A DNA stretch of 64,000 nt from an uncultured Spirochaetales bacterium (GTDB lineage: Bacteria > Spirochaetota > Spirochaetia > Sphaerochaetales > Sphaerochaetaceae), in NCBI GenBank assembly GCA_949293595.1, contig CASFDW010000004.1, forward strand, positions 55,209-119,208. Reading direction: 5' to 3'. The notes under the pieces were generated by a model. The model saw nothing but the letters and a program-made list of their open reading frames with translations. It was not told where the DNA came from and did not search any database. Made by a program: the position numbers and the translations under genes. Of this stretch, positions 1-64,000 are shown one piece after another; the first letter of the stretch is position 1, and the number at the start of each line of letters is the position of its first letter.

Positions 1-122
1 CAAGGTCTTCTTGACTGGAATGCATATGTCATGAAGAACACCGGCACAGCAGACAAGCCGGACTACCCGAATATTGGTACAAGCGCCATTCTGATGGCTG
101 ATATCTCTCTGGATGGCAAGAT

Positions 123-210
123 CTGGACTCCAGTAGGAACGAACACCAATCAGTACACCGGTACGTTCGACGGAAACAGATATACGATAAGCAACCTGAA
201 AATCGATTCG
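123..210 (+). repeat. 88-bp internal repeat, copy 1 (copy 2 at 1424-1511)
   Basis: Bases 123-210 recur at 1424-1511 with a single difference (A152 versus G1453). The offset of 1301 bp equals a whole number of codons once the 17-bp duplication is subtracted, so both copies were in frame in the ancestral gene. They encode WTPVGTNTN.YTGTFDGNRY and the following residues. Confidence 0.9.
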
Positions 211-582
211 CCGAATGGTAAATATTTGGGCTTGTTAGGATATATTGCACCTGACGGTATAGTAAAAGACCTTACATTGAGCGACGTGGAAATATCTGGG
301 AATAACTACATCGGTGGCATCGCCGGATATAATTATGGGACAATCGAAAACTGCAGCGTAGTATCCGGAAGCGTTTCAGGAACAGATTCTGTCGGCGGTA
401 TCGTAGGATACAACGTTGGGACAATCTCAGGCTGTAATAATAAGGGAAAGGTTTCAGGAACAGAGGCAGCGTGTGTCGGCGGTATCGCTGGATACAACAG
501 AGGGACAATCTCAGGTTGTAATAATGAGGGAAATGTTTCAGAAACAGAGAAAGGGTGTGTCGGCGGTATCGCTGGATTCAGT

Positions 583-616
583 TATGGGACAATCTCAGCT
601 ATGGGACAATCTCAGC
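583..616 (+). repeat. 17-bp perfect tandem duplication that shifts the reading frame
   Basis: The unit tatgggacaatctcagc occupies 583-599 and is repeated exactly at 600-616. Removing one copy joins the upstream frame to the downstream frame, and the GLUG repeats then read through. The duplication is therefore the direct cause of the first frameshift. Confidence 0.9.
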
Positions 617-2342
617 TTGTCACAATACTGGAGATGTTTATTCAGAATCCGGAAATGACGTCGGCGGAATAGCAGGAGGCAATTTGGGGACAATCTCAGC
701 TTGTTACAACACAGGAGACGTTTCAGGATCCAGTAACATCGGTGGAATCGTAGGACAAAACTATTCTGAGAATATCACAGCTTGCTACTGGTCAGGCGAG
801 ACACCAAAAGGAATCGGAAACGATGAGAGTGCGTCGGGAGCCATTCATGTTGATTCCGCTTGGGACAAATCCATAATAAACAGACTTAACAATGGAATCT
901 ATTTGTACAACCAGGAAAACACAGATAATATATGCAATTTCCATTATGTTGAGGGAAACGGCCTTCCAAAATTGGAAAGCGGAGCCCCGGAAAACATACA
1001 AGGAGAAGTTACAAGTGCGTCGTTTGCCTCCACTGAATTGACTCTAAAAATCGGAGGATTTAAGAAACTGGAATTGATATTGGAGCCCGAGGGTGTTGAA
1101 TACAGCATAATCACTTGGGAATCGAGCGATGAAGAGGTTGCCACGGTCGATGAACAAGGATTGGTCTGCGTACAGAATACGGGAACTACGACAATAACAG
1201 CAACCATCGATAATGTTTTTTCGGCAGAATGTACGATTAACGTCCTTGTTCCAGATAAGGATAGAGACGGATATGAAATAACGACTGACGGCACATGGAA
1301 TATCTACACAGCAGACGGTCTTATTGCATGGAATGGATACGTGACGACAAATGGAGAGTATTCATATCCCGAAAGGCTGAAGACAAACGCGGTATTGCTG
1401 GACAATATTACGCTCCTTGACAACTGGACTCCAGTAGGAACGAACACCAATCGGTACACCGGTACGTTCGACGGAAACAGATATACGATAAGCAACCTGA
1501 AAATCGATTCGTCAGATAGTTATTACTTAGGCTTGTTCGGAAGTGTTGCAGAGACAGGCGTAGTAAAAGACCTTACATTAAGCAACGTGGTAATATCTGG
1601 GGCCACATACATCGGTGGCATTACAGGAAATAATTATGGGACAATCGAAAACTGCAGCTTAATAGAAGGAAGCATTTCAGGAGATAGCAGTGTCGGCGGC
1701 ATTGCTGGATATAACTGGAGTACCATCAGCGATTGTAGTGCATCTGGTAGTATTATCGGAATGTATGGATATACAGGAGGAATCGCAGGGGTGGAAATAG
1801 AGGGGAAATCATCGCATGTCATAATGCAGGGAATGTTTCCTTGGAACAGAGCGGTGGTGGTGTTATGGTTTATGTTGGAGGCATTGTTGGGCATAATTCA
1901 AACTGTGTCATAGCCTGCTACAATACAGGGAATGTTAGCTTTTCCTCATATTCAGGAGGGATTGTTGGGGATAATTATGGTGAAATCATTGCATGTTACA
2001 GTATCGGGGACATAAGTGGAGATTACTCGTCTGGAGGAATTACCGGTTCTATCGATAGCGGCACACTGAAAAGCAATTACTGGGCAAAAGGAACAGAAGG
2101 AACCCCTGAATTTGGTATCGGCAACAAGAAAAGTAATGATAATGCTACCGAAGTCGATGGAGACAGCGTCACATGGGAAGCTGCGACTTCAGCAATGAAT
2201 AGCGCAATCACCGTTTGGAATGGGGATAACAACAATGGATGCGGTTATCATTTCATGCAGAATGATGGAGAAAGCGAGCCGCTTGTTCTTGAGAAAGGTG
2301 CACCCGCAACAACATGATCGGCCTTGCGACTTCATGAAGATT

Positions 2343-2375
2343 GTCCGCTCCAAAAAGGGGCGGACATTCTTTCTG
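2343..2375 (+). terminator. Rho-independent terminator after the GLUG gene
   Basis: Stem gtccgc (2343-2348) pairs with gcggac (2360-2365), with extra pairs extending into the loop. It is followed by the T-rich tract attctttct. It lies 26 bp after the stop codon of the surface-protein gene. Confidence 0.7.
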
Positions 2376-2713
2376 CCGGAACATAAGAGTGTTGTTGTTA
2401 TTCCTGCTACAACTGAATCTTGGCGGTGTGAAGAAGCACCTGTTCCCAAAAGGCGCACACTCAATAAGAATGGGCCCAGAAATTCAGATTGCCTGTTCTT
2501 CTTCATGAAGGTCGATCCTGTACCAAAATCCTACATGATCAGAGCCAATACGGCAACCGAGGCAAAGACCCCATACACTCCCAGGATGCACGAGACAATC
2601 TTACTGCGTCTTACGGACCGTCTGGAGTATTTATTCAATATCATGGTATTCAGGTTGTAGAGATTTTTTTTCTGCCCATTTTATCTGCCCAAACAGTTTG
2701 CAAGGTGAATGGA
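2376..2713. other. Intergenic stretch with no secure gene
   Basis: This roughly 340-bp stretch between two terminators shows no known domain on either strand. A plus-strand frame covering part of it starts inside the GLUG gene, has unremarkable composition and no ribosome binding site. The only candidate gene is the short minus-strand frame at 2531-2644, listed separately. Confidence 0.5.
2531..2644 (-). CDS. Candidate 37-residue single-span membrane peptide
   Basis: This short frame begins ATG at 2644 and ends TAG at 2531. It encodes a basic N-terminus (MILNKYSRRSVRRSK) followed by about 20 hydrophobic residues (IVSCILGVYGVFASVAVLAL). That is the layout of a small single-pass membrane protein with cytoplasmic positive charges. 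Against it, there is no Shine-Dalgarno sequence in front of the ATG, while most genes in this window have a clear one, and it sits downstream of the tRNA operon terminator without an obvious promoter. I do not recognise a family. It could be a chance frame or the remnant of a longer gene. Confidence 0.3.
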   Translation of the reverse strand: MILNKYSRRSVRRSKIVSCILGVYGVFASVAVLALIM

Positions 2714-2761
2714 GAAAAATAAAAGGCCCAACTAATTCCATAGGCTGGAATCAATTAGGCC
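2714..2761 (-). terminator. Terminator of the tRNA operon
   Basis: Arms 2725-2740 and 2746-2761 form a stem of about 16 pairs, including three wobbles, around a 5-nt loop. On the minus strand it is followed by a T-rich tract (complement of aaaaataaaa). It lies directly after tRNA-Gly and ends the five-tRNA transcript. Confidence 0.85.
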
Positions 2762-2764
2762 CTA

Positions 2765-2836
2765 AGCGAAAGACGGGACTTGAACCCGCGACATCCACCT
2801 TGGCAAGGTGGAGCTCTACCACTGAGCTACTTTCGC
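2765..2836 (-). tRNA. tRNA-Gly(GCC)
   Basis: The complement folds as a 72-nt cloverleaf with acceptor gcgaaag/ctttcgc, the T-loop sequence ggttcaagtcc, and anticodon GCC in the loop cttgcca. CCA is not encoded. It is the last gene of the His-Arg-Lys-Leu-Gly operon. Confidence 0.93.
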
Positions 2837-2848
2837 ATTTTTGACTCT

Positions 2849-2928
2849 TGCGAGAGAAGGGACTCGAACCCTTAAGCCGAAGCACTAGTTCCTAAGACTA
2901 GCGTGTATACCAATTCCACCACTCTCGC
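2849..2928 (-). tRNA. tRNA-Leu(TAG)
   Basis: The complement has acceptor gcgagag/ctctcgc, anticodon stem ctagt/actag with loop cttagga (anticodon TAG, reading CUA), a short class II variable arm (gcttcggct) and a standard T-arm. CCA is not encoded. Confidence 0.9.
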
Positions 2929-2967
2929 AGTTTTTCACCACTTCCGCAGTGGTTGGTATATAAGTCT

Positions 2968-3040
2968 TGAGCCGCAAAGGGATCGAACCTTTGACCCGCA
3001 GATTAAGAGTCTGCTGCTCTACCAGCTGAGCTAGCGGCCC
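2968..3040 (-). tRNA. tRNA-Lys(CTT)
   Basis: The complement has acceptor gggccgc/gcggctc with one G-T pair, anticodon stem gcaga/tctgc, loop ctcttaa giving anticodon CTT, and T-loop ttcgatc. It is 73 nt with no encoded CCA. Confidence 0.92.
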
Positions 3041-3051
3041 ATTGTTGGAAT

Positions 3052-3125
3052 CGCGCCCTGTAGGACTCGAACCTACGACCTGCGGATTCGAAGTCCGATA
3101 CTCTATCCAGCTGAGCTAAGAGCGC
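3052..3125 (-). tRNA. tRNA-Arg(TCG)
   Basis: The complement has acceptor gcgctct/agggcgc, anticodon loop cttcgaa (anticodon TCG), and T-arm gtaggttcgagtcctac. The outermost pair of the anticodon stem (27-43) looks like a T-C mismatch; otherwise the cloverleaf is normal. Confidence 0.9.
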
Positions 3126-3130
3126 TTTTG

Positions 3131-3203
3131 GGTGGAAGAAGGGATTCGAACCCTCGACAACCAGATCCACAATCTGGCGCTCTACCACTGAACTACTTCC
3201 ACC
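3131..3203 (-). tRNA. tRNA-His(GTG)
   Basis: The complement has anticodon stem ccaga/tctgg with loop ttgtgga (anticodon GTG). An extra 5' G (base 3203) faces a discriminator C (base 3131), the G-1:C73 pair characteristic of histidine tRNA. It is the first gene of the tRNA operon. Confidence 0.92.
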
Positions 3204-3250
3204 ATTATGGAAATCTCATGGCGTGTACCAGTACAATTTCAACATGCAGT

Positions 3251-3279
3251 ACTATGCCAAAAACTGGCTTTCATGTCAA
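3251..3279 (-). promoter_or_regulatory. Promoter of the tRNA operon
   Basis: On the minus strand a consensus TTGACA (3279-3274) is followed after 17 bp by CATAGT (3256-3251, four of six matches). Transcription would start near 3244, about 40 bp ahead of tRNA-His. Confidence 0.7.
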
Positions 3280-3371
3280 CATCTTTTCGCAAAAAAAAAT
3301 GTTTTTCTTATTTTTGCTCCAGCCGGATAGAGTATCGTCCATTCTAATTTCAGGCGATAAAAATAATAATA

Positions 3372-4283
3372 TCACAGCGCGATGATCAAAACAGGAATCA
3401 GGATCAGGGCTATCACTATTGAAACACTTCCTGCAAACCCTGCCAGCTCGATGTTCCCCCTCAGCTCCTCCGTAAATGCCGGGGCAGCGCTTGCAATTGG
3501 GGCAAAGGCTGTTATTGCAACTGATTTCCGTATTCCTATGTCAAACGGTGCAAAGAAATAGAAGGCTCCGGCAATGATTGCCGCAAGCATCAGTCTGAGA
3601 ATGTTCACATATGCAACTTCCTTGAACAATTCCTTTGTGAATTTGAACTCCATCATCAGGCCCAGCATGAACATTGCGATCACTCCGTTTGCAGGACTTA
3701 TCGAGGATGCGAAATCAAATACGAAGGCAGGAAGCTTCAATCCCATGACGGATAAAATCAGCATGATCACATAAACTGTGAACGCCGGTTTTGTGAAAAC
3801 CTTCAGCAAGGCCTTTGGAATGCTGGTCCCTTCCTTAACCCCGTCCACTACCATCGAGGTGATGATTGCATTCGCACCGACACACATCACCGCATTCCCC
3901 ATGTCGAAAAGACAGGCGGAGACGACACCTGAGGCTCCGAGCAAACCGGAGACGAACGGCAGTGTGAAATTACCTATGTTGTAGGCCGGAAGGTTCAGCA
4001 TGTAGAAAATCTTGTCATCACGTTCCTTGCCCCTGCTTATGAGGTATCCAAGATAAAGCATAAGGCAATTTGCAGAGAAGCCTATCAGGGGAATCATCAT
4101 CAGTTTGTAATCAAAGACAAATGTCCTGAAAGAAGCCAGTATCGCACAGGGCAAGGTAATGTTCAGGATCAATCTTGAAAGACTGGCGGAGTCTTCCTTT
4201 CTCAATACTCCTGCTTTTTTCAGTACGTAGGCCAAGGCGATCATCATGAAGAAAAAAAGCGCTCTTACAAGTATTTCTCCCAT
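3372..4283 (-). CDS. AEC-family (auxin efflux carrier-type) transporter
   Basis: An inner-membrane protein of 303 residues, made of about ten hydrophobic segments in two halves, beginning MGEILVRALFFFMMIALAYV and containing the family's conserved NIT.PC segment and the NLPAYNIGNFTLPF region. Members export or import malate, other organic acids or auxin-like compounds; the substrate here cannot be told. The start at 4283 is chosen over an upstream ATG at 4325 because AAAGGA lies about 9 bases ahead of it and because it leaves a 16-bp gap instead of an overlap with the SDR gene upstream. The two genes are probably cotranscribed. Confidence 0.85.
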   Translation of the reverse strand: MGEILVRALFFFMMIALAYVLKKAGVLRKEDSASLSRLILNITLPCAILASFRTFVFDYKLMMIPLIGFSANCLMLYLGYLISRGKERDDKIFYMLNLPAYNIGNFTLPFVSGLLGASGVVSACLFDMGNAVMCVGANAIITSMVVDGVKEGTSIPKALLKVFTKPAFTVYVIMLILSVMGLKLPAFVFDFASSISPANGVIAMFMLGLMMEFKFTKELFKEVAYVNILRLMLAAIIAGAFYFFAPFDIGIRKSVAITAFAPIASAAPAFTEELRGNIELAGFAGSVSIVIALILIPVLIIAL

Positions 4284-4299
4284 TTCATCGTCCTTTTTT

Positions 4300-5115
4300 T
4301 CATTGATGGTATATCTTCCTGACAAGGAAAAGCACCGCCCTGTCCGGAAGGAACCTGCGTAAAACCATCAGCATCCTGTATGACATTCCGACGGCAACCC
4401 GGACCGGAGGGTTATTTTTATTTGATACCTTTAGCGCGGTTTTTGCAACGGTCATCGGATCTTTCCCTTCTTTTTCATCCTTTTCCATCTGTCTTATCGC
4501 CATTTCGGCCTTTTCCCTGTATATGCTTGTTTCCGGAATGCCTGTTTCCCTTTTGGCTGTGAAAGCTGTCCTCGTGTCCCCTGGTTCGATGAGCACGGCC
4601 CTTATCCCGAAGGAGCCTGCTTCCATGCTCAATGCCTCCATATATGCCTCGAGGGCATACTTTGATGAGCTGTAGTGGCTTTGGAACGGGATCGAGACCC
4701 TACCTGCGATGGAACTTATGGCGATAACAAGACCTTTTCCTCTTTTCCTAAGGATTGGAAGTGCCGTACCGTTGACAGCAAGAACCCCGAAATAGTTTGT
4801 CTCAAACTGTTGCCTGACCATTTCCAACGGGGTGTCCTCTGCTGCTCCCGCTATTCCAAATCCTGCGGAATGGATCAAAATCCCGAAGTCTCCGATTTTT
4901 TCAAATGCTTTTTTTATCGAACCGGCATCCGTCACATCGCATCTGATTCCAGTTATGCTTCCAGTTTTGAATTCTTCGGTTTTCTCCTCAATTCTCCGGC
5001 TCAGGGCGAATACGGCATATCCATTCTGAGCGAAAAGTGTCGCACATGCCTTTCCGATTCCGCTGCTTGCCCCGGTGATCACAATCTTATCTCCATATGG
5101 GAAACTTTGTTTCAT
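4300..5115 (-). CDS. Short-chain dehydrogenase/reductase (SDR)
   Basis: A 271-residue classical-type SDR. The nucleotide-binding motif TGASSGIG follows MKQSFPYGDKIVI at the N-terminus, the usual NNAG is IHSAGFGI, and the catalytic Tyr/Lys pair is in YSSSKYALEAY with serines in ISSIAG. The C-terminal extension (about 40 residues ending RKIYHQ) matches SDRs acting on lipid-like or steroid-like substrates, but the substrate is unknown. The ATG at 5115 is preferred because the glycine motif then lies at the expected distance; an upstream in-frame ATG at 5244 would add 43 residues unlike the family. It leads the AEC transporter gene, 16 bp apart. Confidence 0.85.
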   Translation of the reverse strand: MKQSFPYGDKIVITGASSGIGKACATLFAQNGYAVFALSRRIEEKTEEFKTGSITGIRCDVTDAGSIKKAFEKIGDFGILIHSAGFGIAGAAEDTPLEMVRQQFETNYFGVLAVNGTALPILRKRGKGLVIAISSIAGRVSIPFQSHYSSSKYALEAYMEALSMEAGSFGIRAVLIEPGDTRTAFTAKRETGIPETSIYREKAEMAIRQMEKDEKEGKDPMTVAKTALKVSNKNNPPVRVAVGMSYRMLMVLRRFLPDRAVLFLVRKIYHQ

Positions 5116-5157
5116 GACAATTTTATAAATCAAATTACGAATAAATAGAAGCTTTTT

Positions 5158-5178
5158 GGACAAACTGCCGGCTTGTCC
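5158..5178. repeat. Hairpin just upstream of tnpB, possible left end of the IS element
   Basis: ggacaa (5158-5163) and ttgtcc (5173-5178) form a perfect 6-bp stem around a 9-nt loop. IS200/IS605 elements carry subterminal imperfect palindromes recognised by TnpA, so this may be a left-end hairpin. No TnpA gene accompanies it. Confidence 0.35.
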
Positions 5179-5190
5179 GATTCTATGGGC

Positions 5191-6357
5191 ATGAGACAGT
5201 TTTTGGCAAGATGCTACAGGGCATACCCGACTGAAAAGCAGCAATCATACATACATAGGATGTTCGGATGCCAGAGAAAGGTCTGGAACGAGCTTCTTTG
5301 TGCCAAGATCGAGCATCACAAGAAGTTTTGCAGGACGTTGAGGAACCATCCCTCCGACCTTGAAAGAAGCTTTCCATATTTAAACGAGGTGGATCAGGTG
5401 CCTCTTGCCAATACCTTGCTGGAATTGGAAAAGGCTTGGGATCACTGTATGAAGAGTGGGAAGTATCCAGATTTCATCCCGAAGAACAAGGAGAAGAAGT
5501 CATACGTCCTTCTTTCCTCCAGGAACGATCTGTCCGTTGTTTTCAGAAGCAAGCGGAACAATCACGTCAGCTTTGGAAATCTCGGATGGCTTAAATTCAC
5601 GTGTCACCGTCCGTTTCCCACGGGTGGAAGGCTTCTGCATGCTAGACTTTCGAACCGGTTTGCCGGATGTTACCACATATCCTTCTGCTTTGAAATAGAT
5701 GCCGAGGTAAAAACCCGGCCCGTGGAGACTGATTTGGTGGAGGGGCTAGACTACAGCCAGACGAAGCTTGCCGTTTCCTCAAGCGGGATGTTCGATCCGG
5801 GAAGCGAGGAAATCCATTGGTACAGGAACCTTGAGGACAGGTTGGCTCACGAGCAGAAAAAACTCTCCAGGATGGAGCTTTTCTCAAGGAATTGGTGGAA
5901 GCAGAAAAACAGGCTGGCCAAAATACATTCAAAAGCAGTGTGCAGGAGAAATGATTTTTTGCACAAATATTCCCATTGCCTGGCTGTATCAAGATCCGCC
6001 GTTGCCGTCGAAGATATTGATATGAGGGTCATGGCAAGGAAAAAACATATGGGAAAAAACGCCATGGACAACGGATGGGGGAAGCTGCGCAGGTTCCTAT
6101 CATACAAGCTTGAGTCACGTGGAAAGAAACTTGTTGTGATCCCATGGTATTTCCCGTCAAGCAAACTATGCGGTTTCTGCGGCTATGTGAACAATTCAAT
6201 CACCTTGGACGACCGGACGATAACCTGTCCGTCTTGCCATCATGTGTATGACAGGGACCTGAACGCGGCAGAAAACATTAAAAGAGAAGGAATAAGGCTT
6301 TTGAGAACCGGAGGGCCTCCGGGGATTGCCCGCTGGAAGATTCCGTCGGGAAGTTGA
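5191..6357 (+). CDS. tnpB: IS200/IS605-family TnpB, RNA-guided endonuclease
   Basis: About 388 residues, the length of a complete TnpB. TnpB proteins are RNA-guided nucleases related to Cas12 that help keep IS605-type elements in the genome. All expected parts are visible, counted from this start: an N-terminal helix-turn-helix/wedge region (MRQFLARCYRAYPTEKQ), RuvC-I Asp187 in EGLDYSQTKLAV, RuvC-II Glu274 in AVEDIDMR, a zinc ribbon with CGFC (327-330) and CPSC (346-349), and RuvC-III Asp356 in DRDLNAAENI. ATGs at 5185 and 5191 are both possible, without a clear ribosome binding site. No tnpA is in the window, so the copy is solitary. It is inserted between a minus-strand SDR and a minus-strand deacetylase gene. 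Confidence 0.93.
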   Translation: MRQFLARCYRAYPTEKQQSYIHRMFGCQRKVWNELLCAKIEHHKKFCRTLRNHPSDLERSFPYLNEVDQVPLANTLLELEKAWDHCMKSGKYPDFIPKNKEKKSYVLLSSRNDLSVVFRSKRNNHVSFGNLGWLKFTCHRPFPTGGRLLHARLSNRFAGCYHISFCFEIDAEVKTRPVETDLVEGLDYSQTKLAVSSSGMFDPGSEEIHWYRNLEDRLAHEQKKLSRMELFSRNWWKQKNRLAKIHSKAVCRRNDFLHKYSHCLAVSRSAVAVEDIDMRVMARKKHMGKNAMDNGWGKLRRFLSYKLESRGKKLVVIPWYFPSSKLCGFCGYVNNSITLDDRTITCPSCHHVYDRDLNAAENIKREGIRLLRTGGPPGIARWKIPSGS

Positions 6358-6442
6358 AAAACAGGCCACGTCCCGTTTTTACTCTATTCTGCCGCCCTTG
6401 GCTTTGCCTTGGGCGGCCTTTTTCCGGGACGGGCCTTTTTTT
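6300..6442 (+). ncRNA. Candidate omega RNA (reRNA) and right end of the tnpB element
   Basis: The 3' end of tnpB and the next 85 bp hold stacked hairpins: CCGGAGG/CCTCCGG (6308-6314 and 6316-6322), CCCG/CGGG enclosing GGAA/TTCC (6329-6350), and GCCGCCC/GGGCGGC (6391-6397 and 6411-6417). For TnpB families the guide RNA scaffold is known to overlap the 3' end of the gene and run to the right end of the element, so a structured RNA here is expected. Its exact borders and the guide cannot be defined from this sequence alone. Confidence 0.4.
6364..6442. terminator. Nested, bidirectional terminator between tnpB and the PIG-L gene
   Basis: Inner hairpin GCCGCCC (6391-6397)/GGGCGGC (6411-6417) is followed by CTTTTT. 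An outer imperfect stem, GGCCaCGTCCCG (6364-6375) with CGGGACGgGCC (6425-6435), is followed by seven T on the plus strand and, on the minus strand, by TTTTT. It can end both convergent transcripts. Confidence 0.75.
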
Positions 6443-7191
6443 CAAGGTTTGTAATATCCTGCTTCCGTAAAACAATGCATCATCACAGGCTGAAGAATTT
6501 TAAGTCCTGCTCCCAGCCGGTATCCCTTTTCCTGTCCGATCATACTTGCCCTGTATGTGAAATACATCCGGTAAAGTTGCATTGTTTTCTCATCGATCTG
6601 GCTTTCGTGCATTGCGATTGCTTTGAACATGTCTTCCATGTTGTCCGAGACATCGACCACATAATTAGGATTCTCCGTGAAATAAAACGCAATGAATCCG
6701 GCTTGATGCGGTGGTGTTGCCGTATTGCCCGGATATCTCAGCAAGCCCGATGATATGAAGGCCTGTGCCGCCGCTTTTCCAGTGACTATGTGATCATTGT
6801 GTGCCTCGTATGTAAGCCAGGGATCCGGAGACAAGATCAAATCCGGTTTTGTCTCCCTGATCGCCTCTGCCAACTCCCCTGCGAGCTCTGGAATGCTTTC
6901 AAGGCTTCCGTCCGCATGGTTGAGGAACCGGAAGTCGGATGCTCCCAAAAATCTTCCGCTGGCCTCCGCCTCGAGTCGTCTTATCCTGACGATGTCCTTT
7001 TCAAATTTTTCATCTGTTATTCCCAATGAACCATCCGTTACCGTCAGATAGTGGATCGTGGCATTGTTGTCCCTCAGCCTTGCAATCACATTTCCGCATC
7101 CGATCTCTGCGTCATCCGGATGCGGCTGTATCACAAGCACGTTCTTCATCTGTTCGAAAGAAAACTTGTCAAGAATGTCAAATATCTCCAT
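6442..7191 (-). CDS. PIG-L/LmbE-family N-acetyl-sugar deacetylase
   Basis: A 249-residue zinc-dependent deacetylase. The signature PHPDDAEIGCGN near residue 22 carries the first zinc ligands (His and Asp), and AHNDH in TYEAHNDHIVTGKAA carries the further histidines. Family members remove acetyl groups from N-acetylglucosamine-containing substrates. The start at 7191 is supported by a perfect AGGAGG six bases upstream; longer in-frame starts would add residues unlike the family. Its 5' end overlaps the end of the sugar symporter gene by 14 bp, so the two are translationally coupled, and the enzyme probably acts on what the symporter brings in. Substrate identity is inference. Confidence 0.88.
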   Translation of the reverse strand: MEIFDILDKFSFEQMKNVLVIQPHPDDAEIGCGNVIARLRDNNATIHYLTVTDGSLGITDEKFEKDIVRIRRLEAEASGRFLGASDFRFLNHADGSLESIPELAGELAEAIRETKPDLILSPDPWLTYEAHNDHIVTGKAAAQAFISSGLLRYPGNTATPPHQAGFIAFYFTENPNYVVDVSDNMEDMFKAIAMHESQIDEKTMQLYRMYFTYRASMIGQEKGYRLGAGLKILQPVMMHCFTEAGYYKP

Positions 7192-8527
7192 ATGGATCCT
7201 CCTTGTGGCTAAGGCTTTTGCGAATCTTGTCCAGCTTGTCGTCGGGCAGGTTGTAAAAAGCCAATGGGATGATTGTGAGCGCGAATGCCATGGCCGGAAC
7301 AAGATACATCATCGACGAGAAGGAGAAAGTGACGAGATGTGTCCGTTCCATTGCATCCGTATAACCGATCAAAATCATCATGATTCCAAGTATTGCCTTG
7401 CAGATCGTGTTTGAGAACTTGTTCAAGAAGGTGTTTATGGAGAAAACTATTCCTTCTCCTCTGAATCCAAGCCTGTATTCGGAGTAGTCTATCACATCCA
7501 TCAGCATCGCGGTCGATGTTATGGTCGTCACCCCTGTGAAAGCGAATGAAAGACAAAGCATGACGAGTCCGAAGACAACGGATGCCGGAAGGATGAACAT
7601 CGGTAAGGCACTGGATATCGCGCCGAGTATGCATGCATTTATGAAAATCGTCTTTTTGCTTGCATGGTCGATGATCTTTGGCGTGACCGCCATTCCCAGA
7701 ACCATCCCGAGAACAAGGGCCGCACCGACGTACGTGACATACGAGGAGTTCCCCCACGCATATACGACGAAATAAAGCTGTACGGCCTGTCTCATATTGT
7801 TGACCATGTTGATCAGAAGCAGTGCTGCCATAAGAAAGAGCATGGGCTTGTTCTGTGTTATTGTTTTCAGCTCGTTCCTGAGATCCGCTTTTTCTTTTTT
7901 GGGAACTATCCTCTCTTTAAGGATAATTCCACATACAATCATAAGAATGCTTCCGAGAGCCGCAATGATCAACGAGGAGAACAGGTATGCGTTGCCGTTC
8001 CTTTCTCCTCCCAGGGCATTGATTATTGTTATAGAACCCACCGCCACAATCACGGTTCCGATTGTTCCTCCGATCTTGCCTAGCGTGACCATCCTGTTCC
8101 TTTCTCCGGGATTATGGCTTATGACACTGCTCATTGCCCAGATCGGGACGTCTGAAACAGTGTAGCTCATGTCCCAGAGAATATAGAAAATCGTGCTGAA
8201 CACAAGGCTTTTTCCCGGATCGGCCGAGAAAATGGTGAAACAGAGAACTGTCGAAAGAAAGATGAACGGTGGCCCGAAAATCAGATACGGACGGAATTTG
8301 CCGAATCTGGTGCGGGTTCTGTCCGCAATCGCACCCATGATAGGGTCGTTCACCGCATCCCACAACGAGGCGATCACAACGATGACCGTGACCGCCGAGG
8401 CAGGGATTTTAAGTATGTCGGTGAAAAAGAACATTATGTACATCGCCATGAAGTTGTAGATCATGTTCTGTCCCAACAGGGCGGACGTATAGCTTATCTT
8501 TTCTGTCAATCTGATTTCTTTCTGCAT
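7178..8527 (-). CDS. GPH/MelB-type sugar:cation symporter (MFS)
   Basis: A 449-residue inner-membrane transporter with about twelve hydrophobic segments. The glycoside-pentoside-hexuronide signature is clear: NDPIMGAIADRTRTRFGKFR after helix 2, and the N-terminal pattern LTEKISYTSALLGQNM. Members import disaccharides, pentosides or hexuronides with Na+ or H+. The gene immediately precedes and overlaps a PIG-L deacetylase gene, suggesting an N-acetylated glycoside as substrate (inference). The ribosome binding site in front of the ATG is weak. The upstream region to 8656 is AT-rich and contains a 16-bp palindrome. Confidence 0.88.
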   Translation of the reverse strand: MQKEIRLTEKISYTSALLGQNMIYNFMAMYIMFFFTDILKIPASAVTVIVVIASLWDAVNDPIMGAIADRTRTRFGKFRPYLIFGPPFIFLSTVLCFTIFSADPGKSLVFSTIFYILWDMSYTVSDVPIWAMSSVISHNPGERNRMVTLGKIGGTIGTVIVAVGSITIINALGGERNGNAYLFSSLIIAALGSILMIVCGIILKERIVPKKEKADLRNELKTITQNKPMLFLMAALLLINMVNNMRQAVQLYFVVYAWGNSSYVTYVGAALVLGMVLGMAVTPKIIDHASKKTIFINACILGAISSALPMFILPASVVFGLVMLCLSFAFTGVTTITSTAMLMDVIDYSEYRLGFRGEGIVFSINTFLNKFSNTICKAILGIMMILIGYTDAMERTHLVTFSFSSMMYLVPAMAFALTIIPLAFYNLPDDKLDKIRKSLSHKEDPYGDI

Positions 8528-8630
8528 TGTTCCATTCTACTAGCAGAGCTATCGGAAAGAAAGAAAAACAATAATTGTCTGAAAAAACATTCCCAAGCTG
8601 TTTGAAATAGTATCTAAATGCATAAATATA

Positions 8631-8646
8631 AATCCGAATTCGGATT
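8631..8646. promoter_or_regulatory. 16-bp perfect palindrome aatccgaattcggatt
   Basis: The sequence is its own reverse complement. It lies 10 bp after the stop of the flavoprotein gene and about 100 bp upstream of the symporter gene on the same strand. It could be an operator for the symporter/deacetylase operon or, as a 6-bp stem with a 4-base loop, a weak terminator. Confidence 0.45.
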
Positions 8647-8656
8647 GAAAAAATTA

Positions 8657-9562
8657 TTATTTTATGCTATCTACATATTCCACTGCATTGATTGCGGCTA
8701 TCGCGCCGTCGCTTACGGCCGTCGCAATCTGCCTTATTTGTTTCAGATTCACATCCCCCGCGGAGAAGACCCCTTTTTCCGATGTTTCCATTTTCTCCGT
8801 CGTTTTGATGTATCCTCCATCCTTCTCGACATCGTAGATGGACGAATCAGGTATGCCACCGGCGTAGATGAACAGGCCGGCTCCCGGGCAGATGATCTCT
8901 TCCTTTTCTCCTGTCACCATGTTTTCGAGTTCAAGTGATTCTAGACAATCTTTCCCGTTTATCCTGATCAGGCGCCGGTTCAAAAGCGGTGTGATATTCG
9001 ATGTCCGCCCGATTTTTTCCTTGAATTCGGAAATGGCTCCGAGCTTTTCCTCAAAATGGATTATGAAGACATGATTGGCATGTCCGGACAGGAACAAGGC
9101 TTCCTTTACGGCTCCGTCGGAACCACCAACGACATATGCATCCCTGCCTGCAAATTCAATATGGTTTTTCGCCGCGTTTAGATTCCCGAACTTTTTCTCC
9201 CCGGGGATGCCGAGATGTCTGCGGATGCACCCCGATGCGATGATGACAGCCTTGGCAAGGTACGAATTGTTTTCTGTTGTGACGACCTTGTCCTTTTTGC
9301 CAAGATCGGCCGAGACGACTCTCTCAATCCTCACGTCCACACCCGGATCCATTACCTGGCGTTCCAGTCTCTGCGCGAATTCCTCTCCGGTTTCCCCCGT
9401 AACGATTCCGGCATAATGGGTGACGGTTGAAACGTTCCCGATCGTTCCACCGATACTGTTTTTCTCAAGCAGAAGTGTTTTTTTCCCACGGCTTTTGGAA
9501 TATATCGCAGCGCTGATTCCCGCAGGACCAGCCCCGATGATAATTATGTCGAATTCTTCCAT
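8657..9562 (-). CDS. Thioredoxin-reductase-like FAD/NAD(P) oxidoreductase lacking the redox CxxC
   Basis: A 301-residue flavoprotein with a FAD-binding GAGPAGISAAIYS near the N-terminus, an NAD(P)-binding region YVVGGSDGAVKEALFL in the middle and the FAD motif GVFSAGDVN near the C-terminus, the layout of low-molecular-weight thioredoxin reductases. The active-site CxxC that should precede the second nucleotide-binding fold is absent; the corresponding segment reads NLNAAKNHIEFAGRDAYVVG. It therefore cannot reduce thioredoxin in the usual way and may act like ferredoxin-NADP reductases or another TrxR-like oxidoreductase. The start at 9562 has AGGAGG six bases upstream. It is divergent from a LysR gene, its probable regulator. 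Confidence 0.85.
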   Translation of the reverse strand: MEEFDIIIIGAGPAGISAAIYSKSRGKKTLLLEKNSIGGTIGNVSTVTHYAGIVTGETGEEFAQRLERQVMDPGVDVRIERVVSADLGKKDKVVTTENNSYLAKAVIIASGCIRRHLGIPGEKKFGNLNAAKNHIEFAGRDAYVVGGSDGAVKEALFLSGHANHVFIIHFEEKLGAISEFKEKIGRTSNITPLLNRRLIRINGKDCLESLELENMVTGEKEEIICPGAGLFIYAGGIPDSSIYDVEKDGGYIKTTEKMETSEKGVFSAGDVNLKQIRQIATAVSDGAIAAINAVEYVDSIK

Positions 9563-9601
9563 GATTCCTCCTCGGCACAAAGGAAATATATACTCTGTTG
9601 A

Positions 9602-9630
9602 TAATAATGTAAATTTATAGTTTATTATTA
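9602..9630. promoter_or_regulatory. AT-rich dyad between the flavoprotein and lysR genes
   Basis: TAATAAT (9602-9608) and ATTATTA (9624-9630) form an interrupted palindrome in the 85-bp divergent intergenic region. LysR-type regulators usually bind such interrupted dyads between themselves and the gene they control. Confidence 0.45.
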
Positions 9631-9647
9631 AACGATAAGGAAAATTT

Positions 9648-10535
9648 ATGATAGATTATCGAGTACGAACATTTCTGGAAGCTGCCAGAACCTTGAATTT
9701 CTCCAAGGCCGCATCTGGTCTGAACCTGACTCAACCTGCAGTAAGCCAGCATATCAGAAGTCTGGAGGAGGAATACGGGGTGAAGTTTTTCATCCACGAG
9801 GGAAAGAAAACCTGTCTGACAAGACAGGGAGAACTGTTTTATGCGACGGCTTCCAGGATTGCTGGCGATGATGCTGGATTGAGGATGCGGCTGAAGAAGA
9901 TGGACGAGTCATACCTGAGGTTTGGTGCGACCTTGACAGTGGGAGCCTATGTTATGCCGGAGATACTGTCGTGCCTGCTTGAAGACAATCCTGACCTTAA
10001 AGTAAGGATGAATGTGGACAATACAGACATGTTGTTGAAATCACTTGAGCTCGGAGAGGTTGATTTCGCTGTGGTCGAGGGCTATTTCGACGGCACGAGG
10101 TTCTGTCATGAGAGACTTGCATCCGTCCGTTATGTCGCAGTCGCAAAAAAGAATCTGATAAAGGATAAGGCACGTTTCCGCGACCTTTTCGAATACAGGC
10201 TCATTGTAAGGGAAAAGGGGTCGGGAACCCGGGATGTGCTTGAGAGGCATCTTGCAGAAATGAACCGCGGGATATCGGATTTCAAGTGGATTTATGAGAT
10301 CGGGAACCCGGAGGCGATCAAGGAAATGGTCGGAAATGGTTTGGGAGTATCGTTTCTGTACGAACCTGCTGTCAGAAAGGAACGGGAGGCCGGTCTTCTG
10401 GATGTCGTCGATTTGAAGGATTTCGACATAAGGCATGATTTTTCCTTTGTGTGGAACAGAAACAGCATATTCGAAGAAAGGAATCGGGAGTTGTGCAGAA
10501 TGATGCGTGGAGCCTGCGCTCATCTGGGTCTGTGA
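9648..10535 (+). CDS. LysR-family transcriptional regulator
   Basis: A 295-residue protein with the N-terminal winged helix-turn-helix (TLNFSKAASGLNLTQPAVSQ, residues about 15-35) followed by a LysR substrate-binding domain. The start is supported by AAGGA eight bases upstream. It is transcribed away from the TrxR-like flavoprotein gene, with a dyad between them, so it most likely controls that gene in response to an unknown small molecule. Its 3' end overlaps the 3' end of the convergent phosphoesterase gene by 16 bp. Confidence 0.9.
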   Translation: MIDYRVRTFLEAARTLNFSKAASGLNLTQPAVSQHIRSLEEEYGVKFFIHEGKKTCLTRQGELFYATASRIAGDDAGLRMRLKKMDESYLRFGATLTVGAYVMPEILSCLLEDNPDLKVRMNVDNTDMLLKSLELGEVDFAVVEGYFDGTRFCHERLASVRYVAVAKKNLIKDKARFRDLFEYRLIVREKGSGTRDVLERHLAEMNRGISDFKWIYEIGNPEAIKEMVGNGLGVSFLYEPAVRKEREAGLLDVVDLKDFDIRHDFSFVWNRNSIFEERNRELCRMMRGACAHLGL

Positions 10536-11296
10536 CCAGGATAGAGTTCCTCTGCGCTCCTGCTTTGCCAGTACTCCAAACTATCCATGTCAATGATAGT
10601 GAGCCGTCCTCCGTAACCTGTGCCGGTATCGATGTTTATCAGATGATATTTCTTGCTGACAAAAGGAATTCCATCAACCACTGGTGTATGCCCGACATAG
10701 AATTCAAGCTCAGGTTCAAACGGCTTCATCAAAGGTTTCATCCCATGGCAGAAGTCCAGGGCTGAATAATAATAGTCCCGCGACCATACGGCCGAAATCT
10801 CAGGAATCCTCCTGTGATCGGAAACTTCCGTGGCTGTCCTTTCATAAAGGTTCCTTTTCTCGTTAGAGAGTAGTCTGAGGACATCGTACGTGGTGGAAGG
10901 CGATGGGCCTGCATGCATCAGGCAGAAATCATCCTCCAATACGGTGTACGGCCATGTTGAAAGATATAGTGCGTAATCCTTGAGTCCTTCATTCGTCAGT
11001 CCGGATCTCTTGAATGATGAGATGGAATGGATTCCTCCCTGTGAAAGCCAGTTTGCCGTCGAGATGCCGTATGCTAGATAGTTTTGCAACCAGATGTCGT
11101 GGTTGCCTATGACAGGATGGAAGTTTTTCAACTGTCTGAAAAACCTGATGCAATCGAATACCTCGGGGTACCCGTCGGCGGCATCGCCTGTGAAATACAG
11201 ATGATCAACTCCAAATTCGAACCTGCATGCATCAAGCACATCCATCAGACATCTGTACGCCCCATGCAGGTCCCCGATCAAAAGACGTCTGGGCAT
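10520..11296 (-). CDS. Metallophosphoesterase (Ser/Thr phosphatase-like)
   Basis: A 258-residue calcineurin-like phosphoesterase. The metal-binding motifs are in order: GDLHG (8-12), GDAADG (37-42), GNHD (64-67), LMHAG and GHTP. These enzymes use two metal ions to hydrolyse phosphoprotein or dinucleoside polyphosphate substrates; the closest resemblance by eye is to bacterial PrpA/ApaH-like phosphatases. ATG codons at 11296 and 11335 are both in frame with weak ribosome binding sites; 11296 puts the first motif at the usual distance. The gene is divergent from the sodium symporter gene. Confidence 0.85.
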   Translation of the reverse strand: MPRRLLIGDLHGAYRCLMDVLDACRFEFGVDHLYFTGDAADGYPEVFDCIRFFRQLKNFHPVIGNHDIWLQNYLAYGISTANWLSQGGIHSISSFKRSGLTNEGLKDYALYLSTWPYTVLEDDFCLMHAGPSPSTTYDVLRLLSNEKRNLYERTATEVSDHRRIPEISAVWSRDYYYSALDFCHGMKPLMKPFEPELEFYVGHTPVVDGIPFVSKKYHLINIDTGTGYGGRLTIIDMDSLEYWQSRSAEELYPGHRPR

Positions 11297-11425
11297 GGTC
11301 GAATGATATACCAACCCCGAAGATATTTCAAACATGCATATTCGATCAAACGGATCCTGTTGTCTGACGGGCCATGGCATGCGATAATGGTTTGCGGTTT
11401 GGACATGGGGAACAAGGAGGCTGGA

Positions 11426-12814
11426 ATGCCAGAACAGAATCAAAGGGAATCCCTGTCCACAAGACTTGGGTTCATCCTTCTTTCCGCCGGATGTGCGATC
11501 GGACTTGGAAACGTGTGGAGGTTTCCTTACATAACTGGAAAATACGGCGGAGCCGTGTTCGTTCTTGTTTACCTGCTTTTTCTTGTCATATTGGGCCTTC
11601 CCGTGATGGTGATGGAATTCTCGATCGGAAGAGCGGGGCGCAGTAACATCGCAGGATCCTTGAAAGTCCTGGAACCTGAGCATGGCTCATGGCACCGCTA
11701 TGGTGTCGTAGCGGTTGCCGGCAACTATCTTCTGATGATGTTCTATACAGTCATCACCGGCTGGCTCCTGTATTATTTCATTTCCTCCTTCACCGGTTCG
11801 TTCTCCGGAATGGACAACACTGCGACTGCTGCTTTCTTCTCCTCCGTCCAGGCCCAGCCGACGCTTCAGATAGGTTTTGCCTGGATGGCGATACTTCTCG
11901 GGTTCATGATATGCGGCATAGGCCTTCAGAAAGGGGTTGAGAAGGTGACCAAGGTGATGATGATCCTTCTTCTTGTCATCATGCTCGCGCTCGCGGTCAA
12001 TTCCATAATGATACCTGGATCTTCGGAAGGCCTGAGATTCTATCTCCTGCCCGATTTTTCAAAAGTGTCGGAATACGGGATAGGGGAGGTCGTGTTCAAT
12101 GCGATGAGCCAGGCATTCTTCACGTTGAGCATCGGGATGGGCGGAATGGCGATATTCGGCTCCTACATCGAAAAGAAGCAGTCGCTGACGGGAGAGTCCG
12201 TTCGTGTGATAGCCCTTGACACGTTCGTCGCGATAATGAGCGGTCTCATAATTTTTCCTGCCTGCTTTGCATATGGCGTGAATCCGGATTCCGGCCCCGG
12301 ACTTCTTTTCGTGACACTGCCGAACATATTCAACAAGATGCCGCTCGGAGGTTTGTGGGGCAGCCTGTTCTTCCTTTTCATGAGCTTTGCGGCAATGACC
12401 ACGCTTGTGGCGGTTTTCGAGAACATTATTTCCTATTGGATGGATGAGAAAGGCTGGTCGAGGAGGAAGGCGACATGGATCAACTGCCTTGCAGTGATGA
12501 TCCTTTGCCTTCCCTGCGTGTTCGGTTTCAACCTGCTATCCGAGTTCACCCCGCTCGGCCCCGGAACCTCCGTTCTCGACCTGGAGGATTTCCTTATATC
12601 CGGGACGATCATGCCTCTGGGGTCCCTGATCCTCGTTTTGTTCTGCAGCTGCGGCAAGGGCTGGGGCTGGGATGGCTTTTTGAAAGAGGCCGACGAGGGT
12701 GAGGGACTGAAGTTTCCCGCATGGTCGAGGATATATGTCAGATGGATTCTGCCACTTATCATCCTGATTGTTTTTGCAAAAGGCTATTATGATACATTCT
12801 CAAAGCTGATTTGA
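11426..12814 (+). CDS. NSS-family Na+-dependent (neurotransmitter-type) transporter
   Basis: A 462-residue inner-membrane symporter. The first helix contains the NSS signature GFILLSAGCAIGLGNVWRFPY, which lines the Na+ and substrate sites in LeuT-like proteins, and about eleven hydrophobic segments follow. Bacterial members take up amino acids such as leucine, tryptophan or tyrosine. The start at 11426 has AAGGAGG seven bases upstream; an ATG at 11405 is less well placed. An amino-acid binding protein gene follows 99 bp later under its own promoter, so both genes point to amino acid uptake, although they belong to different transport mechanisms. Confidence 0.9.
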   Translation: MPEQNQRESLSTRLGFILLSAGCAIGLGNVWRFPYITGKYGGAVFVLVYLLFLVILGLPVMVMEFSIGRAGRSNIAGSLKVLEPEHGSWHRYGVVAVAGNYLLMMFYTVITGWLLYYFISSFTGSFSGMDNTATAAFFSSVQAQPTLQIGFAWMAILLGFMICGIGLQKGVEKVTKVMMILLLVIMLALAVNSIMIPGSSEGLRFYLLPDFSKVSEYGIGEVVFNAMSQAFFTLSIGMGGMAIFGSYIEKKQSLTGESVRVIALDTFVAIMSGLIIFPACFAYGVNPDSGPGLLFVTLPNIFNKMPLGGLWGSLFFLFMSFAAMTTLVAVFENIISYWMDEKGWSRRKATWINCLAVMILCLPCVFGFNLLSEFTPLGPGTSVLDLEDFLISGTIMPLGSLILVLFCSCGKGWGWDGFLKEADEGEGLKFPAWSRIYVRWILPLIILIVFAKGYYDTFSKLI

Positions 12815-12853
12815 TCTCAATATGCAATTTATGTATATTTATGCATAAAAAGC

Positions 12854-12882
12854 TTGACTATGATTGGATATTTTTGCATTAT
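12854..12882 (+). promoter_or_regulatory. Promoter of the amino-acid binding protein gene
   Basis: TTGACT (12854-12859), a 17-bp spacer and CATTAT (12877-12882) precede the start codon at 12914 by about 30 bp. The flanking DNA is very AT-rich and contains repeated atgca/tatgca words. Confidence 0.6.
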
Positions 12883-12913
12883 TGCAATATCTTTTTATTC
12901 GGGGGATGAGAAA

Positions 12914-13672
12914 ATGAAAAAAGTCATGGTGATGCTCCTTGTGTTTGCCACCGCTTTGTCCGCATTTGCCGGAGGAACCAAGGAAGGGGTGGCTGGAAAA
13001 TACGTGTTTGCCCAGGACTGCACCTGGCCGCCGCTTGAATATGTCGATGAGAACGGGAAGATCGTGGGCTTCGAGGTAGACATCATAAGCGAGATGAGCA
13101 AGCTCACGGGAATCGAGATGGAGTCACGCAACACCGGATGGGATGGTATTTTCGCAGGACTCGTGAACGGTTCGTACGATGCTGTCGCGTCAGGCGTGAC
13201 GATAACGGAGGAGAGGAAGATGACACTTGACTTCACGGATCCGATCCTGGAGGTCGTACAATCGATAATCGTCAGATCCGGTGATGAGGACAAGGTGAAT
13301 TCCTTCGAGACGCTTTCCGGCAACAAGGTCGGGGTGCAGATAGGGACCACGGGACATTTTGTTGCCGAGACCGCACCCGGAATCGATCTTGCCGTATATG
13401 ATGAGATACCGCTTGCCGTTGAGGACCTTTTGAACGGAAATGTCGATGCAGTCGTATGTGATTCCCTCATTGCTGCGGATTTTGTGCTGGCGAATGAGAA
13501 TTATGCCGGAAAACTCTCCATAAGCGGTAATGCGTCCGACGAGGTCGAACAGATAGCGATGTGCGTCAAGAAGGGCAACACCGAGCTTCTCGAGATCATT
13601 AATTCCTCTTTGAAGACGCTCAAGGAGAACGGGACGATAGACGCTTTGAAGGAAAAATACAACATTTTGTAA
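12914..13672 (+). CDS. Amino-acid ABC transporter-type periplasmic binding protein (orphan)
   Basis: A 252-residue family-3 solute-binding protein. The signal peptide MKKVMVMLLVFATALSAFA is followed by GGTKEG, the spirochaete-style mature start, without a lipobox cysteine. The core follows the SBP_bac_3 pattern: TWPPLEYVDENGKIVGFEVD, then DAVASGVTITEERK, and GVQIGTTGHF in the second lobe. Such proteins bind polar or basic amino acids and hand them to an ABC permease. No permease or ATPase gene is adjacent, so it either serves a distant transporter or is a sensor-type binding protein. A GGGGGATGAG-type ribosome site sits in front, and a perfect terminator follows. Confidence 0.88.
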   Translation: MKKVMVMLLVFATALSAFAGGTKEGVAGKYVFAQDCTWPPLEYVDENGKIVGFEVDIISEMSKLTGIEMESRNTGWDGIFAGLVNGSYDAVASGVTITEERKMTLDFTDPILEVVQSIIVRSGDEDKVNSFETLSGNKVGVQIGTTGHFVAETAPGIDLAVYDEIPLAVEDLLNGNVDAVVCDSLIAADFVLANENYAGKLSISGNASDEVEQIAMCVKKGNTELLEIINSSLKTLKENGTIDALKEKYNIL

Positions 13673-13688
13673 TTCGTTGCGCAATACA

Positions 13689-13714
13689 GGGCTGCGGTGC
13701 AGCCCGTTTTTTTT
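13689..13714 (+). terminator. Terminator after the amino-acid binding protein gene
   Basis: GGGCTGC (13689-13695) and GCAGCCC (13699-13705) form a perfect 7-bp stem with loop GGT, followed by GTTTTTTTT. Confidence 0.92.
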
Positions 13715-13741
13715 GCAAGCATGGCTCGTTTCGCATATAAT
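13713..13741 (+). promoter_or_regulatory. Strong promoter predicting a leaderless amrB mRNA
   Basis: TTGCAA (13713-13718), exactly 17 bp, then a perfect TATAAT (13736-13741). The start of transcription, about seven bases after the -10 box, falls on the A of the amrB ATG at 13748. No ribosome binding site precedes that ATG. Confidence 0.75.
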
Positions 13742-13747
13742 GACCAT

Positions 13748-14542
13748 ATGGAGAGAAAAGCTGTATTTGCCGGATCATGGTATCCTGACAGCCCCCGCGG
13801 TCTTGACGCGATCATCGATTTTCAGGGACATGGGGGAAGCTACCGTCATGCAATACTCCCTCATGCAGGGCTTTATTACAGCGGTGCATTGATAAAAAGT
13901 TTTTTTTCAGGGCTGGACGAACGGATCGGCAGGATACTGATAATCGCTCCTTCACATTACCATCGTATCAAAAGCGATGTTTTCACGGTTTCCTCGTTCA
14001 CATCGTCCGAAACCCCTTATGGAAGCATCGTCACCGTACCTTTCGCTCCAAATCCGTGCGTTGTGGACGACAGGGCTGTCGCGGACGAGCATGCGGTCGA
14101 GATGTTCCTCCCTTTCATCAAGAAGCATGGAGGATTGGATGTGTCTTATGCCCTTGTGAACCATGTGTCCGGTTATGATGCGATAGTCCGTCTGTCCGAT
14201 ATCCTGAGCAGTCATGTGGATGAAGAAACATCAGTGATAGCCTCGAGCGATTTCACGCACTATGGAAGAAGATTCGGCTATGAACCGTATGGCAGTGGGG
14301 CTTTGGAGCGGGTGAGGGATGAGGATATGAAATGTGCTGGACTCCTTGCCTCGGGGAGAACGGAGGAGGCGTACGATATGTACTCGGACAAGACCATATG
14401 CGGCCTTGTGCCTGCATTGCTGGTTTCCCGCATGGCCGTGTTGAAGGGGCTTGAGGGTATGATCGGTCCCTATGCAACAAGTGCCGGCAGAGACGGAGGA
14501 AGAAATGATTTCGTCTCGTATTGCGATGTTTTCTGGAGATGA
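13748..14542 (+). CDS. amrB: AmmeMemoRadiSam system protein B (MEMO1 family)
   Basis: A 264-residue MEMO1-family protein beginning MERKAVFAGSWYPDSP, the usual N-terminus. The family's conserved positions are visible: PHAGLYYSG with His39, IIAPSHYHR, and the late SSDFTHYG segment, plus a cysteine near the end (VSYC). MEMO proteins resemble class III extradiol dioxygenases; a metal site is formed by these His and Cys residues, but the bacterial function is not established. It is the first of three overlapping or nearly overlapping genes with amrA and amrS, the conserved AmmeMemoRadiSam set. The start at 13748 matches the family and lies on the predicted transcription start. Confidence 0.92.
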   Translation: MERKAVFAGSWYPDSPRGLDAIIDFQGHGGSYRHAILPHAGLYYSGALIKSFFSGLDERIGRILIIAPSHYHRIKSDVFTVSSFTSSETPYGSIVTVPFAPNPCVVDDRAVADEHAVEMFLPFIKKHGGLDVSYALVNHVSGYDAIVRLSDILSSHVDEETSVIASSDFTHYGRRFGYEPYGSGALERVRDEDMKCAGLLASGRTEEAYDMYSDKTICGLVPALLVSRMAVLKGLEGMIGPYATSAGRDGGRNDFVSYCDVFWR

Positions 14543-14545
14543 ACC

Positions 14546-15067
14546 ATGGATAGGACTGTCAGAGTGGAACTTCTTGAGCTTTCCAGATGTTCGATAAGAA
14601 GTGCTTTCACGGGAGAGCCATTGCCGATTCCCGATACAAATATGCGTCGCGGTGCCTTCGTGACGTTGAGGATCGGGGGTGAGCTGAGAGGCTGCATAGG
14701 TTATCTGGAGCCTGTGGCACCTCTTTTTGAACAGATAGCCATGCTTGCACGTGATGCCGCATTCAAAGATCATAGGTTCGACCCTTTGACAGCAAAGGAG
14801 CTTGAGCTGTGCAGGATCGAGATATCGTTGCTGTCACATCCCGTGCCGATACTCTCAACTGATGATTTCGTGATGGGAGAGCACGGGATAATAATGAGCG
14901 TTGGAAACAGGCGTGCGGTGTTTCTGCCCCAGGTTGCGGAAGAGACCGGATGGTCGAAGGACGAGCTTCTTTCCGCATTGGGCCGCAAGGCCGGTCTTCC
15001 GCCGGATGCCTGGAAGGCCCCTGATGCATCGTTCAGCGTTTTTACCGCCGAGGTGTTTTCGGAATGA
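14546..15067 (+). CDS. amrA: AmmeMemoRadiSam system protein A (AMMECR1 domain)
   Basis: A 173-residue AMMECR1-domain protein. The family hallmark LRGCIG is at residues 47-52 (Cys50), preceded by GAFVTLRIGGE and followed by LARDAAFKDHRF. The molecular role of AMMECR1 is unknown; association with MEMO and a radical SAM enzyme in many prokaryotes suggests a joint modification of a protein or small molecule. It starts three bases after the amrB stop codon and overlaps the radical SAM gene by four bases (ATGA), so all three proteins are made from one message. Confidence 0.93.
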   Translation: MDRTVRVELLELSRCSIRSAFTGEPLPIPDTNMRRGAFVTLRIGGELRGCIGYLEPVAPLFEQIAMLARDAAFKDHRFDPLTAKELELCRIEISLLSHPVPILSTDDFVMGEHGIIMSVGNRRAVFLPQVAEETGWSKDELLSALGRKAGLPPDAWKAPDASFSVFTAEVFSE

Positions 15068-15996
15068 TATGCGATTTCTGCTACAGGATGTGCGACATAC
15101 CGGAAGGTGGAACCGGTTTCTGTCTCAGCCGCTTCAACGACAGGGGGAATCTCAAGGATCTTTGTTATGCAGGACTGGCCTCCATGGCCGTGGATCCGGT
15201 GGAAAAAAAACCGCTCAATCATTTCCTGCCCGGGACCCGTACCCTGTCGATTGCAATGCAGGGATGCAATTTCACCTGCGACTTCTGCCAGAATCATGAG
15301 ATTTCACAGCACCATGTCATGCGCGACGCGGTCGACCCGGCGGTTGTTGCCGGATATGCTGAGGCCTGCGGATGCCCCTCGATCAGCTATACGTATTCGG
15401 AACCCATGGTATGGCAGGACTACATGCTTGAGGTTGCGTCCCTGGCCCATGCCAGGGGTCTGCTTAACATCATGGTGACCAACGGAAGCTTTTCAGCCGC
15501 CTCCCTGGAGAGGATCCTGCCTTGCATTGATGCATACAACATCGACCTCAAGGGGGATGAGGAATTCTACAGGAACATATGCCATGCCTCTGCCGGACCG
15601 GTTCTGTCATCGATCGAGAGGATCGTCGGATATGGTTCGCATCTTGAGGTGACGACCATGGTCATCGAAGGCATCCACAATGAGGAAATGATAGGTGCCC
15701 TTGCATGCATGCTTGAAAGGCGTGGTGTGAATGTATGGCATCTGTCAAGGTTTTATCCGATGTACAGGATGCGGGATAGGAAGCAGACCGGAGAACTTTT
15801 CCTGAAGGATATGATCGCTATTGCCTCGTCCCATGGGATTCCTTTCATATATCCAGGAAACAGCAGCCTCCCGGATATGTGCAGATGTCCATCCTGCGGC
15901 ATGTCCATCCACCGTCCAGGAGCCGACGGGCTCTGCCCTGTCTGCGGACGGAAGCTTTACGGCGTGTACGGTGATCCCTTTTCAAAAAAGACTTGA
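15064..15996 (+). CDS. amrS: AmmeMemoRadiSam system radical SAM enzyme
   Basis: A 310-residue radical SAM enzyme. The cluster-binding CxxxCxxC is at Cys68, Cys72 and Cys75 in QGCNFTCDFCQNHEIS. An N-terminal segment with four more cysteines (positions 3, 6, 10 and 20) and a C-terminal zinc ribbon (CRCPSCGMS...LCPVCGRKL) flank the barrel, as in PflA-related members of this set. It should generate a 5'-deoxyadenosyl radical; the substrate is unknown. ATGA overlap with amrA couples translation. Together with amrA and amrB it forms a complete AmmeMemoRadiSam operon. Confidence 0.92.
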   Translation: MICDFCYRMCDIPEGGTGFCLSRFNDRGNLKDLCYAGLASMAVDPVEKKPLNHFLPGTRTLSIAMQGCNFTCDFCQNHEISQHHVMRDAVDPAVVAGYAEACGCPSISYTYSEPMVWQDYMLEVASLAHARGLLNIMVTNGSFSAASLERILPCIDAYNIDLKGDEEFYRNICHASAGPVLSSIERIVGYGSHLEVTTMVIEGIHNEEMIGALACMLERRGVNVWHLSRFYPMYRMRDRKQTGELFLKDMIAIASSHGIPFIYPGNSSLPDMCRCPSCGMSIHRPGADGLCPVCGRKLYGVYGDPFSKKT

Positions 15997-16036
15997 TTGT
16001 TGTATCCTCATTCATCGATCGGTATCGGAGGATGAT

Positions 16037-16969
16037 GTGGAACGTGATGGGAATCTGATGAAGGGACATTTGGCCGCAGTTGCAACCGTTTTTCTTTGGG
16101 GGACCACGTTCATCTCCACAAAAATACTTCTGGAGCATTTCTCGCCGTCCGCAATCCTTGTCCTGCGGTTCATCATCGGCTATCTCGCGCTCCTTGTATT
16201 CAATCATGAGATCATTCCTTTTTCCGATAAGGGGAGGGAGGTTGTCTTCGCTTCTGCGGGATTGACAGGAGTCTGCCTGTACTATCTGCTTGAGAACATG
16301 GCGTTGACCTACACCCAGGCGGCAAATGTCTCCGTCGTGGTCTCATCCGCGCCTCTGTTCACGTTCATTCTCTCGTATTTCCTCTCCGGATGCAGGCAGA
16401 AGGTTTCTCCGGGGTTCGTTCTGGGATTTCTTCTGGCCCTGACAGGTATCGGACTGATAAGTTTTGCGGGAACCTCGTTCGAACTCGATCCCGTCGGGGA
16501 CCTTTTGTCGGTGGTTGCCGCAATTGTCTGGTCAATTTACGCCGTATTGGTAAGGAAGATAGCTTCATATGGCTTTGGCGTCATCAGCACAACAAGGCGT
16601 ATTTTCTTTTATGGTATTGTTTTCATGGTACCGTTTTCCTTATTCCTTGGTTTCGATGCCGATTTGAATGCCTTCTCAAATCCTGTCGTGGTGTTCAATC
16701 TTCTTTATCTCGGAATCGGTGCCTCGGCCGCATGTTTTGCAATATGGAATTATTCTGTCTCGATACTCGGTCCGGTGAAAACAAGCATTTACATCTATGC
16801 CATACCGTTGGTGACGGTCGTCTTCTCCGTTTTCCTTCTTTCGGAAAAGCTCAACGTACTGTCATCCTTCGGAATAGTGCTTACGATTTTGGGCCTGTTC
16901 CTTTCAAATGGGGGAGAACCGGGGGAAAAAAAACCAAATCGACGTTTTCTTGCATGCCGGCGGGGTTGA
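16037..16969 (+). CDS. EamA/DMT-family permease
   Basis: A 303- to 310-residue inner-membrane protein with about ten hydrophobic helices in two EamA repeats (first begins AAVATVFLWGTTFISTKILL, second DLLSVVAAIVWSIYAVLVRK). Members export metabolites or amino acids, or take up nucleotide-sugar-like compounds; the substrate cannot be judged. GTG at 16037 is chosen because GGAGG lies five bases upstream; ATG at 16058 is the alternative and matches the usual family start. The gene follows amrS by 40 bp and may be part of that transcript. Its last codons contain the -35 box of the next gene. Confidence 0.85.
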   Translation: MERDGNLMKGHLAAVATVFLWGTTFISTKILLEHFSPSAILVLRFIIGYLALLVFNHEIIPFSDKGREVVFASAGLTGVCLYYLLENMALTYTQAANVSVVVSSAPLFTFILSYFLSGCRQKVSPGFVLGFLLALTGIGLISFAGTSFELDPVGDLLSVVAAIVWSIYAVLVRKIASYGFGVISTTRRIFFYGIVFMVPFSLFLGFDADLNAFSNPVVVFNLLYLGIGASAACFAIWNYSVSILGPVKTSIYIYAIPLVTVVFSVFLLSEKLNVLSSFGIVLTILGLFLSNGGEPGEKKPNRRFLACRRG

Positions 16970-16993
16970 CCGCGCACATGATGCATGTATACT
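16966..16993 (+). promoter_or_regulatory. Promoter of the CoA-disulfide reductase/siroheme reductase fusion gene
   Basis: TTGACC (16966-16971), a 16-bp spacer and TATACT (16988-16993), each five of six consensus bases. Transcription would start about 25 bp before the ATG at 17025. The -35 box overlaps the stop codon of the EamA gene. Confidence 0.7.
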
Positions 16994-17024
16994 GAATCAA
17001 AATCAAGAAAGAGGACGTTTCCAT

Positions 17025-19589
17025 ATGAAGGTACTGGTGCTGGGCGGGGTTGCCGCCGGAACTAAGGCTGCGGCCAAGTTCAAAAGGGAAAACAGGGAGT
17101 CGGAGGTGAAGATCCTCACCAAGGATGATGACATATCCTATGCCGGATGCGGTCTTCCGTATTATGTCGGAGGAATGATACGTACGCGTGGGGAGCTCAT
17201 TGTCAACACACCGGAAAAGTATTCATCCCTGACCGGAGTGGAGGTCGTGACGGGGGCCGAGGTCGTGTCCGTGGACACCGTTTCCCATATTGTATCGTAT
17301 GTTAAGGATGGTATCGGATGCAAGGAGTCATACGACAGTCTGGTGATCGCAACCGGAGCCTCCGCCTTCATGCCGGAGATTGAGGGAAGCAGGTTGGAGG
17401 GGGTTTTCAAGGTCAGGACACCCTCCGATGCGGTTTTGCTCAGGGATTATGCCGACAGGGAGGATGTCGGATCCGCCGTTGTCGTCGGTGCAGGATTCAT
17501 AGGTCTTGAGATCGCCGAGAACCTGCTTGCAAAAAAACTTGATGTCACGGTGATAGATTCCGCCGACCAGATAATGCCGAACGCCTTCGACTACGAGATG
17601 GCGGAATGGGTCAGGAAGAAGATTGCATCCCGTGGGGTGAAGGTACTTGTGTCCACGGGGATAAAGGCGGTGCGTGGCGAGGGACGGGTACGGGCGGTTG
17701 AGACTGCGTCATCCGTTTTGAAGGCCGACCTTGTTGTGCTCGCCATAGGCGTACGTCCGAATACAGCCTTTCTCGAGGGAAGCGGCATAGAGATGTCGAA
17801 GGGCGCCATCCTGGTGGATGAAAAAATGAGGACGAACATCGACGACATATACGCCGCCGGTGACTGCGCCCTCGTCATGAACAGGCAGACAGGCAGGAGG
17901 ATGTATTCCGCGATGGGATCCACTGCGAATATTTCGGCGCGCGTGCTCGCGAAGGTCCTGGCCGGCAAGGAGGCATCATACCATGGTGCGTTCGGAACCG
18001 GTGTCGTGAAGGTCCTGGATAATCTGAATGCGGGACGCACGGGACTGACCGAGGCCCAGGCCGTCTCGGCCGGATATGATCCGGTCAGCGTTGTGGCAGT
18101 GACCGATGACAAGGCCCACTACTACGAGGGATCATCCATGTTCGTCACAAAGCTTGTCGCGGACAAGAAGACGAAAAAGCTCCTTGGGATCCAGGTGATA
18201 GGATCCGGGGCCGTCGACAAGATGGTGGACATAGCGGTGACGGGAATAGCCGCAGGCATGGAGTTGTCCGATTTTGACACGCTGGATTACGCCTATGCGC
18301 CTCCGTTCTCCACGGCGATACATCCGTTTGTGCAGGCCTGTTACATATTGGAGAACAAGATTTCGGGTGTTTTCGAGACCATCACCCCGTATGAGTATCT
18401 GAAGAACGGCGCGGCGGGCTACAGGGTGATTGATGCGCTTCCTGAAAAGACCATACCAGGTGCGGAATGGGTCGATATAGCCAAGGTGGAGGATTCCATT
18501 CCAGGTATTGCAAAGGATGAGAAGCTGCTGCTTGTTTGTGCGAAGGGCAAGAGGGGGTATTTCCTCCAGAACAGGCTCAAGGCTGCCGGATACACCTCGA
18601 CAAGGGTTCTTGAGGGCGGCATCACCTTCAATGAAGTGAAGATCGATTTCGGCTCCGTCATCCCGGAGTCGGAAGTCAGGAGGGTCAAGGGACTAGGGTG
18701 TCTGCAGGACAAGAGGAACCCTGGCCGTTTCAACGTGAGGGTCATAACTGTCAACGGAAAGATCACGAGCGAACAGCACAAGGTCATCGCCGAGGCCGCC
18801 GAGCTTTTCGGGTCCGGTGAGATCACGATGACAACCAGGCTCACGCTCGAGATACAGGGGGTCCCGTACGGGAATATAGAGCCGTTGAGGGAATTCATAT
18901 CGAAAGCCGGGCTTCAGACAGGAGGAACCGGGTCCAAGGTGCGTCCTGTGGTGTCATGCAAGGGGACCACCTGCCAGTACGGACTCATCGACACATTCGC
19001 CCTGTCGGAGAAGATACACCGTATTTTCTATGAGGGATGGCATGATGTTTCGCTTCCGCACAAGTTCAAGATTGCGGTCGGTGGATGTCCGAACAATTGT
19101 GTGAAACCTGATTTGAACGACCTGGGGATAGTCGGCCAGAAGGTCATTTCCTTCAACATGGACAAATGCAGGGGCTGCAAGGTGTGCCATGTTGTCACAT
19201 CCTGTCCGATAAAGGTCGCCTCATTGAAGGACGGCAGGCTGTTTGTTTCTCAGGATGGATGCAATCATTGCGGACGTTGCGCCTCTTCCTGTCCATTCGG
19301 TGTTACAGCCGATTGGACGACCGGATACAAGATCTTCATCGGCGGCCGGTGGGGCAAGAGGGTTGCCATGGGCCGTCCCTTGTCAAGGATCCTTTCATCG
19401 GAGGACGAGGTGCTGTCGGTGATAGAAAAAGCCATACTGCTGTTCAGGGACGAGGGGGAGAGCGGCGAGCGCTTTGCCGATACCGTTTCAAGGCTTGGCT
19501 TCGGGTATGTGGAGAAAAAACTGTTCGATACCGTGATGGACAAGGAAAGGATATTGGGGAAGGACGTTGTCGGCGGGGCAACCTGCTGA
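17025..19589 (+). CDS. Fusion enzyme: CoA-disulfide reductase, rhodanese, siroheme reductase and ferredoxin domains
   Basis: An 854-residue cytoplasmic protein. Residues 1-450 are a CoA-disulfide/persulfide reductase: FAD motif GGVAAGTKAAAKF, active-site Cys42 in SYAGCGLPYY, NAD motif VVVGAGFIGLE (152-162), FAD motif AAGDCALV. Residues about 455-540 are a rhodanese domain with candidate catalytic Cys505 (LLVCAKGKRGYF). Residues about 565-710 are a nitrite/sulfite reductase domain with Cys645, Cys650, Cys688 and Cys692 (CKGTTC...GGCPNNC) for the coupled siroheme-[4Fe-4S] centre; the first spacing is CX4C rather than the common CX5C. Residues 715-756 hold two [4Fe-4S] ferredoxin motifs. CoADR-rhodanese fusions are known; adding a siroheme reductase suggests a one-chain route from NAD(P)H through persulfide to sulfide. 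Substrate is inference. Confidence 0.88.
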   Translation: MKVLVLGGVAAGTKAAAKFKRENRESEVKILTKDDDISYAGCGLPYYVGGMIRTRGELIVNTPEKYSSLTGVEVVTGAEVVSVDTVSHIVSYVKDGIGCKESYDSLVIATGASAFMPEIEGSRLEGVFKVRTPSDAVLLRDYADREDVGSAVVVGAGFIGLEIAENLLAKKLDVTVIDSADQIMPNAFDYEMAEWVRKKIASRGVKVLVSTGIKAVRGEGRVRAVETASSVLKADLVVLAIGVRPNTAFLEGSGIEMSKGAILVDEKMRTNIDDIYAAGDCALVMNRQTGRRMYSAMGSTANISARVLAKVLAGKEASYHGAFGTGVVKVLDNLNAGRTGLTEAQAVSAGYDPVSVVAVTDDKAHYYEGSSMFVTKLVADKKTKKLLGIQVIGSGAVDKMVDIAVTGIAAGMELSDFDTLDYAYAPPFSTAIHPFVQACYILENKISGVFETITPYEYLKNGAAGYRVIDALPEKTIPGAEWVDIAKVEDSIPGIAKDEKLLLVCAKGKRGYFLQNRLKAAGYTSTRVLEGGITFNEVKIDFGSVIPESEVRRVKGLGCLQDKRNPGRFNVRVITVNGKITSEQHKVIAEAAELFGSGEITMTTRLTLEIQGVPYGNIEPLREFISKAGLQTGGTGSKVRPVVSCKGTTCQYGLIDTFALSEKIHRIFYEGWHDVSLPHKFKIAVGGCPNNCVKPDLNDLGIVGQKVISFNMDKCRGCKVCHVVTSCPIKVASLKDGRLFVSQDGCNHCGRCASSCPFGVTADWTTGYKIFIGGRWGKRVAMGRPLSRILSSEDEVLSVIEKAILLFRDEGESGERFADTVSRLGFGYVEKKLFDTVMDKERILGKDVVGGATC

Positions 19590-19598
19590 TTTTTTGCC

Positions 19599-19623
19599 GG
19601 GGGCTTTCGTGCCCCCTTTTTTA
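19599..19623 (+). terminator. Terminator after the fusion reductase gene
   Basis: GGGGGC (19599-19604) and GCCCCC (19611-19616) form a stem with loop tttcgt, followed by a run of T. It separates the fusion gene from the ABC importer operon. Confidence 0.9.
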
Positions 19624-19734
19624 TATGGAAATTTTTTCACCGATGGATTACCATGTTTGTGGATTTGCCATACTGCATGATCAGGAAAGGGCTTTGAAAT
19701 AATCCTTATTTTTCTTGGATTCCCGGAGATTCGT

Positions 19735-20652
19735 ATGCCTGATCGTCGTTTTTTCCCCATTGTGATGGTTTTTCTTGTCTTTTCCTGCCTGCCTGTGTTT
19801 TCTGTGGAGTTCACCGATTCAGTGGGAAGGTCTGTCGATGTCGGCGGGACCGGGGCCGTTGCCTGCCTCAATTCCTCTTTGGCGGACATCTGGACTCTTG
19901 CCGGTGGAAAAGTGGATATAACGGTCGGGGATGCGGTATCCAAGGGATATGCTGGAACGGATGCGGTACTGGTGGACAGCGGTGCAGGTATCAGCATCGA
20001 TCTTGAGATGCTTGTCTACAGCCGTCCTGATTTCGTGCTTGCCTCCGCGGATACCCCGAGCCATGTCCGGGCTTCGGAAAAGCTTGACGACCTCAAAATA
20101 CCCAATGCCCTTGTAAGACTTGACTGCTTCGATGATTTTTACAATATTTTCTCCACTTTGACAAAAATCACAGGTAGAATGGATCTTTTCGAGATCCATG
20201 GGGAAGGGCAGAGGAAAGAGATCGGACGGATCGTGGAGAAGGCATTGCAAAACGATGAAAGGCCGTCCGTCCTGTTCATCCGTGCCGGAAGCGGTTTCTC
20301 CTCAACGCGTGCGAAAACGAGGGACGAGCATTTTGCCGCCGGAATCCTGTACGATCTGGGGGCCGGGAACATCGCGGATTCCGCCCCCGTGCTTTCGGAA
20401 GGACTTTCGCTCGAGGCGGTGCTCGTCGGCGATCCGGATTTCATATTGGTTGTCCCCCAGGGAAACGAGGATGCCGGCATCGCATACATGAAGGATCTGT
20501 TGGACCGTCCCGGTTGGAGAAGCCTTCGGGCGGTAAGGGATGGCCATGTGTTCTTCCTTCCCAAGGAACTATTTCATTACAAGCCGAATGGAAGATGGGC
20601 AAAGGCCTATGAACTGATGGCGGACATCCTTTATCCGGAGGCATCTGAATGA
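19735..20652 (+). CDS. Metal-chelate/cobalamin-type ABC importer, periplasmic binding protein
   Basis: A 305-residue binding protein of the FecB/BtuF class (Peripla_BP_2). A hydrophobic signal sequence (VMVFLVFSCLPVFS) precedes EFTDSVGRSVDVGG, the usual first strand of the family, and the C-terminal lobe contains SLEAVLVGDPDFILVVP. The family binds ferric siderophores, haem or vitamin B12; the ligand cannot be read from the sequence. It opens a three-gene importer operon (four-base overlap with the permease) that sits between a siroheme-enzyme gene and a chelatase gene, so iron, haem or a corrinoid are the likely cargos (inference). I saw no cobalamin riboswitch upstream. Confidence 0.85.
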   Translation: MPDRRFFPIVMVFLVFSCLPVFSVEFTDSVGRSVDVGGTGAVACLNSSLADIWTLAGGKVDITVGDAVSKGYAGTDAVLVDSGAGISIDLEMLVYSRPDFVLASADTPSHVRASEKLDDLKIPNALVRLDCFDDFYNIFSTLTKITGRMDLFEIHGEGQRKEIGRIVEKALQNDERPSVLFIRAGSGFSSTRAKTRDEHFAAGILYDLGAGNIADSAPVLSEGLSLEAVLVGDPDFILVVPQGNEDAGIAYMKDLLDRPGWRSLRAVRDGHVFFLPKELFHYKPNGRWAKAYELMADILYPEASE

Positions 20653-21623
20653 AGAGAATGCCAATATGTTCCTTCCTTGCCGTTTCCTTGCTTCTGGTGC
20701 TGGCCGTTGTCTTTGCGTTGGGCTCGGGAAGTTCGGGAATGTCGTTTCCGGAGTTTTTTTCGGGTGACGTGACGGCCAGGGTGATTATCCTGGATCTCCG
20801 GCTGCCAAGGGTTCTCGGGTCAGTTCTCGCCGGAGCGGCTTTGTCCGTGTCGGGTGTCCTGATACAGAGCGCAACGGCTAACGGGCTAGCCTCTCCGAAT
20901 GTTGTCGGAATAAATGCGGGGGCGGGGTTCGCCGTGCTTTTGTTCCTGTCTTTTTTCCCGTCTGCGTTCTCCCTTCTGCCTTTTGCCGCCTTTGCCGGAG
21001 CATTGTCCGCGGTCTTCGTCGTCATCTCCGTCTCCGTCCTTGCACGCAGTTTCGATGGGAAAACGACGCTTGTGCTTTCAGGTGTGGCGGTAGGTGCGCT
21101 GTTCAATGCGGGGATATCGGCCGTTTCCGCCCTGGATCCGGATGTGCTTTCTACATACAGCGCATTTTCGATCGGAGGTTTTTCCGGCCTTTTCATGGAT
21201 GCGCTTGCGATTCCGTCCGTGCTGATTCCGGTGTCTGTCATGCTTTCTTTGTTTCTGGCTCCGAGGCTCAACTATCTTCTGCTCGGCGACGAGATGGCGT
21301 CTTCGATGGGTGTCAGGGTTGTGAGGCTCAGGATCATGGCCTTGTTGCTAGGTTCTTTCCTGGCCGCCACAGCCGTATCGTTTGCGGGCCTGCTTGGATT
21401 CGTCGGACTCGTTGTTCCTCATGCCGCAGGTTATGTGGTGGGGAGCGACATGAGATACAGGATTCCTTTCTCGTGTCTTCTTGGTGCCCTGCTTGTCACC
21501 ATGGCAGATCTCCTCGGCCGTATCGTTGTACGGCCATCAGAGCTTCCTGCCGGAATCTTCATGGCTGTCCTCGGAGTGCCGTTCTTCCTGTATCTTTTGC
21601 TTAAAAGGAGGACATATGGTTGA
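20649..21623 (+). CDS. FecCD-type ABC importer permease
   Basis: A 324-residue inner-membrane permease with about nine to ten hydrophobic helices. FecCD/BtuC hallmarks are present: LRLPRVLGSVLAGAALSVSG near residues 50-70, ATANGLASPNVVGINAGAG, and FVGLVVPHAAG near residue 260. It forms the channel of the importer whose binding protein is encoded just upstream. Its start overlaps the upstream gene by four bases (ATGA), and its end overlaps the ATPase gene by eight bases. Confidence 0.92.
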   Translation: MKRMPICSFLAVSLLLVLAVVFALGSGSSGMSFPEFFSGDVTARVIILDLRLPRVLGSVLAGAALSVSGVLIQSATANGLASPNVVGINAGAGFAVLLFLSFFPSAFSLLPFAAFAGALSAVFVVISVSVLARSFDGKTTLVLSGVAVGALFNAGISAVSALDPDVLSTYSAFSIGGFSGLFMDALAIPSVLIPVSVMLSLFLAPRLNYLLLGDEMASSMGVRVVRLRIMALLLGSFLAATAVSFAGLLGFVGLVVPHAAGYVVGSDMRYRIPFSCLLGALLVTMADLLGRIVVRPSELPAGIFMAVLGVPFFLYLLLKRRTYG

Positions 21624-22362
21624 GGTTTGCAATCTTTCCCTGCGGCTTGGACGGAAAAGAATCCTGGACGGTGTGTCCTTTTGCCTGAAGGATGGGAGCA
21701 TAACCGCGCTCCTGGGACGGAACGGGAGTGGAAAAAGCAGCCTCATACGCTGTCTGTGTTCGTATTACGGCCGTTACGACGGCGAAATCCGTTATGACGG
21801 CAGAAAGCTGGACAGCTTCCCTTTTTCGGAAAGGGCATCCCTTCATTCGCTTCTGCCTCAGAACGTGCCGATCGTCGACATCTGCCTTGAACGGCTGCTT
21901 CGTTTTGCCGCATCCTCCTGCGGCATGGGTGAAAGGGCTGCGGAGGAGAGGATGACAAGCATACTGGAGTTCTCCGGCCTGGGTGGGTTTTCCTCCACTC
22001 CTGTTTCAAGGATGTCGGGTGGCGAGCGCCAGCTGGCCTTCATTGCCTTCATGATGATGAGGCGGAGCATGGCGTACTATCTCGACGAGCCTGAGGCCCC
22101 GTTGGATGCCGGATACAAGCTGAAGGCCGAGGCTGCCATGAAAAGGCTGAGAAACGAGGGACGTGCCGTGCTTGTCTCCATGCATGACATAAACAGGTCC
22201 CTGTCGTTTGCCGACAGGTTGCTGGTCCTGGATCGCGGCAGGCTTGTATTCGACGGGGATCCGGCCTCTTTCATCTCCTCCGGCTGCGGCGGCACGTGCT
22301 TTGGATTGGAATTGAGGAATCTGACGGACGAAGAAGGAAACACGTTCCAGCTGTTTTTATGA
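21616..22362 (+). CDS. FecE/BtuD-type ABC importer ATPase
   Basis: A 248-residue ABC ATPase: Walker A GRNGSGKSS, signature MSGGERQLAF, Walker B YYLDEP and switch His in SMHDIN. It powers the FecCD-type importer. The start at 21616 has AAAGGAGG close upstream and lies inside the last codons of the permease gene. The 3' end overlaps the convergent chelatase gene by six bases, so no separate terminator fits between the two. Confidence 0.92.
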   Translation: MVEVCNLSLRLGRKRILDGVSFCLKDGSITALLGRNGSGKSSLIRCLCSYYGRYDGEIRYDGRKLDSFPFSERASLHSLLPQNVPIVDICLERLLRFAASSCGMGERAAEERMTSILEFSGLGGFSSTPVSRMSGGERQLAFIAFMMMRRSMAYYLDEPEAPLDAGYKLKAEAAMKRLRNEGRAVLVSMHDINRSLSFADRLLVLDRGRLVFDGDPASFISSGCGGTCFGLELRNLTDEEGNTFQLFL

Positions 22363-23076
22363 CAATCGTTCCAGATGGGATAGCCAGAGGGTTCTGAATG
22401 CACCGTCGGATGCAAGGCCCGACTTGATCACGGATGTCTCGAAACCCCTTGATGCCAGAAGGCTTACGAGGCTTTCCGGCCCGCTTCCGCATATCTCATT
22501 TTTGCAGTGATGGCCGAACGTCACCATCAGCGGAACGATGAGAACCCTTTTTGAACCGATTCTTTCCGCTGAACTGCGGAAATCCTTGCAGCCGTTCATG
22601 AGGCACACTATGAAATCGTTTCTCCCGATTGAGTGGAGCCTGTGCTCCAAAGCTTCGTATTCAAGGTTCTCTCCACCCGCAACCCCGTGTCCGGCCAGCA
22701 TGACGGTACGTCCATATTCCGGCATGTATTTTGATGCGAGGATGTCCGCAGCCCTTGTCATGTCGTCTTCGGAGGAAAGAAGCGGGGGTGCCAGGAGTGC
22801 ATCGTACTCCTCTGCCATGATGCGTATCGTCTCGTATCCGCCACCACAGGTCAGATGCGTCGGCTGGACGAGTATGCGCCCGCGCGCCATTTCAAGCGCC
22901 TCGCTGAAATGGATATGTCCTGATTGAGGATGGGATTCAATGATGCTGCGGCATGTGAACGCCCTTGCCGACGGGACTGCCAGTCTTTTTTCGAACGAGT
23001 CCTCCAGCATCTCAAGCTCTTTCAGTGCGCTTTTATCCGACGTTCCGAATGATACGGTGATGAGAAATCTGTCCAT
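22357..23076 (-). CDS. cbiK: CbiK-type sirohydrochlorin cobalto/ferrochelatase
   Basis: A 239-residue class II chelatase of the CbiK type. It starts MDRFLITVSFGTSD, and the metal-binding histidines are visible in MLAGHGV (His130) and MVTFGHHC (His189/190), at about the spacing of the two catalytic histidines of CbiK. These enzymes insert cobalt (anaerobic B12 synthesis) or iron (siroheme) into sirohydrochlorin. Next to a siroheme-dependent fusion enzyme and a metal/cofactor importer, iron insertion for siroheme is attractive, but cobalt cannot be excluded. There is no signal peptide, so it acts in the cytoplasm. Confidence 0.78.
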   Translation of the reverse strand: MDRFLITVSFGTSDKSALKELEMLEDSFEKRLAVPSARAFTCRSIIESHPQSGHIHFSEALEMARGRILVQPTHLTCGGGYETIRIMAEEYDALLAPPLLSSEDDMTRAADILASKYMPEYGRTVMLAGHGVAGGENLEYEALEHRLHSIGRNDFIVCLMNGCKDFRSSAERIGSKRVLIVPLMVTFGHHCKNEICGSGPESLVSLLASRGFETSVIKSGLASDGAFRTLWLSHLERLS

Positions 23077-23149
23077 ATCCGGATTTTATGTCCTTTTCCC
23101 GGATCTGTGAAAGCAGTATGTGCCGTATAATGACTGAAGGAGGAAAAAA

Positions 23150-23557
23150 ATGCAGGAAGTATATGATTTTCTCAAAAAGACCGGAACCTATTACCTGGCC
23201 ACATGCGATGGGATGCAGGCCAGGGTGAGACCGTTCGGGACTATCGACCTTTTCAAGGGACGTCTGTACATTCAGACTGGAAAGGGAAAGGAGGTCTCCC
23301 GTCAGATCAAAAGCAACCCCAGGGTTGAGATCTGCGCTTTCGACGGCGGTCGCTGGCTAAGACTCTCCGGAGTTCTCGAGCTTGACGACGACAGGGATGC
23401 AAGGGTGCACATGCTGGACAGTTATCCGGAGCTCAAAAGCATGTACGATCCGGATGACGGCAATACAGAGGTGTTCTTTTTCAGAAAAGGGATTGCGGTG
23501 TTCTCTTCCTTTTCCGGGGCGGGGGACAAGGTCGTCGTGCTGGATGCTCGGGAATGA
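23150..23557 (+). CDS. Pyridoxamine-5'-phosphate-oxidase-like FMN protein
   Basis: A 135-residue split-barrel flavin-binding protein. The pattern MQEVYDFLKKTGTYYLATCDGMQARVRPFG is typical of small PNPOx-like proteins of anaerobes, followed by GRLYIQTGKGKEVSRQIKSN, the FMN phosphate-binding part. Such proteins may reduce flavins or act on unknown electron donors; a role in pyridoxal phosphate synthesis is unlikely at this length. A strong GGAGG precedes the ATG, and a TATAAT box at 23126-23131 lies just before it. The gene is divergent from cbiK. Confidence 0.83.
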   Translation: MQEVYDFLKKTGTYYLATCDGMQARVRPFGTIDLFKGRLYIQTGKGKEVSRQIKSNPRVEICAFDGGRWLRLSGVLELDDDRDARVHMLDSYPELKSMYDPDDGNTEVFFFRKGIAVFSSFSGAGDKVVVLDARE

Positions 23558-23812
23558 CATCCCGCCGATATTATGATTATGTTGCTATGACGTTTTTTTC
23601 TTGTACATTTCTTTTATGTTTGGTCAAGAGAATGTGAGGTTCCGCATTCCTGTGCGGGCACCCTCTCCTTTGCTGCATGGGCAATGGCCGTGAGACCGTA
23701 CCGAGTTGGCGATTTCATAAAGATATGGTGAACCATGTCCTTGTGCCGGGGGTAGAATCCAATCATGTGGAAAGCATAGGGACGGGCTCCGATCCCGTCC
23801 CGGGGAGGTGTG
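23558..23812. other. Unassigned intergenic stretch with several hairpins
   Basis: About 255 bp without a credible reading frame. Visible inverted repeats are CCGCA/TGCGG around 23643-23658 inside GAGG/CCCTC, ATGGT/ACCAT near 23725, and a perfect 8-bp stem GGGACGGG (23779-23786)/CCCGTCCC (23794-23801) with a 7-nt loop directly before the GGGGAGG ribosome site of the next gene. It may be a leader or a small RNA. I compared it by eye with SRP RNA, 6S, RNase P, tmRNA and common riboswitches and recognised none. Confidence 0.4.
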
Positions 23813-24268
23813 ATGACCAGGGAGGACATGCTTTTGACGGATGTGCTTGTACGGCAGAAAAATGATTTTGCCGGAAAAAGGCATATGGTTCTGTTCTATA
23901 CGTTCTCGGCGCTGCTTGGCCGGATGGAGGGTTTTTGCAAATCGGATCTGGATATCGTCTCCGCCTCGGCCATACTGGAGAACGTCGATTCAAGCGAACC
24001 GCCAGGAGTGCGGAGGGCGACGTTCGAGACCCTTCTGACCAAGGCGGGGTATCCGGAGACGTTTTTCGATGTGATAATCTCCCTTGCCATTGGCGATGAC
24101 AGCCGGGGCTCTGACATGAGGAAGCGGATTCTGGACGAATCAAGGACGATAACAGGATGCCTCGAGTCGGATGATCCGGGAAGGAATGCAGTGGAGGCCA
24201 TGAATGGCCTGAGGAGCAACAACGGCTTCAGATTCCTTTTCAACCTGTGCATACAGCCGGGGTTTTGA
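23813..24268 (+). CDS. Uncharacterised 151-residue protein
   Basis: I do not recognise a family. The product is hydrophilic, mostly helical by appearance, with no signal peptide, membrane segment or cysteine cluster. It starts MTREDMLLTDVLVRQKNDFAG and ends NLCIQPGF. The ATG at 23813 follows GGGGAGG by about five bases; a GTG at 23810 is less likely. An 8-bp hairpin ends two bases before that ribosome site. The -35 box of the downstream gene overlaps its stop codon. Confidence 0.65.
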   Translation: MTREDMLLTDVLVRQKNDFAGKRHMVLFYTFSALLGRMEGFCKSDLDIVSASAILENVDSSEPPGVRRATFETLLTKAGYPETFFDVIISLAIGDDSRGSDMRKRILDESRTITGCLESDDPGRNAVEAMNGLRSNNGFRFLFNLCIQPGF

Positions 24269-24293
24269 CAACACTTTCCGTTTTTTATATATT
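24265..24293 (+). promoter_or_regulatory. Promoter of the CNNM/CorC gene
   Basis: A consensus TTGACA (24265-24270), exactly 17 bp, then TATATT (24288-24293). The message would start near 24300, about 42 bp before the ATG. Confidence 0.75.
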
Positions 24294-24341
24294 ATGTCTG
24301 TTTATGGATGATCCTTTAAGTAGATGCGGGAGGTGGTTTTA

Positions 24342-25595
24342 ATGACCCATCTCCCAGCCGTAATTGTTTTGGTGGTGCTTTCGGCTGTATTCAGCGGCAC
24401 CGAGACGTCGTTCACCTCGCTTTCAATCATACAGAAGAACGAACTTAAAAAGAAGAAGGGCAGAAGGGCGGAGGTGGCATACAGGCTTGCCAATTCACCC
24501 GACACCCTCCTTACGACCATTTTGATCGGAAACAACATTGTCAACATTTCCGCGTCAAGCCTTACGACCAGCATGGTCATTTCCGCATTCGGGAACCATG
24601 CCGTCGGACTTGCCACGGGAATACTGACTCTTGTCATCCTCATATTCGGGGAAATAACGCCAAAGCAGATCGCGATCAACCACAACATGGGAATCGCGCT
24701 TGCGATGGCCATACCGGTGAGGATACTGACAATAGTCTTCTTCCCTGTCGTGTTCGTTTTCCGGATGATATCCAACTTCGTCACGAATATTTTCTGCCGC
24801 AACAAGAGCGAGGGCATGAGCGTCGAGGGGATAATGAGCGTCATCGACGCAGCCGAGGACGAGGGGGTGGTCGAGAAGAATGAGTCCGACATGGTGGAGC
24901 GCGTGTTCGATTTTTCCAATACGCACATCCTTTCGATCATGACACCTAAGGTCGACGTGTTCATGCTCGAGGGGGACAGGACGATAGATGAGAGCTACGA
25001 GGAGATCGTGCTCTCGGGCTTTTCCAGGATTCCGCTCTACGGTGAGAGCAAGGACGAGATCACGGGTGTCCTGATCCTGCGTGACATGCTAAAGGCCATT
25101 GCAAGGGGGGAAGGCGGAAGAAAGCTTTCCGAAATCGCTTCCGAACCCAAATTCGTGCCTGAGATCCTCCACGTGGACGATCTTTTCTCGCTGTTCAAGA
25201 AGAACAAGATCCAGATGGCGATGGTCCTGGACGAATATGGTGAGCTTTCGGGCGTCGTGACGATGGAGGATGTCGTAGAGGAGCTTTTCGGCGACATATA
25301 CGACGAACATGAGATGGTGGAGCCCGATGCAATAACAAGGAAGGATGGCGAGGATGGGACATATCTCGTCCAGGCCGACGTATCGTTCAAGGACTTCGAG
25401 GACTACTTCGAGCTTGATGTCGACAAGCAGGGACTTCTCACAAGTGTTGCCGCATACGTGACGCAATTCATAGAAAGCATACTCAGCCCGGGCGATACCG
25501 TTGAGACCCCGATCGGTGTTTTCAAGGTAACGTCCATGGACGGTCTGCGCGTGATACAGTTCGAATTCCATCCGGCCATGTCGCCTGCAGATTGA
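24342..25595 (+). CDS. CNNM/CorC-family membrane protein (hemolysin-family, DUF21-CBS-CorC)
   Basis: A 417-residue protein. Residues 1 to about 180 are a DUF21 membrane domain starting AVIVLVVLSAVFSGTETSFTS with the conserved IGNNIVNI and FGEITPKQIA segments; then come two CBS domains (RVFDFSNTHILSIMTPKVDV and MAMVLDEYGELSGVVTMEDV), which bind nucleotides, and a C-terminal CorC_HlyC domain. Related proteins export Mg2+ or Na+/Mg2+. The start at 24342 has GGGAGG at a good distance, whereas an ATG at 24324 lies upstream of that site. It has its own promoter and terminator. Confidence 0.9.
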   Translation: MTHLPAVIVLVVLSAVFSGTETSFTSLSIIQKNELKKKKGRRAEVAYRLANSPDTLLTTILIGNNIVNISASSLTTSMVISAFGNHAVGLATGILTLVILIFGEITPKQIAINHNMGIALAMAIPVRILTIVFFPVVFVFRMISNFVTNIFCRNKSEGMSVEGIMSVIDAAEDEGVVEKNESDMVERVFDFSNTHILSIMTPKVDVFMLEGDRTIDESYEEIVLSGFSRIPLYGESKDEITGVLILRDMLKAIARGEGGRKLSEIASEPKFVPEILHVDDLFSLFKKNKIQMAMVLDEYGELSGVVTMEDVVEELFGDIYDEHEMVEPDAITRKDGEDGTYLVQADVSFKDFEDYFELDVDKQGLLTSVAAYVTQFIESILSPGDTVETPIGVFKVTSMDGLRVIQFEFHPAMSPAD

Positions 25596-25598
25596 TGC

Positions 25599-25621
25599 AA
25601 ATGCATTATTCTGCATTTTGG
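25599..25621 (+). terminator. Terminator after the CNNM/CorC gene
   Basis: AAATGCA (25599-25605) and TGCATTT (25612-25618) form a 7-bp stem with a 6-nt loop, starting four bases after the stop codon and followed by T. A GC-rich imperfect hairpin near 25621-25646 may serve the convergent gene. Confidence 0.65.
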
Positions 25622-25665
25622 GACAGGAGCCGGTTCCGGCCCGTCCTTCCAGATATTCTGTTGTT

Positions 25666-26316
25666 TTACTTTTCCACAAGATCGGAAAACGGGGTTTTCA
25701 TCAGGCCGGAATCAAGCGCCTGGTACAGAAACCTTGATGCAAGGGAGGAGTAGGGGCTCCATTTCGCACACCGCTTCACCACGGCATCCTTCTTCGTGTT
25801 CCTTGTGCCATACAGCCATCTGTAGGCCTGGAGGAATGCTCCGTCCTCGTAAGGTAGTATGTCCTGTCTCTGCAGTACGAAAAGAAGGTACATCTTTGCA
25901 GTCCAGTTCCCAATCCCTTTCACGGATGTGAGCTTTTCAATCGCCGACCCATCATCCATTCCGCCTAGCGCAGCAAGATCGAGTTCTCCGCTGATGACGG
26001 CGTTTGTGAACGACATGATGTATCCGGCCTTCGCCTTCGAGATCCCGACAGAGGCGATATCGTCCGCGCTCAGTCGCGAGATCCTGTCTGCGGATATCCT
26101 CCCTCCGGCAAGGGCCTTCAGCTTTTCCGACAGCTTGTCTGCCGAGGCGCTGGAAAGCATCTGGGAGACGATCTGCGTGACGACGAACCCGTATCCGTCG
26201 GTATACATGGGACAGTACACGCTTTTGGCGATTGAAATGAGCTGGGCGAGTCTCTTGTCCTTCTTCTTGAGGATCTTTACCCTCTCGTCTTCCTCTGTGA
26301 TTATGAATGGTTCCAT
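25666..26316 (-). CDS. AlkA-like DNA-3-methyladenine glycosylase (HhH-GPD)
   Basis: A 216-residue base-excision repair glycosylase. The helix-hairpin-helix with Gly-rich turn is LTSVKGIGNWTAKMYLLFVL, followed by the catalytic aspartate in DILPYEDGAFLQAY, as in AlkA-type alkyladenine glycosylases. It has no Fe-S cluster cysteines, unlike EndoIII. It would remove alkylated purines from DNA. It lies 16 bp downstream of feoB with its own GAGGAAAG ribosome site, probably as the second gene of that transcript. Confidence 0.85.
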   Translation of the reverse strand: MEPFIITEEDERVKILKKKDKRLAQLISIAKSVYCPMYTDGYGFVVTQIVSQMLSSASADKLSEKLKALAGGRISADRISRLSADDIASVGISKAKAGYIMSFTNAVISGELDLAALGGMDDGSAIEKLTSVKGIGNWTAKMYLLFVLQRQDILPYEDGAFLQAYRWLYGTRNTKKDAVVKRCAKWSPYSSLASRFLYQALDSGLMKTPFSDLVEK

Positions 26317-26332
26317 TCTTTCCTCATTGATC

Positions 26333-28678
26333 TCATATCATCAGGCCTATGGCGTGTACGATGAATGCCACAAGCCAGGCAATCAGGCATTGCATCACCA
26401 CGACGGCAATGCTCCATCTCCTTCCAAGCTCCCTGCGCACCGTCGCTATCGCCGCGACGCACGGGGTATAGAGCAGGGTGAACACAAGGAATACGAATGC
26501 GGAGAACCGTGTGAACATCCCTTCAAGCGATGCGATGTCACCGCCGAGGAGCACCACAAGCGTGCTCACGACGCTTTCCTTTGCCGTGAAACCGGTGATC
26601 AGGGCCGTTGAAATCCTCCAGTCGCTGAACCCGAGCGGTGCGAATAACGGGGCGATCAGGGATCCAAGCGATGCCAGCAGGCTGTCCGATGAGTCGGTGA
26701 CGATGTTGAGCCTTGTGTCGAAACTCTGAAGGAACCAGACGATGATCGTGGCGAAGAATATGAGCGTGAACGCCCTTGTTATGAAATCCTTGGTTTTCTC
26801 CCATATCAGCTGGGAAACATTTTTCGCCCTGGGCATCCTATAGTTCGGAAGCTCGAGTACGAACGGAACAGGATTGCCCTTGAATCCGGTCGATTTGAGA
26901 ACGAGCGCCGCGATTATCCCTACGACGATGCCTATCAGGTAAAGTCCTATCATCACCAGGCTCTGGTACGAGCTGAAGAACGCCGCCGTGAAGAGTGCGT
27001 ATATTGGCAGCTTTGCTGAGCATGACATGAAAGGTGTCAGCAAAATTGTCATCTTCCTGTCCCTTTCCGAAGAGAGCGTCCGTGTTGCCATTATCGCCGG
27101 AACGGTGCAGCCGAAACCGATCAGCATGGGCACGAAGCTCCGTCCCGAAAGCCCGATCTTCCTCAGCATCTTGTCCATCACGAAGGAAACACGTGCCATG
27201 TAGCCGCTGTCCTCGAGTATGGACAAAAAGAAGAACAGAACGACGATTATCGGCAGGAAGCTCAGCACGCTTCCGACCCCTGCGAAAATCCCGTCGATGA
27301 CAAGGGAATGGACCACAGGATTGAGACCGAATGCGGTCAGACCCGAGTCTGCGAAGGCGGTGAGCCTGTCTATCCCCATCGCAAGAAGGTCGGACAACCC
27401 TGTCCCGACCGGACCGAATGTGAGGTAGAATATCAGGGCCATGATGAGAAGGAACGCAGGAATGGCCGTGAACCTTCCCGTGAGTATCCTGTCAGCCTTC
27501 AGGCTCCTTATCCTCTGTCTGCTTTCCGAAGGTTTGACAACGCTTTCTTCGCATACCTCCTCTATGAAAGAGAATCTGGAATCGGCCAGGGACGCCTCCC
27601 TGTCGCTTCCCGATTCGCTTTCAAGCTGGAGGAGTATGTGCTCGAGGGTCTCCTTCTCGTTTTCATCCAGATCCAGCTGTTCAAGTATAGGCCCGTCGTT
27701 CTCCACGAGCTTTGAGGCTGCAAAACGGACCGGAAGCCCGTTTCTTCTGGCATGGTCCTCGATCAGGTGCATTATCGCATGCAGGCTGCGGTGCATTGCG
27801 GTATCCTTGTCGCTTCCCTCCGATGGACAGAAATCGACCCTTCCTGGACTTTCCTTGAATCTGGCCACATGCATCGCGTGTTCCACAAGCTCCGCGATGC
27901 CTTCGTTCTTCGCAGCCGATATCGGTACGACGGGAACCCCCAGCGCCTCCTCGAGCCTGTTGATGTCTATCGTTCCTCCGTTCTCCCTGACCTCGTCCAT
28001 CATGTTGAGGGCGATGACTATCGGGATGTCGAGCTCGATGAGCTGCATCGTAAGGTACAGGTTCCTTTCTATGTTTGTCGCATCGACGATGTTTATTATT
28101 CCGTCGGGTCTGTCCTTTATGAGGAAGTCCCTTGTGACTATCTCCTCGTTGGAAAAAGGGGAGAGCGAATATATGCCTGGAAGATCCACGACGGTTGCGT
28201 TCTGGCCCCGGATCCTTCCGTCCTTCCTGTCAACCGTGACCCCAGGGAAGTTTCCGACATGCTGGTTTGATCCCGTGAGCTGGTTGAAGAGCGTGGTCTT
28301 CCCGCTGTTCTGGTTTCCCGCCAGGGCGAAGGTGACGCTCACGCTCTCGGGAATCAGTGGTTTGTCCCCAGGCTTGTGCTGCATGCTCTCACCGATATGC
28401 GGGTGTGCGATGCTTCTTTTCCTTTCTTTTCCGGTCTCCCTGCCTTCGGGTGTGTCTGCCCTGGTTATGCCTATATGCGCCGCATCCTCCTTTCTGAGCG
28501 TGAGTTCATATCCCCTCACGCATAATTCGATCGGATCTCCCATCGGCGCGATCTTGACCAGTGTCACCACGGTCTCCGGCGTAAGCCCCATGTCGAGCAG
28601 GTGCCTGCGGACCGCACGGGGACCGCCGACGTCAACGATTCTTGCGGACCTGTTTATCTCAAGCTTGTCTAGCGTCAT
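26333..28678 (-). CDS. feoB: FeoA-FeoB fusion, ferrous iron transporter
   Basis: A 781-residue protein in which a FeoA SH3-like domain (residues 1 to about 75, containing GGPRAVRRHLLDMGLTPET) is fused to FeoB. FeoB parts: G1 GNQNSGKTTLFN (from 121), G2 Thr148 in FPGVTVDRK, G3 DLPG (165-168), G4 NMMD, a helical linker, then about eight membrane helices with Gate motifs and VPAIMATRTL. It takes up Fe(II) driven by nucleotide hydrolysis. FeoA is usually a separate gene, so the fusion removes the need for one. A likely promoter is at 28699-28726. Iron uptake fits the many Fe-S and siroheme enzymes in the window. Confidence 0.95.
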   Translation of the reverse strand: MTLDKLEINRSARIVDVGGPRAVRRHLLDMGLTPETVVTLVKIAPMGDPIELCVRGYELTLRKEDAAHIGITRADTPEGRETGKERKRSIAHPHIGESMQHKPGDKPLIPESVSVTFALAGNQNSGKTTLFNQLTGSNQHVGNFPGVTVDRKDGRIRGQNATVVDLPGIYSLSPFSNEEIVTRDFLIKDRPDGIINIVDATNIERNLYLTMQLIELDIPIVIALNMMDEVRENGGTIDINRLEEALGVPVVPISAAKNEGIAELVEHAMHVARFKESPGRVDFCPSEGSDKDTAMHRSLHAIMHLIEDHARRNGLPVRFAASKLVENDGPILEQLDLDENEKETLEHILLQLESESGSDREASLADSRFSFIEEVCEESVVKPSESRQRIRSLKADRILTGRFTAIPAFLLIMALIFYLTFGPVGTGLSDLLAMGIDRLTAFADSGLTAFGLNPVVHSLVIDGIFAGVGSVLSFLPIIVVLFFFLSILEDSGYMARVSFVMDKMLRKIGLSGRSFVPMLIGFGCTVPAIMATRTLSSERDRKMTILLTPFMSCSAKLPIYALFTAAFFSSYQSLVMIGLYLIGIVVGIIAALVLKSTGFKGNPVPFVLELPNYRMPRAKNVSQLIWEKTKDFITRAFTLIFFATIIVWFLQSFDTRLNIVTDSSDSLLASLGSLIAPLFAPLGFSDWRISTALITGFTAKESVVSTLVVLLGGDIASLEGMFTRFSAFVFLVFTLLYTPCVAAIATVRRELGRRWSIAVVVMQCLIAWLVAFIVHAIGLMI

Positions 28679-28698
28679 ACATCTCTCTCAGAAGGGAT

Positions 28699-28726
28699 GA
28701 TATAGCCGAGCATTGTGTTTATTCAA
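28699..28726 (-). promoter_or_regulatory. Possible feoB promoter
   Basis: On the minus strand TTGAAT (28726-28721), 16 bp, TATATC (28704-28699), each four of six consensus bases. It lies between tRNA-Arg and feoB, which are otherwise close enough to be cotranscribed. I saw no clear Fur box. Confidence 0.4.
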
Positions 28727-28749
28727 GATATGGAGGGGAATAAATAAGA

Positions 28750-28821
28750 TACTCCCGGGCGGAATCGAACCGCCACTGTTCCCTCCGGAGGGGAATGTAA
28801 TATCCATTTTACTACGGGAGC
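28750..28821 (-). tRNA. tRNA-Arg(CCG)
   Basis: The complement folds with acceptor gctcccg/cgggagt (one G-T pair), anticodon stem ttccc/gggaa, loop ctccgga with anticodon CCG, and T-arm ggcggttcgattccgcc. It is 72 nt without CCA. A minus-strand promoter is just upstream. Confidence 0.92.
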
Positions 28822-28831
28822 ACTAGAAAGA

Positions 28832-28860
28832 TGTTTACAGTTTTCTCAAAGGATTGTCAA
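28832..28860 (-). promoter_or_regulatory. Promoter of tRNA-Arg(CCG)
   Basis: A consensus TTGACA (28860-28855) on the minus strand, 17 bp, then TAAACA (28837-28832). The -10 box is weak (three of six). Confidence 0.5.
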
Positions 28861-28904
28861 TGATCTTGTTTTTTTTGGAAATAGGGTGCTTTGTTTTTGG
28901 ATTA

Positions 28905-29003
28905 TCTGTCCAAAAAATTGGATAAAAATTTTATTGATATAACTGCAATTTATGTTAAACTGAACATATACTGTTAAAACATCTAGACAAAATTTTGGAT
29001 AAA
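28905..29003 (+). promoter_or_regulatory. Two LacI-type operator copies around the promoter of the aminosugar/glycolysis operon
   Basis: Two 22-bp sites, 28905-28926 and 28982-29003, share 17 of 22 bases with the pattern TCTnnnCAAAA, two variable bases, then TTGGATAAA. They start 77 bp apart. A -10 box TATACT lies at 28967-28972 between them, so the second site falls just after the predicted transcription start and the first lies well upstream. This is the layout of repression by a looping LacI-family protein, here autoregulation. Confidence 0.7.
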
Positions 29004-29004
29004 G

Positions 29005-30024
29005 ATGAACGATGTCAGACTGAAAGATATAGCAAAAGAGGCCGGTTTTTCGGTTTCTACCGTTTCCAGGATACTCTCCGGGGACAGGTCCAGAAAGATG
29101 AGGAGCCAGACAATAGACCGAGTGCTTGAAACCGCAAGGCGCATGGGCTATTACGAGGAGAAGAGGACTCGTCTGTACAAGGCGGATGCCGCGCTTGACA
29201 TCGGGTGTCTTTTTGTATCCGACCACGAAAGCATACTGTCACCGTTCTTTTCGCAGATTTATGACGGCATCAAGGAGGAGGTGGCACATCTGTCCCAGTT
29301 CAGGAACGTATCGTTGGAGCTGCTCCTTTCCGAGGACGATGATTTCTCCTCCCGGCTGGAAAGCGGGTCTCTCGATGCGGCCATAATCCTGGGACGGGCC
29401 AGATCCTCGACCCTCGGCCTGATCAGGAACAATCTTGACAACCTGATCTATGCGGGACTGAATCCGATAGGAGGGATGGACGAGGTGCTTTGCGATGCCA
29501 GGGACGGCATGGCCGAGGCCGTACGGTATCTTCACGGCCTCGGGCACGAGCGGATCGCATTCGTCGGACCGACGGCAAAGCAGTCCGACGTGTATAACGA
29601 ATTCAGGTATCTGGGCTATCAGGAAGGGATGGCCATATGCGGTCTTGGAATGGACGATACCCTTGTCGAGGACGTATATCTGACCATCCAGGACGGATAC
29701 GAAGGCGCCAGGGCCCTCTTCTCAAGGACGAGGCCCACCGCGGTGCTTGCAGCGAACGACAATGCCGCACTGGGCGTGCTCAGCTATCTGAAGGATGCGG
29801 ATGTCAGGGTCCCGGACGAGGTTTCGGTCGTCGGGTTCGACAATATTGAGGTTTCGTCCTTTTTCAAGCCTTCCCTCAGCACATACGACGTGCCGAAGAA
29901 GGAGCTGGGGAGATTTGCAGTGAAGTTCCTGATAGACAGGATCGACAATCCCAGGGACTGCGACATCAGGATAAACGTCCCATACAGGTTCATTGAGAGG
30001 GACTCTTCGGGGAGGAATATTTGA
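29005..30024 (+). CDS. LacI-family transcriptional regulator
   Basis: A 339-residue repressor. The helix-turn-helix and hinge are RLKDIAKEAGFSVSTVSRIL (residues about 5-24), followed by a periplasmic-binding-protein-like ligand domain with AVLAANDNAALGVL and the C-terminal VPDEVSVVGFDN. It heads the operon that runs to 36589, and a pair of near-identical 22-bp sites flanks its promoter, so it probably represses itself and the whole operon until a sugar or sugar phosphate binds. The end overlaps the next gene (TTGA). Confidence 0.92.
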   Translation: MNDVRLKDIAKEAGFSVSTVSRILSGDRSRKMRSQTIDRVLETARRMGYYEEKRTRLYKADAALDIGCLFVSDHESILSPFFSQIYDGIKEEVAHLSQFRNVSLELLLSEDDDFSSRLESGSLDAAIILGRARSSTLGLIRNNLDNLIYAGLNPIGGMDEVLCDARDGMAEAVRYLHGLGHERIAFVGPTAKQSDVYNEFRYLGYQEGMAICGLGMDDTLVEDVYLTIQDGYEGARALFSRTRPTAVLAANDNAALGVLSYLKDADVRVPDEVSVVGFDNIEVSSFFKPSLSTYDVPKKELGRFAVKFLIDRIDNPRDCDIRINVPYRFIERDSSGRNI

Positions 30025-31175
30025 AGAACGTTTTATTCATGCATGGAGGCGGTCCCACCGCCGTGTTGAACGCCAGTCTGGCCGGATCACTGAAAACGCT
30101 CAGGGAGAGCGGCTTCAAGGGCCAGGCACTATTTGCCAGGTTCGGTACCGGCGGACTGTTGCGGAAGGATGTCGGGGTGATTCCCGATCTCGATGACGGG
30201 AAACTGCGTGTCCTTTCAAGAACGCCCGGCTCGGCAATCGGAAGCGGGCGCGACCATCTGGAGGCGGAGGATTACCTTGCATTGGCAGACAACCTTTGCG
30301 ACCTCGATGTCGGGTATGTGGTGATCGGTGGTGGCAACGGCACCATGGATACCGCAAAAAAACTTTCACAGGCATGCCTTGGCAAGGGCATACGTGTGGT
30401 CGGTGTTCCCAAAACCATGGACAACGATCTTTCCGTGACCGACCACAGCCCGGGATTCCTGTCTGCGGCAAAGTATATTTCTTCGTCGGTTTCCGAGGTG
30501 ATCATGGATGTGCGCGGACTTCCCATACACATGGTCGTGGTCGAGGCGTTCGGCCGTAATGCCGGCTGGATAACCGCATCCGCCGCTTTGTCAGGTGTTT
30601 ACGGATACGGCGCACCTGACATGCTCCTCCTGCCGGAGGTGCCTTTCAACGAGGATGCTTTCCTGACAAGGGTCGGCGAGCTCCAGAAGGAAAAGGGCTG
30701 CGGGGTCATAGTCGCAAGCGAAGGGCTGAAGTATGCGGACGGAACCCCGATAGTCGAACCCGTTTTCAAGGTCGGCAGGAGCGTGTATTTCGGTGATGTG
30801 TCATCACATCTGTCGCTTCTGATAACCCGGAAGCTGGGGATCAAGAGCAGGAGCGAGAAGCCGGGAATACTAGGACGTTCGTCGATCGCTTGGCAGAGCG
30901 GTACGGACCGCAGCGAGGCGTTCGAATGCGGGCGGGTGTCGATGCTGGCGGCTCTGGATGGCAAGACCGGGGTGATGAGCATCATAAGGCGCGTCTCCGA
31001 CCGGCCGTACAGGTCGGAAATAGTTGTCAGCGACATTGTCGACGAGATTCTGTGCGAACGCTGCATGCCGGAGGGCATGATCGACAGGGACAGGTTCAAT
31101 GTGACCGATGAGTTCTTCTCTTATGCCGCACCAATGATGGAGAAGGATGATATCGGATATCTATCTTTTGTTTGA
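30021..31175 (+). CDS. 6-phosphofructokinase of the PPi-dependent-like clade
   Basis: A 384-residue phosphofructokinase. It starts with HGGGPTAVLNASLAG, as in the PPi-dependent clade, carries GGGNGTMDTA for phosphoryl-donor binding and GVPKTMDNDL with the catalytic Asp. In PPi enzymes the first motif has Asp (GGND/GGDD) and the second Lys; here Asp is replaced by Gly while Lys is kept. This mixture also occurs in ATP-dependent members of the PPi-like clade, so the donor is uncertain. A TTG start at 30021 with GGGGAGG upstream overlaps the lacI stop codon. Substrate may be fructose-6-phosphate or an isomer such as tagatose-6-phosphate, given the neighbours. Confidence 0.85.
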   Translation: MKNVLFMHGGGPTAVLNASLAGSLKTLRESGFKGQALFARFGTGGLLRKDVGVIPDLDDGKLRVLSRTPGSAIGSGRDHLEAEDYLALADNLCDLDVGYVVIGGGNGTMDTAKKLSQACLGKGIRVVGVPKTMDNDLSVTDHSPGFLSAAKYISSSVSEVIMDVRGLPIHMVVVEAFGRNAGWITASAALSGVYGYGAPDMLLLPEVPFNEDAFLTRVGELQKEKGCGVIVASEGLKYADGTPIVEPVFKVGRSVYFGDVSSHLSLLITRKLGIKSRSEKPGILGRSSIAWQSGTDRSEAFECGRVSMLAALDGKTGVMSIIRRVSDRPYRSEIVVSDIVDEILCERCMPEGMIDRDRFNVTDEFFSYAAPMMEKDDIGYLSFV

Positions 31176-31190
31176 TTCAAGGAGGACGAG

Positions 31191-32006
31191 ATGGACAAAA
31201 AGTATTTCAGGAAGGAAGGTGGCGAGCTTTTGGAAGGCAGGATTCCTGTCAAGCTCCTGGGTGACAGCGGCGAGGTCTTTTACGAGATGGCGCTCGAAAT
31301 GGTCAATGCGATAGAGGAGAACAACGGGAAGGGAGAGAAGACGGTATTCATCCTTCCTGTAGGACCGGTGGGCCAGTATCCGATATTCGTGCGTCTTGTG
31401 AATGAAAAAAGAATCAGTCTCCGCGACTGCTGGTTCATAAACATGGACGAGTATCTGACCGATGAAAAGAAATACATAGACAAGGACGACCCGCTTTCTT
31501 TCCGTGGCTTCATGGAAAGGAATGTGTACTCGAGGATAGATGCGGATCTTGTCAACCCGCCATCGCAGAGGATATTCCCAGACCCGGATGATACGGAGAA
31601 CATTCCGCGTGTCGTTGAGAAGCTTGGAAAGATAGACATCGCGTTCGGAGGCATCGGCATAAACGGGCACCTCGCGTTCAATGAGGCGGAGGATGTTCCG
31701 GCCGAGGAATTCGCTTCCCGCAGGACGAGGGTCCTCAGGATAAGCAGGGAGACGCGGGCCGTCAATTCAATAGGTGATCTGAACGGCGCGATCGATGCCA
31801 TGCCCGTATATGCCGTGACAATCGGCATGGACATGATCCTCAAGGCCACCAAGGTCCGCCTCGGCATTTTCCGTCCGTGGCACCGTGCTGTCCTGAGGCA
31901 GGCGATATTCTCCGAGATGGGCGGCCATTTCCCGGTTACCCTTCTTCAGAAGCATCCGGATGCGTTGATTTATGTGAACAACGTCGCGGCAGGGAGGCCT
32001 TTCTGA
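31191..32006 (+). CDS. nagB: Glucosamine-6-phosphate deaminase-like isomerase
   Basis: A 271-residue NagB-family protein. The family signature is GGIGINGHLAFNE near residue 155, with the conserved NMDEYL (residues about 83-88) that carries the catalytic Asp. NagB converts glucosamine-6-phosphate to fructose-6-phosphate and ammonia. The sequence is fairly divergent, so a different aminosugar phosphate is possible. AGGAGG precedes the ATG. Its stop codon overlaps the start of the nagA-like gene (TGATG), placing deacetylation and deamination next to each other. Confidence 0.85.
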   Translation: MDKKYFRKEGGELLEGRIPVKLLGDSGEVFYEMALEMVNAIEENNGKGEKTVFILPVGPVGQYPIFVRLVNEKRISLRDCWFINMDEYLTDEKKYIDKDDPLSFRGFMERNVYSRIDADLVNPPSQRIFPDPDDTENIPRVVEKLGKIDIAFGGIGINGHLAFNEAEDVPAEEFASRRTRVLRISRETRAVNSIGDLNGAIDAMPVYAVTIGMDMILKATKVRLGIFRPWHRAVLRQAIFSEMGGHFPVTLLQKHPDALIYVNNVAAGRPF

Positions 32007-33136
32007 TGGAGATAAAAGGAAGGATTCTTGCCCATGGTACGGTCAAGAGCAGGATAATGGGCTTCGATGGAGGCATGATCTCATATCTGAGGGACTGCGG
32101 GGAAGCGGATGATCTTCCCTTGATAATCCCGGGATTCTTCGATGTGCACACGCATGGCGGTAACATGATCGACGCCAACCACATAACGGATGTCGGCCAG
32201 GTCGAGGAGCTTTCGATGTTCTTCGCATCCAAGGGGGTGACGTCTTTCCTGCTTTCGGTCATGACCGACGAGCTTGGCAGGATGGAGGAGGTTGTGTCCA
32301 TCCTTGGGAAGGCCATTGCGGGAGGGTTGCCGGGGGCGGCTCTCCGTGGCATCCATCTGGAGGGTCCCTTCCTGGCTCCGGAATACAAGGGGGCGATGCC
32401 CGAGTCTTTGCTCAGGGCGGGGGATCCCGAGCTCTTCGACCGGTTCCAGAGAATATCCGGAAACAACGTCCGGTACATCACCGTCGCTCCCGAACTCGAT
32501 GGGATGATCGACATGATCAGACATATAAGGAGCAAGGGCGTGTGCCGCGTGAGCATGGGGCACAGCGCTGCCGAATATGAAAAGTCCGTCGAGGCTATTG
32601 AGGCCGGTGTCGTATCGAGCACCCATACCTTCAATGCCATGAAGCTTTTCCACATGCATCGTCCTGCAATATCGGGAGCAGCGCTCGAAAGCGACGACGT
32701 TTACTGCGAGACCATAGCCGATGGATTCCATCTGCATCCGGCAACGGTGCGCCTCATACTCAAGACGAAGGGATTCGACAGGGTTGTGGCCATAACGGAT
32801 TCCATAATGGCCGCAGGGTTGCCAGATGGAAAATACAAGCTTGGTGTCAACGACGTCGTGGTGAAGGAAGGCGATGCAAAACTTCTGGACGGCGTCAGGG
32901 CCGGCAGCACGCTCACGATGGACAGGGCGTTCAGAAACCTGCTGAAGTTCACGGGCGAGGATGTTCCGAAGATCTCGCGGCTTGTGAGTGCGAATCCCGC
33001 CCGCATGCTGGGCTTCGACGACACAGGAACGCTCGAAGTTGGCAAAAGGGCCGATTTCATACTGCTCTCACCCGGAAACGAGGTCGTATGCACGTATGTG
33101 TGCGGTGACAAAGTATATGAAAAAGGAGGTATGTGA
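32006..33136 (+). CDS. nagA: N-acetyl-aminosugar-6-phosphate deacetylase (NagA-like)
   Basis: A 376-residue amidohydrolase. Metal and catalytic positions visible: PGFFDVHTHGG (HxH near residues 47-49), IHLEGPF, SMGHSAA, STHTFNAM, and the catalytic Asp in VVAITDSIMAAG. NagA removes the acetyl group from N-acetylglucosamine-6-phosphate; AgaA relatives act on N-acetylgalactosamine-6-phosphate. Start at 32006 overlaps the upstream stop (TGATG), and the end overlaps the aldolase start in the same manner. Confidence 0.9.
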   Translation: MEIKGRILAHGTVKSRIMGFDGGMISYLRDCGEADDLPLIIPGFFDVHTHGGNMIDANHITDVGQVEELSMFFASKGVTSFLLSVMTDELGRMEEVVSILGKAIAGGLPGAALRGIHLEGPFLAPEYKGAMPESLLRAGDPELFDRFQRISGNNVRYITVAPELDGMIDMIRHIRSKGVCRVSMGHSAAEYEKSVEAIEAGVVSSTHTFNAMKLFHMHRPAISGAALESDDVYCETIADGFHLHPATVRLILKTKGFDRVVAITDSIMAAGLPDGKYKLGVNDVVVKEGDAKLLDGVRAGSTLTMDRAFRNLLKFTGEDVPKISRLVSANPARMLGFDDTGTLEVGKRADFILLSPGNEVVCTYVCGDKVYEKGGM

Positions 33137-34290
33137 TGCTTGTTCCTCTCAAGCCTATTCTTGATGCGACGGAAAAGTACAATTATGCGCAAGGTGCGTT
33201 CAATGTCAATGCGGTGAGCCAGGCCGAGGCTGTCATAAGGATCCACGAGATATTCCGGTCACCGGCCATACTGCAGGGCGCGGATCTTGCGAACGGATTC
33301 ATGGGCGGGTGCACGGATTTCATGCACGCGACCATAGAGGACAAGAGGAAGGGTGCGATGAACATCGCCTCCGCGGTGAAGAAATCGGCCGTATCCTCCC
33401 CGATACCGGTTGCCCTGCATCTTGATCATGGAAGGGATTTCGAATCCGTCAAGGCCGCTATCGACGGTGGCTACACATCAGTCATGATCGACGGATCAGC
33501 TCTCCCGTTCAAGGAGAATGTCGAACTCACCAGGGAAGTCGTGAAGTATGCCCATGAACGCGGAGTGAGCGTCGAGGGCGAGCTTGGGGTCCTTGCCGGT
33601 GTCGAGGACCATGTTTTCAGCGCCAGCAGCACGTATACCAATCCTCTTGATGCAATCGAGTTCTTCAAAAGCACGAAGGTCGATGCGCTTGCGATCAGCT
33701 ATGGCACAAAGCATGGAGCCGCAAAAGGCGGCAATGCCAAGGTCAGGAAGGAGATCGCAATCGCGATAAAGGAGCTGATGAACTTCGAGGGCATCGAGGG
33801 TGCGCTGGTCTCACATGGCTCATCCACGGTTCCAAAGTATATCGTTGACGAGATAAACGCCCTTGGCGGCGACATCAGGAACGCCAACGGAATTCCGTTG
33901 GAACAGCTTGTTGAGGTTTCGAAGCTGGGGATAAGGAAGATAAACGTCGATACCGACATCAGGCTTGCGGTGACGAGGAACATACGTGAGTTTTTCGTCA
34001 ACAATCCGTCGGCCGCCGCAGACGGGGATATCAACGGGATCTGGAAAATAATGCAGGCCCATCCGGAAGCCTTCGATCCGAGGGTGTACCTCACCCCGAT
34101 CATGGACAGCCTCATGTACGGTACCATCGGCAATGAAGGAGAAAGGAGGATAAACGATCTCATACGGGCCGGGGTCATGGAGGCTGTCGGAACATTGGTC
34201 GTCGAATTCTCGCAGGTTGGCAAGGCTTCCCTTGTCGAGGTGAAGACACTTGACGAGATGGCCGAATACTACAGGAGCAGGGGCATATGA
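33136..34290 (+). CDS. fba: Class II fructose/tagatose-bisphosphate aldolase
   Basis: A 384-residue zinc-dependent aldolase. It has LHLDHG (Asp and His of the active site), VEGELGVLAG with a metal ligand, SYGTKHGAAKGG, LVSHGSSTVP and INVDTDIR. At this length it resembles the longer class II subgroup rather than the 285-residue GatY/KbaY type. It would cleave the bisphosphate made by the phosphofructokinase into two trioses. ATG at 33136 with GGAGG upstream; a GTG three bases earlier is also in frame. Four-base overlap with the next gene. Confidence 0.9.
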   Translation: MLVPLKPILDATEKYNYAQGAFNVNAVSQAEAVIRIHEIFRSPAILQGADLANGFMGGCTDFMHATIEDKRKGAMNIASAVKKSAVSSPIPVALHLDHGRDFESVKAAIDGGYTSVMIDGSALPFKENVELTREVVKYAHERGVSVEGELGVLAGVEDHVFSASSTYTNPLDAIEFFKSTKVDALAISYGTKHGAAKGGNAKVRKEIAIAIKELMNFEGIEGALVSHGSSTVPKYIVDEINALGGDIRNANGIPLEQLVEVSKLGIRKINVDTDIRLAVTRNIREFFVNNPSAAADGDINGIWKIMQAHPEAFDPRVYLTPIMDSLMYGTIGNEGERRINDLIRAGVMEAVGTLVVEFSQVGKASLVEVKTLDEMAEYYRSRGI

Positions 34291-35147
34291 GGAAGCAGCA
34301 TATATTCGTGAATTTCAAACGTTTCGACGTTCCATCCGGTCTAGGCGGGGTCAACAGGCTCTGCGCGCCGCAGGAATATGGCGGAACAATCGTTCGGGCG
34401 ACGCTCGAAGAACTTGGAAAGTATGATGGAGGGCGTGTGTCATTCACACATTTCTACCCTGAGGCTCAGATTCCGGGTGCGGTTGCGGCGCTTGGTGGGT
34501 CCTCTGTTCTCAAAATCGGATGCCAGGGCGTATACAAGGACGATGTGGCTGTCGGAGGGAATTTCGGAGCGTTCACCTCGCTCCGCCCGGCCGCCTGCAT
34601 GAAGGCGCTCGGGTGCAGTGCCTCCATAATAGGCCATTGTGAGGAGAGGAACAGCATGAGGGATCTCCTGTCCCTTGCCGGAGTGTCTGATTTCACGGCT
34701 GTGGACAAGACGCTCAACAGGGAGGTGCGGTCTGCTCTTGACCGCGGTATGGAGGTGCTTTTCTGTGTCGGAGAACGTGATTACGAGGTTCCGCGCTGGG
34801 ACGATGTGATCACCGGACAGCTGGAGATTGGATTGGATGGGGTGGACCTCGGCAAGGTTGTGGTCGCATACGAACCGATATGGTCTATAGGTCCGGGCAA
34901 GACGCCTGCGGACGCACCGTACATAAAAAAGGTCGCATCCTTGATCAAGAAGGTGCTCGGGTGCGACATTCCTGTAGTATATGGCGGCGGGCTGAAGGAG
35001 CAGAATGCAGAGATGCTCGCATCCATAGACGAGATCGACGGCGGGCTTATAGCCCTTACACGCTTTTCGGGTGAGATCGGATTCTATCCCGAGGAATATC
35101 TGAATATAATAAGGCTTTACATGGGCCGTAAGGAGGAGATGAGATGA
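34287..35147 (+). CDS. tpiA: Triosephosphate isomerase-like protein
   Basis: A 286-residue TIM. The catalytic His is in SIIGHCEERN, the catalytic Glu in VAYEPIWSIG, the N-terminal Lys in VNFKRFD, and the phosphate-binding loop in VVYGGGLKEQ. The N-terminal 40 residues are longer and less typical than in housekeeping TIMs. In the operon it would equilibrate the two trioses from the aldolase. ATGA overlaps bind it to both neighbours. Confidence 0.88.
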   Translation: MRKQHIFVNFKRFDVPSGLGGVNRLCAPQEYGGTIVRATLEELGKYDGGRVSFTHFYPEAQIPGAVAALGGSSVLKIGCQGVYKDDVAVGGNFGAFTSLRPAACMKALGCSASIIGHCEERNSMRDLLSLAGVSDFTAVDKTLNREVRSALDRGMEVLFCVGERDYEVPRWDDVITGQLEIGLDGVDLGKVVVAYEPIWSIGPGKTPADAPYIKKVASLIKKVLGCDIPVVYGGGLKEQNAEMLASIDEIDGGLIALTRFSGEIGFYPEEYLNIIRLYMGRKEEMR

Positions 35148-36589
35148 AACTTGATTTCGAGTATGGTGCGGGCGTGATGTCCGCTGTCCTGCCGGACAGT
35201 ACGGATGTCTTCATTCCGGGGGTCACCGTGGCTGATCCGCCTTGCATACCCGAGGAGCGCATAGAGGAGGAAACGCTGAAAAGCATCCGCAATCCGATAG
35301 GTATGGAACCTCTGTCCAAGCTCGCCAAGAAGGGAAGCAAGGTCACGATAGTGTTCCCGGACAGGGTCAAGGGAGGGGAGCAGGCCACAAGCCACAGAAA
35401 AGTCTCAATACGTCTGATCCTGCAGGAGCTCTACAGCGCCGGAGTTGAGAAGAAGGACATCCTTCTCATCTGTTCAAACGGGCTTCACAGAAAGAATACG
35501 GAGAAGGAGATAAGGGGTGTCCTCGGAAACGAGCTTTTCAACGAGTTCTGGTACTCCCATCAGATCATAAACCATGACAGCGAGGATTATGACCATCTTG
35601 TTGACCTGGGTGTGACAAAGAGGGGGGATCCGGTCCTCATGAACCGCTATGTCTACGAATCCGATGTCGCCATCCTGATCGGACATGTGCAGGGAAATCC
35701 GTACGGAGGCTACTCCGGGGGATACAAGCATTGTGCGACCGGAATCACCCATTGGCGCAGCATCGCCAGCCACCACGTCCCATCCGTCATGCACCGGGAC
35801 GACTTCACCCCTGTTTCAGGTCATTCGCTCATGCGCACCAAATTCAATGAGATCGGAATGCACATGGAGGAGAAGATGGGCAAGAAATTCTTCTGTTGCG
35901 ACGCGGTCCTGGATACGAAAAGCCGCCAGATCTCGATCTATTCCGGTTATGCGAAGGAGATGATGCCTGTCTCATGGCTGGATGCCGACAAACGCACGTA
36001 TGTCCATTGGGCGAAGAAGAAATATGACATACTTGTTTTCGGTATGCCTCAGTTCTTCCATTACGGAGAAGGCATGGGAACCAACCCGATAATGCTCATG
36101 CAGGCCCTTTCGGCGCAGGTCATAAGGCACAAGAGGATCATGAGCGACAAGTGTGTGATAATCTGTTCGTCCCTCTGCAACGGATTCTTCAACGACTCGC
36201 TCTGGCCCTACACCAGGGAGATGTTCGAGATGTTCAAGCATGACGAGATGAACATCCTTCCTGACATGGACCGCCTCGGTGAGTATTTTGCGACGAACGA
36301 GGAGTATATCAGGAAGTACAGGTTCGCAAACGCCTTCCATCCGTTCCACGGATTCTCGATGATAAGCTGCGGGCACATAGCGGAGATGAACACTTCGGCC
36401 ATATACATAGTCGGTGCGAAGGATCCTGGCTATGCACGTGCCATGGGGCTGAAGACAAGGGCGACATTCGAGGAGGCTCTTTCCGATGCCATGAGGAAAT
36501 TTACGGGACCGGAACCGAATATCCTTGCCCTTCCGATGACCTTCAAAACCGCAGCCGTCCATCTTTGTATGGAGGACGACAAGCAATAG
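35144..36589 (+). CDS. larA: LarA-family nickel-pincer racemase/epimerase
   Basis: A 481-residue LarA-superfamily protein. The residues that hold the nickel-pincer cofactor and do catalysis in lactate racemase have clear counterparts: His115 in NGLHRKNT, His181 in ILIGHVQGN, Lys195 in GGYSGGYKHC (attachment site) and His211 sixteen residues later in IASHH. There is a four-residue insertion between His181 and Lys195 compared with lactate racemase. LarA homologues racemise various 2-hydroxy acids, including sugar acids. Cofactor synthesis genes larB, larC and larE are not in the window. It closes the operon with an ATGA overlap; a terminator follows. A role with glycolytic-type enzymes is unexpected. 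Confidence 0.82.
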   Translation: MKLDFEYGAGVMSAVLPDSTDVFIPGVTVADPPCIPEERIEEETLKSIRNPIGMEPLSKLAKKGSKVTIVFPDRVKGGEQATSHRKVSIRLILQELYSAGVEKKDILLICSNGLHRKNTEKEIRGVLGNELFNEFWYSHQIINHDSEDYDHLVDLGVTKRGDPVLMNRYVYESDVAILIGHVQGNPYGGYSGGYKHCATGITHWRSIASHHVPSVMHRDDFTPVSGHSLMRTKFNEIGMHMEEKMGKKFFCCDAVLDTKSRQISIYSGYAKEMMPVSWLDADKRTYVHWAKKKYDILVFGMPQFFHYGEGMGTNPIMLMQALSAQVIRHKRIMSDKCVIICSSLCNGFFNDSLWPYTREMFEMFKHDEMNILPDMDRLGEYFATNEEYIRKYRFANAFHPFHGFSMISCGHIAEMNTSAIYIVGAKDPGYARAMGLKTRATFEEALSDAMRKFTGPEPNILALPMTFKTAAVHLCMEDDKQ

Positions 36590-36615
36590 GACATCGTTTT
36601 TCGACAATATGTTTT

Positions 36616-36649
36616 CCCCCTTGATTTTCGCCAAGGGGGATTTTCTTTG
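36616..36649 (+). terminator. Terminator of the lacI-larA operon
   Basis: CCCCCTTG (36616-36623) and CAAGGGGG (36632-36639) form a perfect 8-bp stem with an 8-nt loop, followed by ATTTTCTTTG. A second inverted repeat, AAAAGGCT/AGCCTTTT (36674-36681 and 36693-36700), lies in the leader of the next operon. Confidence 0.88.
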
Positions 36650-36755
36650 TCTGGGCATCGTTGTGGTCTTGGAAAAAGGCTTAAAAAAGTTCAGCCTTTT
36701 CAACTGCCGGATACGTGTTAGCCTAAGATTGGAAGGTAAACAAAGGAGGCTTCAA

Positions 36756-37556
36756 GTGGCTGAAAAGTCGACAAGGAAAAAGGAGGGGATTCTTTCCGAA
36801 AAGGGGAAGAGCCGCGTATGGCTGCTCATTTCCTTTTTGGCGGCCCTCGGGGTATGGACGGTTCTTTCCGTATTGCCGAAGACCAGCAGGTCCTTTCCCA
36901 ATATCATAGTTACGTTCTCGCAGATTCCTGTGATGATCGAGCGCGGGGTGCTTTTCAAGGACCTTGCCTCGTCCCTCATAAGCGTTTCCGCAGGCTATGC
37001 GCTCGGGTTCGTTATTGCGTTGCCCGTCGCAATACTCATGGCCTGGTACCGCCCGGTGAGGAACATCATCGAGCCTTGGATCCAGTTCATAAGGAATATC
37101 CCGCCCCTCGCATATGTCCCTCTCATCGTCATTGCCGCGGGCGTGGGTCGCAAACCTCAGATCATCGTCATCACGATCGCGACATTCCTGATCATGTGCA
37201 TAACGATATATCAGGGGATAATCAACATCGACGAGACACTCATCAAGGCCGCCCGCGTATTGGGCGCAAAGGACAGGGACATATTCCTTAGGGTGCTGGC
37301 ACCTGCATCCCTGCCGTTCATACTCACGGCCATAAGACTCGGCGCATCCGTTGCTCTCACAACGCTCATCGCTGCCGAATCGACCGGTGCCTTCGCCGGA
37401 CTTGGAATGAGGATCAGAAGCCTGAACAACAATTTTGAGACGGCTCCGATGCTCTTATACATCATCATAATCGGCATAATCGGCATAACGATCGAGAAGC
37501 TGATCAAATTACTTGAAAGGAAGTTGACGGGATGGCAGGACAAGAGGGAAATATAA
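36756..37556 (+). CDS. NitT/TauT-type ABC importer permease
   Basis: A 266-residue inner-membrane permease with about six helices and the EAA-type loop (AARVLGAKDRDIFLRVLAPASLP) that contacts the ATPase, as in SsuC/TauC. GTG at 36756 is the start because AAGGAGG lies six bases upstream; a longer ATG-initiated frame from 36609 would include the terminator region. The gene overlaps the ATPase gene by 25 bp. The imported substrate (classically sulfonates, nitrate, pyrimidine precursors) cannot be told. Confidence 0.88.
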   Translation: MAEKSTRKKEGILSEKGKSRVWLLISFLAALGVWTVLSVLPKTSRSFPNIIVTFSQIPVMIERGVLFKDLASSLISVSAGYALGFVIALPVAILMAWYRPVRNIIEPWIQFIRNIPPLAYVPLIVIAAGVGRKPQIIVITIATFLIMCITIYQGIINIDETLIKAARVLGAKDRDIFLRVLAPASLPFILTAIRLGASVALTTLIAAESTGAFAGLGMRIRSLNNNFETAPMLLYIIIIGIIGITIEKLIKLLERKLTGWQDKREI

Positions 37557-38323
37557 AGCTCAGAATCGAGAATGTGAAGAAGTCTTATCAGGGGAGGACC
37601 GGTGAGGTCATAGCCCTCAACGGCGTCAACCTCGATATCAAGGAGAACGAGTTCGTGACGGTCGTCGGGCCGTCCGGGTGCGGAAAGTCGACGTTGCTCA
37701 ACATTATCGCAGGACTGCTGGAGCCCACCAGCGGCAGGGTGGTATGCAACGGCGTGGAGGTCAAGGGGACAGGTCCCGACCGTGGGGTCGTCTTCCAGCA
37801 GTATGCGCTGTTCCCATGGCTGACCGTGATCAAAAACGTAATGTTCGGTCTGAATATGAAGGGAATCAGCGGAAAGGAGGCTGAGGACATCGCGATGAAG
37901 TACATCAAGATGGTCGACCTGGAGAAGTTCCGCGACCATTATCCGAAGGAGCTTTCGGGTGGAATGAAGCAGCGTGTGGCGATTGCCAGGGCCTATGCGG
38001 CGAATCCCGAGGTCCTTCTCATGGATGAGCCTTTCGGCGCCTTGGACGCCCAGACGAGGACACAGCTGCAGCAGGAGCTTCTGGATACATGGGAACGCGA
38101 GGTAAAGACGTGTTTCTTCATAACCCATGATGTCGACGAGGCCCTGATTCTCGGACAGCGGGTGGTGATCATGTCCGCAAGACCCGGAAGGATCAAGACG
38201 ATCGTCGATGTCGACATCCCGTATCCCAGGGATCAGGAGACGAAGATGAGCCCGCGCTTTTTGGAATTGAAGAATCTTATATGGTCCCAGGTGTACCAGG
38301 AATACCTGGAAGTGAAGAGATAA
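37532..38323 (+). CDS. NitT/TauT-type ABC importer ATPase
   Basis: A 263-residue ATPase with Walker A GPSGCGKST, signature LSGGMKQR, Walker B LLMDEPF and switch His in ITHDVDEA, matching SsuB/TauB. It starts inside the permease gene and is followed by the binding-protein gene, so it belongs to one importer. The charged tail VYQEYLEVKR is normal for the group. Confidence 0.92.
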   Translation: MAGQEGNIKLRIENVKKSYQGRTGEVIALNGVNLDIKENEFVTVVGPSGCGKSTLLNIIAGLLEPTSGRVVCNGVEVKGTGPDRGVVFQQYALFPWLTVIKNVMFGLNMKGISGKEAEDIAMKYIKMVDLEKFRDHYPKELSGGMKQRVAIARAYAANPEVLLMDEPFGALDAQTRTQLQQELLDTWEREVKTCFFITHDVDEALILGQRVVIMSARPGRIKTIVDVDIPYPRDQETKMSPRFLELKNLIWSQVYQEYLEVKR

Positions 38324-38341
38324 TACAAAAGGAGTATTCAT

Positions 38342-39331
38342 ATGAAAAAGTTTTTGACATTTGTTCTCGTGGCAGTGGCCGCCATGGCCTTCGTTTTTGC
38401 TAACGGATCTGCGGAAAAGGCTTCCGGCCTGCAGAAGGTCAGGGTCGCATACATGACGAACTATGCATCCCTTTGTTCTGTTGTTGCCGGTATCGAAACC
38501 GGTGCTTTCGCCGATCAGGGCATTGAGATCGAGCTTGTCGAATTTGCCGACGGACCTACGATCATAGCCGCAATGGAAAGCGGATCGATCGATATCGGAT
38601 ATATCGGACATGGAGCACACAAGCTTGCGATCAACGGCAGATGCAAGATTTTCGCATTCAGCCACGTCGGGAACGGTGATGCGGTCATCGGACTCAAGAG
38701 CCATGGGGTCACCGAGGATCCCGCATCCCTGAAGGGAAAGAAGGTGGGCTATGCATCCGGGACATCCAGCGAGCTTATCCTGCGCTGGGCGCTCGAGGAG
38801 GCGGGACTTACCTTCGACGACATCGTGGCATACGAGATGGACGCATCGGCCATCACCAGTGCGATGACCTCCGGCAGCCTCGATGCGTGTGCGACCTGGT
38901 CCCCGGCGACGTTCACTATCCTCGACGCCATCGGCAGCGATGCATTCACGATTGCGGACAACGTAACATTCAGCGACCGCAGCGCCTCTGTTGCGTCATG
39001 GATCGTCATGAACGACTGGGCCGAGAAGAATCATGACCTCCTGATAAGGTTCACAAAGGCCCTCTATGCTGGAATGGATTACAGGGCGGCAAATGTCGAG
39101 GATACCGCAAAATGGGTCGCGACCGTCCTTGGTTCCGATTATGACAAGATCTACAGCCAGCGCGGTGATGCGGAATGGATCACAAGCCAGCAGTTGCTCA
39201 GCGACATAGCTGATGGTACAATAGAAAAGCTGTACGAGGTCCAGAAGTCCAGCTTCGGATCGGAGGTCGATCAGAACACCCCTGTGTCGGATTACGTTCT
39301 TTTCGACGTGATGCTGGAAGCAGGCAAGTGA
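38342..39331 (+). CDS. NitT/TauT-type ABC importer binding protein
   Basis: A 329-residue periplasmic binding protein. A signal peptide (MKKFLTFVLVAVAAMAFVFA) precedes NGSAEK, a spirochaete-style mature N-terminus. The body follows the SsuA/TauA/NMT1 pattern: TNYASLCSVVAGIETGAFADQGIEIEL, then a gate near GSIDIGYIGHG. It captures a small molecule for the adjacent permease and ATPase. AAAAGGAG precedes the ATG and a terminator follows; a two-component system is encoded right after it. Confidence 0.9.
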   Translation: MKKFLTFVLVAVAAMAFVFANGSAEKASGLQKVRVAYMTNYASLCSVVAGIETGAFADQGIEIELVEFADGPTIIAAMESGSIDIGYIGHGAHKLAINGRCKIFAFSHVGNGDAVIGLKSHGVTEDPASLKGKKVGYASGTSSELILRWALEEAGLTFDDIVAYEMDASAITSAMTSGSLDACATWSPATFTILDAIGSDAFTIADNVTFSDRSASVASWIVMNDWAEKNHDLLIRFTKALYAGMDYRAANVEDTAKWVATVLGSDYDKIYSQRGDAEWITSQQLLSDIADGTIEKLYEVQKSSFGSEVDQNTPVSDYVLFDVMLEAGK

Positions 39332-39347
39332 TTTTTCACTGATTCAT

Positions 39348-39387
39348 ATCAGGGCCGCGTCCTTCAGGGGAGGCGGCCTGATTTTTC
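39348..39387 (+). terminator. Terminator between the ABC importer and the two-component genes
   Basis: ATCAGGGCCGC (39348-39358) pairs with GCGGCCTGAT (39373-39382) with one bulged G, followed by TTTTTC. Partial read-through into the kinase gene is possible since AGGAGG of the next gene follows at once. Confidence 0.78.
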
Positions 39388-39397
39388 AGGAGGACGG

Positions 39398-40903
39398 ATG
39401 CTTTTTTTTCTTGTGCTCATGATATTCTTTTCCTCCCTGCTGTTCTTTTTGATAAACAGGAACAGGAGGAGCGTCCTCATCCTTCTTACAAGCCTCAGCC
39501 TCGTCCTTTTCATCGTCGGCATCCTTCTCTATATTTCGAAAAAGGGCGGGATATCACCGCAGATGAGCATGATCCTCTATGGTTTCAGATGGGTCAGGAC
39601 AAAGATGCAGTATGCCCGGTTGACATTGGACCAGCTGGGATATTTCCTTGCCCTCGGCCGCTATTCTTTCCCGTTCTTCCTGCTTGCAACATGTCTCGAC
39701 ATGTCGTATTCCGATTTTGCCGTCAAGGCCGAAAAAAGGTTCTATCTTTTTCTGATCCTTCCTGTGGCGTCGATGGTTCTGTACTATCCGTCCGTGTTCA
39801 AGGTGTTCGCATCGAAAAGCGATGCCATTGTCCGTTTCATGCTGGTTTTTTCCAGAAGCTGGATCTTCCTTTACGTGCTGGTTTCAATGGCCGTCCTGGT
39901 CTGGGAATTCTATTCCATCACCGTCGGGTTTTTCAAAAAAAGATTCTTGTGCAAGAGCCTGCTCATGATATCCCTGGCCATGCTCTACTGTTTCTATGCA
40001 CCCCAGGATCCTGCCCAGGTCTATCTGTTCTACCGTAACAGCTACATGTGGATGCTTGGGCTGTGGTATCTTTCCTCCGCCTTCAATTCACCGCTCTACA
40101 TCATTGTCATGACAGGGAGCGTCGTCTTCGCCGTGGTCGGTTTCTTTTCGCTGCTGAGATATGTCAGTCTGAAATTCGATGAGAGCCGTCAGGATGTGGT
40201 TCTGAGACAGAAGGCCCAGGATGCGAGCATCGGCATAAGCATGTTCAACCACAGTACGAAGAACGAGCTTCTTGCCTCGTCCATCCTGATATCAAAGCTG
40301 GAGAGGAAGTATCCGGACGACGAGGACGTCTGCAGGCTCAAGGGAATTAACGCGAACCTGATGGATAAGATGGAAAGCCTGTACAAGGCCTCGAGGAACG
40401 AGCAGTACAGGCTTGTGCCGGAGAACCTGGACCAGATTGTCGCACATGCCCTCGAGCATGCGGCCGACCGGTACCCGGATGCACGTTTCTCCGTTTCGAT
40501 CGATCAGAAGCCCGTTGCGGTCCTTGCTGATCCAATCCCGCTATCCGAGGCTCTTGCAAACCTGATGGAGAACGCCTGGGAGGCGCAGATGGCGAACGGT
40601 GTCTCGGACAGTGTCCCAGTATCCGTCAGGCGTGAGCGCCTTTGGATATCGATAACCATAACCGACAGGGGAAGGGGAATAAGCAGGAAGGATGCCAAAA
40701 GGATCTGGGAACCGTTCTTCTCGACCAAGAACAGTTCCAAGAACTGGGGCATGGGCATGTATTACACACGCAAGGTTATCAAGAGCCATCTTGGTTCTGT
40801 AAGATTCGAGAGCCCGAAGGAGGGAGGAGCACGGTTTGTGGTCCTTCTGCCAAAGATCGGGGAAAAGGAGAGGGGTTGCTGTGATCAGGGTGATGGTCGT
40901 TGA
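39398..40903 (+). CDS. Membrane sensor histidine kinase
   Basis: A 501-residue protein. About seven hydrophobic segments fill residues 1-255 with little periplasmic loop, suggesting sensing in the membrane. A dimerisation/phosphorylation helix follows with His285 in SMFNHSTKNELL, and a GHKL ATPase domain has the N box ENAWEA (Asn392), DRGRGIS (423-429) and the GMGMYYTRKVI lid. The HxxKN arrangement resembles kinases that partner LuxR-type regulators. It overlaps the response regulator gene by 23 bp and follows the ABC importer, which it may control. Confidence 0.9.
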   Translation: MLFFLVLMIFFSSLLFFLINRNRRSVLILLTSLSLVLFIVGILLYISKKGGISPQMSMILYGFRWVRTKMQYARLTLDQLGYFLALGRYSFPFFLLATCLDMSYSDFAVKAEKRFYLFLILPVASMVLYYPSVFKVFASKSDAIVRFMLVFSRSWIFLYVLVSMAVLVWEFYSITVGFFKKRFLCKSLLMISLAMLYCFYAPQDPAQVYLFYRNSYMWMLGLWYLSSAFNSPLYIIVMTGSVVFAVVGFFSLLRYVSLKFDESRQDVVLRQKAQDASIGISMFNHSTKNELLASSILISKLERKYPDDEDVCRLKGINANLMDKMESLYKASRNEQYRLVPENLDQIVAHALEHAADRYPDARFSVSIDQKPVAVLADPIPLSEALANLMENAWEAQMANGVSDSVPVSVRRERLWISITITDRGRGISRKDAKRIWEPFFSTKNSSKNWGMGMYYTRKVIKSHLGSVRFESPKEGGARFVVLLPKIGEKERGCCDQGDGR

Positions 40904-41570
40904 GGACTACGATGTCATACGTGAGGATATTGTCGAAAGCATTTCAAGGGATCCGGAAATAGTTGTGGTGGCCTCTTTCCCCGATGCGAAGAGCGCCGTG
41001 GAGTATTACGGGACGGACCCCGGGGTGGACATCGTCCTGATGGACATAGAGATGGAGGAGATGGATTCGGGAATAAGGGCTGCGGAGAGGATCCTCTCGA
41101 TTGACGAGGATGCGAAGATAATATTCCTCACGAGCCATGACTCCGATGCCATCATCGTCTCGGCGCTTGCTACAGGAGCTGAGGACTATGTCATAAAGGG
41201 GGCCTCCCCGGAGGAGATCATATCCCACATACATGATGTATACGAAAACCATGCACAACTGGACGCGAAGGTGCAGCGCGTTGTCATGGGCGAGTATAAA
41301 AGACTGCGCCAAAGCGAGCAGAGCCTTCTGTATTTCATACAGCACCTCGGATCCCTCACCCCTGCGGAAAAGGATCTGGTATCCTGCTTCCTTGCGGGGC
41401 TCAAAGTCCGGCAGATAGCGGAGAAAAGGGGTGTAGAGGCATCCACCATCAAAAGTCAGATAAGAACGTTGCTGCAGAAGTTCGGATGTTCAAGATCCAG
41501 CGAGATTGTCAAAATCATACAGGGCCTCGGCATCGGTCATCTCTTCAGGAACGATGGTACTCAGGTATGA
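40881..41570 (+). CDS. NarL/LuxR-family response regulator
   Basis: A 229-residue response regulator: receiver domain starting MIRVMVVEDYD with phospho-acceptor Asp55 in VLMDIEM and Lys in YVIKGAS, and a LuxR-type helix-turn-helix near residues 165-225 (LTPAEKDLVSCFLAGLKVRQ and STIKSQIRTLLQKF). GTG at 40881 is the start, giving the usual N-terminus; GAGAGGGG lies upstream. It is the partner of the overlapping kinase. Its targets are unknown; the preceding ABC importer genes are the obvious candidates. Confidence 0.92.
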   Translation: MIRVMVVEDYDVIREDIVESISRDPEIVVVASFPDAKSAVEYYGTDPGVDIVLMDIEMEEMDSGIRAAERILSIDEDAKIIFLTSHDSDAIIVSALATGAEDYVIKGASPEEIISHIHDVYENHAQLDAKVQRVVMGEYKRLRQSEQSLLYFIQHLGSLTPAEKDLVSCFLAGLKVRQIAEKRGVEASTIKSQIRTLLQKFGCSRSSEIVKIIQGLGIGHLFRNDGTQV

Positions 41571-41758
41571 TAGCCGTATATATTCAAATCTGTTCGATGA
41601 AATTAAAAAATGTTTTAAGTAATAAATAGTATTTGAATATTCAGAAATGATATAAATACGATATAAAATAACCATATATATGATACTATTCAGATACATA
41701 AAAAGTTTTTTCCAGTAGCATCCGTTTTCCATGATATCATTCAAATGGGGGAACCATC
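41571..41758 (+). promoter_or_regulatory. AT-rich upstream region of the GH3 gene
   Basis: A 188-bp region with a perfect 10-bp palindrome TGAATATTCA (41634-41643), the word attcaaat at 41582 and near 41749, and a possible promoter TTCAGA (41640-41645), 16 bp, TATAAA (41662-41667). The palindrome overlaps the -35 box, as an operator would. Confidence 0.45.
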
Positions 41759-44167
41759 ATGGCAAAATGGCAAAGACTGCAATATCTTCCATCCACACCC
41801 CTCGGAGCGGACGGAAGACGTGTTACAGAGAGCAGGGAGCATCTGGATCTGTCGAGACGTGCCGCGGCCGAGGGCGCCGTCCTGCTGAAAAACGATTCAT
41901 CCATACTTCCTTTGAAGAAGGTAAGGATCGCAACGTTCGGCAAAGGGATATACGACTATGTGAAAGGCGGGGGAGGAAGCGGCGATGTGACCGTATCCCA
42001 TGTCAGGAGCATCGGTGATGCCTTATGCGCGCGGGAGAGGGAAGGGCGGATCGGCCTTTTCGAGCCCCTTGTGGAATACTACCGCAACAGTGTCGAGGCC
42101 GGATATTCCGCTGGTGGCAGGCCCGGGCTAATAAAGGAAGCCGCGTTTCCGGAGAAGATAGCGAAGGAGGCCGCACTGTTCTGTGACGTGGCCCTTGTGG
42201 CGATCAGCCGTTATTCCGGAGAGAACTGGGACAGGTTCAGTCCCGGCTGTGCATTGTATTCCACGGAGGAGGAGACATCCAGGCTTCTGAAAACACAGTC
42301 ACGGCTTTTCGAGCGGGGGGATTTTTATCTCAGCAGCCTTGAGGCATCGACTGTCTCCTCCGTTCTCGAGCTTTTCGAAAATGTCATCGTGGTTCTGAAC
42401 TGCGGTTCCGTGATGGATGTGTCCTGGATAATGGACGAGGAAAGGATAAAGGGTGCCGTGCATGCGTTCCAAGGTGGTATGGAAGGTGGCGAGGCTGTTG
42501 CCGACGTGCTGCTTGGGGATGTAGGGCCGACCGGCCGGTTGACCGACACGTATGCCCGCAGCCTGGAGGATTACCCGTCCACTGCCGGTTTCCACGAGGA
42601 TATCGGATATGTGGAATATTCTGAGGACGTCTTTGTAGGATACAGATATTTCAATACAATTCCGGGTGCGGAAGGAAAAATCTGCTATCCATTCGGATAC
42701 GGGCTCTCATACACGTCCTTTGAACTATCGGAGAAGAGGTCCGAGTACGACAGAGGATGCGTCAGTCTCACGGTGGGTGTCCGCAACACGGGTGATTTCT
42801 GCACCAGGGATGTTGTTGAGGTGTACACCTGTGCCCCGGACGGAAGGATCGGCAAGCCGGCCCGTGTTTTGTCGGCTTTTAAGAAGACAGGCCTGATCAG
42901 GCCGGGAGGCCAGGCGGAGCTGGAGATAAATTTCCTCCTGTCGGATGCCGCAAGCTACGATGACGAGGGTACCGTCAGCATGTCGTCCTTCGTCCTTGAG
43001 AAAGGTGATTATCATTTTTTGGTGACGGACGACGGAACGAGGTTCATGATGCTTTCCCTATGCGTCAGTCTGGATGAGGATGTGGTGGTATCACGTCATG
43101 AGAGGCTTCTGAGCCCGACGTTGCTGAAGAAAAGGATGAGGAGGGACGGGACCTTCTCCCCTGTTGCCAATATGGGCTCCGGAGCTCCTTCCTGCATCAT
43201 GCCGCGCCAGAAGAGGGACGAGATGGACTTCATCCTGCCAGGGCAGAGGGAGATCCCCCGATCGGAAAGCAATTGGAACACGCATGCCTCGCTTGCAGAT
43301 GTCGCTGAAAAGAAGATCGGGCTGGATGAGTTTGTCTCACGGCTGGATGACGACACCCTCGTCGATCTTACGGGAGGACAGATTGATACGGGCGTGGCCA
43401 ACACATTCGGGTTCGGGAATCAGAAGGCGTACGGAATCGTGGACGTGATGACGGCAGACGGGCCCGCAGGTCTGAGGATACGTCCGGAATGCGGAGTATG
43501 CGCGACGGCTTGGCCGTGTGCCACACTTCTCGCTTCCAGCTGGGACGTTGATCTGGTGGAGGAGGTGGGACATGCCGCAGGCCTGGAGGTCAAAGAGAAC
43601 AACATCGGAATATGGCTTTCCCCGGCTGTCAACATCCACAGGAGCCCTCTCTGCGGCAGGAATTTCGAATACTACTCCGAGGACCCTCTGCTTTCCGGAA
43701 AGATCGGTGCTGCCATGGTCAGGGGTGTCGAGGCCGCGGGCGTCGGCGCATGTGTCAAGCATTTTGCCTTCAACAACAAGGAGACAAACCGCAAGGACAG
43801 CGATTCAAGGCTCACCGAGAGGGCGGCAAGGGAGATATATCTGCGGCAGTTCGAGATAATCGTCAAGGAGGCCGGTCCCGTTTCGATGATGTGCTCATAC
43901 AACATAGTCAACGGTACCCGGGTTTCCGAAAACCATGAGCTTCTGACGGACATCCTGCGTGGGGAATGGGGATACGAAGGCCTGCTCATGACCGATTGGT
44001 GGACCCACGGGGAGCATTATCTGGAGCTGATGGCAGGCATTGATCTGAAGATGCCCGCAGGGTTTCCCGAGAGGGTCAGGGAAGCATTGGACGACGGGGC
44101 ATTGACGAAAAGCTGTCTGATGACGCATGCAAAACGGATCCTCTCGGCGATACTGCGCCTGGATTGA
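41759..44167 (+). CDS. GH3 beta-glycosidase with swapped domain order
   Basis: An 802-residue glycoside hydrolase. The usual order is reversed: residues about 1-300 correspond to the GH3 C-terminal domain (AAAEGAVLLKNDSSILPL, later FQGGMEGGEAVADVLLGDV), about 310-430 to a fibronectin-III-like domain (YPFGYGLSYTSFELS), and about 510-800 to the catalytic (alpha/beta)8 domain with CVKHFAFNN and the nucleophile Asp746 in GLLMTDWW. Such swapped GH3 enzymes are known among gut anaerobes. There is no signal peptide, so it acts in the cytoplasm on imported beta-glucosides or related oligosaccharides. It has its own regulatory region. Confidence 0.9.
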   Translation: MAKWQRLQYLPSTPLGADGRRVTESREHLDLSRRAAAEGAVLLKNDSSILPLKKVRIATFGKGIYDYVKGGGGSGDVTVSHVRSIGDALCAREREGRIGLFEPLVEYYRNSVEAGYSAGGRPGLIKEAAFPEKIAKEAALFCDVALVAISRYSGENWDRFSPGCALYSTEEETSRLLKTQSRLFERGDFYLSSLEASTVSSVLELFENVIVVLNCGSVMDVSWIMDEERIKGAVHAFQGGMEGGEAVADVLLGDVGPTGRLTDTYARSLEDYPSTAGFHEDIGYVEYSEDVFVGYRYFNTIPGAEGKICYPFGYGLSYTSFELSEKRSEYDRGCVSLTVGVRNTGDFCTRDVVEVYTCAPDGRIGKPARVLSAFKKTGLIRPGGQAELEINFLLSDAASYDDEGTVSMSSFVLEKGDYHFLVTDDGTRFMMLSLCVSLDEDVVVSRHERLLSPTLLKKRMRRDGTFSPVANMGSGAPSCIMPRQKRDEMDFILPGQREIPRSESNWNTHASLADVAEKKIGLDEFVSRLDDDTLVDLTGGQIDTGVANTFGFGNQKAYGIVDVMTADGPAGLRIRPECGVCATAWPCATLLASSWDVDLVEEVGHAAGLEVKENNIGIWLSPAVNIHRSPLCGRNFEYYSEDPLLSGKIGAAMVRGVEAAGVGACVKHFAFNNKETNRKDSDSRLTERAAREIYLRQFEIIVKEAGPVSMMCSYNIVNGTRVSENHELLTDILRGEWGYEGLLMTDWWTHGEHYLELMAGIDLKMPAGFPERVREALDDGALTKSCLMTHAKRILSAILRLD

Positions 44168-44176
44168 GCCTTTCCC

Positions 44177-45397
44177 TCATCCTTCAAGGCTGTTGATGTA
44201 GTCGTCCATGCTTTGGGCGACTTTTTTTGCATAGCTCACCGCCTCGACGACCGTGCGGGCCCCGAGCACGACATCCCCTGCGGCAAATATGCCGTGTCTG
44301 GTCGTCTCTCCGTTCTCGTCGGTCAGAAGGAGTCCTTTCGCACTCGGTTTGAGACCTTCAGTAGTGTCCACGAGCTTGCTCTTCGGACCCTGGCTGACTG
44401 CGATTATGGTATTGTCGGCCTTTACCTTGATCTCCTCTTCCTCCTCGCCGACGATGTTTCCATCTCCGTCCAGGATCGTCCGTCTGAACACCGGTCCGTC
44501 CTTCTCGATCCTCACAGGCCTCATGCACCAGGAGAATTCGGCCCCCTCGAGCTTTGCATATTCTATTTCTTCCACGGCAGCTTCGGATACATTCCTCCTT
44601 GCGAACAGGGTGACCTTGTGTTCCCCGCTCCGCATTATCGTCCTGGCGACGTCCATCGCTGTGTTTCCGACACCGATGATTGCTATGTCCCTGCCCAGCG
44701 TGTATGCGCCGGGGTTTGCAAGGAAGTCGATTGCAAAGTGCACGTTTCCGAGCGTTTCTCCGGGTATCGAGAGTTTTTTTGGCCTCCATACACCCGTTCC
44801 GATGAATATCGCCTTGTATCCGTCGCGGAACAGGTCGTCTATGACGAGCGCACCTCCGATTGTGGTGTTGGGCCGTATGTGTATACCAATCCCGTCGAGC
44901 TTCTTCCTGTATCGGTAGAGGATGGACTTGGGAAGCCTGAACTCGGGTATCCCGTACTGCAGGACCCCGCCGATCTTGTCCCTCGCATCGAATATGGTGA
45001 CGTCGTAGCCGCGCTTCTTCATTTCGATGGCTATGGTGATTCCGGCCGGTCCGGCCCCGATTACCGCAACCATCTTGCCGTTGTCCTCCGCCATGTCCAG
45101 CTCCATCTGGTCCAGGCAGGCGTCGGAGATGTAGTTCTCGATCGAGGAGATGTGTATGCCTTCCCCCTTCCTGGAAAGCACGCAGTGCCCCTCGCACTGC
45201 TTCTGATGGTCGCATACCAGGGAACAGACGACGCTGAGCGGGTTGTTCTCGAAAAGCATCTTGCCCGCTTTCTTTACGTTGTTCTCCCTGATGTCCTTGA
45301 TCATCTGCGGTATGTTCGTGTTTATTGGACAACCGGTCCTGCAAAGGGGTTTCTTGCATTGCAGGCAGCGTTCAGCCTCTTCGATAACATGTATCAT
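44177..45397 (-). CDS. GltD-like NAD(P)H-dependent flavoprotein (glutamate synthase small-subunit family)
   Basis: A 406-residue protein. The N-terminal domain binds Fe-S clusters through CLQCKKPLCRTGCP and CSLVCDHQKQCEGHC; then follow FAD-binding VIGAGPAGITIAIE, NAD(P)-binding IIGVGNTAMDVAR and GIFAAGDVVLGARTVVEAV. Stand-alone members act as ferredoxin/NADPH-linked oxidoreductases (as in SudA or NfnB) rather than with a GltB subunit; no large subunit is near. AGGAG precedes the ATG. It lies 44 bp after a GH43 gene on the same strand and may share its message. Confidence 0.88.
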   Translation of the reverse strand: MIHVIEEAERCLQCKKPLCRTGCPINTNIPQMIKDIRENNVKKAGKMLFENNPLSVVCSLVCDHQKQCEGHCVLSRKGEGIHISSIENYISDACLDQMELDMAEDNGKMVAVIGAGPAGITIAIEMKKRGYDVTIFDARDKIGGVLQYGIPEFRLPKSILYRYRKKLDGIGIHIRPNTTIGGALVIDDLFRDGYKAIFIGTGVWRPKKLSIPGETLGNVHFAIDFLANPGAYTLGRDIAIIGVGNTAMDVARTIMRSGEHKVTLFARRNVSEAAVEEIEYAKLEGAEFSWCMRPVRIEKDGPVFRRTILDGDGNIVGEEEEEIKVKADNTIIAVSQGPKSKLVDTTEGLKPSAKGLLLTDENGETTRHGIFAAGDVVLGARTVVEAVSYAKKVAQSMDDYINSLEG

Positions 45398-45441
45398 GGT
45401 CCTCTCCTTTTGATGTTTGAGAAATGGAATATAGTTTCATT

Positions 45442-46944
45442 TTATAATGTTTTCTCAATATGTCCAGAAGGACTTTCGCTGTCGAAGAATACCGCATCGC
45501 CGTTTTGTGCGAAAAAGCCCAGCATCGTTCCCGTGAAGCTGTTTTCCATGCATCCTTCCGTGCAGAAGTTCGCAATCGATGCTTCAGCTACCGTCCTGCC
45601 GTTTATGAGCATGGAATACTTCGATTTGTCGGCCTTTATCCCAAGACAAAGCCTTTCAACGCTTTTAAGCCGTATTCTTCTTTCCTTGTGGACGAGATCG
45701 TGCACGCATCTGACAATCCTGTAGCACACACTTCCGTTTCTATTGCTTATCTCAAGTATCAGTGCATACTTGTTCGAATACCATACGCATACGCCTCCGA
45801 TACCCGTGAGCGATTGATCGGTTTCAAGCCCTATGGACGTCTCGGTTTCAAATTCGGTCTGTCTTGTGAGAAGCATCGTGGGTTCGCCCCTTTCCTCCGT
45901 AATTCCGCATCCTCCGTGCAACTTGATTCGTCTATTTCCGATGTCCTGGACATAGTTTTCCAAACGACGTATCCTGAGGCTTTCCCTGTTCTGGTCAGAA
46001 AGAGGGGATGAGAAATCAAATAACGTGGTTTTCTTTTCTACGTCTTCCTTGTCCGTTGCAATCCCGGGCATCTCCAGTTCGACAAAACCACCGTTGCCGA
46101 TGACGGGCCAGCCTGAGTCGTTCCAAGAGACATCGGCCATGAAGGTCTCTCGCCCCAGGTTATGCAGAAGAGGCTTTCCAAACATCCGGATTGCAAGAAA
46201 AACCGCAAACCACCGTCCGTCTGCGTTCTTGATCATGTCTGCATGTCCTGTAGCCTGTATCGCATGCCCTTTCCGGTCCCTGTGGTCAAGAACGGGTTTG
46301 CTGCAAAGTTCATAAGGACCGTCGATGTTCCTCGATCTGCCAATAACGCAATGATGACCGTATTCCGTGCCACCCTCCGAAAACAGCAAATAGAAGAAAC
46401 CGCCCCTTCTGTATATGTGAGGGGCTTCAGTGGCATGGTGCGAGAGCCCTGGAGTAAGCAACCGGACATCGGACTCAAGCCGTCCGTTCTCAGGATTGAC
46501 CCATGCTCCGATGATACCTCTCTCTCCATCAACAACACCGTTCGAGCAGTAGAAGCAACGTCCTCCATCAAAGAACAAGGATGGATCTATGCCGTCGTGT
46601 CTGACATGAAAAGGACCTTCCCATCTCCCTTTTGCAATATCATCGGTATGTATTATGAAATTGCCCATTCCATTCTTGTCCGTCGTCACAAGATAATATC
46701 TCCCGTCATTGTACCGTATTGTCGGTGCATAGATACCTGAACTGTTACGGCAACCCTTCAAATCGAGCAATCGGGTGTCATCGATGGCAAAGCGAAGGAA
46801 TTCCCAGTCACAAAGATCCCTGCTCCTGTATATGGGACAGGCTGGAAAGTATTCGAATGTCGATGTGGTGATGTAGTAGTAGTCGCCATCAAAGCATATG
46901 CTGGGATCCGGGTTGAACCCCCTGATAATCGGGTTGTGGATCAT
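45442..46944 (-). CDS. GH43 beta-xylosidase/alpha-arabinofuranosidase
   Basis: A 500-residue glycoside hydrolase with a five-bladed propeller. The three acidic residues of GH43 are present: Asp13 in GFNPDPSI, Asp120 in GIDPSLFF and Glu173 in ATEAPHIY. The C-terminal about 180 residues look like the beta-sandwich of the long GH43 subfamilies. No signal peptide, so it acts on imported xylo- or arabino-oligosaccharides. ATG at 46944 is chosen because GAGGTGAG precedes it; an upstream start would add 18 residues. It is divergent from the large sugar-catabolic operon and may share its regulator. Confidence 0.9.
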   Translation of the reverse strand: MIHNPIIRGFNPDPSICFDGDYYYITTSTFEYFPACPIYRSRDLCDWEFLRFAIDDTRLLDLKGCRNSSGIYAPTIRYNDGRYYLVTTDKNGMGNFIIHTDDIAKGRWEGPFHVRHDGIDPSLFFDGGRCFYCSNGVVDGERGIIGAWVNPENGRLESDVRLLTPGLSHHATEAPHIYRRGGFFYLLFSEGGTEYGHHCVIGRSRNIDGPYELCSKPVLDHRDRKGHAIQATGHADMIKNADGRWFAVFLAIRMFGKPLLHNLGRETFMADVSWNDSGWPVIGNGGFVELEMPGIATDKEDVEKKTTLFDFSSPLSDQNRESLRIRRLENYVQDIGNRRIKLHGGCGITEERGEPTMLLTRQTEFETETSIGLETDQSLTGIGGVCVWYSNKYALILEISNRNGSVCYRIVRCVHDLVHKERRIRLKSVERLCLGIKADKSKYSMLINGRTVAEASIANFCTEGCMENSFTGTMLGFFAQNGDAVFFDSESPSGHIEKTL

Positions 46945-47285
46945 GTTTCTCACCTCGATCCAATGGTAAACCACGTCGGCAGCAGGGGCAATTGACATTT
47001 TTTTTCATGATGTCCGGATGTCAGAAAAAAACATGGTAAAACAGTATTAAAATGGTTTAATGAAACATATAAAAAGCTAAAAAAAACCAAAGTGTCAGAA
47101 TTTACTCTGTTTCAGATAACGCATATGTTAAAATTTATTTCTTTATTTATAAAGAATTATATCCATATCCACATAGCTATATGTCAATATTTTCCAGTCA
47201 TACAAAAATTGTCATAAAAAGATAAAATCTGTCAATTTACAAATGGATGATCGTAAAAAATCATATTACACAGGAGGGCGATGAA
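46945..47285. promoter_or_regulatory. Divergent AT-rich control region with TGTCA repeats
   Basis: This 341-bp region separates the GH43 gene from the big operon. It contains five TGTCA words in the same orientation (47019, 47093, 47182, 47210, 47230), the last three spaced 28 and 20 bp. Direct repeats are typical of AraC-family sites, and a membrane-bound AraC regulator is encoded inside the operon. No single promoter stands out; TTGTCA at 47209 could be a -35 box. I see no gene in it. Confidence 0.45.
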
Positions 47286-48242
47286 GTGAAAAACAAACAT
47301 GCGGGAGATCCGGATGCTATTGTATACGATCTTCCTTTGTCAAAGAAACTGAAAAAGGATTGGATGAAAAACAAATCCCTGTATTTTCTTTTTATTCCCG
47401 TTTTGCTTTGGTATCTGATTTTTCAGTATGGTCCCATGTTCGGTCTTACAATCGCATTTCAGAACTATAAGCCCAGCACTGGGTTCTTCCATAGCCAGTG
47501 GGTGGGGCTGAAACATTTCAAGGACTTCTTTTCCGACTATTATTTCCAGAGGGTTCTGACCAATACCATAAAGATAAGCGTCACAACACTCGTGTTTTCA
47601 TTTCCGGCACCGATCATCCTGGCCCTGCTTATCAACGAGCTGAGGTCAAAGGCCTATTCAAGGGTTGTGCAGACCATCACATACATCCCGCACTTCATCT
47701 CGATCGTCGTCATCGTGTCGATAATGATGGATCTCACTGCAAGGGATGGCGCCATCACGACCTTTCTCGCAAAATTCGGATTCACTCCTGTAACCATGCT
47801 CAATCAGAAGGAATATTTTTTGCCGTTGTACATAATTTCCGCAATCTGGCAGAACATAGGGTGGAATTCGATAATTTATCTCTCCGCACTGCTTGCAATC
47901 GATGCGGATCTTTATGAGGCTGCGAAAATCGACGGTGCAGGCAAGTTCAGGCAGCTGATCTCCGTGACTCTTCCATGCCTGCTTCCGACGATTGTGATAA
48001 TGCTCATACTTCAGGTGGGCAAGATGTTCAACGTTGGATACGAGAAGATAATCCTGATGTACAATCCACTCACGTACGAGGTGGCGGATGTCATCTCCAC
48101 ATATGTTTATAGAAAAGGTCTACTTGAGATGAACTGGTCCTATTCCGCGGCAGTAGGTTTCTTCAACTCGGTCGTAAGCTTCTGTCTTGTGTGGGTCACG
48201 AACAAAATCAGCAAGAAGCTCAGCGGAAGCAGTCTTTGGTGA
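47286..48242 (+). CDS. Oligosaccharide ABC importer permease, LplB type
   Basis: A 318-residue inner-membrane permease of the MalF/LplB class with six helices, starting after a cytoplasmic N-terminal tail (KKLKKDWMKNKSLYFLFIPV) and carrying the EAA loop YEAAKIDGAGKFRQLISVTLP. GTG at 47286 is the start since AGGAGGG lies seven bases upstream; an ATG in the overlapping sequence is out of frame. LplB-type importers carry uronate-containing or other complex oligosaccharides and borrow a shared ATPase encoded elsewhere. It opens the operon. Confidence 0.9.
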   Translation: MKNKHAGDPDAIVYDLPLSKKLKKDWMKNKSLYFLFIPVLLWYLIFQYGPMFGLTIAFQNYKPSTGFFHSQWVGLKHFKDFFSDYYFQRVLTNTIKISVTTLVFSFPAPIILALLINELRSKAYSRVVQTITYIPHFISIVVIVSIMMDLTARDGAITTFLAKFGFTPVTMLNQKEYFLPLYIISAIWQNIGWNSIIYLSALLAIDADLYEAAKIDGAGKFRQLISVTLPCLLPTIVIMLILQVGKMFNVGYEKIILMYNPLTYEVADVISTYVYRKGLLEMNWSYSAAVGFFNSVVSFCLVWVTNKISKKLSGSSLW

Positions 48243-48253
48243 GGAGGTGGAGC

Positions 48254-49132
48254 ATGAAAATCAAAATGACGGTTGGAGAACGAGTTTTCAGCATTGCGAA
48301 CTATATCATTTGCGGACTTCTTACTTTGGCGATCCTGATTCCGATTGTGAACATAGTCTTTGCCTCGTTTTCGGATCCTGTGGAGGTCATGAAAAGAGAT
48401 GGACTCTTCTTGAGGACATACGGATTCACAACGATTGCATACGAGGTTGTTGCAAGGAATCCAAACATACTCTCCGGTTATCTCAATACGATATTCATCG
48501 TTGTTGTCGGAACAGCGCTCAACATCCTGCTTTCCCTTATCGGTGCATATGTGCTTTCCAGAAAGAACGCCATGCTAGTGAAGGTGTTCACACTTCTCAT
48601 TGTTTTTACAATGTATTTCCAGGGAGGTACGATTCCTTTCTATCTCACCGTACACGCACTTGGCCTGACAGGAAGCAGGCTGTCCCTTATTCTTCCAGTC
48701 GGCATCAACACATTCAATCTGATTGTGATGAGGACGGCCATGGCGAGCATACCCGACAGCCTTCCGGAATCGGCGATGATGGATGGAGCTGGGCATGTGA
48801 GGATACTTTTCCAGATAATGACTCCTCTCGCAAAGGCAACAATCGCGGTGATCACGCTTTATTATGCGGTCTATCATTGGAACTCCTGGTTCAATGCGAT
48901 GATTTTCCTCCGCGACAGGAGCATGTATCCTCTTCAGCTCATCCTGAGGGAGCTTCTGATACTCGATGAGGCGAGTTTTGCAACTTCTGGTGGTGCGGAT
49001 GCTTTGGCAATGGCGAGCGATACTGTAAAATACGCTACGATCGTCGTTACAACCGTGCCGATCCTTGTCGTATATCCGTTCCTGCAGAGATATTTCGTGA
49101 AGGGTGTCATGGTCGGCGCCGTAAAGGGGTGA
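48254..49132 (+). CDS. Oligosaccharide ABC importer permease, LplC/YtcP type
   Basis: A 292-residue permease with six helices, the second membrane subunit of the importer. The EAA loop is LPESAMMDGAGHVRILFQIMTPL. The start at 48254 has GGAGGTGGAGC immediately upstream. The binding protein is encoded four genes downstream (53274), and no ATPase is in the operon, which is common for this class. Confidence 0.92.
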   Translation: MKIKMTVGERVFSIANYIICGLLTLAILIPIVNIVFASFSDPVEVMKRDGLFLRTYGFTTIAYEVVARNPNILSGYLNTIFIVVVGTALNILLSLIGAYVLSRKNAMLVKVFTLLIVFTMYFQGGTIPFYLTVHALGLTGSRLSLILPVGINTFNLIVMRTAMASIPDSLPESAMMDGAGHVRILFQIMTPLAKATIAVITLYYAVYHWNSWFNAMIFLRDRSMYPLQLILRELLILDEASFATSGGADALAMASDTVKYATIVVTTVPILVVYPFLQRYFVKGVMVGAVKG

Positions 49133-49135
49133 TTT

Positions 49136-50134
49136 ATGAGAATCAAGTATGAGGAAATGGTAGGGCAGTTCGTGCGTGTGCTGGAAAAATACGGCATCCA
49201 CGGAGAGGATGCGTTGGTTTCTGCAAAACTTTTCGCCGATGCTTCTGCCGACGGTGTGCACACACATGGCCTGCAAAGGTTTCCGAAGTTCATCGCTTCG
49301 ATAAAGAACGGATCGGTGGATGTGGAAAAACGGGCTGTTCCCGTGGAAAGGATAGGTCTGATCGAAAGATGGGACGGACAGAAAGGGCCGGGAAACCTGA
49401 ATGCAAGAATCTGTATGGAACGTGCGGTTGCGCTTGCCAAGGAAAACGGTTTTGGAATCGTTGCACTGCGGAACACAAACCATTGGATGAGGCCTGGAAA
49501 CTATGGCCTGATGGCTGTTCAAAGCGACTGCATCGGTATCCTTTGGACAAACACCACTCCCAACATGCCCAGTTGGGGAGGGAAGAACGCCGTTCTCGGA
49601 AACAATCCGCTTGTTGTGGCAATCCCATACAGGGATTGTCCTGTTGTGGTAGACGTTGCAATGAGCATGTTCAGTTACGGAAAGCTTGAGAAGTACAAGA
49701 GGGAAGGTATCCAGTGTCCCGTGGATGGAGGAATCGACGAGGATGGCAACATCACACGTGATCCTGCAAGGATACTGAAGACGCACCAGGTGCTTCCGAT
49801 AGGATACTGGAAAGGTTCCGGGCTGTCTTTGGTGTTGGATCTGATTGCGGCAACCGTTTCCGGCGGACTGACTACCAATGAAATTGGGAAACTTGATACG
49901 GAGACCTCGCTTTCACAGATCTTCATGGCATTCGATCTTGCATCGATCCCGGATCGGGGTGAAGTGGAGAAACAGATAGGTGACACGTTGCTTGGGATAG
50001 AGGAATCCACTCCTGTCAAAGAGGGGATGAAGGTCCATTACCCAGGACAAGGAATGAAAAGAACCAGGGAGGAATCGATGAAGCTGGGAGTCTTTGCCGA
50101 TGACGGTCTCTGGCAACAGGTTTTGGAGATGTGA
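49136..50134 (+). CDS. yiaK: 2,3-diketo-L-gulonate reductase-like NAD(P)H dehydrogenase (YiaK, Ldh2 family)
   Basis: A 332-residue enzyme, the same length as E. coli YiaK and colinear with it: GVHTHGLQRFPKFI, ALRNTNHWMRPGNYG, GGKNAVLGNNPLVVAIP, DVAMSMFSYGKLE, VDGGIDEDGNITRDP and LPIGYWKGSGLSLVLD all match the family. YiaK reduces 2,3-diketo-L-gulonate to 3-keto-L-gulonate; related enzymes reduce other keto-uronates. Here it probably reduces a keto-sugar acid formed by lyase or dehydrogenase action. It sits three bases after the permease gene and directly before an isomerase gene. Confidence 0.88.
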   Translation: MRIKYEEMVGQFVRVLEKYGIHGEDALVSAKLFADASADGVHTHGLQRFPKFIASIKNGSVDVEKRAVPVERIGLIERWDGQKGPGNLNARICMERAVALAKENGFGIVALRNTNHWMRPGNYGLMAVQSDCIGILWTNTTPNMPSWGGKNAVLGNNPLVVAIPYRDCPVVVDVAMSMFSYGKLEKYKREGIQCPVDGGIDEDGNITRDPARILKTHQVLPIGYWKGSGLSLVLDLIAATVSGGLTTNEIGKLDTETSLSQIFMAFDLASIPDRGEVEKQIGDTLLGIEESTPVKEGMKVHYPGQGMKRTREESMKLGVFADDGLWQQVLEM

Positions 50135-50905
50135 ATGCTGATACCTGGTCTTGTTTCTGCAACATTTAAGAATTTGGATGCCGGCATGGTCGCCAAGCTG
50201 GCTTCCACGGCCGGTTTGAAAGCCATCGAATGGAGCGAAGGGTGGCATATCGGGGACGGTGATGTGGAAAAAGCCGCCGAGGTAGGGCGCATGACTGCGG
50301 ATCTTGGTCTGGAGGTTGCCGCATTCGGTTCCTATTACCGTCTTGGAAAGGGCATGGATTTTTCTTCGCGGATAAGCACTGCCAAGGCTTTGGGCGCAAA
50401 AACAGTCAGAATATGGGCGGGGGACCGTCCTTCTGCCGAGGTCGGTGCCGACGACCGTCGTGCAATGGTGGCGGAAGCAGCAAGAATATCATCCATGGCT
50501 GCCGACAACGGTCTGGTTGTCGCTCTCGAATGGCATAGGAACACCCTCACTGATACCAATGAAAGCGGAATATCTTTTCTGGAAGAAGTAGGCATGGATA
50601 ATTTCCGCACGCTTTGGCAGCCCACGCAGGCGCTGAGCGTGGATGAGCGCCTGCAGGGACTGTTGGATATAGGACCTCGGCTCGTCAACCTCCATGTATA
50701 TCATTGGAATGCGGACGGAAGGCTTCCGCTCTGCGAGGGATCGGATGAATGGCTTTCCTATTTTGGAGCCGTTGAAAGGAAAGAAAATCATTATGCGCTT
50801 CTCGAATTTGTGAGGAACGATTCCGAAGCGCAGTTCTATGAAGATGCCGCGTGCCTGATTGGCTGGCTTTCGGCATCTATGGCCGAGGAGGGAGAAAATG
50901 GCTGA
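50135..50905 (+). CDS. AP-endonuclease-2-like TIM barrel (sugar isomerase/epimerase/eliminase)
   Basis: A 256-residue protein with the xylose-isomerase-like fold. Candidate metal ligands and active residues: Glu in KAIEWSEG, Glu in VVALEWHRN, and the late NLHVYHWNADG. Proteins of this fold isomerise or epimerise free sugars or sugar acids; some act as eliminases on 3-keto sugars. The start follows the yiaK stop without a gap and the end overlaps the next gene by eight bases. Exact activity unknown. Confidence 0.8.
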   Translation: MLIPGLVSATFKNLDAGMVAKLASTAGLKAIEWSEGWHIGDGDVEKAAEVGRMTADLGLEVAAFGSYYRLGKGMDFSSRISTAKALGAKTVRIWAGDRPSAEVGADDRRAMVAEAARISSMAADNGLVVALEWHRNTLTDTNESGISFLEEVGMDNFRTLWQPTQALSVDERLQGLLDIGPRLVNLHVYHWNADGRLPLCEGSDEWLSYFGAVERKENHYALLEFVRNDSEAQFYEDAACLIGWLSASMAEEGENG

Positions 50906-52124
50906 TTTGCATGTTGATTGCTTTGATATGATCAATCCGTTCGTGATAGCATCCAGCCCCGCGACAAGAGGGGCCGAGAATGTGCTGAAAAGTGCCGCGT
51001 GCCGTCCTGGTGCGATTGTTCTTAGGAATTTCGGTCATGGAATGGGCGGAGGAAGTTTCATATATCCATCTGCTGATGCCATGTACAAAGGACAAAGCGC
51101 GTTCCATTCCCATGCGGTGGGCACTCAGATGAAGGATACGATGGACAGCTTGGACAAGTATTGCATGGAAGTTAAGAAGATCAAGTCAAAAATGGACAGC
51201 GACATAAAGCTTTGGGTTTCTATCGGTCATTACAGCGATATTGTCAAAGGTGGCAGCTGGCAGGAAGATTGGAAGACACAGGCGAAAGAACTTGCATTGG
51301 CCGGAGCGGATGCCTTCGAACTGCATTTCAATACTCCAGGAGTGGCTGTTGCTGCAAACAGACAGTTCAATTATTACCAGCTTGTCTACAACTGCACGAA
51401 GATGATCAAGGAAGTGGCTGGAAATCTTCCCGTCATGGTCAAACTCGCAGTCGAATCATGCGATGTTCTCACTTCCATGAGGGAGGCCCAGGCTGCAGGC
51501 GCATCGGCCGTCGGACCAACTGCAAGATGGAAGGCCTTTTACTTCGATCTGGATTGGAAGACAACCGAGGCCCGTCCGGGGGCCGGTTATGGTGGAACCC
51601 AGGCAACCCCGCTTGTGTGCTATGCGGTTGCGGAGGCCAGGAGCAAAGGCATCGATCTTCCGATTTACGCCGGCGGAGGGGTGTTCAGCTATGACCAGGC
51701 CTTGCGCATGATCATGGCGGGAAGCGACATGGTCCAGCTCGGAGCACTCGCATGTGCCGGCGGCATAGGTGCCTGCAGCAATCTTATGAAGAAATTCGAA
51801 GGGTGGATGGACGAGCACGGTTATACGGACCTCAAGTCCCTGAAGGGTGACGCACTCAAGCTCTTCAACATGAGCGATGATTTTGCAAAAGAGCGCCAGA
51901 ACAGGCTTGGGCAGGCATATAAGGCGGCGCAGGTCGACCCATCCAAATGCATCGGTTGCGGCAGATGCCAGGACGTTTGCTGGTATGGTGGAATCAGGAT
52001 TGAGGGTAAAAAGGCTGTCAAGCAGCCGGACTGCATCGGATGCGGGTATTGTTTCCAGGTATGTCCCGTAAAGGCACTCGATGTCGATAAGAAGCGCATC
52101 CTTGCTTCCGCTTTCGAGGAATGA
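50898..52124 (+). CDS. PreA-like flavin/[4Fe-4S] oxidoreductase (dihydroorotate/dihydropyrimidine dehydrogenase family)
   Basis: A 408-residue protein: a dihydroorotate-dehydrogenase-like FMN barrel (NPFVIASSPATRG at the start, IYAGGGVFSYDQALRMIMAG for FMN phosphate binding, VQLGALACAG) followed by two ferredoxin clusters, Cys351/354/357/361 and Cys379/382/385/389. This matches PreA, the catalytic subunit of NAD-dependent dihydropyrimidine dehydrogenase. Its usual partner PreT is absent, and pyrimidine genes are not near. In a sugar operon it may instead reduce a C=C bond in a sugar-derived enone, with ferredoxin as donor. That is inference. Confidence 0.82.
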   Translation: MADLHVDCFDMINPFVIASSPATRGAENVLKSAACRPGAIVLRNFGHGMGGGSFIYPSADAMYKGQSAFHSHAVGTQMKDTMDSLDKYCMEVKKIKSKMDSDIKLWVSIGHYSDIVKGGSWQEDWKTQAKELALAGADAFELHFNTPGVAVAANRQFNYYQLVYNCTKMIKEVAGNLPVMVKLAVESCDVLTSMREAQAAGASAVGPTARWKAFYFDLDWKTTEARPGAGYGGTQATPLVCYAVAEARSKGIDLPIYAGGGVFSYDQALRMIMAGSDMVQLGALACAGGIGACSNLMKKFEGWMDEHGYTDLKSLKGDALKLFNMSDDFAKERQNRLGQAYKAAQVDPSKCIGCGRCQDVCWYGGIRIEGKKAVKQPDCIGCGYCFQVCPVKALDVDKKRILASAFEE

Positions 52125-52125
52125 T

Positions 52126-53238
52126 ATGGAAAGGATTCCTGTATTGCTTGTCGGAATCGGCGGTTATGGTGAGAACTATGTCCGCGAATTTTTAGAGAAC
52201 GACGTTCCAGACGCATATCTGGCCGGAGTTGCCGACCCGTTCGTGTACAAGAGCCCGTACTCAAAGAGGCTTGAGGAGCTTGGAATTCCGACATTCCAAT
52301 CGCCCGCGGAGTTCTATGCCAAGAATAAGGCGTGCCTCACCGTCATATCTTCACCGATCCATACCCATTATTCGTATGTGATGTGCGCTTTGGACAATGG
52401 AAGCAACGTGCTTGTGGAAAAACCGGTGACGATAGATCTGGACAAGATGGACGCGATGATAAGGCGGCAGAAGGAATCCGGACTGTTTGTGTCCGTCGGC
52501 TATCAGCTGTGCTATTCGCGGGATGTCCTTGCTTTGAAAAAGGATATTCTTTCGGGAGTCTATGGAAGGCCGTTGAGGATGCGTTCACTGAGGATGATGA
52601 GGCGTTCGAGTTCGTATTATGCGAGAAACGGCTGGGCCGGACGGTTCTCCTGCCATGGCGAATATGTGCTGGACAGTCCTGTTTCGAACGCGTGCGCCCA
52701 CCAGATACAGAACATGCTTTTCCTTCTTGGGGATGACATGGGGTCGACAGCCGATGTGCTTTCCGTTTCGGGAAAGCTTTATAAGGGTAATCCCGAAATA
52801 CAGAACTACGACGCGGCGGCTTTGAGGATTGCCACCGACAAGGGGGTAGACCTGTTCTACTACACCGCCCATTGCCTTGACGAGGCGAAGGTGGGTCCTG
52901 TAAGCACCTTCGAGTTTGAAAGGGCCCGCATCGAGGAGAAGGACGGGGTGTTCACCGCGTTTTTGAACGACGGGGGGACTGTGGACTATGGTGCTGTCGA
53001 CAAGGGGCTGAGGCTGCAGAAGCTTTATGATTCTGTATCCTGCTGCTTCTCCCATGAGGAGCCGGTGTGCAGGCTTGAAAGCGCGCTTGCACACACAAAG
53101 GTGGTGCTCATGGCCCAGAAACTCCCATGTTTTCTCCGCTTCGACGCTCAGAAGAGGACGGAAGGGCAGGAGTACTACTATGCAATCGACAAACTGGCGG
53201 AGGAATATATGGGTTTGTATTCCTCCTGGTCGGTTTGA
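52126..53238 (+). CDS. Gfo/Idh/MocA-family sugar dehydrogenase (1 of 3)
   Basis: A 370-residue NAD(P)-dependent oxidoreductase. The N-terminal Rossmann fold has LLVGIGGYGENYVREF, the conserved EKP is in NVLVEKPVTIDLDK, and the second domain contains the His of SNACAHQIQNML. The family oxidises hydroxyl groups of sugars, often at C3, or inositol, and some members work as oxidoreductases with bound NAD. It starts two bases after the PreA-like gene and precedes the binding-protein gene. Substrate unknown. Confidence 0.85.
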   Translation: MERIPVLLVGIGGYGENYVREFLENDVPDAYLAGVADPFVYKSPYSKRLEELGIPTFQSPAEFYAKNKACLTVISSPIHTHYSYVMCALDNGSNVLVEKPVTIDLDKMDAMIRRQKESGLFVSVGYQLCYSRDVLALKKDILSGVYGRPLRMRSLRMMRRSSSYYARNGWAGRFSCHGEYVLDSPVSNACAHQIQNMLFLLGDDMGSTADVLSVSGKLYKGNPEIQNYDAAALRIATDKGVDLFYYTAHCLDEAKVGPVSTFEFERARIEEKDGVFTAFLNDGGTVDYGAVDKGLRLQKLYDSVSCCFSHEEPVCRLESALAHTKVVLMAQKLPCFLRFDAQKRTEGQEYYYAIDKLAEEYMGLYSSWSV

Positions 53239-53273
53239 AAAAAAGATATTGATTAGTGAAAAGGAGGGTAACA

Positions 53274-54881
53274 ATGAAAAGGTTATCAATCGTAATCGCT
53301 TTGGTTGTTCTGATCGTGGCCTCACCCGTTTTTGCAACAGGACAGAAGGAATCCGGTGTGACAGAGGATGGTAAGACCATCATCACGATGTGGTCCCCGC
53401 TGAGCCCGAACATCACACAGGTAGCTCAGAGTTTTGATCAGACCGTATATTGGCAGGAACTCATGGAGAGGACCGGGGTCGAGATTGAATTCCAGCATGC
53501 AAGTGCAAGCAATGACGGTGTTCTTACGGAGAATTTCAACATCCTCATCGCCAGTGGCGAATACCCGGATATCATCCAGTACAAATGGATAGATTATCCT
53601 GGCGGACCTGCAGCCGCGATAGAAGACGGAGTGATCATCCCGTTGAACGATGTATTCGAAAAGTATTGTCCGAACATCACGAAGTTCCTTGATGAGCATC
53701 CCGACATCGCGAAGATGATTTCCACCGACGATGGGACATACTATGTCTTCCCGTTCCTCCGCGGTGACAGCTATGAGAACAACAACCTTCTTTTCTCGGA
53801 AGGCTGGGTCTGGAGGAAGGACCTTCTCGAGAAGGCCGGTATCGACAGCATCCCGGAAACGCCCGACGAGCTGTATGACGCTCTTGTTGCCCTCAAGGCG
53901 ATGGGTATCGAAAAACCGCTTTCAATCAGAAAGGATCATATCTCGAGAGTCCTTGCTCCCGGTTTCGATTCATTCGGTGATTCGATATCAAGCTTCTATG
54001 TCGTCGACGGGGTTGTCCACAACGGATATTACGAGCCGCAGAGAAAGGATTACCTCGAGTTTGCGCACAAACTTTATGCCGAGGGACTTCTTGACAACGA
54101 TTATCTTTCAGTGGACAAGAACAAGCTTGCAGTAAATGTGCTCAACGGACTTTGTGCCGGCGCATATGCACCCGGCGGATCCGGAATCGGAACATGGCTT
54201 CCTGCAATGAGGCAGACGGATCCGAGTGTCGAGCTTGTTTCCGCAAAGCCGCTTTCTCCTGAAAAGGGCAGGCTTTCGATGTTTGCCAAGATGTCCGATA
54301 TCTACTCGAACACAGGTTCTTCGTCCGCCATATCCACATCATGCAAGAATATAGAAGCTGTGGCGAAGTTCCTTGACTATTCGTATTCGGAGGAAGGCAG
54401 GCTTCTCGACAACTTTGGAATCGAAGGTGACACTTATGTGATGGTCGACGGATATCCCCAGTATACTGACAAGATAGTTCCGACCGGAGATGATGGCCTC
54501 ACAAGCGAAGGCTACACGATCAGTCAGGCCCTGAGCATGTATACGAGGACCTATGCTACCGGAGGCTACATCCAGGATCCCAGGTATCTCGAGCAGTACT
54601 ATTCACTGCCTGAGCTCCAGGAGGCTATCAATCTTTGGGCACAGACGGATTACGGCAAATATATCTATCCTCCCGCAACCACGACAGCCGAGGAGGCTTC
54701 CGAGCTTGCCACAATCATGAACAACATCAATACCTACGTAGATGAGATGGAGTCGAAGTTCATCACTGGAGTAACGAGCCTGGATGAGTATGATGAATAT
54801 GTTGCCCAGCTTGAGAAGTTTGGAATCGAAAGAGCCATCGAGATAAAGCAGCAGGCATACGACAGGTACATGGCGAAATAA
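53274..54881 (+). CDS. Oligosaccharide ABC importer binding protein, LplA/LipO type
   Basis: A 535-residue binding protein of the large family-1 type. The signal peptide MKRLSIVIALVVLIVASPVFA is followed by TGQKESG, the spirochaete pattern, with no lipobox cysteine. At 535 residues it is longer than maltose-binding-type proteins and matches LplA/YtcQ proteins that pair with LplB/LplC permeases and bind complex oligosaccharides. AAGGAGG precedes the ATG at 53274. A strong RNA stem-loop follows the stop codon and may protect this message, which is needed in excess. Confidence 0.92.
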   Translation: MKRLSIVIALVVLIVASPVFATGQKESGVTEDGKTIITMWSPLSPNITQVAQSFDQTVYWQELMERTGVEIEFQHASASNDGVLTENFNILIASGEYPDIIQYKWIDYPGGPAAAIEDGVIIPLNDVFEKYCPNITKFLDEHPDIAKMISTDDGTYYVFPFLRGDSYENNNLLFSEGWVWRKDLLEKAGIDSIPETPDELYDALVALKAMGIEKPLSIRKDHISRVLAPGFDSFGDSISSFYVVDGVVHNGYYEPQRKDYLEFAHKLYAEGLLDNDYLSVDKNKLAVNVLNGLCAGAYAPGGSGIGTWLPAMRQTDPSVELVSAKPLSPEKGRLSMFAKMSDIYSNTGSSSAISTSCKNIEAVAKFLDYSYSEEGRLLDNFGIEGDTYVMVDGYPQYTDKIVPTGDDGLTSEGYTISQALSMYTRTYATGGYIQDPRYLEQYYSLPELQEAINLWAQTDYGKYIYPPATTTAEEASELATIMNNINTYVDEMESKFITGVTSLDEYDEYVAQLEKFGIERAIEIKQQAYDRYMAK

Positions 54882-54882
54882 T

Positions 54883-54946
54883 ACAGCCTTGTGCTGTTGA
54901 CAGGGTGGTCCGAAGGCGGGGGTCCGATTCCCCCGCTGTCAATTTT
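54883..54946 (+). ncRNA. tRNA-like/mRNA-stabilising stem-loop after the binding-protein gene
   Basis: A small hairpin acagc/gctgt (54883-54897) is followed by nested stems. The outer stem is TTGACAG (54897-54903) with CTGTCAA (54936-54942); the inner stem is GCGGGGG (54916-54922) with CCCCCGC (54930-54936) around the loop tccgatt; the two share base 54936. The string ggtggtccgaaggcg between them resembles the D-arm side of tRNA-Ser, and the inner stem with a 7-nt loop a T-arm, so it looks like a tRNA without an anticodon arm. Four T follow the stem, so it may also be a partial terminator between the binding protein and the lyase gene. Confidence 0.5.
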
Positions 54947-54957
54947 GGGAGAAAACG

Positions 54958-56979
54958 ATGGAAAGCATTGAAAACGCCTTGAGCCTTGTGGATTTTTCAT
55001 ATCCGGGCCTCGAAGACGCCTGTAAAGCGTATGAAAGCAATGATCATGAGCTTGCTTTCAATCTTGTTGTGGAGCATTTCCGCAACAGGAAATATCCGAA
55101 ATACCTTTTTGACAGGGAGACGGCATCCTTCATTGATTCACCCCTCGTGTTCGAGGAGGCGGAAAAGACCATGAGGCATTTCATCTTCGGTCACCAGTTC
55201 GACGGACCCATAGTATGGAACTACAATCCCACCGCCGACACCAGCAGGGACAACGAGTGGACATGGTCGCTGTACCGCACCATCTATTGGCAGCCCCTCG
55301 CAAGGGCCTACGCACTGACAGGGGATGAAAGGTATGTGCGTGAATTCGTCTCGCAATTCAAGGGGTTCTATGAATTCTGGCCTGCAAAGGCGCATATCGA
55401 GAATACCGAGTTCGAGCTCAAGACACCGTTCCCCGGTCACGCCTGGAGGACGATAGAGGCCGGGATAAGGATCTACACCACATGGCTTCCTTGCCTGGAG
55501 ATCTTCAGAAAAAGCGAAAGTTTGGATGATGCTTTCTGGGCCTGCTTCCTGTCGTCCATAAACGATCATGCAACGTTCCTCATGGGGCATTACAGCAATC
55601 ATAACAGGTCCTCCAACTGGCTCAGCATGGAGGCCAGCGCACTCTTGCAGATGGGTATCATGTTCCCTGAGCTCAAAGGATCACAGGTCTGGAAGGATAC
55701 CGGATACAAAAGGGTGATGCATGAGATTCCGTATTGTTTCGACTCCGACGGAGTGCATATGGAACGAACGCCAATCTATCATTTGGTTGCCTCGATTGCA
55801 TTCCTGCAGGCTGTGCTTTTGTGCCGGAACAACGGAATATATGTTCCGGATTATGCGATGTCGGTGATTGAAAAGTCTGCGGAGTTTCTTTTAAGGATTG
55901 TCAAACCTGATTTCTCCACACCGATGCTTGGGGATGCCGACAGGGATGATTTCCTTTCGGAACGTGCGGACACATCGACATACGAGGGGATGAACCTCTC
56001 GTTCTTCCCTGACGACCTGAATGAGATAAGGGGCTATTTTTCGCTCATGGCCCGTCTGACCGGCAGAAAGGATTTCCTGTTCCTTGCCACTGGTGGAAAA
56101 GAGGGCAGTGCTCCTGAAAACAATTCTTCGGCACTCCTCGAGGCCGGCATTTTTGCAACACGGACCGGCATGCGTGAAAATGACAGCTTCCTCATGACGC
56201 AGATGATCCGGTTGGAGAGGGGGGAGAGGAGCACCCATTCGCACAACGATACTGGCCATGTCGAGCTCATGCTCGACGGGGAGGACATCCTCATCGATTG
56301 CGGAAGATACATATACAATTCCTCGATATGGAAGGACTGGAGGCACTATTTCACATCCGTGAAGGCGCACAACACCCTTTACGTCGACGATCACAACATG
56401 GGCGATGTCCCGGAGGTGCAGCGTGTCCGCGGTGTCAGGGGTGTTGTCCATGAATTCACTGATAATGGTGCATACCGTGTGATAGACATATCCCACAACG
56501 GATATGTATTCATGGATGATCCTGTTTTCCACAGAAGGCAGATCGTGCTTGTTCCTGAAAAAAATTCATGCATTGTGGTCGATTATGTACGTGGAGAAGG
56601 AAGAAGCAGCCATGATTTCCGCTTCTATTGGAATTTTGCTTCCGAAAATCTGTCAAAAGGGGATGGGACCTTCGTGTATTCGACCAAAAAGGGGAGAAGA
56701 TACGTTTTCTCGTACGTTTCTGATAATGACGTCTGGGAGGATGGAATTCTCTGCGGCTCTTCTGATCCGATCGGAGGCTGGGCTTCTTTTGGTTATCCTA
56801 TCAAGCAGCCGGTTGCACAGCTGTGCGTGAGGTCTTCCTGCAAGGCCCCGTTCATCATGGCCAGCCTTATCGGAAAAGAGGATGTATGTTCCTCGGTGAG
56901 CATGAACGATGGTGCTGTTCATGCGGATATCGGCGGCATCAGGCTCTGTTTGTCTGAAAAGGGGGTTGCAAGGATATGA
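54958..56979 (+). CDS. Cytoplasmic heparinase II/III-family polysaccharide lyase
   Basis: A 673-residue lyase: an (alpha/alpha) toroid domain (residues about 60-370) and a C-terminal beta-sandwich (from about 395). Motifs of the heparinase II/III group: GHYSNHNRSSNW (211-221) with catalytic Asn/His, DGVHMERTPIYH (264-275), and THSHNDTGHVELMLDGE (426-442) with a His that stabilises the uronate. These enzymes cleave next to uronic acids by beta-elimination, producing 4,5-unsaturated ends. It has no signal peptide, so it acts on imported oligosaccharides. GGGAG precedes the ATG. Which uronide (glycosaminoglycan, alginate, other) cannot be told. Confidence 0.88.
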   Translation: MESIENALSLVDFSYPGLEDACKAYESNDHELAFNLVVEHFRNRKYPKYLFDRETASFIDSPLVFEEAEKTMRHFIFGHQFDGPIVWNYNPTADTSRDNEWTWSLYRTIYWQPLARAYALTGDERYVREFVSQFKGFYEFWPAKAHIENTEFELKTPFPGHAWRTIEAGIRIYTTWLPCLEIFRKSESLDDAFWACFLSSINDHATFLMGHYSNHNRSSNWLSMEASALLQMGIMFPELKGSQVWKDTGYKRVMHEIPYCFDSDGVHMERTPIYHLVASIAFLQAVLLCRNNGIYVPDYAMSVIEKSAEFLLRIVKPDFSTPMLGDADRDDFLSERADTSTYEGMNLSFFPDDLNEIRGYFSLMARLTGRKDFLFLATGGKEGSAPENNSSALLEAGIFATRTGMRENDSFLMTQMIRLERGERSTHSHNDTGHVELMLDGEDILIDCGRYIYNSSIWKDWRHYFTSVKAHNTLYVDDHNMGDVPEVQRVRGVRGVVHEFTDNGAYRVIDISHNGYVFMDDPVFHRRQIVLVPEKNSCIVVDYVRGEGRSSHDFRFYWNFASENLSKGDGTFVYSTKKGRRYVFSYVSDNDVWEDGILCGSSDPIGGWASFGYPIKQPVAQLCVRSSCKAPFIMASLIGKEDVCSSVSMNDGAVHADIGGIRLCLSEKGVARI

Positions 56980-57749
56980 GGTTCGGCATATGCATGGATA
57001 TTGCCAAGGCTGAAGGGCTCGACCGCCTCGGATTCGATTATTTTGAAGGAAAGCTCAATGCGATAGCAAAGCTTGATGAGGATGACTTCAACAGCGTGCT
57101 TTCCACCCTTGGCGGGTGCAGGACGAAGGTGGAGGCATGCAGCCTCCTTTTCCCGAAGGACATGGTCCTGATAGGGGATGGTGCGGTTTCCGACGACGCT
57201 CTTTGCGCCTATCTGCACCTTGCTTTTTCAAGGATGGAGCGTCTTGGGGCCGATGTGGCCGTATTCGGAAGCGGCAAGTCGAGGTTCGTGCCGCAGGGGA
57301 TGTCATACCGTACCGCGTTTTCGATCCTTGTGGATAGGACCAGGATCATCGGAAGGATTGCTGAGGAGCATGGGATCACGGTGGCCATAGAGCCGCTGAA
57401 CCGCAACGAGACCAATTTGATCAATTCCATTACGGAGGGAGCCATTCTACAGGAATGTGTGGGCATGGATTCCGTTTCGCTTCTTGCAGACATGTTCCAC
57501 ATGTGCGGCGAATGTGAGGATATGAAGAGGATCGGGCTGGTCTCACCGCTTTCCCACGTCCATGTCGCACTTGCATCATCAAGGGCATTCCCGACGCATA
57601 GGACGGAGGAGCTTGTGGAGTTTTTTAAGAATCTGAAGGCTGCAGGATACTGTGGCAGGATGAGCATAGAAGGCAAGAGCGGGGATGTCGTGTCCGATTC
57701 GCTTGAGTCGCTGAAGGTCCTTTCGGAATTGGACAAGGAGGAGTTATGA
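56976..57749 (+). CDS. AP-endonuclease-2-like TIM barrel (sugar 3-epimerase-like)
   Basis: A 257-residue protein of the sugar phosphate isomerase/epimerase fold. The metal-binding Glu is in VAIEPLNRNETNLINS, the hallmark also of D-psicose/D-tagatose 3-epimerases, with LLADMFHMCGE and HVHVALASSR further on. It differs clearly from the barrel at 50135, so the operon encodes two distinct enzymes of this fold. ATGA overlaps link it to the lyase and the dehydrogenase on either side. Confidence 0.82.
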   Translation: MRFGICMDIAKAEGLDRLGFDYFEGKLNAIAKLDEDDFNSVLSTLGGCRTKVEACSLLFPKDMVLIGDGAVSDDALCAYLHLAFSRMERLGADVAVFGSGKSRFVPQGMSYRTAFSILVDRTRIIGRIAEEHGITVAIEPLNRNETNLINSITEGAILQECVGMDSVSLLADMFHMCGECEDMKRIGLVSPLSHVHVALASSRAFPTHRTEELVEFFKNLKAAGYCGRMSIEGKSGDVVSDSLESLKVLSELDKEEL

Positions 57750-58864
57750 ACAAGGTAAGGATTGGAATCATCGGATATGGCAAGATGGGAAGCCAGCACA
57801 CCCGTGCGTTTCTCGACAACAAGGTGCCGAATGCGGTTTTGACATGCATAGCGGACATCGATCCGAAACGCCTCGATGCTGCCCGACAGCTCTGCGGGGA
57901 GTCGGTTTCGCTCTTTTCTTCCGCCGAAGATCTTATTGCCTCCGGATGCTGTGATGCGATAATCCCGACTGTTCCCCATTACTACCATCCGCTTTATGCA
58001 ATCGAGGCGTTCAACGCCGGCTTGCATGTCCTTTGTGAAAAGCCCGCCGGGGTCTACACGAAGCAGGTCGAGAAGATGAACGAGGTTGCCGCAAAAAGCG
58101 GGAAGGTGTTCGGGATAATGTACAACCAGAGGACGAACCCTCTTTATCAGAAGGCGCGTGATCTGGTCAAAAGCGGCGAGGTGGGGGAGATAATCCACAC
58201 CAATTGGATCATCACAAACTGGTACCGGTCCCAGAGCTATTACGACCAGAGCTCGTGGAGGGCCACCTGGAAGGGAGAGGGCGGAGGTGTGCTTCTGAAC
58301 CAGAACCCCCACAACCTCGACCTTTTCCAGTGGATATGCGGCATGCCGAGCCGTGTCAGGGCCGACGTCTATTACGGCAAACACAGGAAGATCGAGGTTG
58401 AGGACGACGTATATGCCCTTTTCGAATATCCGAACGGTGCCACGGGATCCTATACCACCACAATCGCAGACACCCCGGGCACGAACCGTTTTGAGATAAG
58501 TGGGACGAAAGGAAAACTTGTCATTGAGAACGACAAGCTGGAGTTTTTCCGTCTGAGGGAGGATTCCATATCTTTCAACAATCGTTACAAGGGTGGGATT
58601 GGCCAACCAGAATGTTGGAAATGCGAAATCCCGATAAAGGGCACCTATACATCCCATCCCGGGCTTATCCGGAATTTCTGTGATGCCGTACTTGGCAACA
58701 CTCCTTTGCTCGCTCCCGGAGAGGAGGGTATACTCGGATTGTCGATATCCAATGCGATCCATCTTTCCTCGTGGCTTGGCGGAAAATGGATAGACCTGCC
58801 GATCGATGGTGATCTGTTTGCTGAAAAACTTGCAGAAAAGTGTGGAGGTAGTCTTCCGTTATAA
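57746..58864 (+). CDS. Gfo/Idh/MocA-family sugar dehydrogenase (2 of 3)
   Basis: A 372-residue oxidoreductase. Rossmann motif GIIGYGKMGSQHTRAF, conserved EKPAG in HVLCEKPAGVYTKQ, and the catalytic His in LLNQNPHNLDLFQW, the pattern N-x-H-xx-D typical of active members. It is placed after the TIM-barrel gene with an ATGA overlap, a pairing seen where such dehydrogenases and barrels act in sequence. Substrate unknown. Confidence 0.88.
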   Translation: MNKVRIGIIGYGKMGSQHTRAFLDNKVPNAVLTCIADIDPKRLDAARQLCGESVSLFSSAEDLIASGCCDAIIPTVPHYYHPLYAIEAFNAGLHVLCEKPAGVYTKQVEKMNEVAAKSGKVFGIMYNQRTNPLYQKARDLVKSGEVGEIIHTNWIITNWYRSQSYYDQSSWRATWKGEGGGVLLNQNPHNLDLFQWICGMPSRVRADVYYGKHRKIEVEDDVYALFEYPNGATGSYTTTIADTPGTNRFEISGTKGKLVIENDKLEFFRLREDSISFNNRYKGGIGQPECWKCEIPIKGTYTSHPGLIRNFCDAVLGNTPLLAPGEEGILGLSISNAIHLSSWLGGKWIDLPIDGDLFAEKLAEKCGGSLPL

Positions 58865-58866
58865 TC

Positions 58867-61116
58867 ATGGGAAAAAAGAGAAGCTTCAAATACAACGTTC
58901 TTAAAACCTGGAGTTTTTCATATCTTGTCGTGTTTGTGATTCCGATACTGCTTTTCCTCGTGTTCATATCGTTGAGCATATCGTTGCTTGACAGGGAGGT
59001 GGGTTATTACAATTCCTTGGCCATAGAGCATGTCGGTTCACAATTCGACAAGGTTTTTCAACAGATCAACCAGGCGGCCGAGGAATTCCTTCTGGATGAC
59101 AGCATTTCGTCGTTCACCGGATATGACGACGTTTCAGACATACCTTCGTTCTATCTTTATCAGGAGGTGGCTTCGATATCCAGGATAGTCAATTCCCAGA
59201 GCGTTGTGGAAGGATTGATTCTTTTTTCTCCGGATCTTGATCTCTATCTCAGCGGCGAACATTACGGACGGATATCCTTTTTGTCCGATATCAAGGAATA
59301 CTCCATGGAGATGACAAGCGGGGATGTGGAGGAAATTTTTCTACAGCATTCCAATTTCATGCAGATCTTCGATGCTTCGTTTTCGCTTCCGTCGGGAAAC
59401 CTGGTTCGCAGGATGCTCGTTGTGAGACCTTTGAATTTCGCCGAAATCGGCAGGCGCAACAGGTTTTATGTGGCAGCGGTCGTGAACATTGCCGATATCC
59501 TTGGGTCAAGCACCAACTATGACCCCTACCATGATCTGATGATTTTCAGCAGGCTCTCAGGAGAAATGGTGTATGACATATCGGATTCGGATGACATAGA
59601 TGATTTCAAGCTTGATGAGATAGTAGGCAGCAGCGGTGAATTAAGGGACAGCATGACGGCGGTTCAGGAATCAAAGGATTCCAATTTCGTATATGTCGTG
59701 AGAATCGACAAGGCGCAGTACTTCCGGATGATCTACCTCCTGCTTGTACTTGCACTGGCGTATGTTGCCTTCACAATTGTATTCGGATTCATATTCTGTC
59801 TGAGGAACATCAGGCGGAATTGGAAAGAGCTTTCCTTTGCGATCGAGAAGACCGGAGCCGATACGGAACAGGCGGAAAACATCTATTCTCCGTTCGTATC
59901 CTCCGTCTCGCGGCTTGAGGAGGAGAAGGCTGGCCTGAGCATGATCGTCGCCTCGCAGACCGACAGTCTCAAGACAAGCATGATTGAAAAGCTCGTGCTT
60001 GCCCAGGATGATGCCGAGTTCATTTCAAAAAGAGCTCTTCAGGAATGCGGTATAGAATTCGTTTCAGATGTCTTTTTGATTTATCTTGTATGCGGAGAGG
60101 AAGGTTTTGACGTTGAGAAGCTTGTCATCGACACGTTTGCTTCCTCCTCCGTCCATGTGTATCCATTCTCCTCGGCGCATGGTTCTGCCTTTCTTTTCAA
60201 CTTCCTTGTGTCTTCAGGTTTTGATGAATCGAGGACTTATCACGACATAGCCATACAATCCAAGGGCATGATGGCCGCACATCCGGAGATAACCGATGCC
60301 GCCGCCTCTGATCTTGCAAACGGGCTTTCTGGAATCGGAACCGCATACCTCGATACGATAAACACCCTGGAGTATAAGAAAAGCAACATGTTGAGGGAAT
60401 TCGTCTTCTACCGTGATATCGTTGAAATGTCCAAACATGCGAGATTCTCCTATCCTTCCGAGGTCCAGTATACGATTGCCAAGGCGGTCGAGGAGGCGAA
60501 AGGGGATGAGGCGGTGGAGGCCATCCGCAGCATAGTGGACGAGAACAGGGCGAACGGAGTCTCTCCTCGTCATATGAGGTACCTTCTTTTCAGTATCGCC
60601 AATACTGTCCTGAGGATATCACAGAAGCTCGAGGACAGATATCCGGGGCTCAAGGCGCTTCAGATACCGCCGATAATGCAGACAAGGAATTTCGAGGCAT
60701 CGCAGTTGCGCCTCGAGGAAAATGTGAAGTCGCTTTGCGAATCCGTTATCGAGATGAAGAACATAGTCGGAGATATCACGAAGGAGAACTACTCGTTATA
60801 TGCGAATGCTCTGGCGTTGATTTCCTCCCGCTATTGCGATGCGCAGCTCAATGTTTCCGAGATTGCGGACCACCTCGGGGTCTCCATCGCCTTCCTTTCC
60901 AAGGTTTTCAAAAAATACCATAACATGAACATTTCCGATTACATATCGCGTTACAGGGTGCAGGAGTCGAAGAAGCTGTTGCTTGAAAAAGTCAGCATAA
61001 ACGAGATTGTCGAGCTTTGCGGCTTCGGATCACTCCGTACGTACATGAGGGTCTTTAAGAAATTCGAAGGGGTGACTCCCGGGAAATACAGGGTTTTGAA
61101 TTCGGAGGAATTATGA
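58867..61116 (+). CDS. Membrane-bound AraC-family regulator (YesN-like, extracellular sensor)
   Basis: A 749-residue one-component regulator. A first membrane helix (residues about 17-40) leads to a periplasmic sensor region of about 240 residues, a second helix (YLLLVLALAYVAFTIVFGFI, about 290-315), a cytoplasmic linker, and a C-terminal AraC DNA-binding domain (AQLNVSEIADHLGVSIAFLS and EIVELCGFGSLRTYMRVFKK). Similar proteins sense oligosaccharides or their binding protein outside the membrane and activate the local utilisation genes. It is inside the operon it probably controls; TGTCA repeats upstream of 47286 are candidate sites. Confidence 0.9.
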   Translation: MGKKRSFKYNVLKTWSFSYLVVFVIPILLFLVFISLSISLLDREVGYYNSLAIEHVGSQFDKVFQQINQAAEEFLLDDSISSFTGYDDVSDIPSFYLYQEVASISRIVNSQSVVEGLILFSPDLDLYLSGEHYGRISFLSDIKEYSMEMTSGDVEEIFLQHSNFMQIFDASFSLPSGNLVRRMLVVRPLNFAEIGRRNRFYVAAVVNIADILGSSTNYDPYHDLMIFSRLSGEMVYDISDSDDIDDFKLDEIVGSSGELRDSMTAVQESKDSNFVYVVRIDKAQYFRMIYLLLVLALAYVAFTIVFGFIFCLRNIRRNWKELSFAIEKTGADTEQAENIYSPFVSSVSRLEEEKAGLSMIVASQTDSLKTSMIEKLVLAQDDAEFISKRALQECGIEFVSDVFLIYLVCGEEGFDVEKLVIDTFASSSVHVYPFSSAHGSAFLFNFLVSSGFDESRTYHDIAIQSKGMMAAHPEITDAAASDLANGLSGIGTAYLDTINTLEYKKSNMLREFVFYRDIVEMSKHARFSYPSEVQYTIAKAVEEAKGDEAVEAIRSIVDENRANGVSPRHMRYLLFSIANTVLRISQKLEDRYPGLKALQIPPIMQTRNFEASQLRLEENVKSLCESVIEMKNIVGDITKENYSLYANALALISSRYCDAQLNVSEIADHLGVSIAFLSKVFKKYHNMNISDYISRYRVQESKKLLLEKVSINEIVELCGFGSLRTYMRVFKKFEGVTPGKYRVLNSEEL

Positions 61117-62123
61117 ACAGGAGATTGCGTGTCGCGGTCATCGGGTGCGGGGCCGTGTCGAAGAACCATGGAAAGGCATTGACGAACAACAGGTATGCCG
61201 ATCTTGTATATGCCGTAGACAAGGAGATTGACAGGGCTGAGGAGTTCTGTGGCAAATACGGTGGAACACCCCTTTGTGATTACCGTCTTCTTTTTGACAA
61301 GGACATAGACGTGGTCCATGTCGTGACTCCGCATGACACCCATTGCAGGATTGCGGTGGATCTTATGGAGCATGGCATGGATGTGTTCTGTGAGAAACCG
61401 CTGGCAATAACAGTCGGAGATGCGGAATACATGATCAAAAAGAGCAGTGAGACGAAAAGACGGCTCGGTGTATGTTTCCAGAACCGTATGAATCTTGCAA
61501 GTGTTGAGGCGAAGAGGATAATGGACGAGGGCGTCTACGGGCGTCTTGTAAGTGCCATGGCGTTCGTTGCCTGGGACAGGCACGGCACATATTATTCGGC
61601 CAGTCCGTGGCGCGGAACCTACGAGCACGAGGGAGGCGGGTGCATAATAAACCAGTCCATACACACCCTCGACCTTCTCGACTATCTAACCGGCGGGGTG
61701 GAGTCGCTTGCGGCGGTGGATGCGCGTTTGAGGGAGACCGACGACTACGAGGTGGATGATTTTGCGATGATCCTCTTTCGTCTGAAGTGCGGTGTGGATG
61801 CAGTCGGGTTCTGCACCAACTGCTATCCCGATTCAAAGGCATGTACCGTGGAGCTCCGTCTTGAAAAGGCGGTTCTGACCGTCAAACAGAGCGGATTGAC
61901 GATTGAGGAGAGGGATGGAAATGTCATATTCCACCAGGCCGAGACCCTGAGCGGGGAGAAATCGGAGTGGGGGGTATCCCACTCGGCCCTCATCAACGAG
62001 TTTTATCGTTCGATAATCGAAGACCGTCCGTTCATCTGTGATTGCTCCACTGGTCTGGCTGCGGTCAGGATTGTGAACGCGATACAGCATTCGAAAGGGA
62101 AATTCATCAAATTGGGAGAATGA
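61113..62123 (+). CDS. Gfo/Idh/MocA-family sugar dehydrogenase (3 of 3)
   Basis: A 336-residue oxidoreductase with AVIGCGAVSKNHGKAL, the conserved EKP in DVFCEKPLAITVGD, and INQSIHTLDLLDYL carrying the catalytic His. It is a third, distinct member in the operon. The ATGA overlap with the AraC gene couples translation. Substrate unknown; presumably another hydroxyl position or another sugar from the same oligosaccharide. Confidence 0.88.
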   Translation: MNRRLRVAVIGCGAVSKNHGKALTNNRYADLVYAVDKEIDRAEEFCGKYGGTPLCDYRLLFDKDIDVVHVVTPHDTHCRIAVDLMEHGMDVFCEKPLAITVGDAEYMIKKSSETKRRLGVCFQNRMNLASVEAKRIMDEGVYGRLVSAMAFVAWDRHGTYYSASPWRGTYEHEGGGCIINQSIHTLDLLDYLTGGVESLAAVDARLRETDDYEVDDFAMILFRLKCGVDAVGFCTNCYPDSKACTVELRLEKAVLTVKQSGLTIEERDGNVIFHQAETLSGEKSEWGVSHSALINEFYRSIIEDRPFICDCSTGLAAVRIVNAIQHSKGKFIKLGE

Positions 62124-62126
62124 GAT

Positions 62127-63491
62127 ATGTCGGGACATGAGAAATTCTGTTTTAAGAGCAGCGATGATCTGCTGCGGAAGATAAGCGACCTTGGTGTCGG
62201 GATTCCTTTCAGTGGGGATACCTCGATACTTTCCTCGCCATTGTTGATAAATGGAAAAAAATGCCAGAACCGTTTTGCAATCCTTCCCATGGAAGGATGC
62301 GACAGCAACTTGGACGGATCTCCGTCGGATCTGGTTCGAAGAAGGTATGCAAGGTTTTTTGAAGGAGGTGCGTCCCTTGTCTGGTGGGAGGCCAATGCCG
62401 TGGTACCTGAAGGAAGGGCGAACGAACATCAGATGATGATCACCGATGACAATGCGGAAAGCTTTGCATCCCTTCTTTCGGATGTCGGGCAGAAGGCGTT
62501 GGAGAAAAACGGTTACAAGCCGGTTTCCATACTGCAGCTCACACATTCCGGAAGATATTCCCGTCCGAAGGGACATGCTGCCGCCCCCATTGTACCGCAG
62601 CATGATCCGATTCTGGATCCTCGTGTCGGACTTAAAGGGGATGAGGAGGTCGTCAGCGACGAATATCTCGAATCCCTGGTCGAAAGATATGTCCACTCGG
62701 CCTTGTTGGCCAAGCAGGCGGGGTTCGATGGAGTGGATGTCAAGGCCTGCCACAGATATCTGCTTTCAGAGCTTCTGGCAAGCCACACAAGGAGTGGAAG
62801 GTATGGTGGGAGCTTTGAGAACAGGACACGTCTGATTCTCGATATCATCCGCGCGATAAGAAAGGAGGTGGGATCCGACTTCATCGTCGCCTGCAGGTTC
62901 AACGTGTTCGATGCCCATCCGTATCCATACGGGTTCGGTGAGGATGTGAATGATTTTTGGAAGTTCGATCCTTCAGAACCGATGGCTTTCGTGAAGGCCG
63001 TTGTCGCGGAAGGGGTTTCCCTTTTGTCGAATTCCGCAGGAAACCCATATTACATCTATCCGCAGGTGACAAGACCGTTCGATACTTCCTCGATGGGGAT
63101 CCCTACTCCGGACGAGCATCCGCTTGAGAGCATCGCACGTCTTTTCTCGTTCACCGAGAAGGTGCAGCAGGCCGCAGGTGACATCCCGGTCATTGGCAAT
63201 GGATACACATGGCTCAGACAGTTCATTCCACAGGTCGCCGCCGCAAATATCACCCTTTCCCGCTGTTCGATGGTCGGACTTGGAAGGGAGGCGATCGCTT
63301 ATCCCGATTGCGTGAGGGACATACTTGTCTCCGGAGGAATGGATTCGAGAAAATGCTGCATAACCTGTTCCAAGTGTACCCAGATAATGCGGGATCATGG
63401 CATGACAGGATGTGTCGTCAGGGATGCCGATGTTTATGCGCCGTTGTATAGACAGGCAAGAAAGGAAGCGGAGGAACGCGAGAATGGCTAA
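62127..63491 (+). CDS. Old-Yellow-Enzyme-type NADH:flavin oxidoreductase with Fe-S motif
   Basis: A 454-residue protein with an OYE-like FMN barrel: NRFAILPMEGCD, ILQLTHSGRYS (His), GFDGVDVKACHRYLLSELL, RSGRYGGSFENRTRL and the FMN phosphate site near VIGNGYTW. The C-terminus has cysteines CCITCSKC (410-417) and Cys429, resembling the [4Fe-4S] motif of 2,4-dienoyl-CoA reductase and trimethylamine dehydrogenase relatives, but the NAD(P)/FAD domains of those larger enzymes are absent. OYE-type enzymes reduce C=C bonds next to a carbonyl. In this operon an unsaturated keto-sugar is the likely substrate (inference). It overlaps the next gene by eight bases. Confidence 0.87.
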   Translation: MSGHEKFCFKSSDDLLRKISDLGVGIPFSGDTSILSSPLLINGKKCQNRFAILPMEGCDSNLDGSPSDLVRRRYARFFEGGASLVWWEANAVVPEGRANEHQMMITDDNAESFASLLSDVGQKALEKNGYKPVSILQLTHSGRYSRPKGHAAAPIVPQHDPILDPRVGLKGDEEVVSDEYLESLVERYVHSALLAKQAGFDGVDVKACHRYLLSELLASHTRSGRYGGSFENRTRLILDIIRAIRKEVGSDFIVACRFNVFDAHPYPYGFGEDVNDFWKFDPSEPMAFVKAVVAEGVSLLSNSAGNPYYIYPQVTRPFDTSSMGIPTPDEHPLESIARLFSFTEKVQQAAGDIPVIGNGYTWLRQFIPQVAAANITLSRCSMVGLGREAIAYPDCVRDILVSGGMDSRKCCITCSKCTQIMRDHGMTGCVVRDADVYAPLYRQARKEAEERENG

Positions 63492-64000
63492 GATTGCTAT
63501 AGTTACGGGAGGAACACGCGGCATAGGGCTTGCGATTTCAAAACGTCTTGCTTCCGACGGCTATCAGGTTGTCGCCGTCGGACGGAAAAGCCTGTCGGAT
63601 GTATTGCCTGTCCTGAAGGAGATTTCCAAGGAACCGGTCGGAACACGCTATATCCAGGCCGATGTCTCTTCATCCGACGATAGGAAACGTATCGTTTCTG
63701 AAACCGTTGAGGCCTTCGGACGCATAGACCTCCTTGTCAACAATGCCGGGGTTGCTCCGAAAAACAGGGCCGACATCCTTCAGATGGAAGAGGAAAGCTG
63801 GGATTATGTCATCGACACGAATACGAAATCGAACATGTTCCTCACCCAGGAGGTTGCGAAGGTGATGATAGGCCAGCCTGTCCTGTATAGGAAAAGAGGG
63901 ACCATCATCAATATTTCATCATGCTCCGCAGAGGTCTCGTCCACGAACAGGGCCGAGTACTGCGTATCTAAAGCAGGCATATCGATGCTCACGACGCTTT
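63484..64000 (+). CDS. Short-chain dehydrogenase (FabG-like), 3' end beyond the window
   Basis: The first 172 residues of an SDR. Cofactor motif VTGGTRGIGLAIS, NNAG in LLVNNAGVAPKN, and serine plus YxxxK in INISSCSAEVSSTNRAEYCVSKAG. The ATG at 63484 overlaps the stop of the ene-reductase gene by eight bases, so it belongs to the same operon and probably interconverts a keto- and hydroxy-sugar intermediate. The gene is cut by the right edge. Confidence 0.9.
   Translation, partial: MAKIAIVTGGTRGIGLAISKRLASDGYQVVAVGRKSLSDVLPVLKEISKEPVGTRYIQADVSSSDDRKRIVSETVEAFGRIDLLVNNAGVAPKNRADILQMEEESWDYVIDTNTKSNMFLTQEVAKVMIGQPVLYRKRGTIINISSCSAEVSSTNRAEYCVSKAGISMLTTL

Follow-up and report, generated by a model that had tools for sequence, protein, structure and literature searches.

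The locus examined here lies in a window of 64,000 nucleotides from an uncultured Spirochaetales bacterium (Sphaerochaetaceae; contig CASFDW010000004.1). It raises the question of how one polypeptide that joins a CoADR-rhodanese to a siroheme sulfite reductase uses its two halves, and from where such an organism obtains siroheme. The gene is one intact open frame from ATG to stop. The original prediction of four modules in one 854-residue chain, with all key cysteines present, is borne out by the frame, by the Pfam order and by cysteines conserved in orthologues. Pfam matches run Pyr_redox_2 (2e-59), Pyr_redox_dim, Rhodanese (1e-5), NIR_SIR_ferr (1e-13; 50.9 bits, cut-off 24) and NIR_SIR (3e-27; 95.4 bits, cut-off 27), with a 4Fe-4S dicluster match nested within NIR_SIR. 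The conserved cysteines are C42 (SYAGCGLPYY), C505 (LVCAKGKRG), C645/C650 (CKGTTC), C688/C692 (GGCPNNC), eight in the ferredoxin domain and the terminal C854. The start codon at 17025 is accompanied by a purine-rich ribosome-binding-type sequence, AAGAGGACG, and by a promoter-like site at 16966-16993, and orthologues align from its Met; an earlier in-frame ATG at 16908 was rejected on these grounds. The fusion gene is single-copy in its own 2.07-Mb genome, where no other NIR_SIR protein was found. A model of the whole chain has a pLDDT of 83 and a pTM of 0.63, at which the relative placement of the two halves is unreliable. Feature coordinates are collected in Table 1. The transporter, the chelatase and the C-terminal cysteine tail listed there formed no part of the original prediction.

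Table 1. Features of the fusion locus, in window coordinates.
Feature	Position	Strand	Basis or remark
LysR regulator, of a group often flanking such sulfite reductase genes in Clostridia	9648..10535	+	Distant here; link uncertain
Promoter-like site TTGACC-16-TATACT 5' of fusion gene	16966..16993	+	Consensus match only
Fused CoADR-rhodanese-siroheme sulfite reductase-ferredoxin protein	17025..19589	+	854 aa
CoA-persulfide/disulfide reductase module, FAD, NADH, catalytic Cys42	17025..18344	+	Pfam Pyr_redox_2 and Pyr_redox_dim; nearest solved structures 8a56, 6pfz
Rhodanese module, Cys505 in CAKGKRG loop	18387..18629	+	Pfam and orthologue alignment
Siroheme-[4Fe-4S] sulfite reductase domain (predicted)	18711..19517	+	NIR_SIR_ferr and NIR_SIR; model pLDDT 92.7; best PDB match Fsr 7npa/7np8
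CX4C half (C645, C650) of siroheme-coupled cluster motif	18957..18974	+	Alignments
CX3C half (C688, C692) of siroheme-coupled cluster motif	19086..19100	+	Alignments
Inserted 2x[4Fe-4S] ferredoxin domain	19149..19304	+	Eight cysteines paired with those of Fsr
C-terminal GGATC tail, last residue Cys854	19572..19586	+	35/35 with, 0/14 without fused or adjacent CoADR-rhodanese
Terminator-like GC hairpin and T run 3' of fusion stop codon	19599..19616	+	Consensus match only
ABC substrate-binding protein (SBP; Peripla_BP_2), proposed siroheme/sirohydrochlorin binder	19735..20652	+	Domain and SBP profile comparison
FecCD-type permease	20649..21623	+	Domain match
ABC ATPase	21610..22362	+	Best NCBIfam match, below cut-off, heme ABC ATPase
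CbiK-family sirohydrochlorin chelatase-like protein, convergent	22357..23076	-	Invariant H130, H190

Many independent Spirochaetales and Clostridia assemblies hold full-length orthologues of about 60-85% identity. Among named relatives, uncultured Spirochaetales and Candidatus Ornithospirochaeta stand nearest, followed by Clostridia (Oscillospiraceae and others). Since full-length orthologues recur in many independent assemblies and across phyla, the fusion is neither an assembly error nor a chance joining. Within the Sphaerochaetaceae, where the genomes compared are MAGs, 23 of 60 genomes carry the fusion (including three copies cut by contig ends), and in others a CoADR-rhodanese of about 540 aa is all that is present. 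In L036 and in the Clostridia loci L095, L098, L100, L101, L104, L105, L107 and L109, two neighbouring genes encode CoADR-rhodanese and the sulfite reductase domain separately, while in other Clostridia loci the sulfite reductase domain stands alone without CoADR-rhodanese. The core thus has no need of the FAD half. Because many Clostridia have the domain alone or a separate CoADR-rhodanese, and because the present organism lacks known siroheme synthesis genes (see below), the earlier description of the enzyme as self-contained is doubtful.

The nearest solved chains to the sulfite reductase domain are those of Fsr (E about 1e-38). In the alignment, Fsr R355, R388, R423, K460 and K462 correspond one to one with R572, R605, R640, K680 and K682 of the fusion, and all twelve Fe-S cysteines of Fsr have counterparts. 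Four of these positions are sulfite ligands and one is the assimilatory-type arginine, as named for Fsr (PMC10229431); the four basic ligands (R572, R640, K680, K682), R605 and the twelve Fe-S cysteines are invariant in 25 relatives, down to 34% identity. The domain model, built from the relatives' alignment, has a mean pLDDT of 92.7 and a pTM of 0.88, and Foldseek returned Fsr as its best match (E 7e-26), followed by DsrAB and assimilatory enzymes. These features indicate that the siroheme pocket presumed by the original prediction can form. Taken together, residues and predicted fold make sulfite reductase activity of the C-terminal half very likely. Sulfite is the best-supported substrate, as the pocket holds the full Fsr/assimilatory sulfite-binding set; in the original proposal of a sulfur or polysulfide (or sulfite) reductase, the sulfite option therefore gains support, while polysulfide at the siroheme is less well supported. 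The siroheme-coupled cluster signature is CX5C...CX3C, and here all four cysteines are present with the first pair spaced CX4C. This spacing, flagged at the outset as unusual, is invariant in the 25-member alignment down to 34% identity, whereas CX5C is found in AsrC from three organisms and in Fsr (our alignment; PMC10229431). CX4C is a fixed signature of this sulfite reductase family, and it could alter cluster or substrate.

In the N-terminal half, about 540 residues of the whole-chain model superpose on both the CoA-persulfide reductase 8a56 and Npsr 6pfz (33-34% identity, rmsd of 2.1-2.4, TM 0.93). The FAD/CoA fold and the rhodanese, with a cysteine in both, place this half in the NADH-dependent persulfide reductase (CoADR-rhodanese) group, and the catalytic C42 and C505 are kept in every fused protein covering those positions. 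The CoA-disulfide reductase models score below their curated cut-offs (TIGR03385, 377 versus 578.8; NF007123, 379.5 versus 458), and the half is thus filed only as CoADR-rhodanese/Npsr-like, on fold and residues. In Npsr, sulfur is accepted by the rhodanese cysteine and then ferried by bound CoA to the FAD-site cysteine (PMC7969121). By analogy with these relatives, persulfide reductase activity is likely for the N-terminal half. The solved relatives of this half are NADH-dependent persulfide reductases, and the earlier suggestion that CoA-persulfide is handled on the rhodanese and FAD parts stands for it.

The fusion invites comparison with several known systems. It shares with group I Fsr (7np8, 7npa) the same core with its 2x[4Fe-4S] insert, the same sulfite-binding residues and an N-terminal flavoprotein fusion. 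However, its N-terminal partner is CoADR-rhodanese (Pyr_redox_2/rhodanese) and not an FrhB-type F420H2 oxidase, for which reason it is not filed as Fsr; it differs further in CX4C (Fsr CX5C), in the C-terminal cysteine tail and in a cofactor that the cell apparently does not make. Where relatives of the domain stand alone, they share the size, layout and two clusters of AsrC (TIGR02912), but identity is 25-27%, AsrC has CX5C, and family members reach 100-128 bits where the cut-off is 324 (the fusion itself, 100.5 versus 324.1, is not AsrC); neither AsrA nor AsrB was recognised among the neighbours examined. Npsr (3nta), AfNpsr (6pfz), CoAPR (8a56) and CoADR-RHD (3icr) display the FAD-CoA-rhodanese layout with both cysteines, but their chains stop after the rhodanese, where the fusion adds a sulfite reductase and the cysteine tail. 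The NirB large subunit likewise combines an NAD-linked FAD module and a siroheme module in a single chain, but lacks rhodanese, and the fusion scores 206 bits against the NirB cut-off of 578. DsrAB is ruled out by R605, where DsrA has Thr, and by two separated cysteine pairs in contrast with the CXnCCX3C of DsrB (PMC10229431).

The link between the halves may lie at the C-terminus. In a 49-protein tree set with duplicate loci removed, a terminal GGATC or GGASC was found in all 35 proteins with fused or adjacent CoADR-rhodanese and in none of the 14 without. This pattern is not due to overall identity, because L083, 69% identical to the window domain, has neither tail nor CoADR, while L095, at 54%, has both. 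On a maximum-likelihood tree, tail and CoADR partner each need five changes, which coincide; the coincidence represents three to five independent events, with only three contrasts well supported, and a sign test is not significant (p 0.25). That the cysteine tail tracks the CoADR partner suggests a sulfur hand-off, in which it may act as a swinging cysteine that exchanges sulfur or electrons. The closest physiological precedent is Halanaerobium, where a rhodanese together with anaerobic sulfite reductase was reported as a route of thiosulfate reduction for reductant disposal (PMC5497025). That both halves act together on thiosulfate or persulfide, linked by the tail, is put forward tentatively, at slightly less than even chances.

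Other activities were weighed against this assignment. The chain could be an NADH-dependent sulfite reductase following the logic of Fsr, in which the CoADR FAD only feeds NADH electrons through the ferredoxin insert to the siroheme and the rhodanese is a passenger. Fsr indeed fuses a flavin donor module to the same core (PMC10229431), and NAD-linked FAD modules supply siroheme in NirB, whose model matches the fusion below cut-off; nevertheless, retention throughout the fused proteins of C42 and C505, which only persulfide chemistry requires, the frequent separation of the halves in Clostridia and the restriction of the tail to proteins with a CoADR partner render this reading unlikely, if worth keeping in mind. 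The main idea of the original prediction, a polysulfide/persulfide reductase whose siroheme acts on sulfane sulfur and not on sulfite, agrees with the handling of sulfane sulfur by rhodanese and CoADR (PMC7969121). It is made improbable by the invariance of the complete sulfite-binding basic set and assimilatory-type arginine, by standalone members without any sulfane-sulfur module and by one member, L093, located within a sulfate-assimilation operon. Cores of this type often accept nitrite, Fsr prefers nitrite by Km (PMC10229431) and group II Fsr is a nitrite reductase (PMC9295563), but the present pocket, unlike that of group II, keeps all four sulfite residues, and the neighbours are sulfur genes (rhodanese, AprA, CysDN, YeiH) with none recognised for nitrogen oxides, so that a nitrite (or selenite) reductase is very improbable. 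A persulfide reductase joined to a sulfite reductase is thus the preferred reading of the chain.

With respect to the cofactor, gene absence shows that the organism makes no siroheme by known routes. Uroporphyrinogen methyltransferase (SUMT) was detected in none of 60 family genomes (the organism's own and 59 relatives) while 13 of 14 control genomes were positive, which rules out MAG gaps as the cause; no hidden SUMT was found in the own genome, where the only TP_methylase is RsmI. HemC was likewise absent from 38/38 family genomes tested and HemB from 9/9 carriers tested. On the 3' side of the fusion gene follow an SBP, a FecCD permease, an ABC ATPase and a convergent CbiK-like gene, and this enzyme-transporter arrangement recurs in most intact Spirochaetales loci and in several Clostridia loci; given the terminator-like hairpin after the fusion gene, the transporter may be transcribed separately. 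It belongs to the same class as the FecB/FecCD/FecE importers of heme, siderophores and corrinoids (IsdE, BtuCDF), but its SBP falls into a group of its own, linked with sulfite reductase and siroheme genes. A profile search found an SBP orthologue in all 23 family carriers (at least 346 bits) and in none of the 37 non-carriers (at most 70 bits), a co-occurrence with a Fisher p of about 4e-17, uncorrected for kinship, that may partly reflect joint inheritance because the genes are neighbours. The CbiK-like protein scores 89.7 bits against a Pfam cut-off of 26.2 and has an invariant catalytic histidine pair (H130, H190), while remaining at 50 against the NCBIfam equivalog cut-off of 400. CbiK occurs in 11 family genomes, all of them fusion carriers; its absence from about half of the carriers and its fast divergence (23-29% identity) indicate that it is either dispensable or variable in its role.

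In Clostridia, the SBP is present in 50/391 genomes, and a sulfite reductase domain lies near it in 26 of 40 fetched loci; a match at L080, labelled SIRdom, is a ferredoxin/PNPOx protein and was left out of the counts. Of the enzyme carriers, G100, G102, G103 and G107 combine presence of the SBP with a lack of HemB and of any SUMT over cut-off, while G104-106 are without the SBP but possess both SUMT and HemB, and their loci also contain HemD and HemC. Siroheme-making Clostridia are without the transporter, with one exception: G101, in which HemB was not found, has the transporter in one operon with Met8-SUMT-HemD, so that transporter and siroheme synthesis are not strictly exclusive. The transporter adjoins Met8 (L092) or Met8-SUMT-HemD (L047), overlaps NirJ2 (L111) and, in L093, one of the 26 loci, forms a CbiK-SBP-FecCD-ATPase set opposite an AprA-AprB-CysD-CysN-sulfhydrylase-SiR operon. 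This repeated association with siroheme enzymes in differing orders argues for a siroheme-type cargo. More distant SBP members adjoin cobalamin genes (L114, L115, L117), and among 18 sources scanned a cobalamin riboswitch was found 5' of the SBP only in L117; the ligand may therefore vary across the group.

Given the missing synthesis genes and the co-occurrence of the transporter with the enzyme and with siroheme genes, the adjacent transporter probably imports a siroheme-type tetrapyrrole. The cargo (siroheme, sirohydrochlorin or precorrin-2) may not be the same in lineages that have CbiK or Met8 and in those that lack them. Alternatively, a ferric siderophore, heme or cobalamin might be carried, the link to the enzyme being regulatory or incidental: the FecCD and ATPase families include carriers of siderophores, heme and B12, distant SBPs adjoin cobalamin genes (one with a riboswitch), and iron supply would also fit an Fe-S enzyme. 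This is a doubtful explanation in view of the perfect transporter-enzyme match within the family, the lack of SUMT, HemC and HemB where tested and the transporter's recurrence beside siroheme enzymes in differently arranged loci (L047, L092, L093, L111). The cobalamin importer in particular was rejected, as no cobalamin riboswitch was found in the sulfite-reductase-linked loci scanned and the single one belongs to a cobalamin-linked distant member.

A single-chain sulfur-reducing enzyme with a scavenged tetrapyrrole cofactor is the best explanation of the whole, and a reasonably probable one. In this proposal, the NADH-dependent N-terminal half would pass sulfane sulfur from the rhodanese to CoA and reduce it to sulfide, as in its solved relatives, while the C-terminal half would reduce sulfite to sulfide at an Fsr/AsrC-type siroheme-[4Fe-4S] core, an assignment to which residues and fold lend strong support, with its own 2x[4Fe-4S] ferredoxin insert feeding in electrons. 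Most likely, the rhodanese would split thiosulfate or accept persulfide, the FAD half receiving the sulfane sulfur and the siroheme half the sulfite. The flexible GGATC cysteine arm may pass sulfur or electrons between the halves; alternatively, the halves could be coupled by electrons passing directly along an NADH-FAD-Fe/S-siroheme path, as in Fsr. Both genome content and the recurring gene association suggest that the SBP-FecCD-ATPase would import siroheme or its metal-free precursor and that, where CbiK is present, CbiK would insert the iron. The combined proposal, namely a dedicated siroheme/sirohydrochlorin importer serving an enzyme whose C-terminal cysteine arm passes sulfur between the siroheme and the persulfide reductase of the same chain, is narrowly favoured.

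Both the core and the CoADR-rhodanese belong to established types, but searches of openly licensed papers turned up no account of the fusion, of CX4C, of the tail or, above all, of siroheme uptake, nor of the ligand of this SBP group or of such AsrC/Fsr relatives. Surveys usually predict gut sulfide production from DsrAB or AsrABC; the fusion family is neither, occurs in animal-gut spirochaetes and Clostridia, and may thus escape them. The cysteine tail would be a new link from persulfide to sulfite chemistry. The proposed transporter offers a concrete candidate gene set for siroheme import. If the import reading is true, gut anaerobes have a working sulfite reductase although they make no tetrapyrroles themselves, in a system of siroheme auxotrophy and cross-feeding: siroheme would then count, with heme and B12, among the shared tetrapyrroles, and these bacteria could reduce sulfite or thiosulfate only with the help of neighbouring organisms.

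The stretch upstream of the fusion enzyme gene in the window contains neighbouring genes that, by eye, are Memo-like, AMMECR1-like and of the pyruvate-formate-lyase-activating radical SAM type, a trio resembling AmmeMemoRadiSam. Further features include an ORF with a C-terminal zinc-ribbon motif of TnpB/IS605 OrfB-like type (CGFCG...CPSCHHVYDRDLNAAENI, by eye), clustered tRNA genes, and GLUG-like repeats of surface-protein type in overlapping frames that are apparently interrupted or frameshifted.

Coordinates of features in the window and in Clostridia loci (L-numbers)
Feature	Location	Detail
GLUG-like repeats	window 31-1913	
Five tRNA genes	window 2765-3202	minus strand
TnpB-like ORF	window 5173-6357	
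AmmeMemoRadiSam-like trio	window 13697-15996	
Met8 between SBP and permease genes	L092:7604-10938	
YeiH-family gene	L104:3762-4841	TIGR00698
NirJ2 radical SAM gene	L111:6904-8888	TIGR04055, 542 bits vs cut-off 500
Cobalamin riboswitch	L117:7395-7571	directly 5' of SBP-family gene

Among the Clostridia loci, a YeiH-family putative sulfate exporter gene is close to the sulfite reductase and transporter in five (L104, L098, L100, L101, L109). The gene behind the cobalamin riboswitch encodes a distant member of the substrate-binding protein (SBP) family and adjoins cobalamin genes.

A Met8-SUMT-HemD fusion shares one operon with the transporter in the Clostridia genome G101 (locus L047), but HemB was not found in this genome; either a contig is missing or an earlier intermediate is imported. 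In L092 a Met8 gene (precorrin-2 dehydrogenase/ferrochelatase type) separates the SBP and permease genes of the same kind of transporter, which suggests a metal-free precursor as the cargo there. On the 3.5-Mb Clostridia contig of L111, NirJ2 and the SBP gene overlap at the beginning of the latter, which links the transporter to siroheme-derived tetrapyrroles.
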